A stretch of DNA of 64,000 nt, from positions 1 through 64,000 of the forward strand of contig NZ_SWAR01000003.1 in assembly GCF_006386545.1 (NCBI RefSeq), given 5' to 3'. The DNA comes from Methylibium rhizosphaerae (GTDB lineage Bacteria > Pseudomonadota > Gammaproteobacteria > Burkholderiales > Burkholderiaceae_C). Shown piece by piece: positions 1-64,000 of the stretch. The notes under the pieces were generated by a model that saw only the letters and a program-made list of their open reading frames with translations, made no database searches and had not been told where the DNA came from. Numbering within the stretch: the first letter of the stretch is position 1; every line of letters starts with the position of its first letter. A program made the translations under genes and the position numbers.

Positions 1-3
1 GCC

Positions 4-54
4 CTGAGGTATCGAAGGGCCGCCATCAAGCGTCGAAGGGCTTCGATACCTCAG
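4..54. repeat. Intergenic inverted repeat (REP-like)
   Basis: Arms 4-17 (ctgaggtatcgaag) and 41-54 are a perfect 14-bp inverted repeat around a 23-nt loop. The downstream arm runs into cccgaacgg, which resembles the widespread proteobacterial extragenic element with a cttcgac...cag...cgaacgg core. It is probably a mobile-type palindromic repeat rather than a gene-specific site; that assignment is inference. Confidence 0.6.
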
Positions 55-100
55 CCCGAACGGAGAGTGGCTGTGCGCCATGGCCGGAACCCCCGATTCA

Positions 101-162
101 TTCACCGCGGAGGCGCGGAGGACACGGAGGACCGCAGAGAAGATGTGTTCCTCCGCGGTGAA
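101..162. repeat. Intergenic inverted repeat, Pu-rich hairpin
   Basis: Positions 101-113 (ttcaccgcggagg) and 150-162 are perfect 13-bp inverted arms. The loop is purine-rich with ggag/gagg steps. It looks like another dispersed intergenic element of environmental proteobacteria. No open frame of interest overlaps it. Confidence 0.55.
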
Positions 163-190
163 GGTATTCGGCGCCTCGCGCGCGAACAAC

Positions 191-271
191 AGCCCCTCGT
201 TCGCCCTGAGCTATCAAGGCTCCGCCCGAACGAAGAGGGGCTGTGTCCGCGGCCGGAACCCTCGTTCATTC
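191..271. repeat. Second REP-like copy downstream of the chemotaxis gene
   Basis: Positions 224-271 are an imperfect direct copy of 55-104 (shared cccgaacg-agag-ggctgtg and ggccggaacc blocks). Positions 191-203 and 228-243 form an inverted repeat (agcccctcgttcg against its complement with a 3-nt bulge). It ends about 17 bp from the stop of the minus-strand receptor gene and may act as that gene's 3' hairpin. Together with the two upstream repeats it fills the whole 287-bp gene-free stretch at the window start. Confidence 0.5.
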
Positions 272-287
272 GGCCTCTCGACGGCTG

Positions 288-1736
288 CTAGGCCGCGACC
301 CGCCGCAGAGAAAACACGTTCACCACCTCCACCAGCCGCTGCGCCTGCTCGCGCAGCGACATCGACGCGGCGCTGGACTGCTGCACCAGGGCGGCGTTGC
401 CCTGGGTCATCTGGTCGAGCCGGGCGATGGCGGTGTTGATCTCGGCGATGCGCTGCGACTGCTCGCCGGCCGACGTGCTCAACTCGGCGATCAGCGTGGT
501 CACACGGCCGATCGCTGCTTCGATTTCGCCCATCGAGCTGCCGGCCACCTCGACCAGCTGCGCGCCGTCGCTGATGCGCTGCACCGACGCCTGGATCAGC
601 GCCTTGATCTCGCGGGCCGCCTGGGCGCTGCGCTGCGCAAGCTGGCGCACTTCGCCGGCCACCACCGCAAAGCCCCGGCCGTGCTCGCCGGCGCGGGCGG
701 CCTCGACCGCGGCATTGAGCGCGAGGATGTTGGTCTGGAACGCGATGCCGTCGATCACGCCGGTGATCTCGGCGATCTGGCGCGACGAGCTGGCGATGTC
801 GTTCATGTGGCCCACCACCTGCGCCACCACCTCGCCGCCGCGGGTGGCCGCCTGGGCGGCGCTGCCGGCGAGCTGGTTCGCCTGCTGGGCCGAGCTGGCG
901 TTGTGGCGCACCGACTCCGTGATCTGCTGTACCGAGCTCACCGTCTGCTGCAGGCTGCTGGCCGCCTGCTCGGTGCGCTGGGCGAGGTCGCCCTGGCCGC
1001 CTGCGATCTGAACCGCCGCTGTGCCGATGGCGTTGCTGGCGCGGTCGACGTCGCCGATCGCCTGCGCGATGCGGCCGAGCGCACCCTGCAGCAGCACCGC
1101 CGCCGCAGAGCTCGCGCTGGCGCCGGCATGCGCATCGAGTGCAAGGCGCTCTCCCTGCTGCAGCCGGCCCACCAACTGGTGCAGCTCGTGGGCCTGCACG
1201 GCGTCGCGCCGCATGCGCAAGCCGATCACGATCTCGAAGCCGGTCTGCACGATCACATAGCCGGCATGCAGCCACACCAGCGCGAAGTCGGGCTGGGTCA
1301 TGCAGTAGACCGGAAAGCCCAGCGCCTGCAGCCGGTCGAAGGCCAGGTGGTGCACCGCGATGGTCACGGCGCCGACCACCAGCGGCAGCCAGTCCCGGTA
1401 GAGCAGCAGGAAGGCCAATGACACGAACACGCCGAAGTGGAACTCGACGCGGCCGGCGCCAAGCTGGATGTGCAGCGCTACCGCAGCCATCAGCAGCACC
1501 GGGTAGCCGCAACGCGCCAACAGGCTGCCGCGCGCCAGCGCATAGAGCGCCACGCCGGGCAGGAACACGGTCGCGGCGCCCGCCAGCGCGAGCGAGGCCT
1601 GGCCTAGCCAGGCGCCCAGCGCAACGGCCATGAGCGCGGCCAGTGCGAGTGCAGCCAGCATCCAGCGGTCGGCTTCGCGGCGCAGGCTTTGCAGGTCGAG
1701 CGCGGGGGCGGCGCTGGACACGGTGGTCGGGGACAT
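288..1736 (-). CDS. Methyl-accepting chemotaxis protein with membrane-only N-terminus
   Basis: Chemoreceptor that should pass a signal to CheA/CheW. Residues about 25-175 contain six hydrophobic segments joined by short loops, so there is no large periplasmic ligand domain. No HAMP domain is obvious. Residues about 180-482 are a long helical signalling domain whose hairpin tip (about 323-368) carries the invariant pattern [20 protein letters not shown] followed by [12 protein letters not shown]. At 482 residues it is shorter than classical receptors because the sensor domain is missing. The C-terminus has no NWETF-type CheR docking pentapeptide. It stands alone between the repeats at the window start and a DUF779 gene. 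Input could come from the membrane state or a partner protein; that is inference. Confidence 0.9.
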
Positions 1737-1819
1737 GACGGCTCCCTGCGTTTGTTGTGCTGGTCGCCTTTGTCGGCTGTTCGTCGGCCGACTTGAGGGA
1801 TATCAAGAAGCGATGAGGG

Positions 1820-2203
1820 TTAACCCTGAACCTTGCCGGCCTGCACGAGCTGCCGCCATTCGGCGTCTTCATACAGCCGCGAACGGGTGAGGAAGCGCTG
1901 CCCGAGTGGCCCCTCGAGCGAGAACATGCCGCCGCGGCCGGGCACCACGTCGATGATGAGCTGGGTGTGGCACCAGTATTCGTACTGCGGCGCACTGATG
2001 AAAAACGGCATGCCGCCGATGTGGCCGAGCAGCCGGTCGCCGTCGCCGACCTTGAATTCGCCGTCGGGGTAGCACATCGGCGCGCTGCCGTCGCAGCAGC
2101 CGCCGGACTGGTGGAACATCACCGGCCCGTGGCGTGCCGTGAGGGTGGCGATGAGGGCAAGGGCGGCGTCCGTGGCAGTGACCTGGGGGACGTCGGTGGT
2201 CAT
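1820..2203 (-). CDS. DUF779 family protein
   Basis: 127-residue cytoplasmic protein of the DUF779 family, which is typically encoded beside acetaldehyde dehydrogenases; its biochemical role is unknown. Visible features are a Cys-rich patch at residues 31-44 (H31, C36, C37, C44 in a QSGGCCDGS context) and a YWCHTQ motif near residue 80. These could bind metal or act as a redox site, but this is inference. It lies 118 bp downstream of the aldehyde dehydrogenase on the same strand, with a dispersed repeat between them, so the two are probably one transcription unit. The ATG at 2203 has only a weak ribosome site. Confidence 0.85.
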   Translation of the reverse strand: MTTDVPQVTATDAALALIATLTARHGPVMFHQSGGCCDGSAPMCYPDGEFKVGDGDRLLGHIGGMPFFISAPQYEYWCHTQLIIDVVPGRGGMFSLEGPLGQRFLTRSRLYEDAEWRQLVQAGKVQG

Positions 2204-2305
2204 GTCTGCCCCTCGTCCGTCGGGTACGCCGGCCGATCCCCCGGGGGGATGCGGGCCGGCTTGGGAGCGGCCCGGCGCTCGGCCCGCTGGAGTGTCTGCC
2301 CCTCG
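2203..2305. repeat. Dispersed intergenic repeat, copy A
   Basis: The 13-mer tgtctgcccctcg occurs at 2203-2215 and again at 2293-2305 and bounds a 90-bp unit. The unit contains gtacgccggccgatcc and a ttggg-gcggcccggcgc block. The same blocks, in circularly permuted order, lie at 17149-17235 between two other minus-strand genes. This is therefore a multi-copy intergenic element. Confidence 0.6.
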
Positions 2306-2321
2306 CGCATATCCCGAGGTG

Positions 2322-3842
<1,521 letters not shown>

Positions 3843-3921
3843 GTCTGTCTCACTCCTGCGGATGCGCCCCTCACACTGGCAGCACCGGCGGGGCAGGGCG
3901 TTAGGGCTGCTGCGTGAGCGG

Positions 3922-3940
3922 GTTGCCAGCGGCGTGCCAG
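3922..3940 (-). promoter_or_regulatory. Candidate sigma-54 promoter for the aldehyde dehydrogenase
   Basis: Read on the minus strand, the sequence is TGGCACG-CCGC-TGGCA. The -24 element is a perfect TGGCACG, and the -12 GC falls at the exact N4 spacing (TTGCA consensus with one mismatch). It would start transcription near 3911, giving a leader of about 70 nt before the ATG at 3842. Confidence 0.6.
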
Positions 3941-4042
3941 AGCGCGCCGGGCCGGCGGCGGCCTTGCAATGGGCGGGGGAGCGAGGGCTAGTACCGACGC
4001 GCAGGCGCACGCCGGGCGGCGGTTGCTGCAGGAAGGAGCGGT

Positions 4043-4078
4043 GGCTGTGACAGCGCGCTGCTGCGCTGTGTCACAGCC
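4043..4078. promoter_or_regulatory. Large inverted repeat at the trmB 3' end / upstream of exaC
   Basis: Arms ggctgtgaca (4043-4052) and tgtcacagcc (4069-4078) are perfectly complementary. The pairing extends inward by four more base pairs with a 2-nt bulge. It overlaps the trmB stop codon and could terminate trmB. It also lies 115-150 bp upstream of the sigma-54-like promoter, the usual distance of an enhancer-binding site, and the symmetric TGTGACA/TGTCACA arms look like a dimer operator. Both roles are inference. Confidence 0.5.
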
Positions 4079-4778
4079 CGGCGCGGCGCTCGAACACGAG
4101 GTCCCAGACGCCGTGGCCCAGCTTCAGGCCGCGGTGCTCGAACTTGGTGAGCGGCCGGTAGGCCGGCTTGGGCGCATAGCCCGGCGCGGTGTTGCGCAGC
4201 GACGGCTCGGCGCCCAGCACCTCGAGCATCTGCTGGGCATAGGGCTCCCAGTCGGTGGCGCAATGGAGGTAGCCGCCGGGCCTGATGCGCGTCACGAGTT
4301 CGGCCACGAAGGGCGGCTGGATGAGGCGCCGCTTGTTGTGGCGCTTCTTGTGCCACGGGTCGGGAAAGAAGATGTGCACGCCGGCCAGCGAGCCGGGCGC
4401 CACCATGTGCCTGAGCACCTCGACGGCGTCGTGCTGCACGATGCGCAGGTTGGTGAGGTGGTCGTCGCCGATGCGCTTGAGCAGCGCGCCCACGCCCGGC
4501 TCGTGCACCTCGCAGCCGATGAAGTCGGTGCCCGGCAGGGTCTTGGCGATCTCGGCGGTGGCGCCGCCCATGCCGAAGCCGATCTCGAACACCACCGGCG
4601 CCTCGCGGCCGAACACGGCCGGGTAGTCCAGCTGTTCTTCCCGGAAGGGCAGCACATAGCGCGGGCCGAGCTCCTGCAGCGCCCGCTGCTGGCCGGTGCC
4701 CATGCGGCCGGCGCGCAGCACGTAGCTGCGGATCGGGCGGTGCGGCGGTGGCTGCTCGGACGGGTCGGTCGGGCTCAT
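4071..4778 (-). CDS. trmB: tRNA (guanine-N7-)-methyltransferase TrmB
   Basis: Methylates G46 in the variable loop of tRNAs with S-adenosylmethionine. The 235-residue protein has the SAM-binding motif FEIGFGMGG at about 64-72 and the family signature [17 protein letters not shown] near 138-154. A conserved [10 protein letters not shown] motif follows in the C-terminal third. The N-terminal [14 protein letters not shown] is also typical. The start is the ATG at 4778; the frame stays open further upstream, but the upstream sequence would run through the tRNA terminator. It sits 3' of a tRNA-Gly gene on the same strand, separated from it by a strong hairpin. Confidence 0.95.
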
Positions 4779-4807
4779 GGCGGGGGACAACAGGCTGTGG
4801 CACAAGC

Positions 4808-4837
4808 GACAAAGGGCCCGTGCGCGGGCCCTTTGTC
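4808..4837 (-). terminator. Hairpin terminator after tRNA-Gly
   Basis: A 13-bp perfect stem (4808-4820 with 4825-4837, gacaaagggcccg arm) closes a 4-nt loop. It lies 12 nt beyond the tRNA 3' end on the minus strand. The T tract is short, so it may also act on the opposite strand. Confidence 0.75.
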
Positions 4838-4848
4838 TGGTGTTCGGC

Positions 4849-4922
4849 TGGAGCGGGTGAAGGGAATCGAACCCTCGTATGAAGCTTGGGAAGCTGCCGT
4901 TCTGCCATTGAACTACACCCGC
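4849..4922 (-). tRNA. tRNA-Gly(CCC)
   Basis: Read on the minus strand, the gene begins GCGGGTG and ends CACCCGC-T-CCA with an encoded CCA. The D arm, the T arm (GAGGG-TTCGATT-CCCTT) and a 7-base anticodon loop TTCCCAA are all present, giving anticodon CCC (reads GGG). The 74-nt length with CCA is normal. One oddity is the anticodon stem GCAGC/GCTTC, which contains a C-U mismatch at the second pair (28-42). A TAAACT -10-like box at 4934-4939 lies just upstream. The product decodes a glycine codon used by this GC-rich genome. Confidence 0.95.
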
Positions 4923-4980
4923 AGCAGGCCGCGAGTTTACGCGATCGGGCCGGCCGCCCCGCAACAGACGTATCAACGGT

Positions 4981-5008
4981 TTGAGAACGCAACCGCGCTG
5001 CCTACACT
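4981..5008 (+). promoter_or_regulatory. Candidate sigma-70 promoter for the M28 peptidase
   Basis: TTGAGA (4981-4986), a 16-nt spacer and TACACT (5003-5008) lie 93 bp before the peptidase ATG. Both hexamers match the consensus well for GC-rich DNA. Confidence 0.5.
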
Positions 5009-5100
5009 TGCGGGGTTCTTCGCCTGGCTGTGGAGGATGTTGCTGCCGCGGTCTCGTCAAGACGCAACGGGAGGGGCGTTTCGGCAATCCGGAGGACGGC

Positions 5101-6744
5101 ATGGACACCATGCTTCGAGACCCCATGCGCAGGCTGCGCATGGGGCTGGGCGTTTCAACCATCGCAGGCGCTGCCATGCTGCTGGCATCGTGCGGCGGCG
5201 GCAGCAGCAGCAACAACAGCGCGCAGCCCGACGCGGCGGCGCAGGGCGAGGCCCGGCTGGAGCCGCTCACCAAGGCGGCGGCCGAGTCGACCGCTTCGGC
5301 CGCGACCTGCAGGCAGCGCGCCAACGACAACTTCAAGAAGCTGCTCGAGTGCGTGACGCTCGACGGCGTGCGCCGGCATCAGGCGGCCCTGCAGGCCATT
5401 GCCGACGCCAACGGCGGCACACGGGCCTCGGGCACGCCGGGCTACGACCAGTCGGTGGCCTATGCCGAGCGGGTGCTGCGCGAGGCGGGCTACCTCGTCA
5501 CCCGGCAGGAGTTCCAGTTCCAGACCTTCGTGTCTTTGACGCCCAGCGTGCTGGAGCGGGTGTCGCCCGCGCCGGCCGCGCCGCTGGTCAACACCATCCT
5601 CGGCTACTCCGGCAGCGGTGATGTGACGGCCGACGTGACGGCCCTGCCGGGTCCTGCCGCCGACGCCACGCCCGGCTGCGAGGCCAGTGACTTCGCCGGC
5701 TTTCCGGCGGGCCGCATCGCGCTGGTGAGCCGCGGCGGCTGCACCTTCGCCGCCAAGACGACCAACGCGGTGAATGCCGGGGCGGTGGGCGTGGTGATCT
5801 ACAACAACGCCACCGGCAATGTGAACGGCACCCTCGGCCCGGACTTCACGCTGGACGTTCCGGTCACCTCGGTCACGCAGGCGCTCGGTGGGGAGCTCGC
5901 CGCCACCGCCGGCCTGCGCCTGCGCCTGAAGACCGACACCTTCCGCGGCATCGCCACCACCGCCAACGTGCTGGCCGAGTCCCGCGAGGGCCGTGCCGAC
6001 AACGTGGTGATGGTCGGCGCCCACCTCGACTCGGTGGATGAAGGCCCGGGCATCAACGACAACGGCTCCGGCGTGGCCGCCATCCTCGAGACGGCGGTGC
6101 AGATGGGCAAGGTGAAGCCGCGCAACAAGGTGCGCTTCGCGCTGTGGGGGGCCGAGGAGTCCAGCCTGGTCGGCTCGACCTACTACGTGAACAACCTGCT
6201 GGCCGAGGAGCGCTCGCGCATCGCGCTGTACCTCAACTTCGACATGATCGGCTCGCCCAACCACGTGTTCTTCATCTACGACGGCGACGATTCCGACCAG
6301 GTGGGCGCGGGCCCCGGCCCGGAAGGCTCGGCCAACATCGAGAAGGCCTTCGAGCTGTACTACATGGTGCGGCACATCCCGTACAAGGGCACCGACTTCT
6401 CCGGCCGTTCCGACTACGGGCCGTTCATCGCGGTGGGCATCCCGTCGGGCGGCCTGTTCACCGGCGCCGAAGGCGTGAAGACGGCCGAGGAAGCCACCCG
6501 TTGGGGCGGCACCGCGGGGACGGCCTACGACCCCTGCTACCACCAGGCCTGCGACACCTACGACAACGTCAAGACCTATGCACTCGACGTGAACTCGGAC
6601 GCGGTGGCGTATTCGACGCTGATGTTCTCGATGAGCACCTTCTTCGTCAACGGCGAACTCGGCCCGGGCTTCTTCAAGGGTGAACGGGCGGCGCAGAAGG
6701 TCGGCCCGATGAAGGGCCACCGCGACCCGCCGCAGGAGCGCTGA
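5101..6744 (+). CDS. M28-family zinc aminopeptidase lipoprotein with PA domain
   Basis: Predicted exported aminopeptidase. A lipoprotein signal ends at LLAS-C31, so the enzyme should be membrane-anchored outside the cytoplasm. A short low-complexity Gly/Ser/Asn linker follows. A protease-associated (PA) insert spans about 165-275 ([19 protein letters not shown]...GVVIYNN). The M28 zinc site is visible: H308 (GAHLDS), D320 (INDNGSG), E352/E353 (WGAEES), D381 (NFDMIGS) and a late His in [11 protein letters not shown]. This architecture matches Streptomyces/Vibrio-type leucyl aminopeptidases. The ATG at 5101 is chosen because GGAGG lies 5 nt upstream and because the lipobox then falls at the right distance. 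It appears monocistronic. Confidence 0.9.
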
Positions 6745-6810
6745 GCACCGGCGCGCACGGGCAGGCGCTGCGGTATCGTTGCCGCTTCGCTTTTCGCGCG
6801 CCTGCCCGCC

Positions 6811-6936
6811 ATGAGGATCGAGATCAGCAAGGAAGCCCGCACCGAGGCCATCGCCTCCATCGAGCGCCATTTCCGCGAGAACATGGACGAGCCGATCGGC
6901 AACATCGCCGCCGGCGCTCTGCTGAAGGCGCGCTGA
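6811..6936 (+). pseudogene. Truncated DUF2164 gene (N-terminal half only)
   Basis: The frame encodes 41 residues beginning MRIEISKEARTEAIASIERH and running to EPIGNIAAGALL-KAR-stop. This is the conserved N-terminal half of DUF2164, whose members are about 80 residues and normally continue FFLEEIGP after GALL. Here the match stops abruptly and three unrelated residues lead to a stop 6 nt before the next gene. No continuation appears in another frame. An internal deletion is therefore likely. The short peptide may still be translated. Confidence 0.75.
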
Positions 6937-6942
6937 AGACGC

Positions 6943-8079
6943 ATGGCCGCCACCGCCGAAGGCAGCTACGCGCTGAAGGACGGCTTCTCGCTGTCCACCG
7001 TGGAAGGCATCGCGCGGCAGGTCAAGGCTGCCGCGCCGCGTTTCGATGCCGCAGCCTTCACTGCCGGTTGCATGCGGGGTTTCGAGGAGTTGAGCCTGAT
7101 GGCCCGGGTGCGCCGTGTGGCCGAAGTCCTGCAGCAGGCCCTGCCGCAGGATTTTGCGGCGGCGCTTGCCGTCGTCGAGAAGGCGCTGGGCCCGCCGCCC
7201 ACCCGCAGCCCGGAAGGCGAGGGCATCGCCGCATTCGGCCGGGCGCCCTTCCTGGAGTTCGTGGCGCTGGCGGGGTTGGCGCAACCCGACGTTGCGCTGC
7301 CGGCGCTGCAGCGGCTGACGCGCCACTTCACTGCCGAGTTCGCGATCCGGCCTTTCCTCGAGCGGCATCTCGAGGCCACGCTCGCGCAGGTGCAGCACTG
7401 TGTGCATGACGACGACTGGCGGGTGAGGCGGCTGGCCTCGGAAGGCACGCGGCCGCTGCTGCCCTGGGGGCGGCATGTTGCCGCCTTGAAGCAGGAGCCG
7501 CAGCGCTGCCTCGCACTCATCGGCCCGCTGGCTGCCGACGTGTCGGAGGTGGTGCGGCGTTCGGCCGCCAACCACCTGAACGACGTGAGCCGCCTCGACG
7601 TGGACCTCGCGCTCGACCATGCGCAGCGCTGGGCCGCCGGCGCCGGCGAGGCGGGGCGGCAGACGGTGCGCCATGCGTTGCGCACGCTGGTGAAGAATGG
7701 CGATGCGCGCGCGCTCGGGCTGCTGGGCTACCACGTCGGGGCGAGCGTGAAGCTGTCGAAGTTCAAGTGCAGCAGCAGGCGGGTGCGCATCGGCGACACC
7801 ATCACGCTGTCGTTCGAGCTGCAGTCGCAGGCAGCGGAGCCGGTGCTGGCCTGCGTGGACTATGCGATCCGCTATGCCGGTGCGCGCGAGGGCGCCGATC
7901 GCTGCAAGGTGTTCAAGGGAGCCCACCTGCAGCTGCTGCCGGGCCGGCCGCAGCGCATGGAGTTCCGGCGCGACTTCGTGCCGCGTACCACGCGCAGGCT
8001 CTACCCGGGCCGGCATGTGGCGCAGGTGCTGGTCAACGGCGCGGTGCTGGGTTCGTTGAGCTTCGAGCTGCTGACCTAG
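6943..8079 (+). CDS. DNA alkylation repair protein, AlkC-like
   Basis: 378-residue protein of the AlkC/AlkD HEAT-like superfamily, predicted to excise alkylated purines. Residues about 1-265 are helical repeats (ALKDGFSLSTVEGIARQVKAAAPRFD at the N-terminus; DDDWRVRRLASEGTRPLLPW in the middle; RRSAANHLNDVSR and KNGDARALGLLGY later). Residues about 270-378 form a beta-rich C-terminal domain with the family-typical RRLYPGRHVAQVLVNG. That C-terminal domain separates AlkC-type proteins from AlkD. The start is 6 nt after the stop of the truncated DUF2164 frame, so the gene may depend on that gene's promoter. Confidence 0.8.
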   Translation: MAATAEGSYALKDGFSLSTVEGIARQVKAAAPRFDAAAFTAGCMRGFEELSLMARVRRVAEVLQQALPQDFAAALAVVEKALGPPPTRSPEGEGIAAFGRAPFLEFVALAGLAQPDVALPALQRLTRHFTAEFAIRPFLERHLEATLAQVQHCVHDDDWRVRRLASEGTRPLLPWGRHVAALKQEPQRCLALIGPLAADVSEVVRRSAANHLNDVSRLDVDLALDHAQRWAAGAGEAGRQTVRHALRTLVKNGDARALGLLGYHVGASVKLSKFKCSSRRVRIGDTITLSFELQSQAAEPVLACVDYAIRYAGAREGADRCKVFKGAHLQLLPGRPQRMEFRRDFVPRTTRRLYPGRHVAQVLVNGAVLGSLSFELLT

Positions 8080-8203
8080 GAGCAGACCCGACGCGGGACC
8101 CTCTCTGCCGCACAGCTCCGAGGGGCGGTGCAGGCCCCGTCGCACAGCGCCTCTTCTCCTCGGCCTACAGCCGCCGTCTTGCGCAGGCGGCTAGATTGCC
8201 TGC

Positions 8204-9778
8204 ATGGACTCCAACCAGTTCGCGTGGTGGTTTGCGCGGGCGGTGCTGGCCCCGCTGGGCCTTCTGGCCTCGGCCGGTTGTGCGAGCCTGCCACCGCCGG
8301 TGGACAAGCCGCCGGTGCGGGCCTTTTCCGAGCCGCAGGCCACCCCTCTGGGCCGGCAGGTGGCGGCCGCCGCACCAGGACCTTCCGTGTCGGGCTTTCG
8401 AATGCTGCTGGCCGGCGAGGATGCCTTCGGTGCGCTGGCGGTGCTGGTCGACCGGGCGCAGCGTTCGCTCGACCTGCAGTACTACATCGTGCGTGACGAG
8501 GAGTCGTCACGTGTACTGTTGCGGCGCGTGTTCGCGGCCGCCGAGCGCGGCGTGCGGGTGCGGGTGCTGGTGGACGACCTCAACACCTCCGGCGAGGAGG
8601 ACCTGCTGCTGTGCCTGGAGCGCCACGCCAACATCGAGGTGCGCCTGTACAACCCGTTCCCGATGGGGAGGTTCTCCACGATCAGCCGTGTCGTCGCCTC
8701 CGCCACCGACGCTGCCCGCATCAGCGCGCGCATGCACAACAAGATGCTGGTGGCCGACAACGCGCTGGCCGTCACCGGGGGCCGCAACCTGGGCGACGCT
8801 TATTTCGTGCAGAGCAAGGAGAGCAACTTCCTCGACCTGGACCTGCTGGTGGCCGGGCCGGTGGTGCGCAAGCTCTCGGCCTCATTCGACAGCTTCTGGA
8901 ACAACGACCTGGCCTACCCGATCGGCAGCCTCGTCAAGCGCGAGCCGAAGTGCAGCGGGCCTGAGCCGGTGCATGCAGGCGAGGCGGCTGCGGCCGCTCC
9001 GGTGGCGGCTGCGCCGGCGCCGGTCGGCACGCTGACGCAGGAGCTGCTGCGCAATGAACTCAAGCTGGTGTGGGCGCCGGCCACGCTGCTGGCCGACAAG
9101 CCGTCGAAGATCACCAGCGAAGGCCAGCCCAGCGACGCCGAAACCGTGTCGGACGACATCGAGGAACTGCTGCGCTCGGCGCGTCGCGAGGTGATCATCG
9201 TCTCGCCGTATTTCGTGCCGGGCGAGCAGGGCATGGCGCTGGCCCGTGAGCTCAAGCGCCGCGGCGTGAAGCTGCGGGTGCTGACGAACTCGCTGGCGGC
9301 CACCGATGCGCCCGCGGTTCACATCGGCTATGCACGCTACCGCCCGGAGCTGCTGAAGCTGGGGGTCGAGCTCTTCGAGCTGCGGCCGCAGCTCGGCACG
9401 CTGCGCAGCAAGGTCGGATCGTTCGGCTCGTCGCAGGCCAGCCTGCATGCGAAGGCGCTGGTGATCGACCGCAGCGTGGTGCTGGTCGGCTCGATGAACA
9501 TGGACCCGCGCTCGGCCAACCTCAACAGTGAGATCGGACTCGTGCTGCGCAGCGCGCCGCTGGCCCAGCAACTGGTGAAGCTGTACGACGACGTGAGCCA
9601 GCGCAGCAGCTACCGGGTGGTCCTGGGCAGCAACGGCGGCAAAGGCCGGCTGCAGTGGATCGACGATCACGACCCGGCCAAGGGGCCGGTCACCTTCGAG
9701 CGCGACCCGCAGGCGGGCGTGGGCCTGCGGCTGCTGCTGTGGCTGCTGACGCCGATCGCGCCTGAAGAGATGCTGTAG
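8204..9778 (+). CDS. Phospholipase D-family protein, ClsC-like cardiolipin synthase
   Basis: 524-residue protein with two HxKxxxxD catalytic motifs: HNKMLVAD in the first half, followed by GGRNLGDAYF, and HAKALVID in the second half, followed by GSMNMDPRS. The arrangement and length match the ClsC/YmdC group, which makes cardiolipin from phosphatidylglycerol plus phosphatidylethanolamine. The N-terminus is a hydrophobic signal ending SAG-C26, an atypical lipobox, so it may be a lipoprotein or simply exported. A Pro/Ala linker at about 262-285 separates the two halves. No convincing ribosome site is visible before the ATG. It stands alone. Confidence 0.85.
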   Translation: MDSNQFAWWFARAVLAPLGLLASAGCASLPPPVDKPPVRAFSEPQATPLGRQVAAAAPGPSVSGFRMLLAGEDAFGALAVLVDRAQRSLDLQYYIVRDEESSRVLLRRVFAAAERGVRVRVLVDDLNTSGEEDLLLCLERHANIEVRLYNPFPMGRFSTISRVVASATDAARISARMHNKMLVADNALAVTGGRNLGDAYFVQSKESNFLDLDLLVAGPVVRKLSASFDSFWNNDLAYPIGSLVKREPKCSGPEPVHAGEAAAAAPVAAAPAPVGTLTQELLRNELKLVWAPATLLADKPSKITSEGQPSDAETVSDDIEELLRSARREVIIVSPYFVPGEQGMALARELKRRGVKLRVLTNSLAATDAPAVHIGYARYRPELLKLGVELFELRPQLGTLRSKVGSFGSSQASLHAKALVIDRSVVLVGSMNMDPRSANLNSEIGLVLRSAPLAQQLVKLYDDVSQRSSYRVVLGSNGGKGRLQWIDDHDPAKGPVTFERDPQAGVGLRLLLWLLTPIAPEEML

Positions 9779-9904
9779 GCGTACGTCGTTTCGCCGTGCA
9801 TGGGTTCGCGTCACTGCCCAGCGGGCAGGGCCCTGCCTGCAGCATGCATGCCATTGGGGCCCCGAGCGTTGTCGGATCAGGGGCTCCAGGCAAAGGAGAG
9901 CCAA

Positions 9905-11122
9905 GTGAAGATTTCAGGCCGCGTCGACCTGCGTCAATTGACGGGTGCAGAGGCGATCAAACCGGGCGCGACGAGCAGCCCGCAGGCAAGTACCGGGACC
10001 CGTCACGCCACGGGCGGCACCGGGTTCAACCTGCTGGGCAAGATGGCGGGCCATGCCGCCGAGATCCTCAGTGCCAAGCTGCGCGGGCTCACGGATGCGG
10101 TCGTGCAGGAGGCGGTCGGCTACGTCAAGTCGGCGGTCACGAACCTGGCGTCTTCGGTGGCCGCGGCCACGTTCGGTGCCCATGCCCGCCCTGCTGCGGG
10201 CAGCGGTGCATCCGGCGGCGCTGCAACGCCGGCCGATCCGGCGCTGTCGCCCGTGCGGGCGAAGCTGCCGCCGATCGAGCGCCCCGCGGTCGCCATGCCT
10301 GCGCCGCTCGCGCTCGAGGCCGCGCCCCAGCAACCGCCGCGAACCATCGCGCAGGATCCCGGCTTCGGCGCGGCCTTCGACAAGTGGGTCGCGGACAACA
10401 AGTTCGAGAGTCCCAAGGCGCCCGCCGCGGCGCCTGCACCGCAGGCGGGCCTGTCGCGCCTGGAGCAGGATCCCGGGTTCAGCGCGGCCTTCGACAAGTG
10501 GGTCGCGGACAACGGGTTCGACAAGGCCAAGACGTCCACGCCTGCGTCACCCCAGCCAGGCTCGGCTGCAGCCCAACCGACGCCTGCTGCCCAACCGACG
10601 CCTGCAGCCCAGCCGACGCCTGCTGCCCAGCCGGCGCCTGCTGCCCAGCCGAAGCCTGCCGCCCAGCCGATGCCTGCCGCCCCGGCTGGTGATGCCGCGT
10701 CTGCGCTGCTGAACCGCAAGCAACCCCTGAACGAAGCTCAAGCAGAACTCGCCGGGATCATGGCTGCGATGGCCGGCTCGCGGGCGCAGGTCAAGCCCCC
10801 GGCTGCCGACGGCAAGGACTCCCCGCCGAAGGCAGCCACGCCTGAGGCGGCCACCACGGCGGCCCCGCAAGGCAAGGTCTACACGAATCCGCAGGAATTC
10901 GCGCGTGCACTCGACAAGTGGGAGCGCGACAACCATTTCGACTACGACAGGCCCATGCCGCGCGACCACGTTGCCGAGCCGATGCCGCAGCTGCTTCGGC
11001 CCGGGAACGCCTCTTCCGGCGCCGCTGCGGGCGGCACGGCGCCCTCTGCCGCAGAAGCTGCTGCGCAGCAGGCGGCCGAACGAGCCGCGCACCAGGCGGC
11101 GATCAACAACAACTACCGGTGA
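9905..11122 (+). CDS. Unrecognised Ala/Pro-rich protein with three DKW motifs
   Basis: 405-residue protein that I do not recognise. The GTG start at 9905 is chosen because AAGGAG lies 8-9 nt upstream. Residues 40-90 are an amphipathic, Ala-rich helical stretch. A motif of about 20 residues, DPGF-AAFDKWVADN-F, occurs at 149-168 and 187-206 and in a diverged form (EFARALDKWERDNHFD) at 328-347. Residues 222-257 are AAQPxP repeats of the linker type. The C-terminus is Ala-rich and ends INNNYR. No signal peptide, membrane segment or Cys is evident. The next gene starts 4 nt downstream. The repeated short helix between flexible linkers suggests several binding sites for one partner, possibly the small downstream product; that is inference. 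Confidence 0.75.
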   Translation: MKISGRVDLRQLTGAEAIKPGATSSPQASTGTRHATGGTGFNLLGKMAGHAAEILSAKLRGLTDAVVQEAVGYVKSAVTNLASSVAAATFGAHARPAAGSGASGGAATPADPALSPVRAKLPPIERPAVAMPAPLALEAAPQQPPRTIAQDPGFGAAFDKWVADNKFESPKAPAAAPAPQAGLSRLEQDPGFSAAFDKWVADNGFDKAKTSTPASPQPGSAAAQPTPAAQPTPAAQPTPAAQPAPAAQPKPAAQPMPAAPAGDAASALLNRKQPLNEAQAELAGIMAAMAGSRAQVKPPAADGKDSPPKAATPEAATTAAPQGKVYTNPQEFARALDKWERDNHFDYDRPMPRDHVAEPMPQLLRPGNASSGAAAGGTAPSAAEAAAQQAAERAAHQAAINNNYR

Positions 11123-11125
11123 GCC

Positions 11126-11437
11126 ATGAAAGACGATCAAGCTGCGGATCCGCGCGCCATGCTCCACCATGAGCTCGAGCAGATCGTGTCTCGCGTCGCA
11201 TCGATGCTGGCTGCTGCGGCCGCACCCGCGCCTGCGCCGAAAGCCCCGGCTGGCGGCCTGAGCGCGCTGCGAGAAGCGGCCGAAGCACGCCGCGAAGCCG
11301 TGATGGAACACCGTGAACTCGCCATGGAGCTCGTCATCGGCGCGTTGCTGAACGAGGGCAACACGGACTGGGACCCGCGCGATCCGGCCAGCTGCCGGGC
11401 CACCTATGAAGGCAAGGTCGTGCAGGCGTTGAAGTGA
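11126..11437 (+). CDS. Unrecognised small helical protein, partner of the DKW-repeat gene
   Basis: 103-residue protein, acidic and helical, with an Ala/Pro linker (APAPAPKAPAG) near residues 37-48. The C-terminal part (ELAMELVIGALLNEGNTDWDPRDPASCRATYEGKVVQALK) looks like a folded motif. I recognise no family. The start lies 4 nt after the previous stop, so the two genes are translationally linked. The small size, location and charge would suit a chaperone or regulator of the repeat protein, but nothing in the sequence proves that. Confidence 0.65.
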   Translation: MKDDQAADPRAMLHHELEQIVSRVASMLAAAAAPAPAPKAPAGGLSALREAAEARREAVMEHRELAMELVIGALLNEGNTDWDPRDPASCRATYEGKVVQALK

Positions 11438-11451
11438 TCGAAGCCAGCGCC

Positions 11452-11474
11452 TGAACCCGCCCTGGCTGGGTTCA
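11452..11474. terminator. Hairpin between convergent genes
   Basis: Arms tgaaccc (11452-11458) and gggttca (11468-11474) pair perfectly around a 9-nt loop. The hairpin lies between the convergent small gene and lpxO and includes the lpxO stop codon. It has no T tract, so its efficiency is uncertain. Confidence 0.4.
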
Positions 11475-12389
11475 ATAGAAGATCGCGAACAGCACGCCGA
11501 TGATCAGCGCCCACTTGCCGACGTAGTAGGCGGTGCGGTTCTTCGCCTTCAGCTCCTTCGCCGAAGCGCGGACCTTGTAGAAGTGGAAGAAGAACTTGTT
11601 GAGCGCGCCCACCGGTTCGCCCTCGACGTTCTGCGTGGCCGAGGCGGTCATGACCACGCGGGCGAACAGGCGGTTGAACCAGCGCAGCGGCGCCAGGTAG
11701 AGCGGGCGCTCCACGTCGCAGAACAGGATCACCCGCTGGTGGTCGGTGGTGTTCTCGGCATGGTGGATGTAGGTCTCGTCGAACATCACCGCCTCGCCGT
11801 CCTTCCAGTGGTAGCGCTGGCCGTCGACCTCGATGTAGCAGGCCGGCGAGTTGGGCGTCACCAGACCCAGGTGGTAGCGCAGCGAGCCGGCGTACGGATC
11901 GCGGTGGCGCACCAGCCGGCTGCCGGGCGGCAGCGAGGCGAACATCGCGGCTTTCACCGTCGGGATGCCGGCCAGCAGCTCCACCGTCTTCGGGCACAGT
12001 GCGCGCGCCGACGCGAGGTCGTTGCCATACCACTTGAGGTAGAAGCGCTTCCAGCCGGTGCGGAAGAACGAGTTGAAACCGATGTCGTTGTAGGTCGAGG
12101 CGGCCTTGATGTGGCCTTCGTCGTTGAGCTTCAGGGCCTCGTCACGGATCACCTGCCAGTTCTGCTGCAGCACTTCGAGCTCCCTGAACCGCTTCGGGTC
12201 GAGGTAGGCGGTGGCCGGCGCGCGCGAGAACAGGTACATCAACGCGTTGAAGGGGGCCAGCAGCACGGTGAAGTCGGTGAGAGCGCGCACGAGGCCGAAG
12301 CGCACCTTGCCGCGCAGGTGCACGTACAGCGCCGAGGCGATGAAGATGATCAGCACCCAGTGCCGCGGTGCCAGCGTCCATGCTTCCAT
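11472..12389 (-). CDS. lpxO: Lipid A 2-hydroxylase LpxO-like dioxygenase
   Basis: Aspartyl/asparaginyl beta-hydroxylase-family Fe(II)/2-oxoglutarate dioxygenase, predicted to 2-hydroxylate a lipid A acyl chain at the inner membrane. The 305-residue length and architecture match LpxO. There is an N-terminal membrane segment (about 11-25) and a second hydrophobic stretch near 40-56. The catalytic H162-x-D164 (RHRDPYAG), the distal His 209/210 (YIHHAENTTD) and the 2-oxoglutarate Arg 219 are all visible. A final membrane helix (GKWALIIGVLFAIFY) ends the protein. The ATG at 12389 gives the canonical N-terminus, and GGAGG lies 12 nt upstream. A heptanucleotide repeat lies in its leader. Confidence 0.88.
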   Translation of the reverse strand: MEAWTLAPRHWVLIIFIASALYVHLRGKVRFGLVRALTDFTVLLAPFNALMYLFSRAPATAYLDPKRFRELEVLQQNWQVIRDEALKLNDEGHIKAASTYNDIGFNSFFRTGWKRFYLKWYGNDLASARALCPKTVELLAGIPTVKAAMFASLPPGSRLVRHRDPYAGSLRYHLGLVTPNSPACYIEVDGQRYHWKDGEAVMFDETYIHHAENTTDHQRVILFCDVERPLYLAPLRWFNRLFARVVMTASATQNVEGEPVGALNKFFFHFYKVRASAKELKAKNRTAYYVGKWALIIGVLFAIFY

Positions 12390-12433
12390 ACGTATTCCAT
12401 TCCTCCAGCATCCTCGTGCGGACGCCGATCCGC

Positions 12434-12458
12434 GCTGCTTGCTGCTTGCTGGCTGCTT
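12434..12458. repeat. Short heptamer repeat upstream of lpxO
   Basis: gctgctt occurs at 12434-12440, 12441-12447 and 12452-12458, with a 4-nt interruption before the third copy. It lies in the 70-bp gap between the gabD stop and the lpxO start. Only three units are present. Confidence 0.5.
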
Positions 12459-12459
12459 G

Positions 12460-13938
12460 CTATTTGTTGATGTCACCCAGGCACAGGTACTTCGTCTCGA
12501 CGTAGTCTTCCATGCCCTGGTGGGAGCCTTCGCGGCCGAGCCCCGACTGCTTGACCCCGCCGAACGGCACCTCGGCCACCGAGATGAGGCCGGTGTTGAT
12601 GCCGACCATGCCGTACTCGAGCGCCTCTCCCACGCGGAAGATGCGGCCGACGTCGCGGCTGTAGAAGTAGCTGGCGAGCCCGAACTCGGTGGCATTGGCC
12701 AGGGCCACCGCTTCGGCCTCGGTCGCGAATTTGAACACCGGCGCGACCGGGCCGAAGGTCTCTTCCCGCGAACACAGCATTTCTGAATTCGCATCAGCCA
12801 GCACCGTGGGCTCGTAGAAGCGGTCGCCCAGCTTCTTGCCGCCGGTCACCAGCTTCGCCCCCTTGGCGAGCGCGTCGGCCACGTGGCGCTCCACCTTTTC
12901 GAGGGCCGTGTCGTCGATCAGCGGACCCTGGTTGACCCCGGCCTCGAAGCCGTTGCCGACCTTGATGGACCGGGTCTTCTCGGCCAGCTTCGCGATGAAC
13001 GCGTCGTACACGCCTTCCTGCACATACAGGCGGTTGGCGCACACGCAGGTCTGGCCGGCGTTGCGGTACTTGCTGGCGAGCGCGCCTTCGGCGGCACTGT
13101 CGAGGTCGGCGTCGTCGAACACGATGAAGGGCGCATTGCCGCCCAGCTCGAGCGACAGCTTCTTGATGGTCGGGGCGCACTGCTGCATCAGGATGCGGCC
13201 CACCTCGGTGGAACCGGTGAACGACAGGTGCCGCACCGTGTCGCTGGCGCACAGCACCTTGCCCACCGCGATGGAGTTCTGCCCGTCGGCCGTGACGATG
13301 TTCAGCACGCCGGGCGGCATGCCGGCCCGCAGGGCCAGCTCGGCCACGGCCAGGGCCGACAGCGGCGTCTGCTCGGCCGGCTTCAGCACCACCGGGCAGC
13401 CGGCGGCCAGGGCCGGCGCGACCTTGCGGGTGATCATCGCGATCGGGAAGTTCCACGGCGTGATGGCCGCGCACACCCCGATGGCCTGCTTGATGACCAG
13501 ATAGCGCTTGTTGTTGTCGGTGGTCGGGATGGTCTCGCCGTAGACGCGCTTGGCCTCCTCGGCGAACCATTCGATGAAGCTCGCGCCGTAGACGACCTCA
13601 CCCCTCGCTTCGGCCAGTGGCTTCCCCTGTTCGGCCGTCATGATGCGGCCGAGGTCGTCGGCATGCTGGTTCAGCAGCGCGAACCACTTCATGAGCACCG
13701 CGGCGCGCTCCTTGGCGGTCTTGGCGCGCCAGGCCGGCCAGGCCTTGTCGGCCGCAGCGATGGCCGCCTCGGTATCGGCCGCCCCCAGGTTGGCCACGTC
13801 GGCCAGCCTGGCCCCGGTGGCCGGGTCGACCACGTCGAAACGGGCGCTGCCCGCGACCCATTCGCCGTTGACCAGGGCATCGGTCTTGAGCAGGGTCGGA
13901 TCCTTCAGTGCGGCCAGGGGGGAAGTCTTCATGTCCAT
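12460..13938 (-). CDS. gabD: Succinate-semialdehyde dehydrogenase
   Basis: Oxidises succinate semialdehyde to succinate with NAD(P)+, the last step of GABA degradation. The 492-residue protein has PWNFP at 161-165, the base E264 in LELGGNAP, and the catalytic Cys 298 in NAGQTCVC. The C-terminal PFGGVKQSGLGREGS and the overall pattern are those of GabD rather than the ExaC-type paralogue at 2.3-3.8 kb. It is the last gene of the gabT-pot-gbuA cluster, 107 bp after gbuA. A hairpin and a TAAATT -10-like box in that gap mean it could also have its own promoter. A second ATG two codons in is equally possible. Confidence 0.93.
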   Translation of the reverse strand: MDMKTSPLAALKDPTLLKTDALVNGEWVAGSARFDVVDPATGARLADVANLGAADTEAAIAAADKAWPAWRAKTAKERAAVLMKWFALLNQHADDLGRIMTAEQGKPLAEARGEVVYGASFIEWFAEEAKRVYGETIPTTDNNKRYLVIKQAIGVCAAITPWNFPIAMITRKVAPALAAGCPVVLKPAEQTPLSALAVAELALRAGMPPGVLNIVTADGQNSIAVGKVLCASDTVRHLSFTGSTEVGRILMQQCAPTIKKLSLELGGNAPFIVFDDADLDSAAEGALASKYRNAGQTCVCANRLYVQEGVYDAFIAKLAEKTRSIKVGNGFEAGVNQGPLIDDTALEKVERHVADALAKGAKLVTGGKKLGDRFYEPTVLADANSEMLCSREETFGPVAPVFKFATEAEAVALANATEFGLASYFYSRDVGRIFRVGEALEYGMVGINTGLISVAEVPFGGVKQSGLGREGSHQGMEDYVETKYLCLGDINK

Positions 13939-14013
13939 GAGGTCTCTCTATGGTGGGTTCGGCTGCGCGCGGCAGCCGGGGAATTTACCGCGCCGGGGGC
14001 GGGGCCGCAGACA

Positions 14014-14030
14014 GGGGCCGACAAGGCCCC
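14014..14030 (-). terminator. Weak intercistronic hairpin gbuA-gabD
   Basis: ggggcc (14014-14019) pairs with ggcccc (14025-14030) around a 5-nt loop. It lies 16 nt beyond the gbuA stop on the minus strand and has no T tract. It might partly attenuate read-through into gabD. Confidence 0.3.
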
Positions 14031-14045
14031 GGGGCAGGCTGCTTT

Positions 14046-15002
14046 TCAGCGGCAGGGCACGCCGGGCATGACGCACAGCATCTCGTACAGGAGGTTGGCT
14101 CCCAGCAGGGCCGTGTTGCCCGAGGGGTCGTACGGCGGCGCCACCTCGACGAGGTCGCCCCCGACGACGTTGAGGCCGCGGCAGCCCCGCACGATCTCCA
14201 GCGCCTGGGGCACGCTCAGGCCGCCGATCTCCGGCGTGCCGGTGCCGCCCGCGAAGCTGGGGTCGATGCCGTCGATGTCGAAGCTGATGTAGACCGGGTG
14301 CTGCGGGCCGAGGCGTTCGCGCACCTGTGCCATCAGCGGCGCGAGCGAGCGGTACCACACCTCGTGGGCCTGCACGACGGTGAAGCCCTGCGCGCGCGGC
14401 CAGTCGAAGTCGTCGGCCGCATAGCCGGTGCCGCGCAGGCCGATCTGCCAGACCTTGTCGCAAGCGAGCAGCCCTTCCTCGACTGCGCGGCGGAACGGCG
14501 TGCCGTGCGCGAATCGCTCGCCGAACATCTCGTCGTTGATGTCGGCATGGGCATCCACGTGCACCAGCGCCACCGGGCCGTGCCGGCGAGCCACCGAACG
14601 CAGGATGGGCAGGGCGATGGTGTGGTCGCCGCCCAGCGTGAGCGGCCTGCAGCCGTGGGCCAGCACGTCGTCGTAGAAGGCGCTGATGATGGCCAGCGAC
14701 TTGTCGAGCGAATAGGTGTTGATGGGCACGTCCCCCAGGTCGGCCACCTGCAGGCTGTCGAACGGGGCCGCGCCGGTGGCCATGTTGTAGGGCCGCAGCA
14801 GCGCGGACTCGGCGCGGATCTGCCGCGGCCCGAAGCGTGCGCCGGCGCGGTTGGAGGTGCCGATGTCCAGAGGCACGCCGATGAAGGCGGCGTCGAGCCC
14901 TTGCGCCGAACTCGCCGCGGGCAGCCGCATCATGGTGGCCAGGCCCGCGAAGCGGGGCATCGCATTGCCGCTTTGCGGCTGGTTGGGCTGGGCGGTTTTC
15001 AT
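14046..15002 (-). CDS. gbuA: Guanidinobutyrase / agmatinase-family ureohydrolase
   Basis: Mn-dependent ureohydrolase releasing urea from a guanidino compound. The metal ligands are visible: H127 (GGDHT), D150-H152-D154 (DAHAD), D242 and D244 (SFDIDGIDP). The N-terminal stretch GNAMPRFAGLATMMRLP and GLDAAFIGVPLDIGTS closely resemble Pseudomonas 4-guanidinobutyrase (GbuA), more than agmatinase SpeB. The 318-residue length also agrees. The surrounding gabT and gabD make 4-guanidinobutyrate to GABA plus urea the likely reaction, with agmatine as the alternative substrate. It starts 6 nt after the permease gene, so it is clearly in the same operon. Confidence 0.85.
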   Translation of the reverse strand: MKTAQPNQPQSGNAMPRFAGLATMMRLPAASSAQGLDAAFIGVPLDIGTSNRAGARFGPRQIRAESALLRPYNMATGAAPFDSLQVADLGDVPINTYSLDKSLAIISAFYDDVLAHGCRPLTLGGDHTIALPILRSVARRHGPVALVHVDAHADINDEMFGERFAHGTPFRRAVEEGLLACDKVWQIGLRGTGYAADDFDWPRAQGFTVVQAHEVWYRSLAPLMAQVRERLGPQHPVYISFDIDGIDPSFAGGTGTPEIGGLSVPQALEIVRGCRGLNVVGGDLVEVAPPYDPSGNTALLGANLLYEMLCVMPGVPCR

Positions 15003-15008
15003 GGCAGG

Positions 15009-15833
15009 TCAGCGGCGGCGCCCGCGCAGCCATTCCAGCACCAGCAGCAAGCTGGTGGTGAAGACGATGAGCAGCGTGGCCACCGCGGCGATGGTGGGCG
15101 AGATGTTCTCGCGGATGCCGGTGAACATCTGGCGCGGCAGCGTCACCTGCTCGGGGCCGGCGAGGAAGAGCGTGACCACCACCTCGTCGAACGAGGTGGC
15201 GAAGGCGAACAGCGCACCCGAGATGACCCCCGGCGCGATGACCGGCAGCGTGACCCGGAAGAACGTGGTGAGCGGCGAGGCGCCGAGGCTCAGGCTGGCG
15301 CGCACGAGGTTGTGGTTGAAGCCCTGCAGCGTGGCCAGCACGGTGGTGAGCACGAAGGGTGCGCCGAGCGCGGCATGCACGATGACGAGGCCGGTGTAGC
15401 TGTCGGCCAGGCCCAGGTTGGCGAAGAACAGGTAGGTGCTCACGCCCACCACCACGATGGGCACCACCATCGGCGCGATGAGCACGCTCATCAGCAGCCC
15501 CTTGAAGGCGAACTGCGTGCGGGCCAGCCCCACCGCGGCAGCGGTGCCCAGCACGGTGGCCAGCAGGGTGGCGGCTGGCGCGACGACGAAGCTGTTGCGG
15601 GCGGCGCGGCCCCACTCGGCCGACGTGAAGAGGTTCTCGTACCACTTCAGCGAAAAGGCCGGAATCGGATAGGCCAGGAAGGAGCTTTCGCTGAACGACA
15701 GCGGAATGATCACGAGGATGGGCGCGAGCAGGAACAGCAGCACGCCCGCGCAGGCCGCGCGCAGCGCCCACCAGCCGAGCTTGTCCAGCGGCGTGGCATA
15801 GGCAGGGAAGACGGGCACCCACTTGTTGTTCAT
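15009..15833 (-). CDS. potC: ABC transporter permease, PotC type
   Basis: 274-residue inner-membrane permease with six predicted membrane spans. The binding-protein-dependent transport loop is visible in the second half (ASLSLGASPLTTFFRVTLPVIAPG), the EAA-like motif that contacts the ATPase. Its closest functional relatives are the PotC/PotI subunits of spermidine/putrescine importers. It starts 7 nt after the PotB-like gene, and the gbuA gene follows after 6 nt. The exact substrate cannot be read from the permease. Confidence 0.88.
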   Translation of the reverse strand: MNNKWVPVFPAYATPLDKLGWWALRAACAGVLLFLLAPILVIIPLSFSESSFLAYPIPAFSLKWYENLFTSAEWGRAARNSFVVAPAATLLATVLGTAAAVGLARTQFAFKGLLMSVLIAPMVVPIVVVGVSTYLFFANLGLADSYTGLVIVHAALGAPFVLTTVLATLQGFNHNLVRASLSLGASPLTTFFRVTLPVIAPGVISGALFAFATSFDEVVVTLFLAGPEQVTLPRQMFTGIRENISPTIAAVATLLIVFTTSLLLVLEWLRGRRR

Positions 15834-15840
15834 GGCCGGT

Positions 15841-17100
15841 TCATCCCAGGCTGAGTTCGGACTTGACGACGCGGCGGTACACCGCGTAGAGCACCAGCGT
15901 GGCGACCAGCAGCACCGCGCCCAGCGCGCAGGCCATGCCCCAGTTGACGGTCACGTTGGTGTACTGCGCGATGTAGTAGCTCAGCATCTGGTCGTCGGCG
16001 CCGCCCAGCAGCGCGGGGGTGACGTAGTAGCCGATGCTGAGGATGAACACCAGCAGCGCCCCTGCGCCGATGCCGGGGTAGGTCTGCGGCACGTAGACGC
16101 GGAAGAAGGCCGCCAGGGGCGCGCTGCCCAGCGACACCGCGGCGCGCAGGTAGGTGGGCGGCACGCTCTTCATCACGCTGTACAGCGGCAGGATCATGAA
16201 GGGCAGCAGGATGTGCGTCATGGCGATCACCACGCCGGTGCGATTGAAGAGCAGCGCGAGCGGCTCGCTGGTGAGGCCCAGCGCCATGAGGCCGCGGTTG
16301 ACCAGCCCTTCGGACTGCAGCAGCACGATCCATGCGGCCACGCGCACCAGGATGGAGGTCCAGAACGGCACCAGCACCAGCGTCATGAGCACGTTGGCGC
16401 GGCGTGCCGGCAGCGTGCTCAGCCAGTAGGCCAGCGGATAGCCGAGCAGCAGGCACCACAGCGTGACCACGGCGCTGATGCCGAAGGTGCGCGCCAGGAT
16501 CGCGCCGAAGGCGCGCTGCCCGGGCTCCACCCGCTCGACCTCTCCCTGCGCGTTGCGCCGCAGGTCCAGCGAGGCCAGCAGGTAGTCGGGCGTCCAGCGC
16601 GAGCCGTTCTTGGCGATCGCCTGCCAGTACTTCGGCTCGCTCCAGCGCTCGTCCACTTCCAGCAGCCGGGCCTTCACTTCGGCAGGCGAGCCTTCGAGGG
16701 GCAGCGCCTTGTAGGCATTGAGCACCAGCGAGCGCGCGCCGGGCGTGTCGCTGTTGAGCCGGCGTGCGAGTGCGCCGGCATCGGCGCGGTCGGGCAGGGC
16801 CGCCAGGTCGGCGGCCAGGGCGGCCAGGGCGGCGAAGGCGGCAGGCCCCGGCGTTTCGTTGCGCCCCCAGCCCTGCAGCGCCACCACGGTGCGCGGCAGC
16901 GCATGGGCGACCTCCGGGTTCTCGACCGCGCGCTTGAGCAGCGCCGCGATGGGCACGATGAAGGTGAGCAGCAGGAACAGCAGCAACGGCAGCACGAGCA
17001 GCAGCGCGCGCAGCTTGCGCCGCCGCTCGGCGCGGGCCAGCGAGCGGCGCAAGCCCTGCGGGCTCGCCATGGCGGGAAGCGCAGGCGCCAGGGTGGTCAT
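15841..17100 (-). CDS. potB: ABC transporter permease, PotB type, with long periplasmic insert
   Basis: 419-residue permease partner of PotC. After the first membrane span (about 33-55) comes an unusually long hydrophilic region of about 130 residues (55-185) before the remaining five spans. Typical PotB proteins are about 285 residues, so this is the long variant. The EAA-like loop AAVSLGSAPLAAFFRVYVPQTYPG is present. The ATG at 17100 (MTTLAP) is preferred to an in-frame upstream start at 17133, because the extra residues would come from intergenic repeat sequence. The 159-bp gap to potD contains a dispersed repeat. Confidence 0.88.
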   Translation of the reverse strand: MTTLAPALPAMASPQGLRRSLARAERRRKLRALLLVLPLLLFLLLTFIVPIAALLKRAVENPEVAHALPRTVVALQGWGRNETPGPAAFAALAALAADLAALPDRADAGALARRLNSDTPGARSLVLNAYKALPLEGSPAEVKARLLEVDERWSEPKYWQAIAKNGSRWTPDYLLASLDLRRNAQGEVERVEPGQRAFGAILARTFGISAVVTLWCLLLGYPLAYWLSTLPARRANVLMTLVLVPFWTSILVRVAAWIVLLQSEGLVNRGLMALGLTSEPLALLFNRTGVVIAMTHILLPFMILPLYSVMKSVPPTYLRAAVSLGSAPLAAFFRVYVPQTYPGIGAGALLVFILSIGYYVTPALLGGADDQMLSYYIAQYTNVTVNWGMACALGAVLLVATLVLYAVYRRVVKSELSLG

Positions 17101-17148
17101 GACGACACCCCGTCCGCCGAGCGCGGCGGCCACCCCTCCTGGAGGGGG

Positions 17149-17235
17149 GCGGGCCTTGCTTGGGGGCGGCCCGGCGCGGCGGCCCGGAAGGATGTCCGCC
17201 CCTCGGCCGGCAGGTACGCCGGCCGATCCTCCGAG
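17149..17235. repeat. Dispersed intergenic repeat, copy B
   Basis: Contains gcgggcc-ttgggggcggcccggcgc, tgtccgcccctcg (17193-17205) and gtacgccggccgatcc (17213-17228). These are the same blocks as copy A at 2203-2305, starting at a different point of the unit. It fills most of the potD-potB gap. Confidence 0.6.
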
Positions 17236-17259
17236 GGTGACACAGGGTGTCTCATGGGC

Positions 17260-18285
17260 TTACTGGGTGGCCCAGGCGGCGAAGCGCTTCTCGAGCTCCT
17301 CGCCCTGGTCGGCCCAGAACTTGAGGTTGAACTGCAGCGCGTCCTTCGAGTTGGCGGGGGCGGTGGGCAGGTTGCTCAGCACCTTGGCATCGAGCTTGGC
17401 CAGGGCCTTGTTGTTGGTCGGGCCATAGGCGATGTGCCGGGCGTATTCGGCCTGGGTGTCGGGCTGGCTCGCGAAGGCGATGAACTTGAGCGCGGCGTCC
17501 TTGTTGGGCGTGCCCTTGGGGATGACCCAGTAGTCGAGGTCGTAGATGCCGCCTGTCCAGCTGATCCTGAGGTTGCGGCCCTCGCGATTGGCGGCGTCGA
17601 TGCGGCCGTTGTAGACGGTGGTCAGCGCCACGTCGCCGGCCACCAGGAATTGCGGCGGCTGGGCCCCGGCCTCCCACCACTGGATGCTGGGTTTCAGTTC
17701 GGTGAGCTTCCTGAACGCGCGCTCCGCGCCGTCCTTGGTGGCGAGCACCTTGTAGACGTCGGCCGACTTCACGCCGTCGGCCATGAGCGCGAACTCGAGG
17801 TTGTAGCGGGCCCCCTTGCGCATGCCGCGCTTGCCGGGAAACTTCTTCGTGTCCCAGAAGTCGGCCCAGCTCCTGGGGCCTTCTTTCAGCTTGTCGCCGT
17901 TGTAGGCCATCACGGTGGACCAGACGAACACGCCGATGCCGCATTCGGTCACCGCCGCGGGCAGGAAGCTGGCCTTGTCGCCGATCCTGCTGTAGTCGAG
18001 CTTCTCGAACAGGCCTTCGTCGCAGCCGCGCGCGGCATCGGGCGACTCGACCTCCACCACGTCCCAGGTCACCTTGCGGGTCTCGACCATGGCCTTGATC
18101 TTGGCCTGCTCACCGTTGTATTCGACCGGCACCACCTTGATGCCGGTCTTCTCGAACGGCTCGTAGTAGGCCTTCTTCTGCGCATTGGCGTTGGCGCCGC
18201 CGAAGTTCACGACGGTGATCTGCTGCTGGGCAAGTGCCGGCAGGGCGAGCATCGCGACAGCGGAGAACAGCAGGCTCTTTTTCAT
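17260..18285 (-). CDS. potD: ABC transporter periplasmic binding protein, PotD-like
   Basis: 341-residue periplasmic solute-binding protein. A clear signal peptide (MKKSLLFSAVAMLALPALA) precedes QQITVVNFGGAN. The mature part shows the spermidine/putrescine-binding pattern: WDVVEVESPDAARGCDEGLFEKLDYS, FVWSTVMAYNGDKL, SWADFWDTKKFPGKRGM and GDVALTTVYNGRI. The family binds polyamines, GABA-like or betaine-like compounds. The neighbouring guanidinobutyrase and GABA genes suggest a guanidinobutyrate- or polyamine-type ligand. It is 39 nt from potA. A PotD gene lying between the ATPase and permease genes is common in this group. Confidence 0.9.
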   Translation of the reverse strand: MKKSLLFSAVAMLALPALAQQQITVVNFGGANANAQKKAYYEPFEKTGIKVVPVEYNGEQAKIKAMVETRKVTWDVVEVESPDAARGCDEGLFEKLDYSRIGDKASFLPAAVTECGIGVFVWSTVMAYNGDKLKEGPRSWADFWDTKKFPGKRGMRKGARYNLEFALMADGVKSADVYKVLATKDGAERAFRKLTELKPSIQWWEAGAQPPQFLVAGDVALTTVYNGRIDAANREGRNLRISWTGGIYDLDYWVIPKGTPNKDAALKFIAFASQPDTQAEYARHIAYGPTNNKALAKLDAKVLSNLPTAPANSKDALQFNLKFWADQGEELEKRFAAWATQ

Positions 18286-18324
18286 CGACAGGCTCCTTGG
18301 AGGGCGGGTGGGGAAAGGGGAGGG

Positions 18325-19464
18325 TCAGACCGCGTAGATGCGCGTCTGCTCGGGCGGCAGTTCCAGCCAGACGGCATCGCCCGGCCGCGGCGCGGGCGCG
18401 CCGGCCAGCGGCTGCTTCACCGTGGCCTCGGGCTGGCCTTCGCCCAGGCTGCACAGCAGGCGCAGGTGGTCGCCGTAGTAGATGACGCCGCTCACGCGGG
18501 CCTGCAGCACGTTGCTGCGGTCGGCGGGCGCGGCAGCGTGCAGCACGATGCGCTCGGGGCGGATGCCGGCCTCGACCTGCGCACCCACGGCGCTGCCGTT
18601 GACGTTGGCGCCGGTGATCACACGCCCGTCGGGCAGCACGATGCCGCAGCGTTCGTCGTCCGCGGCGCGCACCGTGCCCTTGAGGAAGGTGCTGTCGCCG
18701 ATGAAGCCGGCGACGAAGCGGTTGGCGGGCGTCTCGTACATGCGCTCCACCGGATCGATCTGCTGGATGGCGCCGTCGTTGAACACCGCCACCCGGTCGC
18801 TCATGGTGAGCGCCTCGCCCTGGTCGTGCGTCACGTACACGAAGGTCACGCCCAGCTGGCGGTGCAGTTCCTTCAGCTCGATCTGCATGTGTTCGCGCAA
18901 CTGCTTGTCCAGCGCGCCCAGGGGCTCGTCCATCAGCACGAGCTGCGGCTCGAAGACCAGTGCGCGCGCCAGGGCCACGCGCTGCTGCTGGCCGCCGGAC
19001 AGCTGGGCCGGGTGGCGATCGGCCATGCCCTGCAGCCGCACCATGTCGAGCGCGCGTGCCACGCGCTCGGCCTGCTCCTGCTTCGACGCCTTGCGCACGC
19101 TCAAGGGGTAGGCCACGTTCTGCGCCACCGTCATGTGGGGGAACAGCGCGTAGTTCTGGAACACCATGCCGAAGTGGCGCCGGTGCGGCGGCGTGCGCGT
19201 GATGGGCCGGCCGGCCAGCTCGATCTCGCCCGCGGTGGGCGACTCGAAGCCCGCCAGCATCATCAGCGTGGTGGTCTTGCCCGAGCCCGAAGGGCCGAGC
19301 AGCGTGAGGAACTCGCCGGCGCGGATGTCGAGGTCGAGGTGGCGCACGACCAGCTGCACGCCGTCGTAGGTTTTCTGCACCCCGCGGAACCGCACCAGGG
19401 CTTCGCGTTCAGGCTGCGCGGCAGGGGCGAGGGCGGCTTCGGCGGCGGACCCGTTGGCGGCCAT
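18325..19464 (-). CDS. potA: ABC transporter ATP-binding protein, PotA type
   Basis: 379-residue ATPase of the spermidine/putrescine-type importer. Walker A GPSGSGKTT is at 57-65, the Q-loop FQNYALFPHMT near 102, the signature LSGGQ at 155-159, and Walker B LVLMDEP at 175-181, followed by the D-loop and H-loop (VTHDQGEA). The C-terminal 100 residues form a TOBE-like regulatory domain. The ATG at 19464 overlaps the gabT stop (TGATG), so the two are translationally coupled. Confidence 0.95.
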   Translation of the reverse strand: MAANGSAAEAALAPAAQPEREALVRFRGVQKTYDGVQLVVRHLDLDIRAGEFLTLLGPSGSGKTTTLMMLAGFESPTAGEIELAGRPITRTPPHRRHFGMVFQNYALFPHMTVAQNVAYPLSVRKASKQEQAERVARALDMVRLQGMADRHPAQLSGGQQQRVALARALVFEPQLVLMDEPLGALDKQLREHMQIELKELHRQLGVTFVYVTHDQGEALTMSDRVAVFNDGAIQQIDPVERMYETPANRFVAGFIGDSTFLKGTVRAADDERCGIVLPDGRVITGANVNGSAVGAQVEAGIRPERIVLHAAAPADRSNVLQARVSGVIYYGDHLRLLCSLGEGQPEATVKQPLAGAPAPRPGDAVWLELPPEQTRIYAV

Positions 19465-20759
19465 CACCGTGCCACCGCGGCGAAGCTGTCTTCGAGGATC
19501 TGCAGGCCCTCGGCCAGCAGCGTGTCGGGCGCGGTCAGCGGCACGAGGATGCGGATCACGTTGCCGTAGCTGCCGCAGGACAGCAGGATCAGCCCGCGGC
19601 GCGCCGCCTCGGCGACCACCCGCCGCGTGAGCTCGGCATCGGGTCGCGACACATCGCCGCCCCGGCCGAGCTCGATGGCGACCATGGCGCCCAGCCCGCG
19701 CACGTCGACGATGGCCGGCACCCGGGCGGCCAGGCGCCGCAGGCCGGCCTTCAGCGCCTCGCCCATGGCCTGCGAGCGCTGCAGCAGCTTCTCGTCTTCG
19801 AAGGCCTTGAGCACCGCCAGCGCCGCGGCACAGCCGATGGGCGAACCGGCATAGGTGCCGCCCAGCCCGCCGGGGCCGGGGGCGTCCATCACGTCGGCGC
19901 GGCCGACCACCCCCGAGATCGGGAAGCCGCCGGCGAGCGACTTGGCGGTGGCGATGAGGTCGGGCGCCACCGGCCACTGCTCGCTGGCGAACCAGGTGCC
20001 GGTGCGGCCGGCGCCGGTCTGCACCTCGTCGGCGATGAGCAGGATGCCGTGGCGGTCGGCCAGCGCCTTCAGGCCGGCGATGAACTCGGGCGGAGCCACG
20101 TAGAAGCCGCCTTCGCCCTGCACCGGCTCCACGATGAAGGCGGCGACCCGGTCGGCCTCGATGTCGTTCTTCAGGAGGGTTTCGACCGAAGCCAGGGCGT
20201 CGTCCACGCTCACGCCGTGCAGCGTATTGGGGAAGAGCGCATGGAACACCTCGCCCGGGAAGGGGCCGAAGCCGCTCTTGTAGGGCGCCACCTTGCCGGT
20301 CAGCCCCAGGGTCATGAGCGTGCGGCCGTGATAGCCGCCGGTGAAGGCGATGACACCGCCTCGGCGGGTGTAGGCGCGAGCGATCTTCACCGCGTTTTCC
20401 ACCGCCTCGGCGCCGGTGGTGAGGAACAGCGTCTTCTTGTCGAAGGCGCCGGGGGCCAGCGCATTCAGCCGCTCGGCGAGCTCGACGTAGGGCTCGTAGG
20501 CCACCACCTGGAAGCAGGTGTGGGTGTAGCGGTCGAGTTGCTCGCGGACGGCGGCGACCACGCCCGGGTGGCAGTGGCCGGTGTTGAGCACCGCGATGCC
20601 GCCGGCGAAGTCGATGTAGCGCCGCCCCTCGACGTCCCACAGCTCGGCGTTGCCGGCGCGGCTCGCAAAGATCTCGTGCGCCTGGCCGACCCCGCGCGGC
20701 ACGGCGGCGCGGCGGCGGGCCATGAGGGCGGCATTGGTCAATTGGGCTTCGCGTTGCAT
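19464..20759 (-). CDS. gabT: 4-aminobutyrate (GABA) aminotransferase
   Basis: PLP enzyme moving the amino group of GABA to 2-oxoglutarate and giving succinate semialdehyde. The 431-residue protein has the class-III signature: GGYHGRT at 141-147, D244 in IADEVQTGAGRTG, and the PLP lysine K273 in ATAKSLAGGFP. IVEPVQGEGGF and the overall pattern fit GabT/PuuE best; 5-aminovalerate could also be used. It is the first gene of the seven-gene minus-strand operon and is transcribed divergently from the MocR-type regulator. A GGGAGA ribosome site precedes the ATG at 20759. Confidence 0.93.
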   Translation of the reverse strand: MQREAQLTNAALMARRRAAVPRGVGQAHEIFASRAGNAELWDVEGRRYIDFAGGIAVLNTGHCHPGVVAAVREQLDRYTHTCFQVVAYEPYVELAERLNALAPGAFDKKTLFLTTGAEAVENAVKIARAYTRRGGVIAFTGGYHGRTLMTLGLTGKVAPYKSGFGPFPGEVFHALFPNTLHGVSVDDALASVETLLKNDIEADRVAAFIVEPVQGEGGFYVAPPEFIAGLKALADRHGILLIADEVQTGAGRTGTWFASEQWPVAPDLIATAKSLAGGFPISGVVGRADVMDAPGPGGLGGTYAGSPIGCAAALAVLKAFEDEKLLQRSQAMGEALKAGLRRLAARVPAIVDVRGLGAMVAIELGRGGDVSRPDAELTRRVVAEAARRGLILLSCGSYGNVIRILVPLTAPDTLLAEGLQILEDSFAAVAR

Positions 20760-20813
20760 GGCGACATGTCTCCCGTGGTCCGATGCCATGCACTCTAGGC
20801 GGCCGACCCGGGC

Positions 20814-20885
20814 GATACCATGTACACGGCGCCGGCGCTTGCAGTGCACTGTGCAGGCCGGAACCCCTGTACGGGATGACCCTAA
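20814..20885. promoter_or_regulatory. Divergent gabT/mocR control region, candidate operator sites
   Basis: The 156-bp gap between the divergent genes contains gataccatgtacac (20814-20827), with the ATACCA core typical of GabR sites; a perfect 10-bp palindrome cagtgcactg (20842-20851); and two direct tgtac-cgg elements (20821-20829 and 20878-20885) 57 bp apart. Spaced direct repeats are usual for MocR-type dimers. Assignment to the adjacent regulator is inference. Confidence 0.45.
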
Positions 20886-20915
20886 GGCGCCCCACGCTGG
20901 TGCCCACGGAGAGCG

Positions 20916-22331
20916 ATGTTTACCCTCAACCCCACGTCCCCGATCCCGCTGGTCACCCAGATCGTCGACGGCCTGCGCCGCTTGATTGCCGAGCAGGCCC
21001 TGAAGCCGGGGGCCAAGCTGCCGTCGATCCGCAGCTTCGCGGCCTCGCACGGCGTGAGCGTGTTCACCGTGGTGGAGGCCTACGACCGCCTGGTCGCGCA
21101 GGGCTGGCTGGTGTCGCGCGCCAACGCGGGCTTTTTCGTGAAGCGGCGCGCGGGCGACGCGCCGGCGGCGGGCGAGGGCCTGGGCAGCGACCCCCGCTTC
21201 GACGCGCGCTGGTACCTGCAGCAGATCTTCGAGTCGCGCAACCTGCCGCTGAAGGCCGGTTGCGGCTGGCTGCCGCAGGACTGGCTGTTCGAGGAAGGCG
21301 TGCGGCGCAGCCTGCGCCACCTGGCGACCGACGGCGTCGAACTCGGCGGCTATGGCCTGCCGCACGGTCACATGGCGTTGCGGCTGCTGATCGCCGAGAC
21401 CCTGGCCGAACGGCAGATCGCGGTGGGCGCGGAGCAGGTGCTGCTGACCCAGGGCTCCAGCCAGGCGCTGGACCTGGTGGCCCGCCAGCTGCTGAAGCCG
21501 GGCGACGTGGTGCTGGTGGACGAGCCCGGCTACCCGAACCAGATGTTCATGCTGCGCTTTTTCGGCGCGCACCCGGTGGGCGTGCCGCGCCTGCCCGAGG
21601 GCTACGACCTGCCGGCGCTGGAGGCGCTGCTGGTGCAGCACAAGCCCAAGGCCTTCTTCACCCAGCCGCGGCTGCAGAGCCCAACCAATTCGGTCACGCC
21701 GCTGGCGCAGCTGTTCCGGCTGCTGCAGCTGGCCGAAGCCCACGACCTCACGCTGGTGGAGAACGACCTCTATGCCGACCTCGACCCGGAGCCGCGCCCC
21801 TCGCTCGCGAGCCTCGACCAGTTGCGGCGGGTGGTGCACATCGGCAGCTATTCCAAGACCATCTCGCCGAACCTGCGGGTGGGCTACGTGGTGGCCCGGC
21901 CGGAGCTGCTGGACAACCTGGCCCAGCTCAAGATGGTGTCGGGCCTCACCTCGTCGGACCTCACCGAGCGCCTGGCCTTCGGCGTGCTCACCGAAGGCCG
22001 CTGGCGCAAGCACCTGAAGTCGCTGCGCGACCGGCTGGCGCAAGCGCATGGCCAGGTGGCCGCCAAGCTGGGGGCGCTGGGCTTCGAGCTGTTCCACGAG
22101 CCGAAGGCGGGGCTGTACCTGTGGGCGCGCCACCCTGACCTGACCGACAGCGCCGAGCTGTCGCGGCTGGCCGCGGCAGAAGGGGTGATGCTGGGCCCCG
22201 GGGAGCTTTTCCTCGTGTCGCCGCACCCGACCGGCTGGCTGCGCTTCAACGTGGCCTTCAGCCACGACGAGCGGCTCTACGGCTTCCTGGCCGCGCAGAT
22301 CCAGCTGCATGCGCAAGGCGCCGCCGCCTGA
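20916..22331 (+). CDS. MocR/GabR-type regulator (GntR HTH fused to aminotransferase-like domain)
   Basis: 471-residue transcription factor. Residues 1-80 are a GntR-type winged helix (ALKPGAKLPSIRSFAASHGVSVFTVVEAYDRLVAQGWL). Residues about 100-465 are a fold-type-I aminotransferase-like domain with the PLP-binding Lys 314 (GSYSKTISPNLRVGY), N283/D284 and Y286. Such proteins sense a metabolite such as GABA as an external aldimine. Its divergent position beside gabT makes the gabT-pot-gbuA-gabD operon the obvious target. A GGAGAG ribosome site lies 4 nt before the ATG. Confidence 0.93.
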   Translation: MFTLNPTSPIPLVTQIVDGLRRLIAEQALKPGAKLPSIRSFAASHGVSVFTVVEAYDRLVAQGWLVSRANAGFFVKRRAGDAPAAGEGLGSDPRFDARWYLQQIFESRNLPLKAGCGWLPQDWLFEEGVRRSLRHLATDGVELGGYGLPHGHMALRLLIAETLAERQIAVGAEQVLLTQGSSQALDLVARQLLKPGDVVLVDEPGYPNQMFMLRFFGAHPVGVPRLPEGYDLPALEALLVQHKPKAFFTQPRLQSPTNSVTPLAQLFRLLQLAEAHDLTLVENDLYADLDPEPRPSLASLDQLRRVVHIGSYSKTISPNLRVGYVVARPELLDNLAQLKMVSGLTSSDLTERLAFGVLTEGRWRKHLKSLRDRLAQAHGQVAAKLGALGFELFHEPKAGLYLWARHPDLTDSAELSRLAAAEGVMLGPGELFLVSPHPTGWLRFNVAFSHDERLYGFLAAQIQLHAQGAAA

Positions 22332-22376
22332 GCGGCCGGGGACTCCCGGCTGCCTCGGCGGGAAGGGGCCGCTTCC

Positions 22377-22382
22377 TATAAT
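22377..22382 (+). promoter_or_regulatory. -10 box of alaS
   Basis: A perfect TATAAT lies 57 bp before the alaS ATG. No good -35 hexamer is visible at 16-18 bp. The implied leader is about 50 nt. Confidence 0.5.
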
Positions 22383-22439
22383 CGCCCGTTACGCCGCGCC
22401 CCTGCGGCACACCCACCACGCGCTCCACGAGAGAACCGG

Positions 22440-25067
<2,628 letters not shown>

Positions 25068-25092
25068 GCGCGCCGGCCACAGGTCGCTGCCG

Positions 25093-25710
25093 ATGACGCC
25101 CGCCCTGGCGCGCCCCGTGCGGGCGCTTTTCCTGGCGCTGCTGTGCCTGCCGGCCGCGGCGCAGCTGGTGCCGCTGGCCGGCGAAGCGCCGCGCCCGGCC
25201 CCGGCCCCCGAGGCGGTGGCGCGTGTCTTCGTCGAAGCCTGCGTGCTCACCGAAGGCGACCAGACCGCCGCGGTGGACTGGGCGGTTTCGAACGGCTTCG
25301 ATCCGCTGGATGTGCTGTCGCCGAACGTCGAGCCGCTGCTGGCCGGCAAGCCGGGCACGGCCCTGGCGATGCCCGGGCAGCCGGTGTGGCTGGTCACGGC
25401 GACCGGCGGCCCCTGCACCGTGTGGGCCGAACGCACCGCCGGGCCGGCGCTGCACATGGCCTTCCAGCAGGCGGTGTCGCAGCTCGTCGGCAAGGGGGCC
25501 AGGGCCGAGATGACGCTGGAGCGCACCATCGAGCGCGCCGGCGCCTGGCGGCGCCAGGTGCAGTGGCGCTACCGCCGCGTCGGCGGCTCCCAGGACTACG
25601 GGTTGGGCGCGGTCACCACGCTGGGCGAGCAGCCGGGCGCCCAGGCGCTGCACCTGGAACGCCTGCCGCCCGCGGTGCAACGCGATCCGGACGGCCTGCC
25701 GCGACGCTGA
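25093..25710 (+). CDS. Exported protein of unknown function downstream of alaS
   Basis: 205-residue protein with a signal peptide (VRALFLALLCLPAAAQL) and two Cys residues, in ACVLTEGD and GGPCTVWAER, that could form a disulfide in the periplasm. The rest is a mixed alpha/beta domain ending in HLERLPPAVQRDPDGLPRR. The ACVLTEGD...AVDWAVSNGFDP pattern reminds me of the NMCC_0638-type exported proteins, but I am not certain. It follows alaS closely and may share its transcript. A hairpin covers its stop codon. Confidence 0.75.
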   Translation: MTPALARPVRALFLALLCLPAAAQLVPLAGEAPRPAPAPEAVARVFVEACVLTEGDQTAAVDWAVSNGFDPLDVLSPNVEPLLAGKPGTALAMPGQPVWLVTATGGPCTVWAERTAGPALHMAFQQAVSQLVGKGARAEMTLERTIERAGAWRRQVQWRYRRVGGSQDYGLGAVTTLGEQPGAQALHLERLPPAVQRDPDGLPRR

Positions 25711-25737
25711 CAGGTCGCAGGCCCCCGCACCTGTCAG
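25707..25737 (+). terminator. Hairpin at the end of the exported-protein gene
   Basis: ctgacaggt (25707-25715) pairs perfectly with acctgtcag (25729-25737) around a 13-nt loop. The stop codon lies in the first arm. Part of the second arm (ctgtc) can instead pair with gacag at 25742-25746, so two alternative hairpins are possible. Confidence 0.5.
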
Positions 25738-25867
25738 CTTTGACAGTTGGATGGTGGTCGCCGGCCCCCTATTCTTCGGCGCCTGAGTTGGCGACGAATC
25801 GAGCCACCATGGGTCGCAGGGAGGTGACCGCTCTGGGCATGCCGAACCCGGCGGGGCGGCTGCTTTC

Positions 25868-27604
25868 ATGGTGTGTCTCAGTAGCGCCAGCTTGGATCAC
25901 AACAAGTCCATGGTGCTTGAAACGGATACCGTCGGCGGTCGGGTCGATCGCCGTGCTCGGCCGCGCGCGGCGCTCACCGCCGAGCTGATACGCCACGCCT
26001 ACCGGCCACATCGGTCATGGGCCGAACTGCTGCGTGGGCTGCTTGAAGCGCTCGCGGACCGATCGGGTGCGACACACGGAGCTCTTGCGCTGCACGAGAT
26101 CGGCACGCTGGCGTTCGAATCCACAGGCGGTGCATTCGTGGCGCACTGGCAAGACGCAGGCGCGCGGCCCCGCAACGGCCATGCCCAGCCCGGCAGCTTG
26201 CCGAACGGCGCATTCAGGTGGTCCCTTCCAGCGAAGCACGCTGCCGGCAACGGGAACAGTCATTCCTCGATGGTGGTGCAGCCGGCGGTGTTTCCGCTGC
26301 GCTACGGCGCCGCGATGCTGGGCGAGCTGCAGCTTGCATGGCCCGGCGGTCGTGCTGCACAGGACGCGCACGAGGCCCTGTGTGAAGAGTTCGCAGACCG
26401 TTGCGCGCTGCTGGCCAAGCGCTATGCGATTCAGCGATGGACCGGTCAGCGCCTCGGGCGGCCCATGATGCTGGTCGGCGCGTCGGAGGGGCTGTTTCGC
26501 CTGGAGTCCTTCGTCGAGATGGCTTCGGCGAGTGCGCTGCCGGCGTTGCTGACGGGCGAGTTCGGCACCGAAAAGGCCCTGCTGGCGGCCGCCATCCATT
26601 GCTGCGGCCCGCGTGCCGAAGGGCCTTTCATCGAAGTGAATTGCGCCGATCCGGCGGGTACGCCGGCCAGCTGGTTCGAGCAGGCCCGCGGCGGCACGCT
26701 GTTCTTCAACGGCATCGACGAGCTGCCCGCCGCCCTGCAGGGGCAGCTTCCACAGCACATGCACTCGCGCCTGTGCCAATGGCTCAGCGTGCCCGAGACG
26801 CGCGAGCTGCGTGTCGTTGCGACCTGCACTGCGGACCTGCGCGTGCAGGCGGGGGACGGTCGTTTCTCGCGGGCGCTGCTGGCCGAACTCGACTTCCTGT
26901 CCATTCGCGTGCCGCCGCTGCGCGAGCGCCGGGACGACATCGAGGCATTGGTCGCTGCCGCCATCGAGCGCCAGGGCTTCGATCCCGGTGTGCTGCTGAC
27001 CAGCGACCTGATCGAACTCTGCCGCGCCCACGCCTGGCCGGAGAACTTGTTCGAGCTGGAGCGGGTGATCGCGCGCCTGGCCGTGATGACGAAGGGGCGC
27101 CCGATCCGCTATGTCGACATGCTGCACCACGCGCCGCACATGGCCGCAGAGCGGCGAGCTGCCACGCCGCGGCCTGCTCCACCGCCACCTGTGCCCTCGC
27201 GGCCAAAGGTCACGGCTTCGGCGCCGGACCACTGGGTGCGGTGCGCGATGACGGGCAACCAGCAGGAGCTCGGCAAACTGCACGACGGCCTGCGCAAGGC
27301 GCTGCTCTACCTCGGCGAACACCATGCGGAAGCCGTCGTGCAGGGGCAGCTGGCGCAACAGGCGCACGTGAGCCCATCGCACCTGAACTTCCTGTTCCGC
27401 AGCGTGCTGAAGACGACCTTCAAGTCGCTGCTCCAGCGCATCCGCATCGAACGCGCGCGGCAGCTGCTGGCGGCGGACAAGCACCAGCGCATCACCGACG
27501 TCGCCTTGAGCGTGGGCTTCAACGACCTGAGCCACTTCGAAAAGAGCTTCCGGCGGATCATCGGCATCAGCCCGCGCGAGTACCGCCGCACGGAAGCGGG
27601 TTGA
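25868..27604 (+). CDS. AraC-type regulator with ATPase-dead sigma-54-activator-like domain
   Basis: 578-residue transcription factor converging on the R-body operon. Residues about 50-190 look GAF-like. Residues about 200-420 follow the sigma-54-activator AAA+ order, but the key parts are lost. Walker A is GEFGTEKA (230-237) instead of GESGTGKE, Walker B is GGTLFFNGID instead of LFLDEI, and only about 10 residues separate VNCA (257-260) from FEQA (270-273), so the GAFTGA loop is deleted. PPLRER (349-354) remains. Residues about 475-575 are an AraC double helix-turn-helix (HVSPSHLNFLFRSVLKTTFKSLLQRIRIERARQLL; ITDVALSVGFNDLSHFEKSFRR). It should therefore bind DNA as an AraC protein without sigma-54 activity. 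The ATG at 25910 is an alternative start. Its stop is one base from the muramidase stop. Confidence 0.85.
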   Translation: MVCLSSASLDHNKSMVLETDTVGGRVDRRARPRAALTAELIRHAYRPHRSWAELLRGLLEALADRSGATHGALALHEIGTLAFESTGGAFVAHWQDAGARPRNGHAQPGSLPNGAFRWSLPAKHAAGNGNSHSSMVVQPAVFPLRYGAAMLGELQLAWPGGRAAQDAHEALCEEFADRCALLAKRYAIQRWTGQRLGRPMMLVGASEGLFRLESFVEMASASALPALLTGEFGTEKALLAAAIHCCGPRAEGPFIEVNCADPAGTPASWFEQARGGTLFFNGIDELPAALQGQLPQHMHSRLCQWLSVPETRELRVVATCTADLRVQAGDGRFSRALLAELDFLSIRVPPLRERRDDIEALVAAAIERQGFDPGVLLTSDLIELCRAHAWPENLFELERVIARLAVMTKGRPIRYVDMLHHAPHMAAERRAATPRPAPPPPVPSRPKVTASAPDHWVRCAMTGNQQELGKLHDGLRKALLYLGEHHAEAVVQGQLAQQAHVSPSHLNFLFRSVLKTTFKSLLQRIRIERARQLLAADKHQRITDVALSVGFNDLSHFEKSFRRIIGISPREYRRTEAG

Positions 27605-27605
27605 G

Positions 27606-28370
27606 TCAGCGGATCCGCACCGCTTCGAACTGCTCGGCCGTGCCGTTGAACCGGTCGAGGTCCACCACGCCTTCGACACCCGCCACGCGGCCGGCCCGGC
27701 TGTATTGCCAGAAGGTCCACGTCGTCCAGTCCAGCGGCAACTGCGGCTGGGCGGCGCGGCTGTACTCGGCCAGCCACAGCGGGTAGGCCGAGAAGCCCGA
27801 CAGGTACTGGTTCGCGAAGGACTCGCCCGAGTAGATGATGGGCTTGACCCCGTATCGCTGCTCGACGAGCCCCAGGAACTGCTTCAGGGCCGCGGCGAGT
27901 TCGGCCGACGAATTGCCGTTGAGCTTCTCGATGTCCACCACCGGCGGCAGGTCTCCCGGCTGCAGGCTGCTCACCTGGGCCGAGAAGTTCGCGAACTGCG
28001 CCTGCGGCGTGTCGCTCGTCACGTAGTAGTGGTAGCTGCCCGCCGCCAGCCCGGCCGCGCGGGCGGCCTGGATGTTGGCGCGGTAGTCGGGGTCAGCCAC
28101 CGTGCTGCCCTGGCTTGCCTTGATGAAGACGTAGTCGGTGCCGGCGCCTTTGAGCTGGGCGAAGTCGACTTTGCCCTGCCAGTTGGAGAGGTCCACGCCG
28201 CCGATGGGTGGCGTGACAGCGGCCCGGCTCGCGGCGGCCGTGGGCGCGGGCGCGCTCGGGGCGGGGCCGGGAGGCACTGGCCGGTCGCAGGCCGCGAGCA
28301 CTGCGCACGCCAGCCAGGCCGCGGCTTGCAGCGCCTTCGTGCAGGCGCTGCGGCTCGCGGGCACAAGCAT
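27606..28370 (-). CDS. GH25 muramidase lipoprotein
   Basis: 254-residue glycoside hydrolase family 25 (lysozyme-like) enzyme, predicted to cut the beta-1,4 bond between MurNAc and GlcNAc. A lipoprotein signal ends LAA-C28, then a Pro/Ala linker reaches to about 57. The GH25 barrel begins GVDLSNWQGKVDFAQLK. The catalytic D-x-E is in VVDIEKLNG, and IIYSGESF, LWLAEYS and WTFWQYS follow as usual. The ATG at 28370 overlaps the preceding stop (TGATG); a GTG one codon earlier is possible. It is the last gene of the R-body operon and faces the regulator. Its place there suggests peptidoglycan remodelling during ribbon assembly or release, which is inference. Confidence 0.88.
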   Translation of the reverse strand: MLVPASRSACTKALQAAAWLACAVLAACDRPVPPGPAPSAPAPTAAASRAAVTPPIGGVDLSNWQGKVDFAQLKGAGTDYVFIKASQGSTVADPDYRANIQAARAAGLAAGSYHYYVTSDTPQAQFANFSAQVSSLQPGDLPPVVDIEKLNGNSSAELAAALKQFLGLVEQRYGVKPIIYSGESFANQYLSGFSAYPLWLAEYSRAAQPQLPLDWTTWTFWQYSRAGRVAGVEGVVDLDRFNGTAEQFEAVRIR

Positions 28371-28633
28371 CACGACGCTTCGCTCAGCGTGGTCTGCCCG
28401 GGGCCGTTCGCCGTGACCTGGAAGGTCACCGGGTCGTCACCGATCTCGACGAACTGCTCGGCCTGCGGTTGGGCGCCCTGGTAGTAGGAGGTGACCGTGG
28501 GGTCGCTTTCGTCGAGGTTGGCGCTGCTGCCCCAGTTCAGGCCGTTCACGCCCCAGCGGGCCGAGCCGATGGTGATGGCCTGGAGGTTTTCCTGTTCCGA
28601 GCCACCGGTCAGTTGCAGAGTCACTTGTGTCAT
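28370..28633 (-). CDS. Unrecognised 87-residue protein in the R-body operon
   Basis: Small, Cys-free, beta-rich and acidic protein: residues 1-35 MTQVTLQLTGGSEQENLQAI...GVNGLNWGSS, and C-terminal DPVTFQVTANGPGQTTLSEAS. It has no signal peptide or membrane segment. GGGAG precedes the ATG at 28633, and its stop overlaps the muramidase start. The pattern looks like a single small beta-sandwich. I assign no family. Close coupling to the muramidase suggests co-production at fixed ratio, for example as a partner or inhibitor; that is speculation. Confidence 0.75.
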   Translation of the reverse strand: MTQVTLQLTGGSEQENLQAITIGSARWGVNGLNWGSSANLDESDPTVTSYYQGAQPQAEQFVEIGDDPVTFQVTANGPGQTTLSEAS

Positions 28634-28694
28634 GAAGGCTCCCTTCGCTTGGGTTGAGGTTGGGTTGGAGGTGGCAAAGGGCGTGGGCCTGGGC

Positions 28695-30569
28695 TCACAC
28701 CACGGGCAGCAGCGTCTTCAGCGCCTCGTATTGCCGCGAGATCACCGTGCGGATCAGGTAGTCCTCGATCAGCGCGGCAGCGACCTTGCGTTGCGCGGCG
28801 ATCTCCGGCAGCGAGGCGAACGCCACGTCGGGATCGACCGCGTCGCGCCGGAACGGCGCTTCGCCGGGCCTGGCGGTGGTGGCGGAGAGGTAGGTGGTGG
28901 CCTTGCCCTTGTCGAACACCACCATCGTCATCTCGTAGGTGATGCCGGTCGTCCGCGGCACGCTGTAGGTGCGAAAGCGCACCGAGGTCGAGAGCCCGGC
29001 GCCTGCCTGGCCGGCATAGCGCGGATCGAGCTGCGTGCGGAACAGCTCGCACAGGGCGTCCACCTGCAGTTGCGTGTCCACGCGAAGCACTGCGGCTTTC
29101 AGCACGCCCGAAAAGCCGATCTCCTGCGGTGCGAGGTATTCGTCCTGCTCCAGTACGCGCATCAGCACGAGGTCGTCGCTGAATGCCGCGGCGCGCGGAC
29201 CTGCAGCGACGGAGCTGGGCAGTCTCGCAAGTGTCTGGGTGAGCCATTGCCGCAGCTGCGTCCGCGCCTGGGCGAAGCGGTTGAGTTGCGTGCCGCTGAC
29301 GTGGCCGTCCTGGGTGAAGTCGCCGTTCTGGGCCACCGCACCATCGGCAATGCGATCCATCAGGTTGCGTGCCAAGGCGTATGCCGGGTCGCCGTCCCCG
29401 AGGATGGCCTGGGCCTGGTTGCCGCCGTACCGGTTGATCGCGGCGGTGACCGTGGCCACGTGCTGGGGCGGGCCCCCCGTGATGTCGGCAACGCCGGCCA
29501 TCGCACTGAGCGCGTGAAGGATGTTCTGCTGCTGCGCCTGGTTGCTGCCGTCCCAGATGACCTTGAAACGTGAAAAGCGCTTCTCGAGCTTGTCGGGGTG
29601 GCGCGAGCTGTCGTCGGCGATCTCGCACAGCATCGTGGCGATCTCGCGCAGGTGGTACATGATGTCCGGCAGCGGCAGGTACACGAGGTCGGGGCCCGGC
29701 TGGTTCACGCCGACGGGCTGCCGGGTGACGGTGATCTGGCGCTGCGCCAGCTCCTCCCACACGGCCACTGCCTCGATCGTGTCGCGGCGCGGCAGCGTCA
29801 CGTCGATCAACTCCATCAGCAGGGGCCTGGCGATCTCTCCCATGTTCGGCTGGACCGGTGGCTCCGGATCGAGCGCGGCGTGCCAGGTGTAGCCGAGCCG
29901 GTGCAGCACGAACGGTCGGATCGCGTCGTTGAGCAGGATGCCGGGAATGCGTTCCGGGTTCGGGATGTCCGGCGCCGAGACCGGGCGGCGATCATTGGTC
30001 CACAGCCCCAGCCGCTGCTGGTCGAACACCCGCCGCACCGACTGCGGGTCGTCGTAGCTGAGCACATAGGCCGAGTAGTTCTTGCCGTCCAGGTTTGCGC
30101 GCTGTGCGAGCCAGCGCGTCACCGTGCCGTTGGCAAAGTCGCCGGCCACCAGCGCGATGTTCACGCCGGCCTGGACCAGCGCATCCGTCACCAGTTCCTC
30201 CACCAGGCCATAGATGACACCCTGCAGCGGCACCGGCGCCCAGGGATCGATGACGATCTGCGTGTCCCAGTCGGACGTGCCGCCGCCGTTTTGCATGGCC
30301 GCGGCGCCGTTGGGGTCGCGCACGCATTCGAAGGCGTTGCCGCCCTTCATGTAGAACTTCACCAGGTCCCGGCCTGCGACGACGTAGTACTTGTCCTGCA
30401 GGGTCTGGTTCAGTTCGGTGATGCGGTTGTCGATCTCCTGCAGCGCGTCCAGCACCTGGATGCGGATCGCCGGCGTTTCCAGGCCACCCGGGTCGGCCAC
30501 GTTGTTGATCTGCTTGGTCAGCCAGCCGCTCATCGCGCGGCGTGCAGCCTTCTGGTCGGAAGTTTCCAT
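28695..30569 (-). CDS. Large R-body-operon protein with nucleotidyltransferase-like signature
   Basis: 624-residue soluble protein that I cannot assign to a named family. Residues 72-108 read FYMKGGNAFE...GTSDWDTQIVID: a hydrophobic-Gly-Gly turn, then a D-x-D (D100/D102) on a strand, the arrangement of a pol-beta-type nucleotidyltransferase active site. A third carboxylate may be D256 in LMELIDVTLPRRD (252-263). The N-terminal 60 residues are helical. Residues 300-420 are helical with an AQQQNILHALSAM segment. Residues 500-624 are mixed and end EALKTLLPVV. AGGAG precedes the ATG at 30569. It lies between the small RebB-like genes and the muramidase on the same strand. The enzymatic reading is inference from the motif only. 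Confidence 0.75.
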   Translation of the reverse strand: METSDQKAARRAMSGWLTKQINNVADPGGLETPAIRIQVLDALQEIDNRITELNQTLQDKYYVVAGRDLVKFYMKGGNAFECVRDPNGAAAMQNGGGTSDWDTQIVIDPWAPVPLQGVIYGLVEELVTDALVQAGVNIALVAGDFANGTVTRWLAQRANLDGKNYSAYVLSYDDPQSVRRVFDQQRLGLWTNDRRPVSAPDIPNPERIPGILLNDAIRPFVLHRLGYTWHAALDPEPPVQPNMGEIARPLLMELIDVTLPRRDTIEAVAVWEELAQRQITVTRQPVGVNQPGPDLVYLPLPDIMYHLREIATMLCEIADDSSRHPDKLEKRFSRFKVIWDGSNQAQQQNILHALSAMAGVADITGGPPQHVATVTAAINRYGGNQAQAILGDGDPAYALARNLMDRIADGAVAQNGDFTQDGHVSGTQLNRFAQARTQLRQWLTQTLARLPSSVAAGPRAAAFSDDLVLMRVLEQDEYLAPQEIGFSGVLKAAVLRVDTQLQVDALCELFRTQLDPRYAGQAGAGLSTSVRFRTYSVPRTTGITYEMTMVVFDKGKATTYLSATTARPGEAPFRRDAVDPDVAFASLPEIAAQRKVAAALIEDYLIRTVISRQYEALKTLLPVV

Positions 30570-30645
30570 GCGTGCTCCTGGACCTTGCGCCGGGGCGTGC
30601 CTCGTGTGTGCCCCTGGGGGTACGAAAACTTGGGGCGGCGCCTGC

Positions 30646-31056
30646 CTACTTCGAGGTGCCAGGCGTTCCCGTGCCGGCCACTGCTGCCGCGATCGCCGCC
30701 TCCGCCTGCTGCTGGGCTGCAGCCACCGCCTGCTCCTGCGCCTGCCCGGCCTGCTGCACGGCTGTCACCACGGCCGCCTCGCTGGCGCTCAATGCCTGCT
30801 CGGTTTGCGAGACGGCCTGGGTCGCCGCTTGGCCGAGGTCTGCCTGGGCGGTCGCGTCGACGGCTTGTCGTACGGCGCTGCCGGTGGCGCTGATGGCCGC
30901 ATCGACTTGCTGCTGGGCCGTTTGCATGGCCTGTTGGGCCAGTTGGTTGGCCACGTCCACCGGCGACAGCGGCTTGGCAGGCGGTGACGGTGGCTTCGCC
31001 TCCGATGGGGCGGGCGCGGGTGGTGTCTTCGGGGGCGGCGCGGGGCTTTGGGTCAT
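30646..31056 (-). CDS. Ala/Gln-rich coiled protein with Pro-rich head, R-body operon
   Basis: 136 residues. The first 32 are Pro/Ala/Lys-rich (APPPKTPPAPAPSEAKPPSPP). Residues about 33-125 are an almost pure Ala/Gln/Val helix with repeated QQA, AVxQA and TAQQQ patterns, suited to a long amphipathic helix or coiled coil. It resembles the low-complexity helical character of Reb proteins but lacks their VNxQITD signature. Its ATG overlaps the preceding gene by four bases (ATGA), so the two are coupled. Structural or scaffold roles are possible; no family is recognised. Confidence 0.7.
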   Translation of the reverse strand: MTQSPAPPPKTPPAPAPSEAKPPSPPAKPLSPVDVANQLAQQAMQTAQQQVDAAISATGSAVRQAVDATAQADLGQAATQAVSQTEQALSASEAAVVTAVQQAGQAQEQAVAAAQQQAEAAIAAAVAGTGTPGTSK

Positions 31057-32153
31057 GACGCAGTCTCCTGGGGCATGGCGGGCGGTGTGGGGGCCTGCAC
31101 GGCGGTCGCCGACGGTTGCAGCCCGTAGCTGCGCAGCGAGATCACGCCGTTGGCGCCCAGTTGCAGCTCGGCCTGCTGGTTGCCGGCTTCGAGGGTGTAG
31201 GTGCAGGTGGCGCCGTCCTGGCCCATGCGGCTCAGGCGAGGCCTGGCCGCGGCGAGAAACGACTGTGCAGAGCCGATGTACAGCTCGACCAGGCGCTGCG
31301 CGGCAGCGCCGGTTTCGTTGTGGTAGGACGTGTGCCGCACGAACTGCTGCAGGCCTTCCGACAGGCGGGAGAAACCGACGCGCCGGCCGCTGGTGAGCCA
31401 GCCGCTCACGGTCTGCGATACCTCGCCGGGCGAGGGCAGGCCGCTCAGCTGCGGGCAGTCGAGCGCGCCGAAGAACAGGGGCAGCAGGCCTTGCATCGTT
31501 TGCGTCGCCTGATTGGCGCGGGCCTCGGGCGTTTGCGCCGAGGTCCCGGGCTGGGCAGCCAGCGCCTGATAGAAGCGCACGTAGTCGACGTATTCGAGCG
31601 GCGTTCGGGCCTGCTGGATGGCGAAGGCTGCTGCCTCCTGGTCAAGGCCGTCGGCGGGCGCTGCATCCGGGTCGTTCGGGCCGCGCATGAGCTCGCACAA
31701 CGCGACGCGCTCTGTCAGACCCATGGCCTGGAACAGCGGTGCATGGTCGACGCCGAGGCCGGCGAGCCAGGAGTCGACGGCGGCCAGGTCCGCCTGGGGG
31801 AGCAGGCGGTGGTCTGCCAGCACGCGCTGCATCTGCGCCGCGACGACGGTGCTGGTGTCGCCGCTTTCGGCCTTGGCGAGCGCCCGCAGGTCGGCCAAGC
31901 CCAGCGTCATCAGCTTCACGGGGCTCACCAGCAGCGTGAGCACGGGCAGCAGCGCGAGGGGCGATGCATGCAGGCCCTGCTGCACCTGGGCGACCAGGGT
32001 GGTCTCGTCTGCGAAGTCGTAGCGCGCGGCCGGCGCGGCCAGTGCCCAGGCGAGCCATTCCTGCCCGCCGTCGATGAACGCCAGCACCAGCCGGCACAGC
32101 TCGGAGAGGGATGCGGCCTGCGGGATGGGCCGGCCGGCGACGGAGATCGTCAT
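31053..32153 (-). CDS. Unrecognised 366-residue R-body-operon protein
   Basis: Soluble, mainly helical protein without signal peptide. Notable stretches are RLVLAFIDGGQEWLAWALAAPAARYDF near the N-terminus, TPLEYVDYVRFYQALAAQ in the middle, and a beta-rich tail (GATCTYTLEAGNQQAELQLGANGVISLRSYG) at about 313-345. A short hydrophobic segment, LHASPLALLPVLTLLVSPVKLMTLGL, at about 61-86 could touch a membrane. I recognise no domain. It starts 28 nt after the RebB-like gene and overlaps the Ala-rich gene by four bases, so it belongs to the same transcript. Confidence 0.75.
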   Translation of the reverse strand: MTISVAGRPIPQAASLSELCRLVLAFIDGGQEWLAWALAAPAARYDFADETTLVAQVQQGLHASPLALLPVLTLLVSPVKLMTLGLADLRALAKAESGDTSTVVAAQMQRVLADHRLLPQADLAAVDSWLAGLGVDHAPLFQAMGLTERVALCELMRGPNDPDAAPADGLDQEAAAFAIQQARTPLEYVDYVRFYQALAAQPGTSAQTPEARANQATQTMQGLLPLFFGALDCPQLSGLPSPGEVSQTVSGWLTSGRRVGFSRLSEGLQQFVRHTSYHNETGAAAQRLVELYIGSAQSFLAAARPRLSRMGQDGATCTYTLEAGNQQAELQLGANGVISLRSYGLQPSATAVQAPTPPAMPQETAS

Positions 32154-32181
32154 GGCGATGGTTCTCCTGTGGTCGCGTGGG

Positions 32182-32529
32182 TCAACCCGCCGGGAAGCCC
32201 TTGAGCACCGAGGCGGCGGCGGTGCCGATCTTGGCGTAGTCGTCGGTGGCGCCCTGCATCAGCTCCTGCGCCTTGCTGATGGCGTTGGCGTACTTCTGAT
32301 CGCCGGTGGCGAGGTACTGCGCCATCGCCACGCCGACGGCGGTGGTGGCGATGGTCGAGATGTTGCGCAGCGCGTCGGTCGCGTCCTGCACCGCGATGGC
32401 GGTGGACTGGGCCACCGACTGGTAGGCCTTGCCCGCGCCGCTGGTGAGCACGACCTGCGGGCTCATCGTGGCGAGCTGGACCTGGTTGATGACGTCGATG
32501 ACCTGTGGGTTGACCTTGCTCGGGTCCAT
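32182..32529 (-). CDS. Diverged RebB-like protein (115 aa)
   Basis: The first 80 residues keep the RebB pattern in weakened form: VNPQVIDVINQVQL, then KAYQSVAQSTAIAVQDATDAL, then ISTIATTAVGVAMAQYLATG. These correspond to VNxQITDxxTQ, LYQATAQALANAAHNATNAQ and TAQxxTTMGVATLYSIDT of the full-length copies. An extra 35-residue helical tail (YANAISKAQELMQGATDDYAKIG) is added. AAGGAG lies 6 nt before the ATG. It may cap or nucleate ribbons; that is inference. Confidence 0.75.
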   Translation of the reverse strand: MDPSKVNPQVIDVINQVQLATMSPQVVLTSGAGKAYQSVAQSTAIAVQDATDALRNISTIATTAVGVAMAQYLATGDQKYANAISKAQELMQGATDDYAKIGTAAASVLKGFPAG

Positions 32530-32553
32530 GACCGCTCCTTGGGTGTCGTGATC

Positions 32554-33144
32554 TCAACCGCCTGACGGCGCCGGCGAGGGCACGGGGCCGGGGTCCGGGG
32601 CTGGTGTCGGGCTGGGCACGGGAGTGGGGGCTGGCGCTGGCGCCGGAGGCGTCGGGGCAGGTGCTGGCGTGGGGGCCGGCGCGGGCTCCGGTGCAGCGGA
32701 AGCGGCCTGTGCGAGCAGCTTCAGGTCGGCCTGCGCCGTGGCAGCGTCCTGCGTGGAGCCTGAGGCCTGGGCCTGCAGCACCTGGATCGCCGTCTGCCCC
32801 TCGGCCATGGCCGCGGCGATCACGGCTGCCGGCGGCGGCGGCTCGGGCGCCGGGCCGGGCAGCGGGTTCACCACCGGTGCCGGGCTGGGGGCCGGTGTGG
32901 GCGGCGGAACGACGGGGAAAGGCGCGGACAGCATCTTCGCGCACGCTGCCGTCACGGCGGCCGAGCTGATCATGCCGGCGCTTTGCTGCCGGTTGACCGC
33001 GTTGTGCATCGCCATGCCCAGCGTTTCGAGCAGCACGGCGTCGAGCATGCCGAGCGCCTGCGCGGGCGATTGGCCGGAGGCCAGCGTCACGACGCTGCTG
33101 ACGGCGTCGACGATCTGGCTGTTCACGGTGCTGTCGTCTGTCAT
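32554..33144 (-). CDS. RebB-like domain with long Pro-rich tail (196 aa)
   Basis: Residues 1-74 are a diverged RebB domain: VNSQIVDAVSSVVTL, GQSPAQALGMLDAVLLETLGMAMHNAVNRQQ and SSAAVTAACAKML. Residues about 75-102 are a Pro/Ala linker, about 103-145 an Ala/Gln helix, and about 146-196 a second Pro-Ala-Thr repeat (APAPTP type). This is a ribbon-type domain joined to an extended tail, and differs from ordinary Reb proteins of 80-120 residues. Its ATG overlaps the previous gene by four bases (ATGA). The tail could connect ribbons to a surface or partner; that is inference. Confidence 0.75.
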   Translation of the reverse strand: MTDDSTVNSQIVDAVSSVVTLASGQSPAQALGMLDAVLLETLGMAMHNAVNRQQSAGMISSAAVTAACAKMLSAPFPVVPPPTPAPSPAPVVNPLPGPAPEPPPPAAVIAAAMAEGQTAIQVLQAQASGSTQDAATAQADLKLLAQAASAAPEPAPAPTPAPAPTPPAPAPAPTPVPSPTPAPDPGPVPSPAPSGG

Positions 33145-33377
33145 GAACTGGCCGCTCCCTTGGTGATGATCAAAGCAAGAACCTGGGCCACGGAGGCTTC
33201 GGCGAGTACCTGCCCTCGCTGCTGGCAGGCGACCGCGTTCTCCATCGCGAGGCCGAGGCTGTCGGCCATCGCGACATAGGTCATGCCCATGGCGAATGCC
33301 GGGGCTTGGCCCAGGGCCACCACCGAGCCCGAACCGGCCGGGCCGGCGAGCCGGGCGGTGGCCGGGGGACGCGGCAA
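33141..33377 (-). CDS. Short diverged RebB-like protein (78 aa)
   Basis: Keeps the central RebB core: LGQAPAFAMGMTYVAMADSLGLAMENAVACQQRGQVLAEASV aligns with LGDAPAIAMGNLYQATAQALANAAHNATNAQQQSYVTAQSAT of the full copies. The N-terminal VNxQITD part is replaced by MPRPPATARLAGPAGSGS. No ATG is available; TTG at 33377, with GGGAG about 8 nt upstream, is the best start, and an internal GTG is the alternative. The stop overlaps the start of the next gene. It may be a decayed copy or a specialised subunit. Confidence 0.6.
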   Translation of the reverse strand: MPRPPATARLAGPAGSGSVVALGQAPAFAMGMTYVAMADSLGLAMENAVACQQRGQVLAEASVAQVLALIITKGAASS

Positions 33378-33415
33378 TCGGCGGCTCCCGGGTCGGGGTG
33401 CGCGCTAGCGTCGGC

Positions 33416-33688
33416 TTACTTCAGGCCGAGGATCTCGGTGGTCGCCACGCCGGTGGAGGCGGTGTCCACGGACAGCAGGGTCGACACGCCCTGGGTGGTG
33501 GAGGCCTGCATCGTCACGTAGGACTGCTGCTGGTTGTTGGTGGCGTTGTGCGCCGCGTTCGACAGGGCCTGGCTGGTGGCGACGAACAGGTTGCCCATCG
33601 CGACGGCGGGCGCGTCGCCCAGCACCTTGGTGTTGGCCTGGGTGATCGAGTCGGTGATCTGGCTGTTGACGGCGGTCGGGAATGCCAT
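33416..33688 (-). CDS. RebB-family R-body protein, copy 4
   Basis: 90-residue protein with the full RebB signature: FPTAVNSQITDSITQANTKV, LGDAPAVAMGNL, QALSNAAHNATNNQQQSYVT and TTQGVSTLLSVDTASTGVAT. Family members assemble into insoluble ribbons that roll into R bodies and extend on a trigger such as low pH. Compared with copies 1 and 2 it differs mainly in the LFVATSQ and NNQQQ segments. AGGAG lies 8 nt before the ATG at 33688. It is the most promoter-distal of the four standard copies. Confidence 0.92.
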   Translation of the reverse strand: MAFPTAVNSQITDSITQANTKVLGDAPAVAMGNLFVATSQALSNAAHNATNNQQQSYVTMQASTTQGVSTLLSVDTASTGVATTEILGLK

Positions 33689-33749
33689 GGTGTCTGCTCC
33701 TAGCGGGTGGTGGTGGATCGGCAGGGCGAAGGGTCAGCGCGGGGGGCCG

Positions 33750-34016
33750 TCAGCCAAGAATCTTCTTGGTGGCGGCACCGGTGGCGCCGGTGTCGAGCGA
33801 ATACAGCAGCGACACGCCCATCGTGGTCGCTGCCTGCGCGGTGACGTACATCTGCTGCTGCGCCAGCGTGGCGTTGTGCGCCGCGTTGGCGAGGGCCTGT
33901 GCCGTGGCCTGGTACAGGTTGCCCATGGCGATGGCCGGCGACGTCCCGAGCACCTGGACGTTGGCCTGCGTCACGGAGTCGGTGATCTGGTTGTTGACGG
34001 CGGTGGGGAAAGCCAT
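33750..34016 (-). CDS. RebB-family R-body protein, copy 3
   Basis: 88 residues. FPTAVNNQITDSVTQANVQV, GTSPAIAMGNLYQATAQALANAAHNAT and AATTMGVSLLYSLDTGATGAATKKIL give an unambiguous RebB match. Lineage-specific changes are VQVLGTS for TKVLGDA and LAQQQMYV for NAQQQSYV, so it is clearly distinct from copies 1 and 2. AAGGAG precedes the ATG at 34016. Spacing to neighbours is about 40-60 bp, consistent with one transcript with separate ribosome sites. Confidence 0.92.
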   Translation of the reverse strand: MAFPTAVNNQITDSVTQANVQVLGTSPAIAMGNLYQATAQALANAAHNATLAQQQMYVTAQAATTMGVSLLYSLDTGATGAATKKILG

Positions 34017-34053
34017 GTGCTCAGCTCCTTGGCGTTAAAGGCGGTCGGCGGTG

Positions 34054-34323
34054 TCAGCTGCCCAGCACCGTCTTCGTGGCGACGCCGGTGGAGGCGGTGT
34101 CGATCGAATACAGCGTGGCCACGCCCATCGTGGTGGACGACTGTGCGGTCACGTAGCTCTGCTGCTGCGCGTTGGTGGCGTTGTGGGCTGCGTTGGCCAG
34201 GGCCTGCGCCGTGGCCTGGTAGAGGTTGCCCATCGCGATGGCCGGCGCATCGCCCAGCACCTTGGTGTTGGCCTGGGTGATCGAGTCGGTGATCTGGTTG
34301 TTGACGGCAGTTGGAAATGCCAT
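34054..34323 (-). CDS. RebB-family R-body protein, copy 2
   Basis: 89 residues, differing from copy 1 at about five of the first 87 positions (for example D9N and V15I) and ending KTVLGS. It has all RebB blocks, no Cys and no charge-rich stretch, as expected for a self-assembling ribbon subunit. AGGAGG lies upstream of the ATG at 34323. The near identity to copy 1 implies recent tandem duplication or ongoing conversion. Confidence 0.93.
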   Translation of the reverse strand: MAFPTAVNNQITDSITQANTKVLGDAPAIAMGNLYQATAQALANAAHNATNAQQQSYVTAQSSTTMGVATLYSIDTASTGVATKTVLGS

Positions 34324-34388
34324 GTCGGTGTCCTCCTGAGTGGTTGTCTACGTCGTCGCGGGTCGGGCCTGCAGGCCGGGCACATGCT

Positions 34389-34679
34389 TCAGGGCCCCAG
34401 GCCCTTGACGCCGGTGCTCAGGATGTCCTTGGTGGCGACGCCGGTGGAGGCGGTGTCGATCGAGTACAGCGTGGCCACGCCCATCGTGGTGGCCGACTGC
34501 GCGGTCACGTAGCTCTGCTGCTGCGCGTTGGTGGCGTTGTGGGCGGCGTTGGCCAGGGCCTGCGCGGTGGCCTGGTAGAGGTTGCCCATGGCGATCGCCG
34601 GCGCGTCGCCCAGCACCTTGGTGTTGGCCTGGGTGACGGAGTCGGTGATCTGGTCGTTGACTGCTGTCGGAAATGCCAT
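34389..34679 (-). CDS. RebB-family R-body protein, copy 1 (promoter-proximal)
   Basis: 96 residues: FPTAVNDQITDSVTQANTKV, LGDAPAIAMGNLYQATAQALANAAHNATNAQQ and TTMGVATLYSIDTASTGVATKDIL, then a short extra tail STGVKGLGP absent from copy 2. It is the first gene of the minus-strand operon. A strong AAGGAG lies 7-8 nt before the ATG, so high expression is likely. The family (killing trait/RebB) was defined in the R bodies of Caedibacter, where Reb proteins polymerise. Confidence 0.94.
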   Translation of the reverse strand: MAFPTAVNDQITDSVTQANTKVLGDAPAIAMGNLYQATAQALANAAHNATNAQQQSYVTAQSATTMGVATLYSIDTASTGVATKDILSTGVKGLGP

Positions 34680-35021
34680 GTTTTCTCCTTGAGTGCCTGA
34701 CCGCCCCCGAGGCGGCCGGATCGACTGCGGGACGCTTGCCGGTCCGGTCTGGGCTGGTGAGGCCGGCGACGAACCGTGAGGTCATGCTAGGCAGGCGATC
34801 CGAAAGGCGATCGGTGCAGCTCACGAAAAAACAGGCCGTTTCGCGCAAGGCGGCCGGCGGCTGCGGCAGGGGTCGGGGGAATCGACGGTCGATTCGGCGG
34901 GGGCGATCCGGCTCGTCACGCGCGCCCGCCGGGACGGAACCGGTACGAATCGACGAAATGCAGTGGAAGCGACGGCAGCGGCCGAAGCGATAGAGTGTTG
35001 CGGCACAAGGAGAGCCCGCAC
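34680..35021. promoter_or_regulatory. 342-bp control region between the R-body operon and a GNAT gene
   Basis: No gene is seen here. On the minus strand TAGCAT (34784-34789) is a possible -10 box for the rebB operon. A direct repeat GCGATC-N6-GCGATC (34795-34812) lies just upstream of it, where an AraC-type activator often binds; GCGATCCG recurs at 34903-34910. A perfect 8-bp inverted repeat gaatcgac-g-gtcgattc sits at 34879-34895, and a further gaatcgac at 34947-34954. I find no TGGCAC-N5-TTGC sigma-54 promoter. Binding by the regulator at 25868-27604 is inference. Confidence 0.45.
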
Positions 35022-35543
35022 ATGAGCATTTCCGTCCGCCGTGCGTCGCCCAAGGATGCCGCCGCCTGGGCCCACATCGTCGCCGCACCCGATGTCTTCC
35101 CGGGCCTGATGCAGGTGCCCTTTCCCGACGAGGAGCGGGTGCGCCAGTGGCTCACCGAAACCTGCGTGACGGGCCGGCACGACGTGCTGCTGGTGGCCGA
35201 GCGCCAGGGCGAGGTGGTCGGCACCTGCGGCCTGCACCCGGTGGGGCCGCAACTGCGGCGGCGCCACGCGATGATGCTGGGCATCTCGGTGGCCGGGCAG
35301 GCGCAGAACCAGGGCGTGGGATCGGCGCTGATGCAGGCCATGTGCGAATACGCCGACCACTGGGCACAGGTGCTGCGGCTGGAGCTCACCGTCTACAGCG
35401 ACAACGAGCCGGCCATTGCGCTGTATCGCAAGTTCGGTTTCGAAGTCGAAGGCACGCACCGCGCCTATGCCATGCGGGCGGGCCGGTATGTCGATGCGCT
35501 GGCGATGGCCCGGCTGCATCCCAACCCGCCGGCCTTTCCATGA
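35022..35543 (+). CDS. GNAT-family N-acetyltransferase
   Basis: 173-residue acetyl-CoA-dependent acetyltransferase. The GNAT core is clear: RRASPKDAAAW at the N-terminus, the acetyl-CoA motif GISVAGQAQNQGVGSALMQAMCEYA at about 87-111, and the C-terminal LYRKFGFEVEGTHRAYAMRAGRYVDALAMARLH typical of RimJ/RimL or PhnO-like enzymes. The substrate is not predictable. The ATG at 35022 follows AAGGAG. Its stop overlaps the start of the downstream hydrolase (ATGA). Confidence 0.9.
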   Translation: MSISVRRASPKDAAAWAHIVAAPDVFPGLMQVPFPDEERVRQWLTETCVTGRHDVLLVAERQGEVVGTCGLHPVGPQLRRRHAMMLGISVAGQAQNQGVGSALMQAMCEYADHWAQVLRLELTVYSDNEPAIALYRKFGFEVEGTHRAYAMRAGRYVDALAMARLHPNPPAFP

Positions 35544-36388
35544 CATGGCGTCGCTGGTTCGCCGGGCTGGCGCTGGCAGGCTGCGCCTGGGCGGCCGCCT
35601 GCGCCCAGCAGCGGGTCGAGGTGCCCAGCCTGGACCTGCGGGCCGGCGCGCCGCTGAAGCTGGCGGGCTACTGGTTCGCGGTGGACGGCACCGGCCGCCG
35701 TCCCGCCGTGGTGCTGCTGCACGGCTGCGGCGGGCCGCACGGGCGTGACGGCGAGCTGTCGGATCGCCTGGCCGACTACGCCGCATGGATGCGGGTGCAG
35801 GGCTGGCATGCGCTGGTGATCGATTCGCTCGGATCGCGCGGCGAACGCGAGACCTGCACGCAGCGCTCCGGCACGGCCTCGGTGAAGCAGGGGCACCGAC
35901 GGCGCGATGCGCTCGGCGCGCTGCGATGGCTGGCGGCCCGGCCGGAGGTCGATGCCGAACGCCTGGCGCTGGTGGGCTGGTCCAACGGCGGCAGCACCGT
36001 GCTGGCCGCCACCAATGCAGGGCTCCGCGAGGTGACGCAGTCACCGGTGAATCCCCGTGCGGCGGTGGCCTTCTATCCCGGCTGCAGCTTCGAGCTCGGC
36101 CGCGGCTACCGCCCGCTGGTGCCGCTGCTCCTGCTGCTCGGCGAAAAGGACGACTGGACCGGCGCGCAGCCCTGCCTGGACCTGGCCCAGCGTGCGGGGG
36201 CAAAGGTGCAGGTCGAGGTGTATGCCGGTGCCTACCACGGCTTCGACAGCGAAGCGAAGCTGCGGCTGCGCCGCGACGTGCCCAATGGCGTGTCGCCGGG
36301 GCAGGGCGTGCACGTGGGCGGCGACCCGATCGCGCGGGTGGCTTCGCGCGAGCGGCTGCTGGCCTTCCTGCGCGAGCAACTGCAGTGA
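35540..36388 (+). CDS. Exported dienelactone-hydrolase-like alpha/beta hydrolase
   Basis: 282 residues. The N-terminus is hydrophobic and contains LALAG-C15, so it is probably a lipoprotein; otherwise cleavage after AAACA is possible. The alpha/beta hydrolase triad is visible: Ser in GWSNGGS, Asp in LLGEKDDW and His in AYHGFDS. VVLLHGCGGPHGRDGELSDRLADYA supplies the oxyanion region. The form resembles dienelactone hydrolases used as generic esterases. It is coupled to the GNAT gene by a 4-base overlap, and the TlpA-like gene follows 12 nt later. Confidence 0.85.
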   Translation: MTWRRWFAGLALAGCAWAAACAQQRVEVPSLDLRAGAPLKLAGYWFAVDGTGRRPAVVLLHGCGGPHGRDGELSDRLADYAAWMRVQGWHALVIDSLGSRGERETCTQRSGTASVKQGHRRRDALGALRWLAARPEVDAERLALVGWSNGGSTVLAATNAGLREVTQSPVNPRAAVAFYPGCSFELGRGYRPLVPLLLLLGEKDDWTGAQPCLDLAQRAGAKVQVEVYAGAYHGFDSEAKLRLRRDVPNGVSPGQGVHVGGDPIARVASRERLLAFLREQLQ

Positions 36389-36400
36389 GTGCCCCCGACA

Positions 36401-36958
36401 ATGGCGAGCATGAGTCTGAAAGAGTGTTCTTCCCGGCGCAGCTGGCTGGCCATGGCGGCCGCCCTTTCGTTGCCGCTGCCCGGCCGCGCGAGCACGATCG
36501 AGCGCCCCTGGCCGGCCCGCAAGCCGGCGCCGCCGCTGGCGCTCGACGACCTGGAAGGCCGGCGCTGGAGCCTGGCACCCCTGCGCGGCAAGGTGGTCGT
36601 CCTCAACTTCTGGGCCAGCTGGTGCGAACCCTGCGTCACCGAGATTCCCACGCTGAGCTGGCTGGCCGAAACACACGCCGCGCGCGGCGACCTGGTGGTG
36701 CTGGGCGTCAACTACCAGGAGCATGAGGTCAAGGTCAGGCGCTTCCTGCAAGGCGTGCCGGTGTCGTATCCGGTGCTGCTCGACCGCAACGGCGAAGCCG
36801 CCAAGACCTGGACTTCGCGCATCTTCCCGACCACCGTGCTGATCGGGCGTGACGGCCGGCCGGCGATCAGCGTGATCGGCGAGCTCGACTGGGCGGGGCA
36901 GCAGGGCGAGCGGCTGCTCAACCCCTTGCTGGCCGCCTCGCCGGCGGCCTCGCGATAA
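36401..36958 (+). CDS. TlpA/ResA-like thiol-disulfide oxidoreductase
   Basis: Predicted periplasmic thioredoxin-fold protein with the active site WASWCEPC. The sequence around it (GKVVVLNFWASWCEPCVTEIPTL) and FPTTVLIGRDGRP with its cis-Pro are typical of TlpA/ResA proteins that reduce disulfides during cytochrome c or oxidase assembly. The signal region contains SRRSWLAMAAALSLPLPGRAS and so could use the Tat route. The start is uncertain: ATG at 36401 or 36410 (MSLKECSS). It is probably cotranscribed with the hydrolase upstream. Confidence 0.85.
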   Translation: MASMSLKECSSRRSWLAMAAALSLPLPGRASTIERPWPARKPAPPLALDDLEGRRWSLAPLRGKVVVLNFWASWCEPCVTEIPTLSWLAETHAARGDLVVLGVNYQEHEVKVRRFLQGVPVSYPVLLDRNGEAAKTWTSRIFPTTVLIGRDGRPAISVIGELDWAGQQGERLLNPLLAASPAASR

Positions 36959-36996
36959 TCCGCGCCAGTTCGAGACCAGACCTTAGGAGACCGGCC

Positions 36997-38118
36997 ATGA
37001 CCTACCACATGTCACGTCGCGCCCTGCTGAAGACCACCACCAAGGCCATCGCGCTGTCGGGCATGTCGTTCGCGGGCCATGCGCAAGCTGCCGCGACGCG
37101 CCGCTTCGAGCCGCAACCCGGGGTGTGGCGCACCTTCGAGATCACCACCAGCGTGGAGCTGCGCCAGGCCATGGGCGCGAGCCGTGTGTGGCTGCCGGTG
37201 CCGGCCGTCGACACTGCCTGGCAGCGGTCGCTCGAAAGCAGCTGGTCGGGCAACGCGCGCAGCATGAAGCTGGTGTCCGACCAGAAGTACGGCGCCCGGA
37301 TGCTGCTGGCCGAGTTCGATGCCGACCAGCCCGACCCGGTGGTGCAGCTCACCAGCCGTGTGCAGACGATGAGCCGCTCGGTCGACTGGTCGGCGCGCGC
37401 TGCTGCGAAGGAAGACCCGGCCGCGCTGAAGGCATGGCTCGCCCCGACCGAACTCATGCCCACCGACGGCATCGTGCGCGACACCGCGCTGCAGGTCACC
37501 AAGGGAGCCCGCACCGACCTCGACAAGGCGCGCAGCATCTACGACTGGATCGTTGCCAACACCTACCGCGAACCCAAGGTGCGCGGCTGCGGCATTGGCG
37601 ACATCAAGAGCATGCTGGAGACGCAGAACTTCGGCGGCAAGTGCGGCGACATCAACGGCCTGTTCGTCGGCCTGTGCCGCGCCGCCGGCGTGCCGGCGCG
37701 CGACGTGTACGGCATCCGCCTCGTGCCCAGCGCCTTCGGCTACCGCGAGCTGGGCGGCAACCCGGCCAACCTGAAGAGCGCGCAGCACTGTCGCGCCGAA
37801 GTGTTCCTGCGCGAGTACGGCTGGGTGGCCATGGATCCGGCCGACGTCGGCAAGGTGATGCGCCTGGAGACCGGCGACTGGATCAAGGATGCCGACCATC
37901 CGGTGGTGGCTCCGGTGCGCAAGGCGCTGTTCGGCGGCTGGGAGGGCAACTGGCTGGGCTACAACACCGCGCATGACGTGATGCTGCCGGGGTCGTCGGG
38001 CGGCAGGCTGGGCTTCCTGATGTACCCGCAGGCCGAAAGCGCCCAGGGGCGCTACGACCCGCTGGACCCGGACAACTTCAAGTACACCATCACCGCCCGA
38101 GAGATCACGGCGGCGTGA
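36997..38118 (+). CDS. Tat-exported transglutaminase-like protein
   Basis: 373 residues. The N-terminus MSRRALLKTTTKAIALSGM is a twin-arginine signal. The transglutaminase-like core has its Cys in GGKCGDINGLFVGLCRAAGVPAR, preceded by YDWIVANTYREP. The His is in AQHCRAEVFLREYGWVAMDPAD, giving the Cys-His-Asp set of the family. Members act as proteases or amidases; the substrate here is unknown. TAGGAGA precedes the ATG at 36997. Confidence 0.88.
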   Translation: MTYHMSRRALLKTTTKAIALSGMSFAGHAQAAATRRFEPQPGVWRTFEITTSVELRQAMGASRVWLPVPAVDTAWQRSLESSWSGNARSMKLVSDQKYGARMLLAEFDADQPDPVVQLTSRVQTMSRSVDWSARAAAKEDPAALKAWLAPTELMPTDGIVRDTALQVTKGARTDLDKARSIYDWIVANTYREPKVRGCGIGDIKSMLETQNFGGKCGDINGLFVGLCRAAGVPARDVYGIRLVPSAFGYRELGGNPANLKSAQHCRAEVFLREYGWVAMDPADVGKVMRLETGDWIKDADHPVVAPVRKALFGGWEGNWLGYNTAHDVMLPGSSGGRLGFLMYPQAESAQGRYDPLDPDNFKYTITAREITAA

Positions 38119-38120
38119 CC

Positions 38121-39353
38121 ATGAGCGATCGTCCTGACCTCGCCGGCAAGCGCATCGTCCTCGGTCTTTCCGGCGGCATCGCCTGCTACAAGTCGGCCGA
38201 GCTGGTGCGCCTGCTCACCAAGGCCGGCGCCTCGGTGCAGGTGGTGATGACCGAGGCCGCCATGCAGTTCATCACGCCCGTGACGATGCAGGCGCTGTCG
38301 AACCAGCGGGTGGTGACCAGCCAGTGGGACGCGGCCGAGCCCAACAACATGGCGCACATCAACCTGTCGCGCGATGCCGATGCGATCGTCGTCGCGCCGG
38401 CCAGTGCCGACCTGATCGCGCAGCTCGCGCAGGGCCGGGCCGGCGACCTGCTGTCGCTGCTGTGCCTGGCTCGGCCCATCGAGCGCTGCCCGCTGCTGCT
38501 GGCGCCGGCCATGAACCGCGAGATGTGGGCCCACCCGGCCACGCAGCGCAACCTGGCGACGGTGCGGTCCGACGGTGCCCTCGTGCTGGGCGTGGGCAGC
38601 GGCGACCAGGCCTGCGGCGAGGTGGGCGACGGCCGCATGCTCGAGCCCGTGGAACTGCTGGAGGACATCGTTGCCTTCTTCCAGCCCAAGGCCCTGGCCG
38701 GCCAGCGCGTGCTCATCACCGCCGGCCCGACTTTCGAGCCGATCGACCCGGTGCGCGGCATCACCAACCTGTCCAGCGGCAAGATGGGCTTCGCGCTGGC
38801 GCGGGCGGCCCGCGAAGCCGGCGCCCAGGTCACGCTCGTGGCCGGGCCGGTGCACCTGCCGACGCCGCGCGGCGTGTCGCGCATCGACGTGCGCACCGCG
38901 CAGCAGATGTTCGACGTCACGCTGCCGGCCGCGCAGCGCCACGAGGTGTTCATCGCCACCGCCGCGGTGGCCGACTGGCGGCCGGCCTCGCTGTCGGAAC
39001 ACAAGATCAAGAAAGACGGCAAGAAGCTCGCGCCGACCTTCGAGCTGACCGAGAACCCGGACATCCTCGCGTCGGTGGCCGCGTTGCCGCAGCCGCCGTA
39101 CTGCGTGGGCTTTGCCGCCGAGAGCGAAAACCTGGCGGCGCATGCGCGCGCCAAGCTCGAACGCAAGCGCCTGCCGCTGGTGGTGGGCAACCTGGGGCCT
39201 GCCACCTTCGGCCGCGACGACAATGCGCTGCTGCTGGTGGACGCGCACGGCGAGCAGTCCTTGCCCGCCGACGGCAGTGCCGCCGACAAGCTCACCCTCG
39301 CGCGGGCCCTGGTGGCCGAGATCGCGCGCCGCATTTCCAACCGCACCGCATGA
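38121..39353 (+). CDS. coaBC: Phosphopantothenoylcysteine decarboxylase / synthetase (CoaBC)
   Basis: Bifunctional enzyme of coenzyme A synthesis. The N-terminal CoaC flavoprotein domain (LGLSGGIACYKSAELVR, PASADLIAQLAQG, LLAPAMNREMW) decarboxylates 4'-phosphopantothenoylcysteine. The C-terminal CoaB domain (VLITAGPTFEPIDPVRGITNLSSGKMG, AAVADWRP, KIKK) ligates cysteine to phosphopantothenate with CTP. The 410-residue length is normal. The ATG at 38121 lies just after the previous stop. It is followed after a repeat by dut, the usual coaBC-dut pairing. Confidence 0.96.
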   Translation: MSDRPDLAGKRIVLGLSGGIACYKSAELVRLLTKAGASVQVVMTEAAMQFITPVTMQALSNQRVVTSQWDAAEPNNMAHINLSRDADAIVVAPASADLIAQLAQGRAGDLLSLLCLARPIERCPLLLAPAMNREMWAHPATQRNLATVRSDGALVLGVGSGDQACGEVGDGRMLEPVELLEDIVAFFQPKALAGQRVLITAGPTFEPIDPVRGITNLSSGKMGFALARAAREAGAQVTLVAGPVHLPTPRGVSRIDVRTAQQMFDVTLPAAQRHEVFIATAAVADWRPASLSEHKIKKDGKKLAPTFELTENPDILASVAALPQPPYCVGFAAESENLAAHARAKLERKRLPLVVGNLGPATFGRDDNALLLVDAHGEQSLPADGSAADKLTLARALVAEIARRISNRTA

Positions 39354-39357
39354 CTGC

Positions 39358-39389
39358 CCTCACCCCAACCCTCTCCCAATGGGAGAGGG
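39358..39389. repeat. Intergenic palindromic repeat between coaBC and dut
   Basis: ccctctccca (39369-39378) and tgggagaggg (39380-39389) pair perfectly around a single base. Upstream is the cctcaccccaac lead-in. The core matches a repeat widespread in proteobacterial intergenic DNA. It lies 16 bp before the dut start. Confidence 0.7.
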
Positions 39390-39405
39390 CACAGACTGAC
39401 TTCGA

Positions 39406-39855
39406 ATGACAGAGATCGATCTGAAGGTGCTCGACCCGCGCATGGCCGAGCAGATCCCCACCTATGCCACGCCCGGCAGCGCCGGCCTCGACCTGCGCGC
39501 CTGTCTCGACGCACCCGTCGTGCTGGAGCCGGGGCAGACCACGCTCATCCCGACCGGGCTGGCCATCCACATCGGCGATGCGGGCCTGGCCGCGCTGATC
39601 CTGCCGCGCTCAGGACTGGGCCACAAGCACGGCATCGTGCTGGGCAACCTGGTGGGGTTGATCGACTCCGACTACCAGGGCCAGCTGATGGTGAGCTGCT
39701 GGAACCGCGGCGTGTCCACCTTCACCATCCAGCCGATGGAGCGCATCGCGCAACTGGTCATCGTGCCGGTGGTGCAGGCGAGCTTCCGCCGCGTGGACGA
39801 CTTCGACGCCTCGCATCGCGGCGAGGGCGGGTTCGGATCGACCGGCAAGCACTGA
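39406..39855 (+). CDS. dut: dUTP diphosphatase
   Basis: Hydrolyses dUTP to dUMP, keeping uracil out of DNA and supplying thymidylate synthesis. The 149-residue protein has all five trimeric dUTPase motifs: [39 protein letters not shown] and [10 protein letters not shown]. The start is the ATG at 39406. It converges with the SlyD-like gene downstream. Confidence 0.96.
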
Positions 39856-39883
39856 GCGGCGCCATCGCGCTCGGTGCAGGCGT

Positions 39884-40405
39884 TCAGTGCAGGTCCTGTG
39901 AGGTCGGCACCGTGTTGAGCACGGTGAAGGTCGGCTCGGCCACCGAGCCGGCTTGCACTTCCTCTTCGGTGGCCTCTCGCACCGCTCGCACCTTGAGCGC
40001 CAGGTTCAGCGCAATGCCGGCCAACGGGTGGTTGCCGTCGAGCACCACATGCGAGTCGTACACCTCGGTGATGGTGTAGATCGCATCGGCCGGGAGACCG
40101 GCGGTGGTGGCGCCCTCGGGCGGGCCGTCGAACTGCATGCCCGGCTCGATGTGGCCGGTGAACACGTCGCGTGCCTCGAAGAACACCAGGTTGGCGTCGT
40201 AGTCGCCGAAGGCATGCTCGGGCTCGAGGTGCAGGTCGGCCTCGAAACCCTCGCTCTGGCCCAGCAGCGCTTCTTCCACCTTGGCCAGGAGGTCGTCGCC
40301 GCCGTAGAAGAACTCGACGGGATCGACCAGCTCGTCGATGAGCTGGCCCTGGGCATCTTGGAGTCGCCACGTCAGGCTGACGACACAGGGGGCTGAAATC
40401 TGCAT
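39884..40405 (-). CDS. FKBP-type peptidyl-prolyl isomerase, SlyD-like
   Basis: 173-residue SlyD-like isomerase/chaperone. The FKBP halves are seen in VVSLTWRLQDAQGQLIDE...VEFFYGGDDLLAKVEEALLGQSEGF and in the C-terminal DSHVVLDGNHPLAGIALNLALKVRAVREAT. Between them is the IF (insert-in-flap) chaperone loop. The His-rich metal-binding tail of E. coli SlyD is absent. The protein lacks a signal and should be cytoplasmic. It diverges from the oxygenase gene with only 48 bp between them. Confidence 0.88.
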   Translation of the reverse strand: MQISAPCVVSLTWRLQDAQGQLIDELVDPVEFFYGGDDLLAKVEEALLGQSEGFEADLHLEPEHAFGDYDANLVFFEARDVFTGHIEPGMQFDGPPEGATTAGLPADAIYTITEVYDSHVVLDGNHPLAGIALNLALKVRAVREATEEEVQAGSVAEPTFTVLNTVPTSQDLH

Positions 40406-40453
40406 CGGGCGATCATCGCATGAACGCTGCGGCGCCCCGGCAAAATGTGCCGC

Positions 40454-41629
40454 ATGAAAACTCATTCCAGCATGGTCATCGACGTCGATGCGGCCGCCCC
40501 GCTGTTGGGCGGGCTGTCGCCACGCCGCTTCATGAAGAAGCACTGGCAGAAGAAGCCGCTGCTGATCCGGCAGGCCATGCCGGGCGTGCAGGCACCGGTG
40601 TCCCGCAGCGAACTGTTTGCGCTGGCGGGCCGGGAGGGCGTCGAGTGCCGGCTGATTGAGCAACTGCCGCGCGGCAAGGGGAGTGCGGGCTGGTCGCTCA
40701 GGCATGGTCCCTTCGCGCGGCGTGCCTTGCCGCCGTTGAACCGGGCGGCGTGGACGCTGCTCGTGCAAGGCCTGGACCTGCATGTCGCTTCGGCACGCGC
40801 GCTGCTCGATCGCTTCCGTTTCGTGCCGGAGGCGCGGCTCGACGACCTGATGATCTCGTTCGCGACCGAAGGCGGCGGTGTCGGCCCGCACTTCGATTCG
40901 TACGACGTGTTCCTGCTGCAGGTGCACGGCAAGCGGCGCTGGCGCATCGGCCGGCTCGAGGACCCGAGCCTCGAGCCCGACGTGCCGCTCAAGATCCTGA
41001 GCAACTTCGAAGCCGAAGAGGAGTGGCTGCTGGAGCCGGGCGACATGCTCTACCTGCCGCCGCGCTGGGCGCACGACGGTGTGGCCGAAGGCGGTGAATG
41101 CATGACCTGCTCGATCGGCTTTCGAGCGCCGATGCGCAGCGAGCTGGCGCGCGAGCTGCTCGTGCGCTGCGCCGATGCGGTGGACACCGACCAGGCGGCC
41201 ATGCTCTACCGCGACGCGCAGCAGGAGGCCACCGGCACGCCCGGCCGCATTCCCGACACGCTGGTGCAGTTCGCCGCCGAGGCGGTGCAGGCCGCCCTGC
41301 GCGACCCGCAGGCGCTGCGCGTGGCGCTCGGCGAGTACCTCACCGAACCCAAGGCCCAGATCTGGTTCGAGCTGCGCGAGCCCTTGGGTGACGGGCAGGG
41401 AGTGCATCTCGATGCGCGCACGCGCATGATGTACGACGCCGGCCACGTGTACGTGAACGGCGATTCCTGGCGGGCAGGGGGGCGCGATGCCCGGCTGATG
41501 CAGCGTCTCGCAGACCGGCGGCGCCTCACGGCGCGCGAGGTGGACGGCGCGAGCGAAGGCGCGCGCGAGTTGCTGTCGCAATGGTGTGAGGACGGCTGGT
41601 TGCAGCCCGAGGAGCACGACGATGAGTGA
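40454..41629 (+). CDS. JmjC/cupin-type ribosomal oxygenase-like protein (RoxA/YcfD family)
   Basis: 391 residues. The JmjC core has the Fe(II) ligands H-x-D in GPHFDSYDVF and the distal His in PPRWAHDGVAEG. The C-terminal winged-helix region (ARLMQRLADRRRLTAREVDGAS) is typical of YcfD/RoxA, which hydroxylates an Arg of ribosomal protein L16. The N-terminal PRRFMKKHWQKKPLLIRQA is also typical. The start is unsure: ATG at 40454 (MKTHSS) is preferred; 40445 or a later ATG (MVIDVD) is possible. It overlaps the next gene by 8 bases. Confidence 0.88.
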   Translation: MKTHSSMVIDVDAAAPLLGGLSPRRFMKKHWQKKPLLIRQAMPGVQAPVSRSELFALAGREGVECRLIEQLPRGKGSAGWSLRHGPFARRALPPLNRAAWTLLVQGLDLHVASARALLDRFRFVPEARLDDLMISFATEGGGVGPHFDSYDVFLLQVHGKRRWRIGRLEDPSLEPDVPLKILSNFEAEEEWLLEPGDMLYLPPRWAHDGVAEGGECMTCSIGFRAPMRSELARELLVRCADAVDTDQAAMLYRDAQQEATGTPGRIPDTLVQFAAEAVQAALRDPQALRVALGEYLTEPKAQIWFELREPLGDGQGVHLDARTRMMYDAGHVYVNGDSWRAGGRDARLMQRLADRRRLTAREVDGASEGARELLSQWCEDGWLQPEEHDDE

Positions 41630-42125
41630 TGAGGTGAATGCGGAGCCGCAAGGTACGCAGGTCTTCGAATCGCGCGGCGCCTTCCAGCAGGCCTTGCGTG
41701 ACGCCTTTGTCGAAGTGGCTGCGCACGGTGGGCGAGAACTGTGGCTGTGCGATCGCGACTTTGCGGAATGGCCGCTCGGCGAGCGCTCGGTGGTGGAGTC
41801 GCTCACGCAGTGGGCTTACGCACACCGCAAGCTCGTGGTGCTCGCAGGCACCTTCGACGAGGTGGTGAGGCGGCATGCGCGCTGGCTCGAGTGGCGTGTG
41901 CATTGGTCGCACATCGTCGAATGCCGCACCGTGCATGAAGATGAGGTACCGCAGATGCCGAGCCTGCTGTTCGCGCCCGGCTGCGTTGGTGTGCGTCGTC
42001 TAGACGACCTCTATCGCGGCCGCATCTATCGAGAGGGTTCGGACCTCGCCCGCTGCCAGGAGTGGATTGACGCCATCGCACAACGTTCGACAGAAGCCTT
42101 CCCGGTCACAACACTGGGACTGTGA
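41622..42125 (+). CDS. Conserved protein of unknown function, coupled to the oxygenase gene
   Basis: 167 residues, cytoplasmic. Recognisable pattern: FQQALRDAFVEVAAHGGRELWLCDRDFAEWPLGERSVVESLTQWAYAHRKLVVLAGTFDEVVRRHARWLEWRVHWSH. The ordering of a strand with a D-x-D-F near the front and a later Arg-His cluster recalls phospholipase-D-like folds without HKD motifs; I think it is the small family placed after ribosomal-oxygenase genes in betaproteobacteria. GAGGAG precedes the ATG. It overlaps the oxygenase stop, so it is probably functionally linked. Confidence 0.75.
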   Translation: MSDEVNAEPQGTQVFESRGAFQQALRDAFVEVAAHGGRELWLCDRDFAEWPLGERSVVESLTQWAYAHRKLVVLAGTFDEVVRRHARWLEWRVHWSHIVECRTVHEDEVPQMPSLLFAPGCVGVRRLDDLYRGRIYREGSDLARCQEWIDAIAQRSTEAFPVTTLGL

Positions 42126-42147
42126 TTAGCGCAAGAGGATTGGCACG

Positions 42148-42265
42148 TATAATCGCGGGCTGGACTGGGAATGCTCGAGCGTTCCTGGCCTTTCCGTTGG
42201 GACCCTTCTGCAAGAGGGCCCGTCAATTACCGGTAATTGTTCGAACTCTTTGTTGAGGGAAAAAG
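42148..42265 (+). promoter_or_regulatory. Promoter and structured leader of the Ala-rich lipoprotein gene
   Basis: A perfect TATAAT lies at 42148-42153 with only a weak -35 (TTAGCG). The leader of about 105 nt contains a loopless hairpin (42168-42185, ggaatgctc and its complement) and a perfect 16-bp palindrome caattaccggtaattg (42224-42239). Either could control stability or translation, or bind a protein. Confidence 0.5.
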
Positions 42266-42499
42266 ATGATGAAAAAGTCGCTTGTGCTGGCTTCCCTGGT
42301 TGCTGCCGTTGCTCTGGCTGCCTGTGGCAAGAAGGAAGAAGCTCCTGCTGCAGCCGCTCCGGCTCCCGCCCCGGCTGTTGAGGCTTCCGCTCCTGCCGCC
42401 GCTTCTGCCGTGGCCGACGCTGCTTCCGCTGCTGCTACCGCTGCGACCGCTGCCGCCGACGCTGCTGCTTCCGCTGCCGCCGCTGCTGCATCGAAGTAA
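42266..42499 (+). CDS. Small Ala-rich lipoprotein
   Basis: 77 residues. The signal MKKSLVLASLVAAVALAA ends at a lipobox LAA-C. The mature protein is about 60% alanine, with KKEE just after the Cys and only small residues beyond (PAAAAPAPAPAVEASAPAA, then SAAATAATAAADAAASAA). Such proteins are common in Burkholderiales and probably act as spacers at the envelope. It has its own promoter and a strong terminator, so it is a separate, probably well-expressed, transcription unit. GAGGGAAAAAG precedes the ATG. Confidence 0.85.
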   Translation: MMKKSLVLASLVAAVALAACGKKEEAPAAAAPAPAPAVEASAPAAASAVADAASAAATAATAAADAAASAAAAAASK

Positions 42500-42523
42500 T
42501 CAGCCTTTACCGGTTGACGAGAA

Positions 42524-42547
42524 AGCCGCCCTCGAGGCGGCTTTTTT
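42524..42547 (+). terminator. Rho-independent terminator of the Ala-rich lipoprotein gene
   Basis: agccgcc (42524-42530) pairs with ggcggct (42536-42542) around ctcga and is followed by a run of T to 42547. It is a textbook intrinsic terminator on the plus strand. Confidence 0.9.
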
Positions 42548-42580
42548 GCGTCCGTTTCCTGAGTCCGTTTCCTGACCAGC

Positions 42581-43357
42581 TCAGTCCAGGCTGAGCCATC
42601 CGAAGCCAAGTCGCTGATCGGCGACAACAATCTCGCGGCTGCCGAGCACCGGGGCGAGTGCCGCACAGGCGAGCTCGGGCGTGTTGTTCTGTTCGCTCAG
42701 GTGGGCCGCCACCACGTGGCGCAGGCCGCCGTGCAGCAGCGCGCCGAGGATCTGCGCCGCCGTGTCGTTGGCCAGATGGCCGTGCCTGCCGGCGATACGC
42801 GCCTTCAGCATGGGCGGGTAGCTCGACGCCGCGAGCCGCTCGCGGTCGTGGTTGCATTCGAGCAGCAGGCCGTTGACCCCTTGCAGGGCCTCCAGCAGGT
42901 GGGTGGTCGACGAGCCGGCATCGGTCAGCACGCCCAGCACGGCCTGGCCGTCCGTGGCGGTGAGCTGCAGCGGCTCGTGCGCATCGTGCGGCACCGTGTA
43001 GGGTCTCAGCTCCAACGCGCCTATGGCCACGGGTTCGCCATCGCGCGCGAAGCGCAGGCGGTCTCCCGCATCCGGTTCGCCGATCGCGTGCCAGGTGCCC
43101 CGGCTCATCCACACCTCGAGCGCATGCCGGCGTGCCAGCGGAAGGGCGCAGCCCACATGGTCGCCATGCTCGTGGGTCACGAACACGGCGTCCAGGTCGG
43201 CGGCGCCCAGGCCGATGCGGTTGAGGCGAAGCTCGAGTTCCTTGAGCGAGAAGCCGCAGTCCACCAGCACCCGCGTAGTGGTCGGGCCATCGCGGGCCTC
43301 GATCAGCGTGGCGTTGCCGCTGCTGCCGCTGCCGAGGCTGCAGAAGCGCAGCGCCAT
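42581..43357 (-). CDS. MBL-fold metallo-hydrolase, YycJ/WalJ-like
   Basis: 258 residues. MBL signatures: CSLGSGSSGNATLIE at the N-terminus, the metal motif THEHGDHVG, and later His/Asp ligands in TVPHDAHEP, VLTDAGSST and LLECNHDRERL. The HLANDTAAQILGALLHGGLRHVVAAHLSEQNNTP stretch places it with the YycJ group, which have DNase activity in other bacteria. It follows dapA and bamC, an arrangement common in Burkholderiales, and starts 35 bp after the bamC stop. Confidence 0.9.
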   Translation of the reverse strand: MALRFCSLGSGSSGNATLIEARDGPTTTRVLVDCGFSLKELELRLNRIGLGAADLDAVFVTHEHGDHVGCALPLARRHALEVWMSRGTWHAIGEPDAGDRLRFARDGEPVAIGALELRPYTVPHDAHEPLQLTATDGQAVLGVLTDAGSSTTHLLEALQGVNGLLLECNHDRERLAASSYPPMLKARIAGRHGHLANDTAAQILGALLHGGLRHVVAAHLSEQNNTPELACAALAPVLGSREIVVADQRLGFGWLSLD

Positions 43358-43392
43358 GTCAGGCCTTGCCGCGCCGCGCAGCGGGCGTCATG

Positions 43393-44520
43393 TCACTTCA
43401 GGTCGTCGACGAGCAGCTGCACGATGCGCTGGGCGGCGTTGCCCGACTCGGGCGAGCCCTGCGAGTTCAGCACGGCCACGGTGGTCGCATCGCCCTGGGA
43501 CTTGAGTGCGATGCGGTAGCGCGTGGGCGCCGCCGACTCCTTGCTGCCGAACAGGTTGCCGAAGAAGCCTTCATCCTTCTTGGCCGGGTTCGGGTCGACG
43601 TAGCGCACGTAGTAGAGGCCCGATGCGCGATCGCGATCCTCGACGGTGAAGCCGCTGCGATCGAGCGACAGGCCAACCCGGCGCCAAGCGCGATCGAAGC
43701 CGTCATCGAGCTGCAGGGCCGCGCCGGGCTGGTCGGCCAGCACCCGGGCCTTGGGTTGCGGCGCGGGCGTGGCCAGTGCCGTCTTGGCGGCTTCTTCCTT
43801 GACGCCGAGCTTCAGCATCAGCCGCGACAGCATTTCCGATTCGAGCTGCGCGTCGGCCGGGCGCAGCTGCCAGGTGGTGCTGTCCTTCTGGGAGCCGGCG
43901 TAGACCTCTTCCATGCCTCGATGGCTCAGGTAGATCTCGCTGCCGTCGGCCGTGCGCTCCACACGCGTGCGGAAGCGGTCACGAAAGCCGGTGTCGTACA
44001 GGGAGTCGAGCACTCGACCCAGGCTGCGACGAATGAAGTCTTGCGGCAGCTTCGCGCGGTTCTCGGCCCAGTCGGTTTCCATGATGCCGGACTCGGGGCT
44101 GTCGGTCGTCAGGGTGAAGCCGCGCTCCTTCCAGAACTCCTGCAACTGCGGCCACAGCTTTTCGGGAGGCTGGCCCACCACCAGCCAGCGCTGGGCGCCT
44201 GCCCGCTCGATCCTGACGTCCCCGATCGCCTGCGGTGCCACCGTGCTGGCGGTTGCCGTGCTCGCCGATCCGGTGGCTCCGGACTGGAAAGTGCTCGCAC
44301 TCACAGAGCCGCTCGCGGGCATCTGGTACTTCGGGTCGCGCGACAGTTGCGTCAGGTCGGGAGGAACGTCGAGCGAGACTGTCTTGGAGCCAGCACTGCG
44401 ATAGTCGACCTTGTCGCCCTGCAGGGTTTCGTTGACGGACGAGCAGCCCGCCAGCATGGCAGCGGACACGGCCACCGGCAGCAGGCGGTTGGAAAGGCGA
44501 GAGCGAGGGAAACGTCGCAC
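43393..44520 (-). CDS. bamC: Outer membrane protein assembly factor BamC
   Basis: Lipoprotein of the BAM complex that inserts beta-barrels into the outer membrane. The signal ends LAG-C26. Then come the BamC N-terminal segment (DYRSAGSKTVSLDVPPDLTQ, which contacts BamD) and two helix-grip domains (LVVGQPPEKLWPQLQEFWKERGFTL...; DGFDRAWRRVGLSLDRSGF...). The 375-residue length fits. The GTG start at 44520 is supported by GGAGAA 7 nt upstream. It follows dapA by 74 bp, the same dapA-bamC pairing as in E. coli; a hairpin-forming GCGGTGC/GCACCGC pair lies in the gap. Confidence 0.93.
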   Translation of the reverse strand: MRRFPRSRLSNRLLPVAVSAAMLAGCSSVNETLQGDKVDYRSAGSKTVSLDVPPDLTQLSRDPKYQMPASGSVSASTFQSGATGSASTATASTVAPQAIGDVRIERAGAQRWLVVGQPPEKLWPQLQEFWKERGFTLTTDSPESGIMETDWAENRAKLPQDFIRRSLGRVLDSLYDTGFRDRFRTRVERTADGSEIYLSHRGMEEVYAGSQKDSTTWQLRPADAQLESEMLSRLMLKLGVKEEAAKTALATPAPQPKARVLADQPGAALQLDDGFDRAWRRVGLSLDRSGFTVEDRDRASGLYYVRYVDPNPAKKDEGFFGNLFGSKESAAPTRYRIALKSQGDATTVAVLNSQGSPESGNAAQRIVQLLVDDLK

Positions 44521-44594
44521 GGTAGGGTTCTCCGTAGGGCAGGAGGCAGGGGCAATTGACGGCGGTGCAGCCCGGGCCGCACCGCTGGAGCCGT

Positions 44595-45476
44595 TCAGAG
44601 CAGGCCCGCGTCTTTCAGGGCCTGCTCGAGTGCAGCCTGCGTGGCTGCGACCGGAGCGGTCAGCGGCAGGCGGACCGTGCCGCCGCACCGGCCCAGCCGG
44701 GCCATGGCCCATTTCACCGGGATGGGGTTGGGCTCGGTGAACAGATGCTTGTGCAGCGGCAGAAGTTTCATGTGGATCTCGCGCGCCGCCGCGGCGTTGC
44801 CCGCGATGGCCGCCATGCACAGCTCGTGCATGGCGCGGGGCGCCACGTTGGCGGTCACGCTCACATTGCCGTGGCCGCCCAGCAGCATCAGGGCGATGGC
44901 CGTCGGGTCGTCGCCCGAATAGATGGAGAAGCCCTTGGGCGCCTGCCGGATGAGCCAGGCGGCGCGGTCGAGGTTGCCGGTGGCTTCCTTGATGCCGATG
45001 ATCCCGGGCACCTGCGCCAGGCGCAGCACGGTGTCGTGCTGCATGTCGGCGACCGTGCGGCCGGGCACGTTGTACAGCACCACCGGGATGTCCACCGCCT
45101 CGGCGATCGACCTGAAGTGCTGGTAGATGCCTTCCTGTGTGGGCTTGTTGTAGTAGGGCACGACCTGCAGCGTGCAGTCGGCGCCCACGCCCTTGGCGTA
45201 GCGGCTGAGCTCGATGGCTTCACGGGTCGAATTGGCGCCGGCGCCGGCCATGATGGGCACGCGGCCGGCGGCCTGCTCCACGGCCACGCGGATGATCTCG
45301 CACTGCTCTTCGACGGTGACGGTGGGCGACTCGCCGGTGGTGCCCACCACGCCGATGCAATCGGTGCCTTCGGCGATGTGCCAGTCGATCAACCGGCGCA
45401 GGGCGCCGTAGTCGACGCTGCCGTCTTCCTGCATCGGCGTGATCAACGCGACGATGCTGCCAACAATCGGTTTCAT
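44595..45476 (-). CDS. dapA: 4-hydroxy-tetrahydrodipicolinate synthase
   Basis: Condenses pyruvate with aspartate semialdehyde, the committed step to lysine and diaminopimelate. The 293-residue protein has VGTTGESPT at 44-52, Y135 in VLYNVPGRT and the Schiff-base lysine K163 in [11 protein letters not shown]. The length and N-terminus ([15 protein letters not shown]) are typical. It begins a short minus-strand unit with bamC and the MBL hydrolase. Confidence 0.97.
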
Positions 45477-45538
45477 CGGGACTTCCTCGGAATCGGTGGA
45501 TTCTACTCAGCCGGGCTGGTGCAGCCCCTGGGCGCGGT

Positions 45539-46090
45539 TCACAGCGGATAACGCACCGGCGAACGGTTCGCCGACAGCTCCCGCACGGCCGCGATGCGCT
45601 GGACGAAGCGGTCCGGCGAGGCGATGAAACCGTCCTCGTAGGCCAGCACGCGCAGGCGGCCGGCCACCGCCTCCAGCAGCTCGCCAGGCTGCAGCAGGAA
45701 GTCCGGGCGCGACGGACGGCCCACCGTTTCGTTGCCCACGGCGAAGGTCTCGTAGATCAGCACGCCGCCGGGGGCCACGCTGGCCACCACCTGGGGCATC
45801 AGCGGCCGCCACAGGTAGTTGGTGACGACCACGCCGTCGAACTGGCGACCGTCGAGCGGCCAGGGCCCTTCCTCGATGTCGGCCAGCACCACCTCGGCCA
45901 CGCTCCGCAGCCCGGCCACCGCCTCGGCGTCGCGGTCCACCGCGGTGACGCGGCAGCCGCGCTCGGCCAGCCAGCGCGTGTGGCGGCCCCAGCCGCAAGC
46001 CAGGTCGAGCACCGGCGCGTCCTTCGGCAGCAGCCCGGCCCAGCGCTCCACCCACGGCGAGGGCCGCTGCCCTGCATGCGGCCCGTTCAT
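45539..46090 (-). CDS. Class I SAM-dependent methyltransferase
   Basis: 183 residues. The SAM motif I is VLDLACGWGRHTRWLAE (27-43) and motif II is VTAVDRDAEAV. Later strands appear as FDGVVVTNYLWRP and GGVLIYETFAVGN. It resembles small methyltransferases of the tellurite-resistance/TehB-like type, but the substrate is unknown. The ATG at 46090 overlaps the SDR stop (ATGA), so it is cotranscribed with the upstream SDR and the 44-residue peptide. Confidence 0.87.
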   Translation of the reverse strand: MNGPHAGQRPSPWVERWAGLLPKDAPVLDLACGWGRHTRWLAERGCRVTAVDRDAEAVAGLRSVAEVVLADIEEGPWPLDGRQFDGVVVTNYLWRPLMPQVVASVAPGGVLIYETFAVGNETVGRPSRPDFLLQPGELLEAVAGRLRVLAYEDGFIASPDRFVQRIAAVRELSANRSPVRYPL

Positions 46091-46893
46091 TGCGGGCGCG
46101 CCTCCTTGTTGAGCGCGGCCAGCGCCATCGCGTCGACGCGTTGCGGCACCAGCAGCTTGAGCCAGCGGCCGAGCTTGCCCTTGGTGCTCATGACGACATC
46201 GCGCTGTCGACGCTCCATGCCTTCGATGATGAGCCGCACGCATTCCTCGACCGACATGGCGTCCGACTCGTCGAGCCCGCTCTTGCCGGCAGGCTGGCCG
46301 CCGGCGTTGAAGCCCCGGTAGCGGATCTCGGTGGCCACCACGCCGGGATAGGCGATGGTGACTCCTACGCCATGGGAGGCGAGTTCGACGCGCAGCGCCT
46401 CGAAGAAGCCGGTCATGGCGAACTTGGTCGCGCAGTAGGCCGTGCGGCCGGGCACACCGATCAGCCCCGCCAGGCTGGACACCGCGACGATGCGACCCTT
46501 GCTGGCCTTGAGGTAGGGCAGTGCCGCATGGGTGCACCACACGCTGCCCCAGAGATTGATGCGCATGAGCTGCTCGTACCAGGCCAGGTCGGCCACGTCC
46601 TCGAGTAGCGCATGGGCCGACATGCCGGCGTTGTTGACCAGCACGTCGATGCGGTCGAAGCGGCTGAATGCCGCGTCGATCAGCGCCTTGCAGTCGTCCT
46701 GCACCGACACGTCGGTCCGCTGCGCCAGGACCTGGCTGCCATGTGCGCGGCAGTCGGCGGCCACCTGTTCCAGCTTGTCGGCGCTGCGGGCGGCCAGCAC
46801 CAGGGCCAGCTGGTCCTGGTGCCGGCGGGCGAGTTCGCGCGCCAGTTCGGCACCGATGCCGTCGGAGGCACCGGTGATCACCATCACATTCAT
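46087..46893 (-). CDS. Short-chain dehydrogenase/reductase
   Basis: 268-residue NAD(P)-dependent SDR. Cofactor motif TGASDGIG at 7-14, NNAG at 87-90, and catalytic Ser near 140, Tyr 153 and Lys 157 (AYCATKFAM). ADLAWYEQLMRINLWGSVWCTHAALPYL is the interface helix. The substrate is not apparent. The C-terminal positively charged stretch KGKLGRWLKLLVPQ could associate with membranes. The start directly follows the stop of the 44-residue membrane peptide. Confidence 0.9.
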   Translation of the reverse strand: MNVMVITGASDGIGAELARELARRHQDQLALVLAARSADKLEQVAADCRAHGSQVLAQRTDVSVQDDCKALIDAAFSRFDRIDVLVNNAGMSAHALLEDVADLAWYEQLMRINLWGSVWCTHAALPYLKASKGRIVAVSSLAGLIGVPGRTAYCATKFAMTGFFEALRVELASHGVGVTIAYPGVVATEIRYRGFNAGGQPAGKSGLDESDAMSVEECVRLIIEGMERRQRDVVMSTKGKLGRWLKLLVPQRVDAMALAALNKEARPQ

Positions 46894-47028
46894 CTAGAAG
46901 CAGCTCCAAACGCGGTTGGCGAGGTCCACCAACAGCGCGGGCTGCAGGTAGGCGAAGAACACCGCGCCCAGGGCCAGCCCGACGGCAGCCCAGGCCGCGA
47001 CGTGCTTTGCGAGGGAGGGGATGTTCAT
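46894..47028 (-). CDS. 44-residue single-span membrane peptide
   Basis: The frame encodes MNIPSLAKHVAAWAAVGLAL then GAVFFAYLQPALLVDLANRV and WSCF. A single hydrophobic helix spans about residues 9-27, and a conserved-looking Trp/Cys tail ends it. The start is the ATG at 47028. The stop TAG is immediately followed by the SDR ATG (TAGATG), so the two are translationally coupled. I cannot name a family, but the compact hydrophobic pattern and zero-gap linkage make it a likely real gene rather than a chance frame. Confidence 0.65.
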   Translation of the reverse strand: MNIPSLAKHVAAWAAVGLALGAVFFAYLQPALLVDLANRVWSCF

Positions 47029-47035
47029 CGCCCGA

Positions 47036-48265
47036 TCATGCCGCGACCGGCGCGGTGCGCTGGATGGCGGTTTCCCGCACCGGCAGGTTCACCAGCGCCG
47101 CGAACACGCCCAGCGCGATGGCGATGTACCAGACGATGTCGTAGCTGCCGGTCGTGTCGTACAGCTTGCCGCCCAGCCACACCCCGAGGAAGCTGCCGAT
47201 CTGGTGGCTGAAGAACACGAAGCCGCCCAGCATCGACAGGTACTGCACCCCGAAGATCTGCGCCACCACGGCATTGGTGGGCGGCACGGTGGACAGCCAC
47301 AGCACGCCCATCACCGACGAGAAGATGTACACGCTCATGGGCGTGAGCGGCGCCAGCAGGAAGGCCACGATGGCGATCGAGCGCAGCAGGTAGATGGCGC
47401 TCAGGATGTGGCGCTTGGCGAGCCGCTGGCCCAGCACGCCGGCGGCGTAGGTGCCGAACACGTTGAACAGGCCGATCAGCGCGAGCGCGGTGGTCGCCAC
47501 GTCCGGCGTGAGCCCCTTGTCCTTCAGGTAGCTCGGCATGTGCACGCCGATGAACACCACCTGGAAGCCGCAGACGAAGTAGCCCGCCATCAGCAACTGG
47601 AAGCTGGGGTAGGCGAAGGCTTCGCGCAGCGCCTGCCCGATGCTCTGGTGGTGGCCATGGGCGCCGGCCGCCGCACGCGGCTCCCTGAGGCCGAGGGCGA
47701 GCGGCGCGATGGCCAGGGCCAGGCAGCCCAGGATGAACAGTGCCTGCTGCCAGCCCATGCTGTCGATCAGCCAGTTCTCGACCGGCACCATGAGGAACTG
47801 GCCGAACGAGCCGGCCGCCGCGGCCACGCCCATGGCCCACGAGCGCTTCTCGGGAGCCACGTTGCGGCCGATCACGCCGTAGATGACCGCATAGGTGGTG
47901 CCGGCCTGCGCCATGCCCAGCAGCAGCCCCGCGCTGCCGGTGAAGGCGAGGCCCGAGGTCGCCAGCCCCATCAGCACCAGGCCCACGGCATACAGCACGC
48001 TGCCCGCGACCAGCACCTTGAAGGCGCCGAAGCGGTCGGCCAGCATGCCGGCGAAGGGGCCGCTGATGCCCCACATGAGGTTCTGCACCGCGATGGCGAA
48101 CGCGAAGGTCTCGCGGCTCCAGCCGCGCTCCATCGTGATCGGCTGCAGCCAGAGTCCGAAACCGTGGCGGATGCCCATCGACAGGGTGACGATGAAGGCG
48201 CCGCACAGCAGCACCTGGGTCATCGACAGCCGGGCAGGCGTGGCGGGGGTGGGGGTCGAAGTCAT
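47036..48265 (-). CDS. MFS transporter, oxalate/formate antiporter-like
   Basis: 409-residue integral membrane carrier with about 12 hydrophobic spans. Helix 1-2: MGIRHGFGLWLQPITMERGWSRETFAFAIAVQNLMWGISGPFAG, with the motif A-like GPFAGMLADRFGAFKV between helices 2 and 3. RHGFGLWLQP occurs in the oxalate:formate antiporter/monocarboxylate-type subfamily. A central hydrophilic loop (REPRAAAGAHGHHQS) separates the two halves. The ATG at 48265 gives a short hydrophilic N-terminus. It stands upstream of the membrane peptide and SDR on the same strand. The substrate is probably a carboxylate; that is inference. Confidence 0.88.
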   Translation of the reverse strand: MTSTPTPATPARLSMTQVLLCGAFIVTLSMGIRHGFGLWLQPITMERGWSRETFAFAIAVQNLMWGISGPFAGMLADRFGAFKVLVAGSVLYAVGLVLMGLATSGLAFTGSAGLLLGMAQAGTTYAVIYGVIGRNVAPEKRSWAMGVAAAAGSFGQFLMVPVENWLIDSMGWQQALFILGCLALAIAPLALGLREPRAAAGAHGHHQSIGQALREAFAYPSFQLLMAGYFVCGFQVVFIGVHMPSYLKDKGLTPDVATTALALIGLFNVFGTYAAGVLGQRLAKRHILSAIYLLRSIAIVAFLLAPLTPMSVYIFSSVMGVLWLSTVPPTNAVVAQIFGVQYLSMLGGFVFFSHQIGSFLGVWLGGKLYDTTGSYDIVWYIAIALGVFAALVNLPVRETAIQRTAPVAA

Positions 48266-48375
48266 CGGCGGAATGTAACGGCGGGCTTCAAGCCCCAGTT
48301 GGCGTGGGGCGACTCGACTCGCCGCGCCGGCCGGCCGTACGGGGGGCGGCGAACAGGCTCCTAGAATCCGCCGCC

Positions 48376-50361
<1,986 letters not shown>

Positions 50362-50362
50362 C

Positions 50363-50887
50363 ATGGCGGTCGTCGCGTCACAGGTGCGGCTGCGGCCCAC
50401 CATGCTCTCCGACCTCGACTTCGTGACCTCGGTCGAGCAGGACCAGCAGAACCGCCCGTTCATCACGCCGTGGGAGCGCACCCAGCACGAGGGGGCGGTG
50501 CGCTTCCCGGACTTCCGCCATTTCATCGTCGAGGCCGGCGCGGGCACCGAGCCGGCCGGCTTCGTGATCCTGCAGGGCTGCCGCAACCCGAACGCCTCGG
50601 TGGAGTTGAAGCGCATCGTGCTGCAGCCCAAGGGGCGGGGCCTGGGCCGCGCCTGCGTGCGGCTGCTCAAGCAGATGGCCTTTCGCGACCTCCACGCGCA
50701 TCGCTTCTGGCTCGACGTGAAGACGCTCAACACGCGGGCCCAGGCGCTGTATGCCAGCGAAGGGTTCGTCGAGGAAGGGCGGCTGCGCGAAAGCGTGCGC
50801 GCAGGCGACGGCTGGGACTCGCTGATCGTGATGTCCATGCTCGACCGTGAATACCAGGCCCGCGTGGCGCTGGGCGAAGAACTTTGA
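50363..50887 (+). CDS. GNAT-family acetyltransferase between parE and parC
   Basis: 174-residue acetyltransferase. Typical GNAT pieces are VRLRPTMLSDLDFVTSVEQD, the acetyl-CoA loop LKRIVLQPKGRGLGRACVRLLKQMAF, and LNTRAQALYASEGFVEEGRLRESVR. RimJ/RimL-like substrates are possible. It starts one base after the parE stop and ends 6 bases before parC, so it is embedded in the topoisomerase operon. No functional link is known from the sequence. Confidence 0.9.
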   Translation: MAVVASQVRLRPTMLSDLDFVTSVEQDQQNRPFITPWERTQHEGAVRFPDFRHFIVEAGAGTEPAGFVILQGCRNPNASVELKRIVLQPKGRGLGRACVRLLKQMAFRDLHAHRFWLDVKTLNTRAQALYASEGFVEEGRLRESVRAGDGWDSLIVMSMLDREYQARVALGEEL

Positions 50888-50893
50888 ACTGCA

Positions 50894-53233
50894 ATGGCAA
50901 TGGACCAGACGACGATCGACTTCAACGACAACACCGGTGACGGCGGCGACGGCAGCAGCGCCGATTCACTGACGCTGGCCCACTACGCCGAACGCGCCTA
51001 TCTCGAATATGCGCTGTCGGTGGTGAAGGGCCGTGCGCTGCCCGACGTGTGCGACGGCCAGAAGCCGGTTCAGCGCCGCATCCTGTACGCGATGGACCGC
51101 ATGGGGCTGTCGTTCACCACGGCGGCCGGACCCAAGGCGGTGAAGAGCGCCCGGGTGGTGGGCGACGTGCTGGGCCGCTTCCACCCGCACGGCGACCAGG
51201 CCGCGTACGACGCGCTGGTGCGCATGGCGCAGGACTTCTCTCAGCGCTACCCGCTCATCGACGGGCAGGGCAACTTCGGCAGCCGCGACGGCGACGGCGC
51301 GGCCGCGATGCGCTACACCGAGGCCCGGCTCGCGCCGATCGCCCGGCTGCTGCTCGACGAGATCGACGAAGGCACGGTCGACTTCGTGCCCAACTACGAC
51401 GGCTCCACCGAGGAGCCCCGGCAGCTGCCGGCGCGCCTGCCGTTCGTGCTGCTCAACGGCGCCTCCGGCATCGCCGTGGGCCTGGCCACCGAAGTGCCGA
51501 GCCACAACCTGCGCGAGGTGGCGGCCGCGGCGGTGGCCCTGCTGAAGAACGACAAGCTCACCGACGACGAGCTGTTCGAGCTGCTGCCCGGCCCCGACTT
51601 CCCCGGCGGCGGCCAGATCATCAGTGCCGAGGCCGACATCCGCGAGGCCTATGCCAGCGGTCGCGGCAGCCTGAAGGTGCGTGCGCGCTGGAAGATCGAG
51701 GACCTGGCGCGCGGCCAGTGGCAGTTGGTGGTCACCGAGCTGCCGCCCGGCACCAGCGCCCAGAAGGTGCTCGAGGAGATCGAGGAACTCACCAACCCGA
51801 AGATCAAGGCCGGCAAGAAGGCGCTCACCGCCGAGCAGACGCAGCTGAAGGCCACGGTGCTGTCGGTGCTCGACGCAGCGCGCGACGAGTCGAACAAGGA
51901 CGCGCCGGTGCGCCTCGTGTTCGAGCCCAAGAGCCGCACCATCGGTCAGCAGGAGCTCATCAACACGCTGCTGGCGCAGACCAGCCTCGAAAGCTCTGCG
52001 CCGGTCAACCTCACCATGGTGGGCGCCGACGGCCGGCCCACGCAGAAGAGCCTGCGCCAGGTGCTGGCCGAGTGGATCGACTTCCGCCTGGGCATCGTGC
52101 AGCGGCGCACGCAGCACCGCCTCACCAAGGTGCTCGACCGCATCCATGTGCTCGAGGGCCGGCAGCTGGTGCTGCTCAACATCGACGAGGTCATCCGCAT
52201 CATCCGCAATGCGGACGAGCCCAAGGCCGCGCTGATCGAGCGCTTCAAGCTCAGCGAGCGGCAGGCCGACGACATCCTGGAAATCCGGCTGCGCCAGCTG
52301 GCGCGGCTCGAGGCCATCAAGATCGAGCAGGAGCTGAAGGAGCTGCGTGCCGAGCAGGGCAGGCTCGAGGACATCCTCGGCAGCCCGGCAAGCCTCAAGC
52401 GGACGGTGGTCAAGGAGATCGAGGCCGATGCGAAGCAGTTCGGCGACGAGCGCCGCACGCTGATCCAGGCCGAGAAGAAGGCCGTGGTCGAGGTGAAGAT
52501 CGTCGACGAACCGGTGACGGTGGTGGTGAGCCAGAAGGGCTGGGTGCGCGCCCGCACCGGCCACGGCCACGATGCCGCCTCGTTCGCCTTCAAGGCCGGC
52601 GACGGCCTGTACGGCACCTTCGAATGCCGCACCGTCGACATGCTGCTGGCCTTCGGCTCGAACGGCCGCGTCTACAGCGTGCCGGTGGCCAGCCTGCCCG
52701 GCGCGCGCGGCGACGGACAGCCGCTCACCACGATGGTCGAACTCGAAAGCGGCACCACCATCGCGCACTACGTGGCCGGGCCGGCCGACACCACGCTGCT
52801 GCTGTCCAACACCGGCGGCTTCGGCCTGCTGGCCAAGCTGGGCGACATGCAAAGCCGCCAGAAAGGCGGCAAGAGCTTCCTGAGCCTCGAGGCCGGCGAC
52901 AAGCTGCTGCCGCCTGCGCCGGTGGGCCCGGAGCACAAGCAGGTGGCCTGCCTGAGCCTGTCGGGACGGCTGCTGGTGTTTGCGCTCGACGAGTTGAAGC
53001 TGCAGCCCAACGGCGGGCGCGGCCTCACGCTGATGGACGTGGACGCCAAGGACCCGCTGGTGTCGGTGACGACGGCGGCCTCCGCCATCAAGGTCTACGG
53101 CACGGGGCGCGGCGGCAAGCCCAAGGACGAAGAGCTCAAGGGCGCCGGGCTGGCGGTCTACGCCGGCAAGCGCGCGCGCAAGGGCAAGGTGCTCGACGCC
53201 GGCATGAAGCCGCACCGTGTAGTCCCTGTCTGA
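50894..53233 (+). CDS. parC: DNA topoisomerase IV subunit A
   Basis: DNA-cleaving subunit of topoisomerase IV. The 779-residue protein has the 5Y-CAP region with the catalytic Y141 ([11 protein letters not shown]), [16 protein letters not shown], and a C-terminal set of beta-pinwheel repeats ([14 protein letters not shown] and similar). The quinolone-binding turn reads [12 protein letters not shown], with Gln 102 where E. coli ParC has Ser 80 and Asp 106 in place of Glu 84. The start is the ATG at 50894, 6 bp after the GNAT stop; 50900 is an alternative. Confidence 0.96.
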
Positions 53234-53239
53234 CAGCAG

Positions 53240-53257
53240 CCGGGGGTATCCCCCCGG
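53240..53257 (+). terminator. Hairpin after parC
   Basis: ccggggg (53240-53246) pairs with cccccgg (53251-53257) around tatc, 7 bp after the parC stop. No T run follows, so it is a weak or rho-assisted terminator. Confidence 0.4.
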
Positions 53258-53268
53258 ACTGCCCCGCT

Positions 53269-53296
53269 TTGCACGCAGCAGCGCGAGGTCTACACT
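53269..53296 (+). promoter_or_regulatory. Candidate promoter of the cytochrome oxidase operon
   Basis: TTGCAC (53269-53274), a 16-nt spacer and TACACT (53291-53296) lie 33 bp before the ATG of the first gene. This is a good sigma-70-type match in GC-rich DNA. Confidence 0.55.
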
Positions 53297-53328
53297 CGGC
53301 GCGCCAAGTCGCTCTCATGGAGGTGACC

Positions 53329-53844
53329 ATGGAACTGCGCATGCATCCGCATGACTGGGAACGCCGCCTGCCGGACTGGCTCGCGGCGACGGTGGCAGGC
53401 TTTGCCGCGGGCGCCGCGGTGATGGTGCTGGAGCTCTTCTGGGCCACCACCATCGACGGCCACCCGCTCGACCTGTCCCGCATGATCGCCGCCCTGGCGA
53501 TGGGCCCCGACGCCCTGCAACCCACCAGCAGCGCGATCACCGTCATGGCGGTGGCGCTCATCACCCACTATGTGCTCGGCATCGTGTTCGCGGTGCTGCT
53601 GGCGGCGGTGGTGCTGGCGCCGTTCCATTGCGATTCGAGCCTGGGCGTGGCCATGCTGGCCGGCGCGATGTTCGGCGCCGTGCTGTACCTCGTCAACTTC
53701 TACGGCATGGTGCAGATCTTCCAATGGAGCTGGCTCCAGGATCTGCGAGGCTGGGCGACCTTCATCGTCCATGTGCTGTTCGGCATCATCGCCGCGGGGC
53801 TGTACTGGAAGTTCGAACGCGAAGAACCCGCGGATCGTGCGTAG
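53329..53844 (+). CDS. Four-span membrane protein heading the oxidase operon
   Basis: 171-residue protein with four predicted membrane helices (LAATVAGFAAGAAVMVLELFW; AITVMAVALITHYVLGIVFAVL; GVAMLAGAMFGAVLYLVNFY; FIVHVLFGIIAAGLYW) and a charged C-terminus. GGAGG lies 5 nt before the ATG at 53329; an earlier ATG at 53317 overlaps that ribosome site. I do not recognise the family. Its position and a shared promoter tie it to the cytochrome oxidase genes that start 52 bp later, so it could aid oxidase assembly; that is inference. Confidence 0.8.
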   Translation: MELRMHPHDWERRLPDWLAATVAGFAAGAAVMVLELFWATTIDGHPLDLSRMIAALAMGPDALQPTSSAITVMAVALITHYVLGIVFAVLLAAVVLAPFHCDSSLGVAMLAGAMFGAVLYLVNFYGMVQIFQWSWLQDLRGWATFIVHVLFGIIAAGLYWKFEREEPADRA

Positions 53845-53895
53845 CCCACGGGCCCGCGCAGCCTGAGGCGGGCCCGATCACGAGAAGGGAGTGGT

Positions 53896-55014
53896 ATGGC
53901 CATTGCCATCGCGCTCGTCTTGATCGTCGTCGCCTCGGTGCTGTTCCACTTCGTCAGCCCGTGGTGGCTCACGCCGCTCGCCTCCAACTGGGGGCAGATG
54001 GACGACACGCTTACGATCACCATCGTCATCACCGGCATCTTCTTCGTCGTCATCAACCTGTTCGTCGTCTACACGCTGGTGCGCTTCCGGCACCGCGCCG
54101 ACGGCCAGCGTGCCGACTACACGCCCGACAACCGCAAGCTCGAGTACGGGCTGATCGGCGTCACCACCGTGGGCATCGTGCTGCTGCTGGCGCCCGGCCT
54201 GGTGGTGTATGCCGACTACGTGCGCCCGCCCAAGGACGCGATGGTGCTCGAAGTGGTGGGCAACCAGTGGCAATGGCGCTTCCGCCTGCCGGGCGAGTCC
54301 GGCAAGCTGGGCGGCAGCGATGCACGCTTCGTCAACGCGAGCAACCCGCTCGGGCTCGACCCGGACGACCCGGCTGCGCAGGACAACGTCGTCGTGCTGG
54401 GCAACGAGGTCTATCTGCCTCTGAACCGCCCGGTCAAGGTGGTGGCGCGTTCGCACGACGTGCTGCACGACTTCTTCGTGCCCAACTTCCGCGCGCGCAT
54501 GAACATCGTGCCCGGCATGGTGAGTTCGTTCTGGTTCACGCCCACGCAGAAGGGCCGCTTCGAAGCGATGTGCGCGCAGCTGTGCGGGGTGGGGCATCCC
54601 AACATGCACGGCTACGTGATGGTGGTCGACGAGCCCGAGTTCAATGCCTGGGTGAAGAAGCAGCCCACCTTCGCGCAGTCGCTGGCGGCCGCGCGCAAGG
54701 CAGCGCCGGAAGCCGGCTCCGCGGCGGCACACGGGCGCGAGCTCGCACAGTCCAATGGCTGCGTGGCCTGCCACTCCATCGATGGCTCCGCGAGTGCGGG
54801 GCCCACCTGGAAGGGCCTCTTCGGCAAGACCGAATCGCTGGCCGACGGCTCCAGCGTGGCGGTCGACGAGGCCTATCTCGCACGTGCCATCCGGCAGCCC
54901 AACGCCGAGGTCGTCAAGGGCTTCCCGGCCATCATGCCGCCGTCGAACATGAGCGATGCCGACGTGGCCGCCGTCACCGCCTACATCAAGTCGCTCGGCG
55001 GCCCCACACAGTGA
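53896..55014 (+). CDS. coxB: Cytochrome c oxidase subunit II with fused cytochrome c domain
   Basis: 372 residues. Three hydrophobic helices near the N-terminus (about 2-20, 38-62 and 83-106) precede a cupredoxin with the CuA site: H191 (SHDVLHDF), C226-x3-C230 and H234/M237 (CAQLCGVGHPNM). The usual Glu between the Cys pair is Gln (CAQLC). A C-terminal cytochrome c domain has the haem motif CVACH and an axial Met in IMPPSNMSD. It is the entry point for electrons and makes the complex caa3-like. The next gene starts 11 bp later. Confidence 0.95.
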   Translation: MAIAIALVLIVVASVLFHFVSPWWLTPLASNWGQMDDTLTITIVITGIFFVVINLFVVYTLVRFRHRADGQRADYTPDNRKLEYGLIGVTTVGIVLLLAPGLVVYADYVRPPKDAMVLEVVGNQWQWRFRLPGESGKLGGSDARFVNASNPLGLDPDDPAAQDNVVVLGNEVYLPLNRPVKVVARSHDVLHDFFVPNFRARMNIVPGMVSSFWFTPTQKGRFEAMCAQLCGVGHPNMHGYVMVVDEPEFNAWVKKQPTFAQSLAAARKAAPEAGSAAAHGRELAQSNGCVACHSIDGSASAGPTWKGLFGKTESLADGSSVAVDEAYLARAIRQPNAEVVKGFPAIMPPSNMSDADVAAVTAYIKSLGGPTQ

Positions 55015-55025
55015 GGGATCCACGC

Positions 55026-56786
55026 ATGGCCTACGCTGAACACGCGCACGACCACGGCCCGCAAAGCTTCTGGACCAGGTACGTCTGGAGCCAGGACCAC
55101 AAGGTGATCGCCGTGCAGTACGCGGGCACCGCCATCTTCGTCGGCCTCATCGGGCTGGTGCTGTCGAACCTGATGCGGCTGCAGCTCGGCTACCCCGGCT
55201 CGTTCGAGTTCATCAATGCCGAGCGCTACTACCAGTACGTGACCATGCACGGGATGATCATGGTGATCTACCTGCTCACGGCGCTGTTCCTCGGCGGCTT
55301 CGGCAACTACATGATCCCGCTCATGATCGGCGCGCGGGACATGGTGTTCCCGTTCATGAACATGCTGAGCTACTGGGTCTACCTGCTGTCGGTGGTGGTG
55401 CTGCTGGCGAGCTTCTTCGCGCCGGGCGGGCCCACCGGCGCGGGCTGGACGCTGTATCCGCCGCAGGCGATATTGCCCGGAACGCCCGGTCATGACTGGG
55501 GCATCATCCTCATGCTCGTGTCGCTGGTGATCTTCATCGTCGCCACCACGATGGGCGGCCTCAACTACGTGACCACCGTGCTGCAGGCACGCTGCGAAGG
55601 CATGACGCTGCTGCGCATGCCGCTCACCGTGTGGGGCATCTTCGTGGCCACCATCCTCGCGCTGCTGGCGTTCCCGGCGCTGTTCGTCTCGGGCGTGATG
55701 ATGCTGCTCGACAAGACGCTGGGCACCAGCTTCTTCATGCCGGCGCTGGTGTCGATGGGGCAGGTGACCGACTACAAGGGCGGCAGCCCGCTGCTCTTCC
55801 AGCACCTGTTCTGGTTCTTCGGGCATCCGGAGGTCTACATCGTCGCGCTGCCGGCCTTCGGCATCGTGTCCGACCTCATCAGCGTGCATGCGCGCAAGGC
55901 CATCTTCGGCTACCGCACCATGGTGTGGGCCATCGTGGTGATCGGCGGCCTCAGCTTCGTGGTGTGGGCCCACCACATGTTCGTGGCCGGCATGAACCCC
56001 TGGTTCGGCTTCTTCTTCGCCACCAGCACGCTCATCATCGCGGTGCCCACGGCCATCAAGGTCTACAACTGGGTGCTCACGCTGTGGCGCGGCGACATCC
56101 ACCTGTCGGTGCCCATGCTCTTCACGCTGGCCTTCATGCTGACCTTCCTGTCGGGCGGGCTGACGGGCCTGTTCCTCGGCAACGTGAGCGTGGACATTCC
56201 GCTGTCGGGCACCTATTTCGTCGTGGCGCACTTCCACATGGTCATGGGCGTGGCGCCGCTGCTGGTGGTGTTCGGCGCGATCTACCACTGGTATCCCAAG
56301 ATCACCGGCCGCATGTTCGACGAACGGTTGGGCCAGCTGCACTTCTGGACCACCTTCATCGGCACCTACGCGATCTTCTTCCCGATGCACTACCTGGGCG
56401 TGCTCGGCATGCCCAGGCGTTACCACACCTTCGACAACTACCAGTTCATCCCGGCGTCGGCGCATGCGCTCAACCAGTTCATCACCGTGGTCGCCCTCAT
56501 CGTCGGCGCGATGCAGCTGGTGTTCCTGTGGAACCTCATATCGAGCGTGTGGCGCGGCAGGGTGGCCGACCCCAACCCCTGGCGTGCCGCGTCGCTGGAG
56601 TGGTTCACGCCTGACACGCCGCCGGGCCACGGCAACTGGGGCGAGCGGATGCCGGTGGTGTACCGCTGGGCCTACGCCTACAACATGCCCGATGCGAAGG
56701 ACGACTTCGTCGCGCAGAACGCACCGCCCGAAGCGGGTGGCCACGAGCCCGAGGAACAGCATGCGGGCAAGGGGGTGCCGGCATGA
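55026..56786 (+). CDS. coxA: Cytochrome c oxidase subunit I
   Basis: 586-residue catalytic subunit with about 12-13 membrane helices. The haem and CuB ligands are visible: the low-spin haem His in TMHGMIMVIY; GHPEVY with the CuB His and the D-channel Glu; the CuB pair in WAHHMFVAG; and HFHMVMG with the high-spin haem His and the second low-spin ligand. The K-channel Lys is in VPTAIKVYNW. This is an A-type haem-copper oxidase that reduces O2 and pumps protons. The C-terminal 100 residues extend beyond the last helix. It overlaps the first subunit III gene by 4 bases. Confidence 0.97.
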   Translation: MAYAEHAHDHGPQSFWTRYVWSQDHKVIAVQYAGTAIFVGLIGLVLSNLMRLQLGYPGSFEFINAERYYQYVTMHGMIMVIYLLTALFLGGFGNYMIPLMIGARDMVFPFMNMLSYWVYLLSVVVLLASFFAPGGPTGAGWTLYPPQAILPGTPGHDWGIILMLVSLVIFIVATTMGGLNYVTTVLQARCEGMTLLRMPLTVWGIFVATILALLAFPALFVSGVMMLLDKTLGTSFFMPALVSMGQVTDYKGGSPLLFQHLFWFFGHPEVYIVALPAFGIVSDLISVHARKAIFGYRTMVWAIVVIGGLSFVVWAHHMFVAGMNPWFGFFFATSTLIIAVPTAIKVYNWVLTLWRGDIHLSVPMLFTLAFMLTFLSGGLTGLFLGNVSVDIPLSGTYFVVAHFHMVMGVAPLLVVFGAIYHWYPKITGRMFDERLGQLHFWTTFIGTYAIFFPMHYLGVLGMPRRYHTFDNYQFIPASAHALNQFITVVALIVGAMQLVFLWNLISSVWRGRVADPNPWRAASLEWFTPDTPPGHGNWGERMPVVYRWAYAYNMPDAKDDFVAQNAPPEAGGHEPEEQHAGKGVPA

Positions 56787-57412
56787 ACACCACCACCACC
56801 GTCGGCATGCCGCCACCGATCGGCGCAGCGCTGCGTCCGGCGCCGCACGCCGGCAGCATCGGCCTGTGGGCCTTCATCGGCGTGGCGAGCGCACTGTTCG
56901 CGCTGTTCATCACCGCCTACGCGATGCGCATGCAAAGCGGCGACTGGGTGCAGATCGCCATGCCTTGGCAGCTGTGGCTGAGCAGCGCGGTGCTGGTGGC
57001 AGGCAGCGCGCTGCTGCACCTGGCCGGCCGCGCCGCCCGTCAGAGCCGGTGGAGCGGTGCCCGCGCGCTGCTGCTCGCCGGAGGCCTGTGCGCGCTGGCC
57101 TTCGTCTGCGTGCAGCTGTGGGCCTGGCAGGCGCTGCAGTCGGCGCGGGTCAGCCCCTCCGGCAACCCCTCCGCGAGCTTCTTCTACCTGCTCACCGCGA
57201 TGCACGGGCTGCACGTCCTCGGAGGGCTGGCGGCCTGGGGCAAAACGCTGCGCCGCTTCCAGCCCGATAGCGACGGCACCGGGCGCGCCATCGCGCTGTG
57301 CGCGCGCTACTGGCACTTCCTGCTGGCCGTGTGGGCGGTGCTGTTCGCAGCACTGGGCTGGCTCACGCCCGAGATCGTGGCCTACATCTGCGGCACGGAG
57401 GTCCCGAAATGA
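56783..57412 (+). CDS. Subunit III-like protein of the oxidase, first copy
   Basis: 209-residue membrane protein of the cytochrome oxidase subunit III family (HAGSIGLWAFIGVASALFALFITAY; NPSASFFYLLTAMHGLHVLGGLAAWG; ARYWHFLLAVWAVLFAALGW). It is shorter than canonical subunit III and lacks its first two helices, so it is probably the five-span form. It overlaps both flanking genes by 4 bases (ATGA), so it is translated with them. Confidence 0.88.
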   Translation: MNTTTTVGMPPPIGAALRPAPHAGSIGLWAFIGVASALFALFITAYAMRMQSGDWVQIAMPWQLWLSSAVLVAGSALLHLAGRAARQSRWSGARALLLAGGLCALAFVCVQLWAWQALQSARVSPSGNPSASFFYLLTAMHGLHVLGGLAAWGKTLRRFQPDSDGTGRAIALCARYWHFLLAVWAVLFAALGWLTPEIVAYICGTEVPK

Positions 57413-58101
57413 GCGCAACCATGCCCGTGCCGCCCGCAGCGCAGATCGCCCCCGCGCCCGGCCTCAGAGGCCTGATCGCCGACTGGTCGTCCGACCAGCA
57501 GGCCTTCCACGTCTCGTGGGGCAAGGCGATGATGTGGATCTTCCTGCTCAGCGACACCTTCATCTTCGGCACCTTCCTGACCGGCTACATGTCGGTGCGG
57601 TCCGCCACCACGGTGCCCTGGCCCAACCCGAGCGAGGTGTTTGCGCTGCACGTGGGCGGCAGCAACGTGCCGCTGCTGCTCATCGCCATCATGACCTTCG
57701 TGCTCATCACCAGCAGCGGCACGATGGCCATGGCGGTCAACTGCGCCTATCGCCGCGACCGGGCCAACGCCGCCGCGCTGATGGTGGCGACTGCCGCCTT
57801 CGGCGAGGTGTTCGTGGCCATGCAGGCTTTCGAATGGTCGAAGCTCATCATGGAGGGCGTGCGGCCCTGGGGCAACCCGATGGGGGCGGCCCAGTTCGGC
57901 TCGACCTTCTTCATGATCACCGGCTTCCACGGCCTGCACGTGACCTGCGGGGTCATCTACCTGCTGGTCGTGGCATGGAAGGTCTGGCGCGGCGACTACG
58001 AAAAGACAGGCAACTACCAGATCGTCGAGATCGCCGGCCTGTACTGGCACTTCGTCGACCTGGTGTGGGTGTTCATCTTCGCGTTCTTCTACCTGTGGTG
58101 A
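57409..58101 (+). CDS. coxC: Cytochrome c oxidase subunit III, second copy
   Basis: 230 residues. The family motifs GKAMMWIFLLSDTFIFGTFLTGYM, FFMITGFHGLHVTCGVIYLLVVAWK and GLYWHFVDLVWVFIFAFFYLW are complete. It is the more canonical of the two subunit-III-type genes and probably lines the D-channel entry. The ATG at 57409 overlaps the previous stop. A subunit-IV gene follows 12 bases downstream. Confidence 0.93.
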   Translation: MSATMPVPPAAQIAPAPGLRGLIADWSSDQQAFHVSWGKAMMWIFLLSDTFIFGTFLTGYMSVRSATTVPWPNPSEVFALHVGGSNVPLLLIAIMTFVLITSSGTMAMAVNCAYRRDRANAAALMVATAAFGEVFVAMQAFEWSKLIMEGVRPWGNPMGAAQFGSTFFMITGFHGLHVTCGVIYLLVVAWKVWRGDYEKTGNYQIVEIAGLYWHFVDLVWVFIFAFFYLW

Positions 58102-58112
58102 GGTGCATCGCC

Positions 58113-58475
58113 ATGAACCATTCGGTCACCACGCAAGCCTCCGGCGCCGCGCAGCACGAAGAACAGGCCGAGCAGCACCAGCAGCACCCGGTCGGGCTGT
58201 ACCTCAAGATCTGGCTGCTGCTGTTCGTGCTCAGCACGCTGTCCTATCTGGTGGACTACTTCCACTTCCAGGGCCTGCTGCGCTGGAGCCTCATCATCGT
58301 CTTCATGCTGCTGAAGGCCGGCCTCATCGTCGCGGTGTTCATGCACATGGCCTGGGAGCGGCTGTCGCTCGTCTACGCCATCCTGGTGCCGCCGCTGGCG
58401 CTGCTGGTGCTGGTGGGGCTGATGTGGGCCGAGGCCGACTACACCTTCCTGACGCGGCTGCTGTTCTTCAGATGA
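58113..58475 (+). CDS. Cytochrome c oxidase subunit IV (prokaryotic type)
   Basis: 120 residues with three membrane helices and a Gln/His-rich N-terminus (EEQAEQHQQHPVG). LYLKIWLLLFVLSTLSYLVDYF, LIIVFMLLKAGLIVAVFMHMAWE and VLVPPLALLVLVGLMW are typical of prokaryotic COX4. GAGGT precedes the ATG. It ends the oxidase operon and overlaps the last 8 bases of the oppositely transcribed oxidoreductase gene. Confidence 0.9.
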   Translation: MNHSVTTQASGAAQHEEQAEQHQQHPVGLYLKIWLLLFVLSTLSYLVDYFHFQGLLRWSLIIVFMLLKAGLIVAVFMHMAWERLSLVYAILVPPLALLVLVGLMWAEADYTFLTRLLFFR

Positions 58476-59640
58476 CGTTGCGCTCCAGGTAGGGCGCATT
58501 GCGCCGCCAGCGGTCCATGTGCAGAGGCGACAGGTCCAGTGCTTCGTAGCGCCCGTGCAGCAGCCACTCGGCCACGCCGCGCCCGGCGGCCGGCGCATGC
58601 TGCAGCCCGTGGCCCGAGAAGCCGTTGGCCTGCACGAAGTTCGCGATGTCCGGGTGCGGTCCGATCCATGCGTTGTGGTCGAACGGGTTCACCTCGTAGT
58701 AGCCCGCCCAGGCGCGCTGCACGCGCAGCGCCTCGAAGGCCGGCACGCGTGCGGCCAGGGCCGGCCACAGCACGTCCTCGAAAAGGGTGAGATCGGCATC
58801 GAGCGGCAGGTCGTCGGGGTCTTCCTGGCCGGCGCCGGGCGACCAGCCGGCGATGAAGCCCGCACCTTCACTGCGGAACCACACGCCGCTCGGGTCGATG
58901 ACCAGCGGCGTGCGCGGCAGGGGCGTGGGGCAGCCGAGCGCAAACACGGTGCGGCGGCGCGCGAACACTGGCACCTCGACGCCGCACATCGATGCCGCTT
59001 CGCGCGCCCAGGGACCTGCGGCGTTGACGAAGGCGTCGGCCTCGAGGACGGTGCCGTCGTCCAGCTGTGCCGAAGTGAGCCGGTCGCCGCTGCGCCGCAG
59101 GCCGGTCACCGCCGCCTGGCGGTATTGCGCACCGAGCGACACCGCCTTGCGGCGCAGCGCGCGCGCGAAGGAATAGCCGTCGAACCAGCCCTCATGCGAC
59201 AGGCCCAGCGTCGCCGCTGCCAGCCCCTCGGCCGAGAGCCAGGGAAACCGGGGGGCCAGCGCGCCCGGTTCGAGCCACAGCACGTCGGCACCGGCACGGG
59301 TCTGCACTGCATGGTTGGCTGCGAGGGTGGCCTTGCCGCCTTCGGTGGCCAGGAAGAGGTAGCCCGAAGGCACGAAGTCCAGCTCGACCGGCTCGCCGTC
59401 CACCGAGAGCCATTCGTCCGCTGCGCTGCCGATCACCTCGAAGCCGAAGCGCGACATCGCGATGTTGAGTGGCGTCGAGAACTGCTGCCGGATGGAGCCG
59501 GCCGACAGGGCCGACGACGCGCGGGCGTAGGTGCTGTCGCGCTCGACGACCTGCACGTCGACCCGGGCGCCGCCCAGGCGCTTGAGGAAGAGGGCGGTGG
59601 CCGAGCCGATGGCGCCGCCGCCGATGATGAGGATGCGCAT
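58468..59640 (-). CDS. FAD-dependent oxidoreductase (DAO family)
   Basis: 390-residue flavoprotein. The FAD site is GGGAIGSATALFLKRLG at 7-23, and the C-terminal FAD contact is GFSGHGLQHAPAAGRGVAEWLLHG. SSALSAGSIRQQFSTPLNIAMS is the DAO-family segment following the acidic strand. It looks most like FAD-binding amine/sarcosine/D-amino-acid oxidases; the substrate is unknown. The start is the ATG at 59640. Its 3' end overlaps the last bases of the oxidase operon tail to tail. Confidence 0.88.
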   Translation of the reverse strand: MRILIIGGGAIGSATALFLKRLGGARVDVQVVERDSTYARASSALSAGSIRQQFSTPLNIAMSRFGFEVIGSAADEWLSVDGEPVELDFVPSGYLFLATEGGKATLAANHAVQTRAGADVLWLEPGALAPRFPWLSAEGLAAATLGLSHEGWFDGYSFARALRRKAVSLGAQYRQAAVTGLRRSGDRLTSAQLDDGTVLEADAFVNAAGPWAREAASMCGVEVPVFARRRTVFALGCPTPLPRTPLVIDPSGVWFRSEGAGFIAGWSPGAGQEDPDDLPLDADLTLFEDVLWPALAARVPAFEALRVQRAWAGYYEVNPFDHNAWIGPHPDIANFVQANGFSGHGLQHAPAAGRGVAEWLLHGRYEALDLSPLHMDRWRRNAPYLERNVI

Positions 59641-59692
59641 GGCCGCGCATCTTAGGAGACGGCGCCCGGGTCGTTCACCGGGCCCGCCGCGG

Positions 59693-61261
59693 TCAGGCGT
59701 GGACCCGGAACGTGCCGACCATCTGCGCCAGGCGCGCCGCCTGTTCCTTCAGGCTCTCGGCCGCGGCCGCGCCTTGCTCCACCAGCGCGGCGTTCTGCTG
59801 CGTCATCTGGTCGAGCTGGCCGACGGCCGTGTTGACCTGGCCGATGCCCTCGCTCTGTTCGGCGGCCGACGCGGTGATCTCGGCAATGATGTCGGACACG
59901 CGCTGCACCGAGCCCACGATCTCCTGCATCGTCGTGCCGGCGTCGGCCACCAGGCGCGAGCCGGTCTCCACCCGCTCGACGCTCGCGCCGATCAGGCTCT
60001 TGATCTCCTTCGCCGCTTCGGCCGAGCGCCCGGCCAGGCTGCGCACTTCGCCGGCCACCACCGCGAAGCCGCGGCCCTGTTCGCCCGCGCGTGCCGCTTC
60101 CACCGCCGCATTGAGCGCCAGGATGTTGGTCTGGAAGGCGATGCCGTCGATCACCCCGATGATGTCGGCGATCTTCTTCGAGCTGGTGGTGATCTGGTCC
60201 ATCGTCGTCACCACCTCCGAGACCACCGTGCCGCCGCGCGCCGCCACTTCGGCGGCCGAGGAGGCCAGCTGGTTGGCCTGGCGGGCGGCATCGGCGCTCT
60301 GCTTCACCGTGCCGGTGAGCTGCTCCATCGAGCTGGCCGTCTGCTGGAGGTTCGAGGCGGCCTGTTCGGTGCGGTGGCTCAGGTCCTGGTTGCCCGAGGC
60401 CACTTCGGAGCTGGCAGTCTGGATCGAATCGGCCGTCTGCCGGATGTTGCCCACCAGGGCGCTCAGCCGTTCCTGCATGGTGGCGATGGCCTGCAGCAGG
60501 CGGCCGGTCTCGTCGTCGTGTTCGGCCTGCACTTCAGAGGTGAGGTCGCCCTCGGCAATGCGTTCGGCGACCGCCACCGCACGACCGAGCGGCCGGGTGA
60601 CCCCGCGCGTGATGCGCCAGGCGATCAGCGAGCCGGCGGCCAGCGCGGCCAGCACCAGGGCCAGCTCGGCAGCGGTGGCCTTGCTCTTGGTGGCTGCCGC
60701 CGTAGCGGTGGCCTCGTCTATGAGCCGCGTCTGCAGCGCGGCGAACTCGGTGACCTTGGCGCGCCACGCCTTCTCCACCGGCCCGGCCGTTTCGGTGAGG
60801 ATCTGCACCGCCGCCACGTTGTCGCTCGCCACGCCCTTTTCGACCACCGACTTCAGCGCCGGCAGTGCCTTTGCGGCCTGCGTGGCGATGTCGGCCAGCA
60901 GCTGCCGTTCGGTGTCGGTGGAGCCCTTGCCCTCGAGCACCGACTTGAGTTCTCCCTCGGCCTTCAGGTAGGCGGCCGCTGCCGCCTCGGCCGCGCCCGA
61001 TTCCTGCTGGATCAGCTTGGCGTCGTACAGCAGCGCCACGGTGCGGGTGTGCAGGCCGATCTGGTTGATGCTGTTGAGCATGCCGCTGGCCAGTTCGATC
61101 TTGAGGTTGTTCACCTCCACGATCTGCTGCATCTGGCCGCTGACCGTGCGCATGGCCACGTTGCTGGTGGCGGCCACGCCGGCCAGCAGCACCAGCACGC
61201 TCACGAAACCCAGGGTCAACCGCGTGGCGATCGACATCGACTTGAAGGACGGAATGCGCAT
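59693..61261 (-). CDS. Methyl-accepting chemotaxis protein with 4HB-like sensor
   Basis: 522-residue classical transmembrane chemoreceptor. Transmembrane 1 is at about 14-34, a helical periplasmic sensor of the four-helix-bundle type at about 35-197, and transmembrane 2 at about 198-216. HAMP follows at 217-270. The signalling domain has the hairpin tip [40 protein letters not shown]. No C-terminal pentapeptide is seen. The ATG at 61261 follows GGAGA. The signalling domain is very like that of the receptor at 288-1736, whose N-terminus is different. Confidence 0.94.
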
Positions 61262-61386
61262 TGACAGGTCTCCGGCAGGCGAGGCAGCGGTGCCCGGAGT
61301 CTCGCGACGCCGGGCAGTCCCCGATCGACGGAATATCGGCAGCAAGCGCGGTCAGTTGAGCCGCTTCGAGCGGCTTTTCGTGAAGC

Positions 61387-61770
61387 TCAGCGCTTTTTCG
61401 TGCCCACGCCGCCCAGGCGCTTGGAGTTGGCCTTGACGCGCCGGCTCACCGGATGCAACGCCAGGCCGGCGGCGCGCAGGGTCTGTACCGCCGCCCGCTG
61501 CGCCTGGGCATGCACCTTGGCCGGGCTCATCGGCCGCATCGGGTGGCCCGGCACCGGCCAGCGCGCCGACTTGTGCATCGAGGTCCAGAAGGCCAGCCAG
61601 GATTCGTTGGCGGCCGCCCATTTCTCCCACACCATGCGCTGCGACTCCACCAGCGTCTTGCTGGCGGTGGGCTTGTGGGCCATCTGCGCCAGGCGGTGGG
61701 TGATCACCTGGGGTGCATGGGTGGCGATGTCCCAGTGATGGGTCAGGTATCGCTGCCAGAGTTTGAGCAT
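61387..61770 (-). CDS. Polyhydroxyalkanoate granule-associated phasin-like protein
   Basis: 127 residues. The pattern LWQRYLTHHWDIATHAPQVITHRLAQMA...ESQRMVWEKWAAANESWLAFWTSM...RAAGLALHPVSRRVKANSKRLG is that of short Burkholderiales granule phasins, which coat polyhydroxyalkanoate inclusions. The Arg/Lys-rich C-terminus is typical. The ATG at 61770 is chosen because it gives the usual N-terminus MLKLW; an in-frame upstream ATG would add 16 unlikely residues. A paralogue lies 115 bp upstream. Confidence 0.8.
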   Translation of the reverse strand: MLKLWQRYLTHHWDIATHAPQVITHRLAQMAHKPTASKTLVESQRMVWEKWAAANESWLAFWTSMHKSARWPVPGHPMRPMSPAKVHAQAQRAAVQTLRAAGLALHPVSRRVKANSKRLGGVGTKKR

Positions 61771-61884
61771 CACGCGGCTCCGGTACAGAACGGAACGGAG
61801 GGGCCAGCTTAGGCGCATGGCCGCGTGAACCCGCGCGGAGGCTTCGCAATTCCCCTCGCGACGCTGGGCACAGGTGACAGGCTG

Positions 61885-62265
61885 TCAGCGATGCCGCGGG
61901 TGCTTGGCGCCGGCCTTGCTGCGCCGTACCGGCGGAGCGTGGTCGGCCGCCACCGCTTCGGCCGATGCCCTGGGCTTGCGCTCGCTGGCCGGCGGCTCGC
62001 CGGCAGGCGTCGGCTGCGGCGCGGCCACCACCCCGGCCGGTGGCCACGGCATGCTGGGCCAGTGCATCGCATGGGCAGCCTTCCACCAGGACCACCAGGC
62101 CTCGCTGGCGCTGGCCCAGTTTTCGAACATCACGCGCTGCGAGTCGGCCAGCGACAGCGACGAGCCGGGCGCGCGCGTCATCAGGTCCACGCGGCGGGCC
62201 ACTTCCTCGGGCGCCTGGCTGGCGAGTTCCATCCAGCGGCTCCAGTACGGGTGCAGGGGTGTCAT
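61885..62265 (-). CDS. Phasin-like paralogue lacking the RRVKANSKRLG tail
   Basis: 126 residues. YWSRWMELASQAPEEVARRVDLMTRAP...LADSQRVMFENWASASEAWWSWWKAAHAMHWP parallels the neighbouring phasin over its first 75 residues. The C-terminus is instead a Pro/Ala/Lys-rich low-complexity tail. Start ATG 62265 (MTPLHPYW) is preferred. Tandem duplication followed by divergence of the C-terminus is likely. It may bind the same granules with a different surface tail. Confidence 0.7.
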   Translation of the reverse strand: MTPLHPYWSRWMELASQAPEEVARRVDLMTRAPGSSLSLADSQRVMFENWASASEAWWSWWKAAHAMHWPSMPWPPAGVVAAPQPTPAGEPPASERKPRASAEAVAADHAPPVRRSKAGAKHPRHR

Positions 62266-62329
62266 GGCAACAACGTCCCCCAAAGGTCGTCAACAGGAGC
62301 TTCAGCTTACTCCCGCGCCCGCCGGCTTG

Positions 62330-64000
62330 TCATGCCCGCAAGACCCCGAGATCCAGCGGCAGCCAGCCGCGTACGCTGTTGAAGAAGGCGCCCGCTTCGG
62401 CCTGCCGCAGGTCGTCCCGCGTCAGCCGCGCCTCCTGCAGCACGCCCTGTGCAAGCAGCCGCGCGCGGTAGGTGCCGGGCAGCAGGCCGGCGGCGGCTGC
62501 CGGCGTCAGCCAGCGGCCGCGCAGGCACAGGGCGAGGTTGCCGTTCACGAACTCCGTCAGCTCGCCTTCGGTGTTCCAAAGCAGCGTGTCGAAACAGCCG
62601 GCAGGCGGAGCGAATGCGGCATAGGCCTCGCGGCGCGTGGTCTTGTGCCGCAGGAATTCGCTGCGGGCGTCGATGGGCGTGCGTGCGAGCCAGGCGCGCA
62701 GCGGCACGGCGGTGGGCTGCAGCGGCGCTGCCTCGCCGCGCACGGCGCCGAAGGCATCGACCAGCAGGCGCAGCTTGTGCGCGCCGCGCGGGTGCGCGGT
62801 GGCGAGCTCCGCCAGCGTGGTCAGCACGTGCGTCTCGTTCAGCGTATGGCCGAAGTGGGCCGCGCCTCGGCGCAGCCGCTCCAGGTGCTCGTCGAGCAGC
62901 CAAACCTGGCCGTCCTGCAGCCGCAGTGATTCGAGCAGCTCGAAGGGCACCGCCGCACGTTCGAGGAACCGCTGCTTGTGCCGCCACTCGTCGGCTTCGG
63001 CGGCGACCTGCGAGTCGGCGGTGATGGCGCTGCCCACGCCGCAGGCCGCCTGCCAGGCCTCGCCGGGCTGCCGGGTCAGCTCGACCGTGCGGATGGCCAC
63101 GTTGAAGGTGGCCGTACCGCCCGGCTGCAGCACGCCCACCGCGCCGCAGTACACGCCGCGCGGCGTGGGCTCCAGCGCACGGATCAGCTGCATGGCGCGC
63201 ACCTTGGGCGCGCCGGTCACCGAGCCGCAGGGGAACAGCGCGCCGAATAGCTGCGCGAGCGTGGTTCCCGGGCGGGAGGTGGCGGTGACGGTCGAGGTCA
63301 TCTGCCACACGGTGGGCAGCGCCTGCAGGTCGAACAGTGCGGGCACCCGCACCGAGCCGAGCGTGGCGACGCGCGACAGGTCGTTGCGCAGCAGGTCCAC
63401 GATCATCAGGTTCTCGGCGCGCTCCTTTTCGCTGGCCTTCAACGCGGCCGCGGCGGCCTCGTCCTCGGCCGGCGTGCCGCCGCGCGCGGCAGTGCCCTTC
63501 ATCGGCTGCGTGGTCACGAAACCGTCGCGCCAGTCGAAGAACAGCTCCGGCGACACGCTGAGGACCTGCGCGTCTTCATGGGCCAGGTACACGCCGTACC
63601 CGCGGGGTTGGCCCCGGTGCAGCGCGCGGAAGGCGGCGAGCGCATCGCCGCGCAGGCGGCTTCGCAGGCGCGTCGTGTGGTTCACCTGGTAGACGTCGCC
63701 GGCGGCGATCCAGTCGCGGATGCGCTCGACGTCGTGAGCGAACTGCTCGTCGCCAAGCGTCTGCTGCCAGGGGTCGAAGGCATGGGCATCCCCGCGATCG
63801 GCCGGCCAGTCCTCGGCCGTGTCGAACACCGCGAAGCAGGCGAGCGGCCCGTGTGCGCCATGCGTGACGAGGGCCGGGTCGAACGCAGCGGCGGCTTCGT
63901 AGCGCACATAGCCCACGCACCAGCGGCCGCCGCGAGCATGGGCCTCGGCGGCGTCGAGCATGGGCTTGACCTCACCGGGCGAACGCGCCACCAGCCATTC
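62330..64000 (-). CDS. pabB: Aminodeoxychorismate synthase I fused to 4-amino-4-deoxychorismate lyase (partial)
   Basis: Two folate enzymes in one chain. The N-terminal part is the chorismate-binding domain (RYEAAAAFDP, VYQVNHTTRLRSRL, LSVSPELFFDW, MKGTAARGGTPAEDEA, ENLMIVDLLRNDLSRV, GSVTGAPKVRAMQLI). This converts chorismate to aminodeoxychorismate with PabA. The C-terminal part (from about LLESLRLQDGQVWLLDEHLERLRRGAAHFG to the end, with FDTLLWNTEGELTEFVNGNL) is a branched-chain-aminotransferase-like PabC lyase. The start lies beyond position 64000; the frame is open to the window edge. The separate pabC is therefore not needed. Confidence 0.93.
   Translation of the reverse strand, partial: EWLVARSPGEVKPMLDAAEAHARGGRWCVGYVRYEAAAAFDPALVTHGAHGPLACFAVFDTAEDWPADRGDAHAFDPWQQTLGDEQFAHDVERIRDWIAAGDVYQVNHTTRLRSRLRGDALAAFRALHRGQPRGYGVYLAHEDAQVLSVSPELFFDWRDGFVTTQPMKGTAARGGTPAEDEAAAAALKASEKERAENLMIVDLLRNDLSRVATLGSVRVPALFDLQALPTVWQMTSTVTATSRPGTTLAQLFGALFPCGSVTGAPKVRAMQLIRALEPTPRGVYCGAVGVLQPGGTATFNVAIRTVELTRQPGEAWQAACGVGSAITADSQVAAEADEWRHKQRFLERAAVPFELLESLRLQDGQVWLLDEHLERLRRGAAHFGHTLNETHVLTTLAELATAHPRGAHKLRLLVDAFGAVRGEAAPLQPTAVPLRAWLARTPIDARSEFLRHKTTRREAYAAFAPPAGCFDTLLWNTEGELTEFVNGNLALCLRGRWLTPAAAAGLLPGTYRARLLAQGVLQEARLTRDDLRQAEAGAFFNSVRGWLPLDLGVLRA

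What the first reader, a model, noticed from the sequence alone, without database searches (positions are those of the whole stretch)
25868..34679. Complete R-body locus with seven RebB-type genes, four unknown accessory genes, a muramidase and a dedicated regulator
Four small proteins carry the unmistakable RebB signature (VNxQITD, LGDAPAIAMGNLYQATAQALANAAHNAT, TTMGVATLYSIDT), and three more are diverged RebB-like. On the same strand, with 4-base start/stop overlaps at four of the junctions, follow proteins of 366, 136, 624 and 87 residues and a GH25 lipoprotein. R bodies are known as ribbons that unroll on a trigger. The accessory set here is larger than the classic rebA-D group of Caedibacter, and I recognise no rebC/rebD partner. 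The association of this protein set is, to my knowledge, not described as a system.
Basis: partly seen in the sequence, partly recalled or inferred. Interest (0 to 1): 0.92.

Follow-up and report, generated by a model that had tools for sequence, protein, structure and literature searches.

The report
R-body locus with swappable effector genes
This is a gene cluster for an R-body, a protein ribbon that springs open inside cells, and beside the known ribbon genes it carries an exchangeable set of enzyme genes that are good candidates for the toxin that R-bodies have long been thought to deliver.

Summary
Window 27606-34679 (minus strand) is one compact run of 12 genes, six of them RebB by Pfam, with a converging regulator at 25868-27604. 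'Undescribed' is half right: the 78-, 196-, 115- and 366-aa proteins fit, in size and order, partners HP1.4-HP1.1 of Raymann 2013's Group 1.

The rest I did not find described. In 46 HP1.1-selected loci a Pro/Ala/Gln-rich gene usually follows HP1.1, then variable enzyme cargo, and an AAA-AraC regulator is present in 37. Cargo includes the 624-aa family, PI-PLC-, PLD- and PF04185-type phosphoesterases, lipase-like hydrolases and wall or lysis proteins. Cross-genus locus pairs share cargo in 131 of 633 cases against 1 of 677 for the upstream flank. In Xanthomonas one slot holds four different contents. The 624-aa protein keeps nucleotidyltransferase-like motifs; its weak model's nearest PDB hits are one toxin, MenT3/TglT, below significance.

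Best reading: an R-body delivery locus with exchangeable effectors and lysis genes. Linkage is well supported; delivery and toxicity are inferred. Hydrogenophaga taeniospiralis, a reported R-body maker, carries most of the set.

The parts
34389..34679 (-). reb1, RebB-type R-body subunit, 96 aa
   Evidence: PF11747 E 7.5e-31
34054..34323 (-). reb2, RebB-type, 89 aa
   Evidence: PF11747 E 2.3e-30
33750..34016 (-). reb3, RebB-type, 88 aa
   Evidence: PF11747 E 3.4e-30
33416..33688 (-). reb4, RebB-type, 90 aa
   Evidence: PF11747 E 4.6e-31
33141..33377 (-). diverged Reb, 78 aa (TTG start as listed); fits HP1.4 of Raymann 2013 and probably group S1 of Dorr 2026
   Evidence: PF11747 E 4.4e-15; size and order
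32554..33144 (-). diverged Reb with Pro-rich C-terminus, 196 aa; fits HP1.3 and probably S2
   Evidence: PF11747 E 3.1e-20; size and order; 4-base overlap with the 78-aa gene
32182..32529 (-). Reb-like, 115 aa; fits HP1.2 and probably S3
   Evidence: no RebB match; 85% identical to the Eleftheria homologue in the same place
31053..32153 (-). HP1.1, 366 aa, conserved partner of unknown function
   Evidence: homologues in 42 loci of genome contigs; AF2 model pLDDT 92, no PDB or BFVD match at E<=0.001
30646..31056 (-). 136-aa Pro/Ala/Gln-rich protein, possible adaptor or scaffold
   Evidence: ORF of like composition after HP1.1 in 40 of 45 loci by a crude rule; 4-base overlap with HP1.1
28695..30569 (-). 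624-aa cargo protein, putative nucleotidyltransferase-fold effector (KGG, SDWDTQ, ELIDV)
   Evidence: motifs kept in the 18 members found, 13 full-length and 5 distant; weak, non-significant Foldseek hits to MenT3/TglT
28370..28633 (-). 87-aa unknown protein
   Evidence: ORF with ribosome site; no match below E 0.1 in NCBIfam or Pfam, none in PHROGs at 0.01; no homologue in the other loci
27606..28373 (-). GH25 muramidase with a signal and lipobox-like LAAC (by eye), candidate lysis enzyme
   Evidence: PF01183 E 3.2e-47; PHROG endolysin 1.6e-46; N-terminal hydropathy
25868..27604 (+). convergent regulator, 578 aa, degenerate sigma54-type AAA domain plus AraC HTH
   Evidence: Pfam; GAFTG absent in 36 of 36 homologues examined

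Best explanation
This is a Group 1 R-body locus in two parts. The conserved part (reb1-4, the 78-, 196- and 115-aa Reb relatives, HP1.1 and the Pro/Ala/Gln-rich 136-aa protein) builds the coiled ribbon. The second part is an exchangeable cargo module, here a putative nucleotidyltransferase effector (624 aa), an 87-aa protein and an exported GH25 muramidase, set between the core and a dedicated AraC-type regulator. Proposed working (inferred): the regulator switches the whole set on in a fraction of cells; the ribbon and the signal-less cargo enzymes build up in the cytoplasm; the muramidase weakens the wall; when a predator takes the cell up, or the cell lyses, the ribbon unrolls, breaks the envelope and the vacuole membrane, and the enzymes reach the target's cytoplasm. 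Shown here by sequence: anatomy, linkage, cargo exchange, motifs. Inferred: R-body formation in this strain, delivery, catalysis, toxicity.
For: RebB matches. 42 HP1.1 loci plus four others: Reb or Reb-like genes in 45 of 46 and the regulator in 37 of 46, downstream of HP1.1 in 33 and upstream of reb in 4; five of the nine without it are short or truncated contigs. Interval after HP1.1: 131 of 633 cross-genus locus pairs share a homologous ORF, against 1 of 677 for the flank upstream of reb; with L030 labelled Roseomonas as titled, 136 of 640 against 9 of 686, and 120 of 602 when the interval starts 900 bases after HP1.1. 624-aa family with the KGG/DWDTQ motifs in 18 of 46 loci: 13 full-length and 5 distant. 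Xanthomonas slot, 13 loci: 624-aa family in eight, a lipase-like gene in L042, a 365-aa ORF in L039, a 191-aa ORF in L049 (regions of GC 0.543, 0.468 and 0.536 against 0.645-0.659 for the loci), two uninformative. Other cargo: PF04185 in two genera, PI-PLC-like in three, PLD-like, lipase-like, amine oxidase and NUDIX. Wall or lysis genes: GH25, Rv2525c-like, GH108, spanin-like pair. Most of the enzymes lack an obvious N-terminal signal, while GH25 and the spanin-like proteins have one. H. taeniospiralis, reported to make R-bodies (PMC3583457, passages), has core, 136-like gene, 624-aa homologue, GH25 and regulator.
Against: No expression, localisation or toxicity data. The 624-aa protein has no Pfam or PDB sequence match; its model is weak (pLDDT 58) and the Foldseek hits are not significant (best E 0.026, TM-scores of the MenT3/TglT entries 0.41 or less, rmsd about 8-11). 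A distant relative lies in a genome without RebB (G912). Several loci have little or no recognisable cargo (L022, L027, L051, L056, L059; L053: potassium-transport genes). NUDIX and amine oxidase are not typical toxins. No immunity gene stood out, though I did not search for one specifically. The large Azospirillum proteins have lost KGG/DWD. The loci were chosen by HP1.1, so reb clusters without it (L076-L078) are not represented.
Confidence: 0.55

Rival explanations
1. The downstream genes are not delivered. They help assemble, cap, modify or regulate the ribbon, as the non-Reb gene AZC_3784 is needed for R-body formation in Azorhizobium.
For: In A. [quoted passage not shown] The 136-like gene follows HP1.1 in most loci, which suits assembly; HP1.1 itself is in every locus only because the loci were chosen by it.
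Against: The genes after the 136-like gene differ between loci and include phospholipase-, lipase- and nucleotidyltransferase-like enzymes; some loci lack them. Assembly factors should not be exchangeable.
Confidence: 0.2
2. The cargo acts in the producing cell: a programmed self-lysis or altruistic-death module in which a nucleotidyltransferase or phospholipase toxin and a muramidase kill or open the producer so that R-bodies are released.
For: GH25, Rv2525c-like and GH108 enzymes and a spanin-like pair are found; MenT3/TglT-type relatives act on their own cell (names, function recalled).
Against: Phosphatidylinositol is not a usual lipid of most bacteria (recalled), so PI-PLC points outward; most of the enzymes lack signals.
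Confidence: 0.2
3. The downstream genes are hitch-hikers in a horizontally moving island and have no function with the ribbon.
For: reb loci move horizontally (PMC13430693); low-GC stretches in Xanthomonas; a 624-aa relative outside reb.
Against: 131 of 633 against 1 of 677 cross-genus sharing; same position and strand between core and regulator in many genera; motifs invariant in distant relatives.
Confidence: 0.05

Closest known systems
Group 1 R-body synteny pattern (Raymann 2013, PMC3583457)
   Same: Reb genes with HP1.4, HP1.3, HP1.2 and HP1.1 of matching sizes in the matching order; A. brasilense plasmids, a species cited there, carry HP1.1 about 52% identical to this one.
   Different: The 136-aa gene, the enzyme cargo and the AAA-AraC regulator are not mentioned in the section read; figures and supplement were not seen.
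Caedibacter taeniospiralis rebA-D
   Same: RebB-family subunits (PF11747; its plasmid is hit by reb1).
   Different: I did not search for RebC; the locus here has many more genes. The killing toxin of Caedibacter is called unknown (PMC7297999, passages).
Azorhizobium reb operon with RebR, and P. aeruginosa PA14 reb cluster
   Same: Reb genes with non-Reb partners and dedicated regulators (passages).
   Different: RebR is Crp-Fnr type and PA14 has rcgA and fecI2; here the regulator is a degenerate AAA domain fused to AraC HTH.
MenT3/TglT-type nucleotidyltransferase toxins
   Same: GG, DxD and a further acidic strand in the right order; nearest PDB folds.
   Different: No sequence match; much longer protein; fold hit not significant; activity unknown.
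Polymorphic toxin and contractile injection loci (recalled)
   Same: Constant delivery core followed by exchangeable effectors.
   Different: The delivery device would be an R-body ribbon; no secretion or tail genes stood out among the cargo proteins scanned, though I did not search for them as such.

Membership tests
R-body (reb) locus | Several clustered RebB-family genes | tested here: met
   Six PF11747 matches in a row, none elsewhere in the genome
R-body (reb) locus | Coiled, extendable ribbons in cells | not testable with these tools
   Needs electron microscopy; reported for H. taeniospiralis, which has a homologous locus
Group 1 synteny (HP1.1-HP1.4) | HP1.1 ~360, HP1.2 ~110-120, HP1.3 ~170, HP1.4 60-80 aa, in that order, the last two distant Reb | tested here: met
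   366, 115, 196, 78 aa in order; the 196- and 78-aa proteins match PF11747. The published HP sequences themselves were not compared
Nucleotidyltransferase superfamily (624-aa protein) | GG motif, DxD, later acidic residue | tested here: met
   KGG, DWDTQ and the acids of ELIDV invariant in alignments of 12 and 9 rows; meaning of the motifs recalled
Nucleotidyltransferase superfamily (624-aa protein) | Fold | tested here: inconclusive
   pLDDT 58; MenT3/TglT entries lead the list, best E 0.026
Nucleotidyltransferase superfamily (624-aa protein) | Recognised by a curated family profile | tested here: not met
   No such Pfam or NCBIfam match
Sigma54 enhancer-binding protein (regulator) | GAFTGA loop | tested here: not met
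   GAFTG absent in 36 of 36; Walker A and B altered, by eye
AraC family (regulator) | C-terminal double HTH | tested here: met
   PF12833 9e-25
GH25 muramidase | GH25 domain | tested here: met
   PF01183 3.2e-47, full profile
Caedibacter rebA-D operon | RebC partner | not tested
   No RebC search was run

The most novel reading that the evidence does not exclude
Group 1 R-body loci are a general toxin-delivery system with exchangeable payloads: a constant ribbon core and adaptor, a slot for swappable cytoplasmic enzymes (a new nucleotidyltransferase-like effector family, phospholipases, lipases, possibly a nuclease), a lysis enzyme, and a dedicated degenerate AAA-AraC switch. The long-sought R-body toxin would then be a different enzyme in each lineage, encoded next to the ribbon.
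Probability: 0.5. Interest if true: 0.87.

Novelty: new variant of a known kind. Interest (0 to 1): 0.74.

Why it matters
In Caedibacter R-bodies are needed but not sufficient for killing, and the toxin they deliver is described as unknown (PMC3583457 and PMC7297999, passages). Raymann 2013 raised species-specific toxins as one possibility. Here concrete candidates sit beside the ribbon genes, including in H. taeniospiralis, a free-living species reported to make R-bodies, so the question becomes testable by gene removal. It also points to a partner protein with a confident model and no significant match among solved folds (HP1.1), and to a regulator that may tell when R-bodies are made.

Tried and rejected
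Phage origin of the 624-aa protein: no relative in viral contigs by the tool's two peptide patterns, none in PHROGs. Exclusive link of the 624-aa family to reb: rejected, one distant relative in a genome without RebB. The G063 hit to the 624-aa protein (E 3e-4) has no RebB in its genome and no tblastn hit to any of the window's 13 proteins in the 13-kb stretch fetched. Sigma54-dependent activation: rejected, GAFTG absent. Sigma70 promoter and terminator scan: nothing above chance. HP1.1 fold search: no significant match in PDB or BFVD. A class-level sample gave few new HP1.1 loci (4 of 369 genomes with a match, our own included; two of them weak). Paper searches listed none that, from titles and abstract starts, describes enzyme cargo at reb loci; only open-licence papers are held. 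Two cargo proteins searched on plasmids gave no adjacent reb: the PLD-like one hits Burkholderia arboris NZ_CP101526 about 188 kb from its RebB hit and three Dinoroseobacter records; the lipase-like one hits Proteus and Serratia partially. The 624-aa HMM also gave weak hits (E 0.003-0.01) to three HP1.1 proteins, which I took as chance and did not count.

Limits: genes in the loci were called by a simple codon-bias script of mine that misses low-GC genes (seen in L042, L039, L049, L050, L069); some cargo ORFs, such as the 365- and 191-aa ones, are unproven as genes. The loci were collected by HP1.1, so its presence in them is by construction. The composition rule for the 136-aa gene examined 45 loci (L050 left out); some of its 40 hits are probably out-of-frame or extended ORFs, and the five misses (L020, L025, L048, L059, L069) each have an ORF of 93-230 aa at that place; by BLAST only L020 and L021 match the window's 136-aa protein. 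In one search the downstream interval starts 450 bases after HP1.1, so tails of the 136-like gene can be inside; low-complexity masking was on, and a start at 900 bases gives 120 of 602. Of 46 loci, 39 entered the downstream set: L022, L027, L032, L051, L056 and L059 were dropped because the interval was 600 bases or less and L047 because it has no reb, so cargo-poor loci are not in that denominator; 40 entered the upstream set (L020, L023, L031, L036, L043 and L047 dropped). I labelled L030, titled Roseomonas, as Azospirillum; with its own label the figures are 136 of 640 and 9 of 686, eight of the nine being Azospirillum-Roseomonas pairs. Thirteen loci are Xanthomonas and ten carried the Azospirillum label, hence the cross-genus test; MAG loci count as separate labels.


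Full report
WHAT IS THERE. The minus strand from 34679 down to 27606 carries twelve genes with gaps of 76 bases or less and three 4-base overlaps. The first four are classical RebB proteins (PF11747, E about 1e-30), the 78- and 196-aa ones are diverged RebB (4e-15, 3e-20), and the 115-aa one has no RebB match. Then follow 366, 136, 624 and 87 aa and a GH25 muramidase with a lipoprotein-like start. A 578-aa regulator on the plus strand converges on GH25, one base lying between the two stops. Base composition does not stand out (GC about 0.69). It is the only reb locus found in the 6.17-Mb genome.

WHAT IS ALREADY KNOWN. Raymann 2013 (PMC3583457; section 11 read in full; passages) defines a Group 1 pattern of four partners found only in reb-bearing taxa: HP1.1 (~360 aa), HP1.2 (110-120), HP1.3 (~170, distant Reb) and HP1.4 (60-80, distant Reb), often in that order. 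Our 366-, 115-, 196- and 78-aa proteins fit in size, order and Reb character. Dorr 2026 (PMC13430693; section 15 and part 1 of section 20 read) describes secondary Reb groups S1-S3 with group 1, S2 having a Pro-rich tail, and states that non-Reb neighbours such as HP1.1 were left out. So the core association is published. I saw no mention there of the 136-, 624- or 87-aa genes, GH25 or this regulator; figures and supplements were not available.

RELATED LOCI. An alignment of four HP1.1 proteins (A1) found 42 loci in named genomes. With the window, an Eleftheria terrae plasmid, an Azospirillum argentinense plasmid and one genome of the same class (G552) I examined 46. HP1.1 is in all of them by selection. 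Reb or Reb-like genes are in 45 of 46; the exception is a Dechloromonas MAG, L047, and seven have only one or two, five of these at contig ends. The regulator is in 37 of 46, after HP1.1 in 33 and before reb in L040, L041, L055 and L057; L020, L031, L032, L035 and L045 without it are short or truncated contigs, and L024, L047, L053 and L054 lack it for other reasons. Directly after HP1.1 comes a Pro/Ala/Gln-rich ORF in 40 of 45 loci by a crude rule, in 20 of 45 with a 4-base overlap, often ending in an AAQQQAEQAMAAA-like stretch. Then comes a variable set of genes, then in most cases the regulator. Three plasmid reb clusters reached by reb1 (Vibrio, Photobacterium, Bealeia) gave no HP1.1 hit with my HMM; the first two have the regulator just upstream.

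THE CARGO IS LINKED AND EXCHANGEABLE. Comparing loci of different genus labels, 131 of 633 pairs share at least one homologous ORF in the interval after HP1.1, but only 1 of 677 pairs in up to 6 kb upstream of reb (39 and 40 of 46 loci, 18 labels each). With one locus relabelled the figures are 136 of 640 and 9 of 686; with the interval begun 900 bases after HP1.1, 120 of 602. Cargo found: the 624-aa family (below); PF04185 phosphoesterases in Albitalea and Caulobacter, 51% identical; PI-PLC-like proteins in Hydrogenophaga, Rugamonas and Curvibacter, 42-66% identical between genera, below Pfam's cut-off (none for the Curvibacter one) but with PI-PLC hits at 1e-7 among PDB sequences for the H. 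taeniospiralis one; a PLD-like protein in G552 (1.5e-17); lipase-like hydrolases in Curvibacter and G552, 45% identical, below Pfam's cut-offs, the G552 one lying just beyond the regulator, and a more distant one in X. arboricola L042; a lipase-like 692-aa protein in Nevskia (below cut-off); amine oxidase in Bradyrhizobium and NUDIX in Eleftheria and Xanthomonas. An HNH-like look of the 485-aa G552 protein is by eye only; Pfam gave nothing. Among 13 Xanthomonas loci the place between the Rv2525c-like gene and the regulator holds the 624-aa family in eight, but a lipase-like gene, a 365-aa ORF or a 191-aa ORF in L042, L039 and L049, in stretches of GC 0.543, 0.468 and 0.536 against 0.645-0.659 for the loci; no 624-aa remnant was found there by tblastn; L045 is cut short and L054 looks deleted. 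That is what swapping of cargo by horizontal transfer would leave.

WALL AND LYSIS GENES. GH25 in the window, H. taeniospiralis and Rugamonas (the last two 64% and 47% to the window's; not called in the second Hydrogenophaga locus), an Rv2525c-like glycoside hydrolase in 15 loci of Eleftheria, Albitalea, Xanthomonas and an alphaproteobacterial MAG (Pfam for two of them; clustering), a duplicated GH108 in Curvibacter, and in Rugamonas a spanin-like pair beside GH25 (PHROG Rz-like 2e-4; LysC 9e-5, below its cut-off). Different enzyme families in the same kind of locus argue that wall breakage is part of the programme. Of 28 proteins checked crudely, GH25 and the spanin-like proteins have hydrophobic N-termini; the 624-aa protein, PI-PLC-like, lipase-like and Rv2525c-like proteins do not; PF04185 proteins are intermediate, with the domain starting at residue 10; the PLD-like and amine oxidase proteins score high but do not look like signals by eye. 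This fits cytoplasmic cargo let out by rupture.

THE 624-AA PROTEIN. No sequence match in Pfam, NCBIfam, PHROGs or PDB (one chance-level PDB hit at 0.023). The 13 full-length members (the others 37-45% to the window protein) and five distant ones share FxxKGG-type, (N/S/G)DWDTQ and ELIDV motifs (ELLDV in one), although the rows of the mixed alignment are only 21-36% identical to its first, distant member. By recall this order suits a nucleotidyltransferase: GG, two acids on a strand, a third acid later. The AF2 model is weak (pLDDT 58, pTM 0.53) but shows strand-GG-helix-strand(DxD)-helix. Nine of the first 13 PDB hits are entries of one protein, the MenT3/TglT nucleotidyltransferase toxin (best E 0.026), two are giant-virus polyadenylate synthases, and two are protein tyrosine phosphatase entries; none is significant alone. 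The Azospirillum brasilense-type proteins of 1145-1674 aa join the family only by single linkage and lack KGG/DWD; three of six keep DVTxPR by the pattern used. A distant relative sits in a genome without RebB. In 299 family and 399 order genomes sampled, 3 and 2 matched, our own included in each; the others were H. taeniospiralis (reb-linked), G063 (weak, no RebB) and G912 (no RebB).

CORE AND SWITCH. HP1.1 gives a confident model (pLDDT 92, 27 sequences) with no PDB or BFVD match at E<=0.001, so possibly a new fold. The regulator's AAA domain lacks GAFTG in 36 of 36 homologues and has altered Walker motifs, while the AraC half is well kept: probably an AraC-type activator with a sensory or oligomerising AAA relic (inference).

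HOW IT PROBABLY WORKS. See the best explanation. Steps shown: gene content, linkage, exchange, motifs. Steps inferred: ribbon in this strain, delivery, catalysis, targets. H. taeniospiralis is reported to form R-bodies (PMC3583457 and PMC3764935, passages) and carries reb1-4, the core, a 136-like gene, a 624-aa homologue (35%), GH25 (63%), a PI-PLC-like gene and the regulator, but no homologue of the 87-aa gene was found. That makes it the natural test organism.

VERDICT. The novel part is the exchangeable cargo next to the ribbon genes.

Noticed in passing
L068:11138-13579 (genome G912, no RebB): An 813-aa relative of the 624-aa protein with KGG, DWDCQ and ELIDV next to a 147-aa ORF, in a genome without reb genes: what delivers or uses it there is unknown.
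   Followed up: partly
L047:9878-11101: Dechloromonas MAG contig with HP1.1 and a 136-like ORF but no Reb gene, followed by an ABC-transporter protein; relic or assembly error.
   Followed up: no
L050:14972-16198: Curvibacter cargo has a GH108 endolysin domain duplicated head to tail in one ORF, and a DUF2589 gene next to it.
   Followed up: no
L019:9942-13466 and relatives in L026, L028, L029, L030, L033: Very large Azospirillum-type proteins in the cargo slot that link to the 624-aa family by single linkage but lack the KGG/DWD motif.
   Followed up: partly
L076:12139-13350 and L078:12006-13058: Vibrio and Photobacterium plasmid reb clusters with the same kind of regulator directly upstream; HP1.1 not detected by my HMM.
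   Followed up: partly
L054:9893-11878: Xanthomonas locus that looks internally deleted: two Reb-type hits, HP1.1 and only a short remnant matching the regulator.
   Followed up: no
window 31053-32153: HP1.1 is modelled with high confidence but has no significant match to a solved fold; worth a structure on its own.
   Followed up: partly
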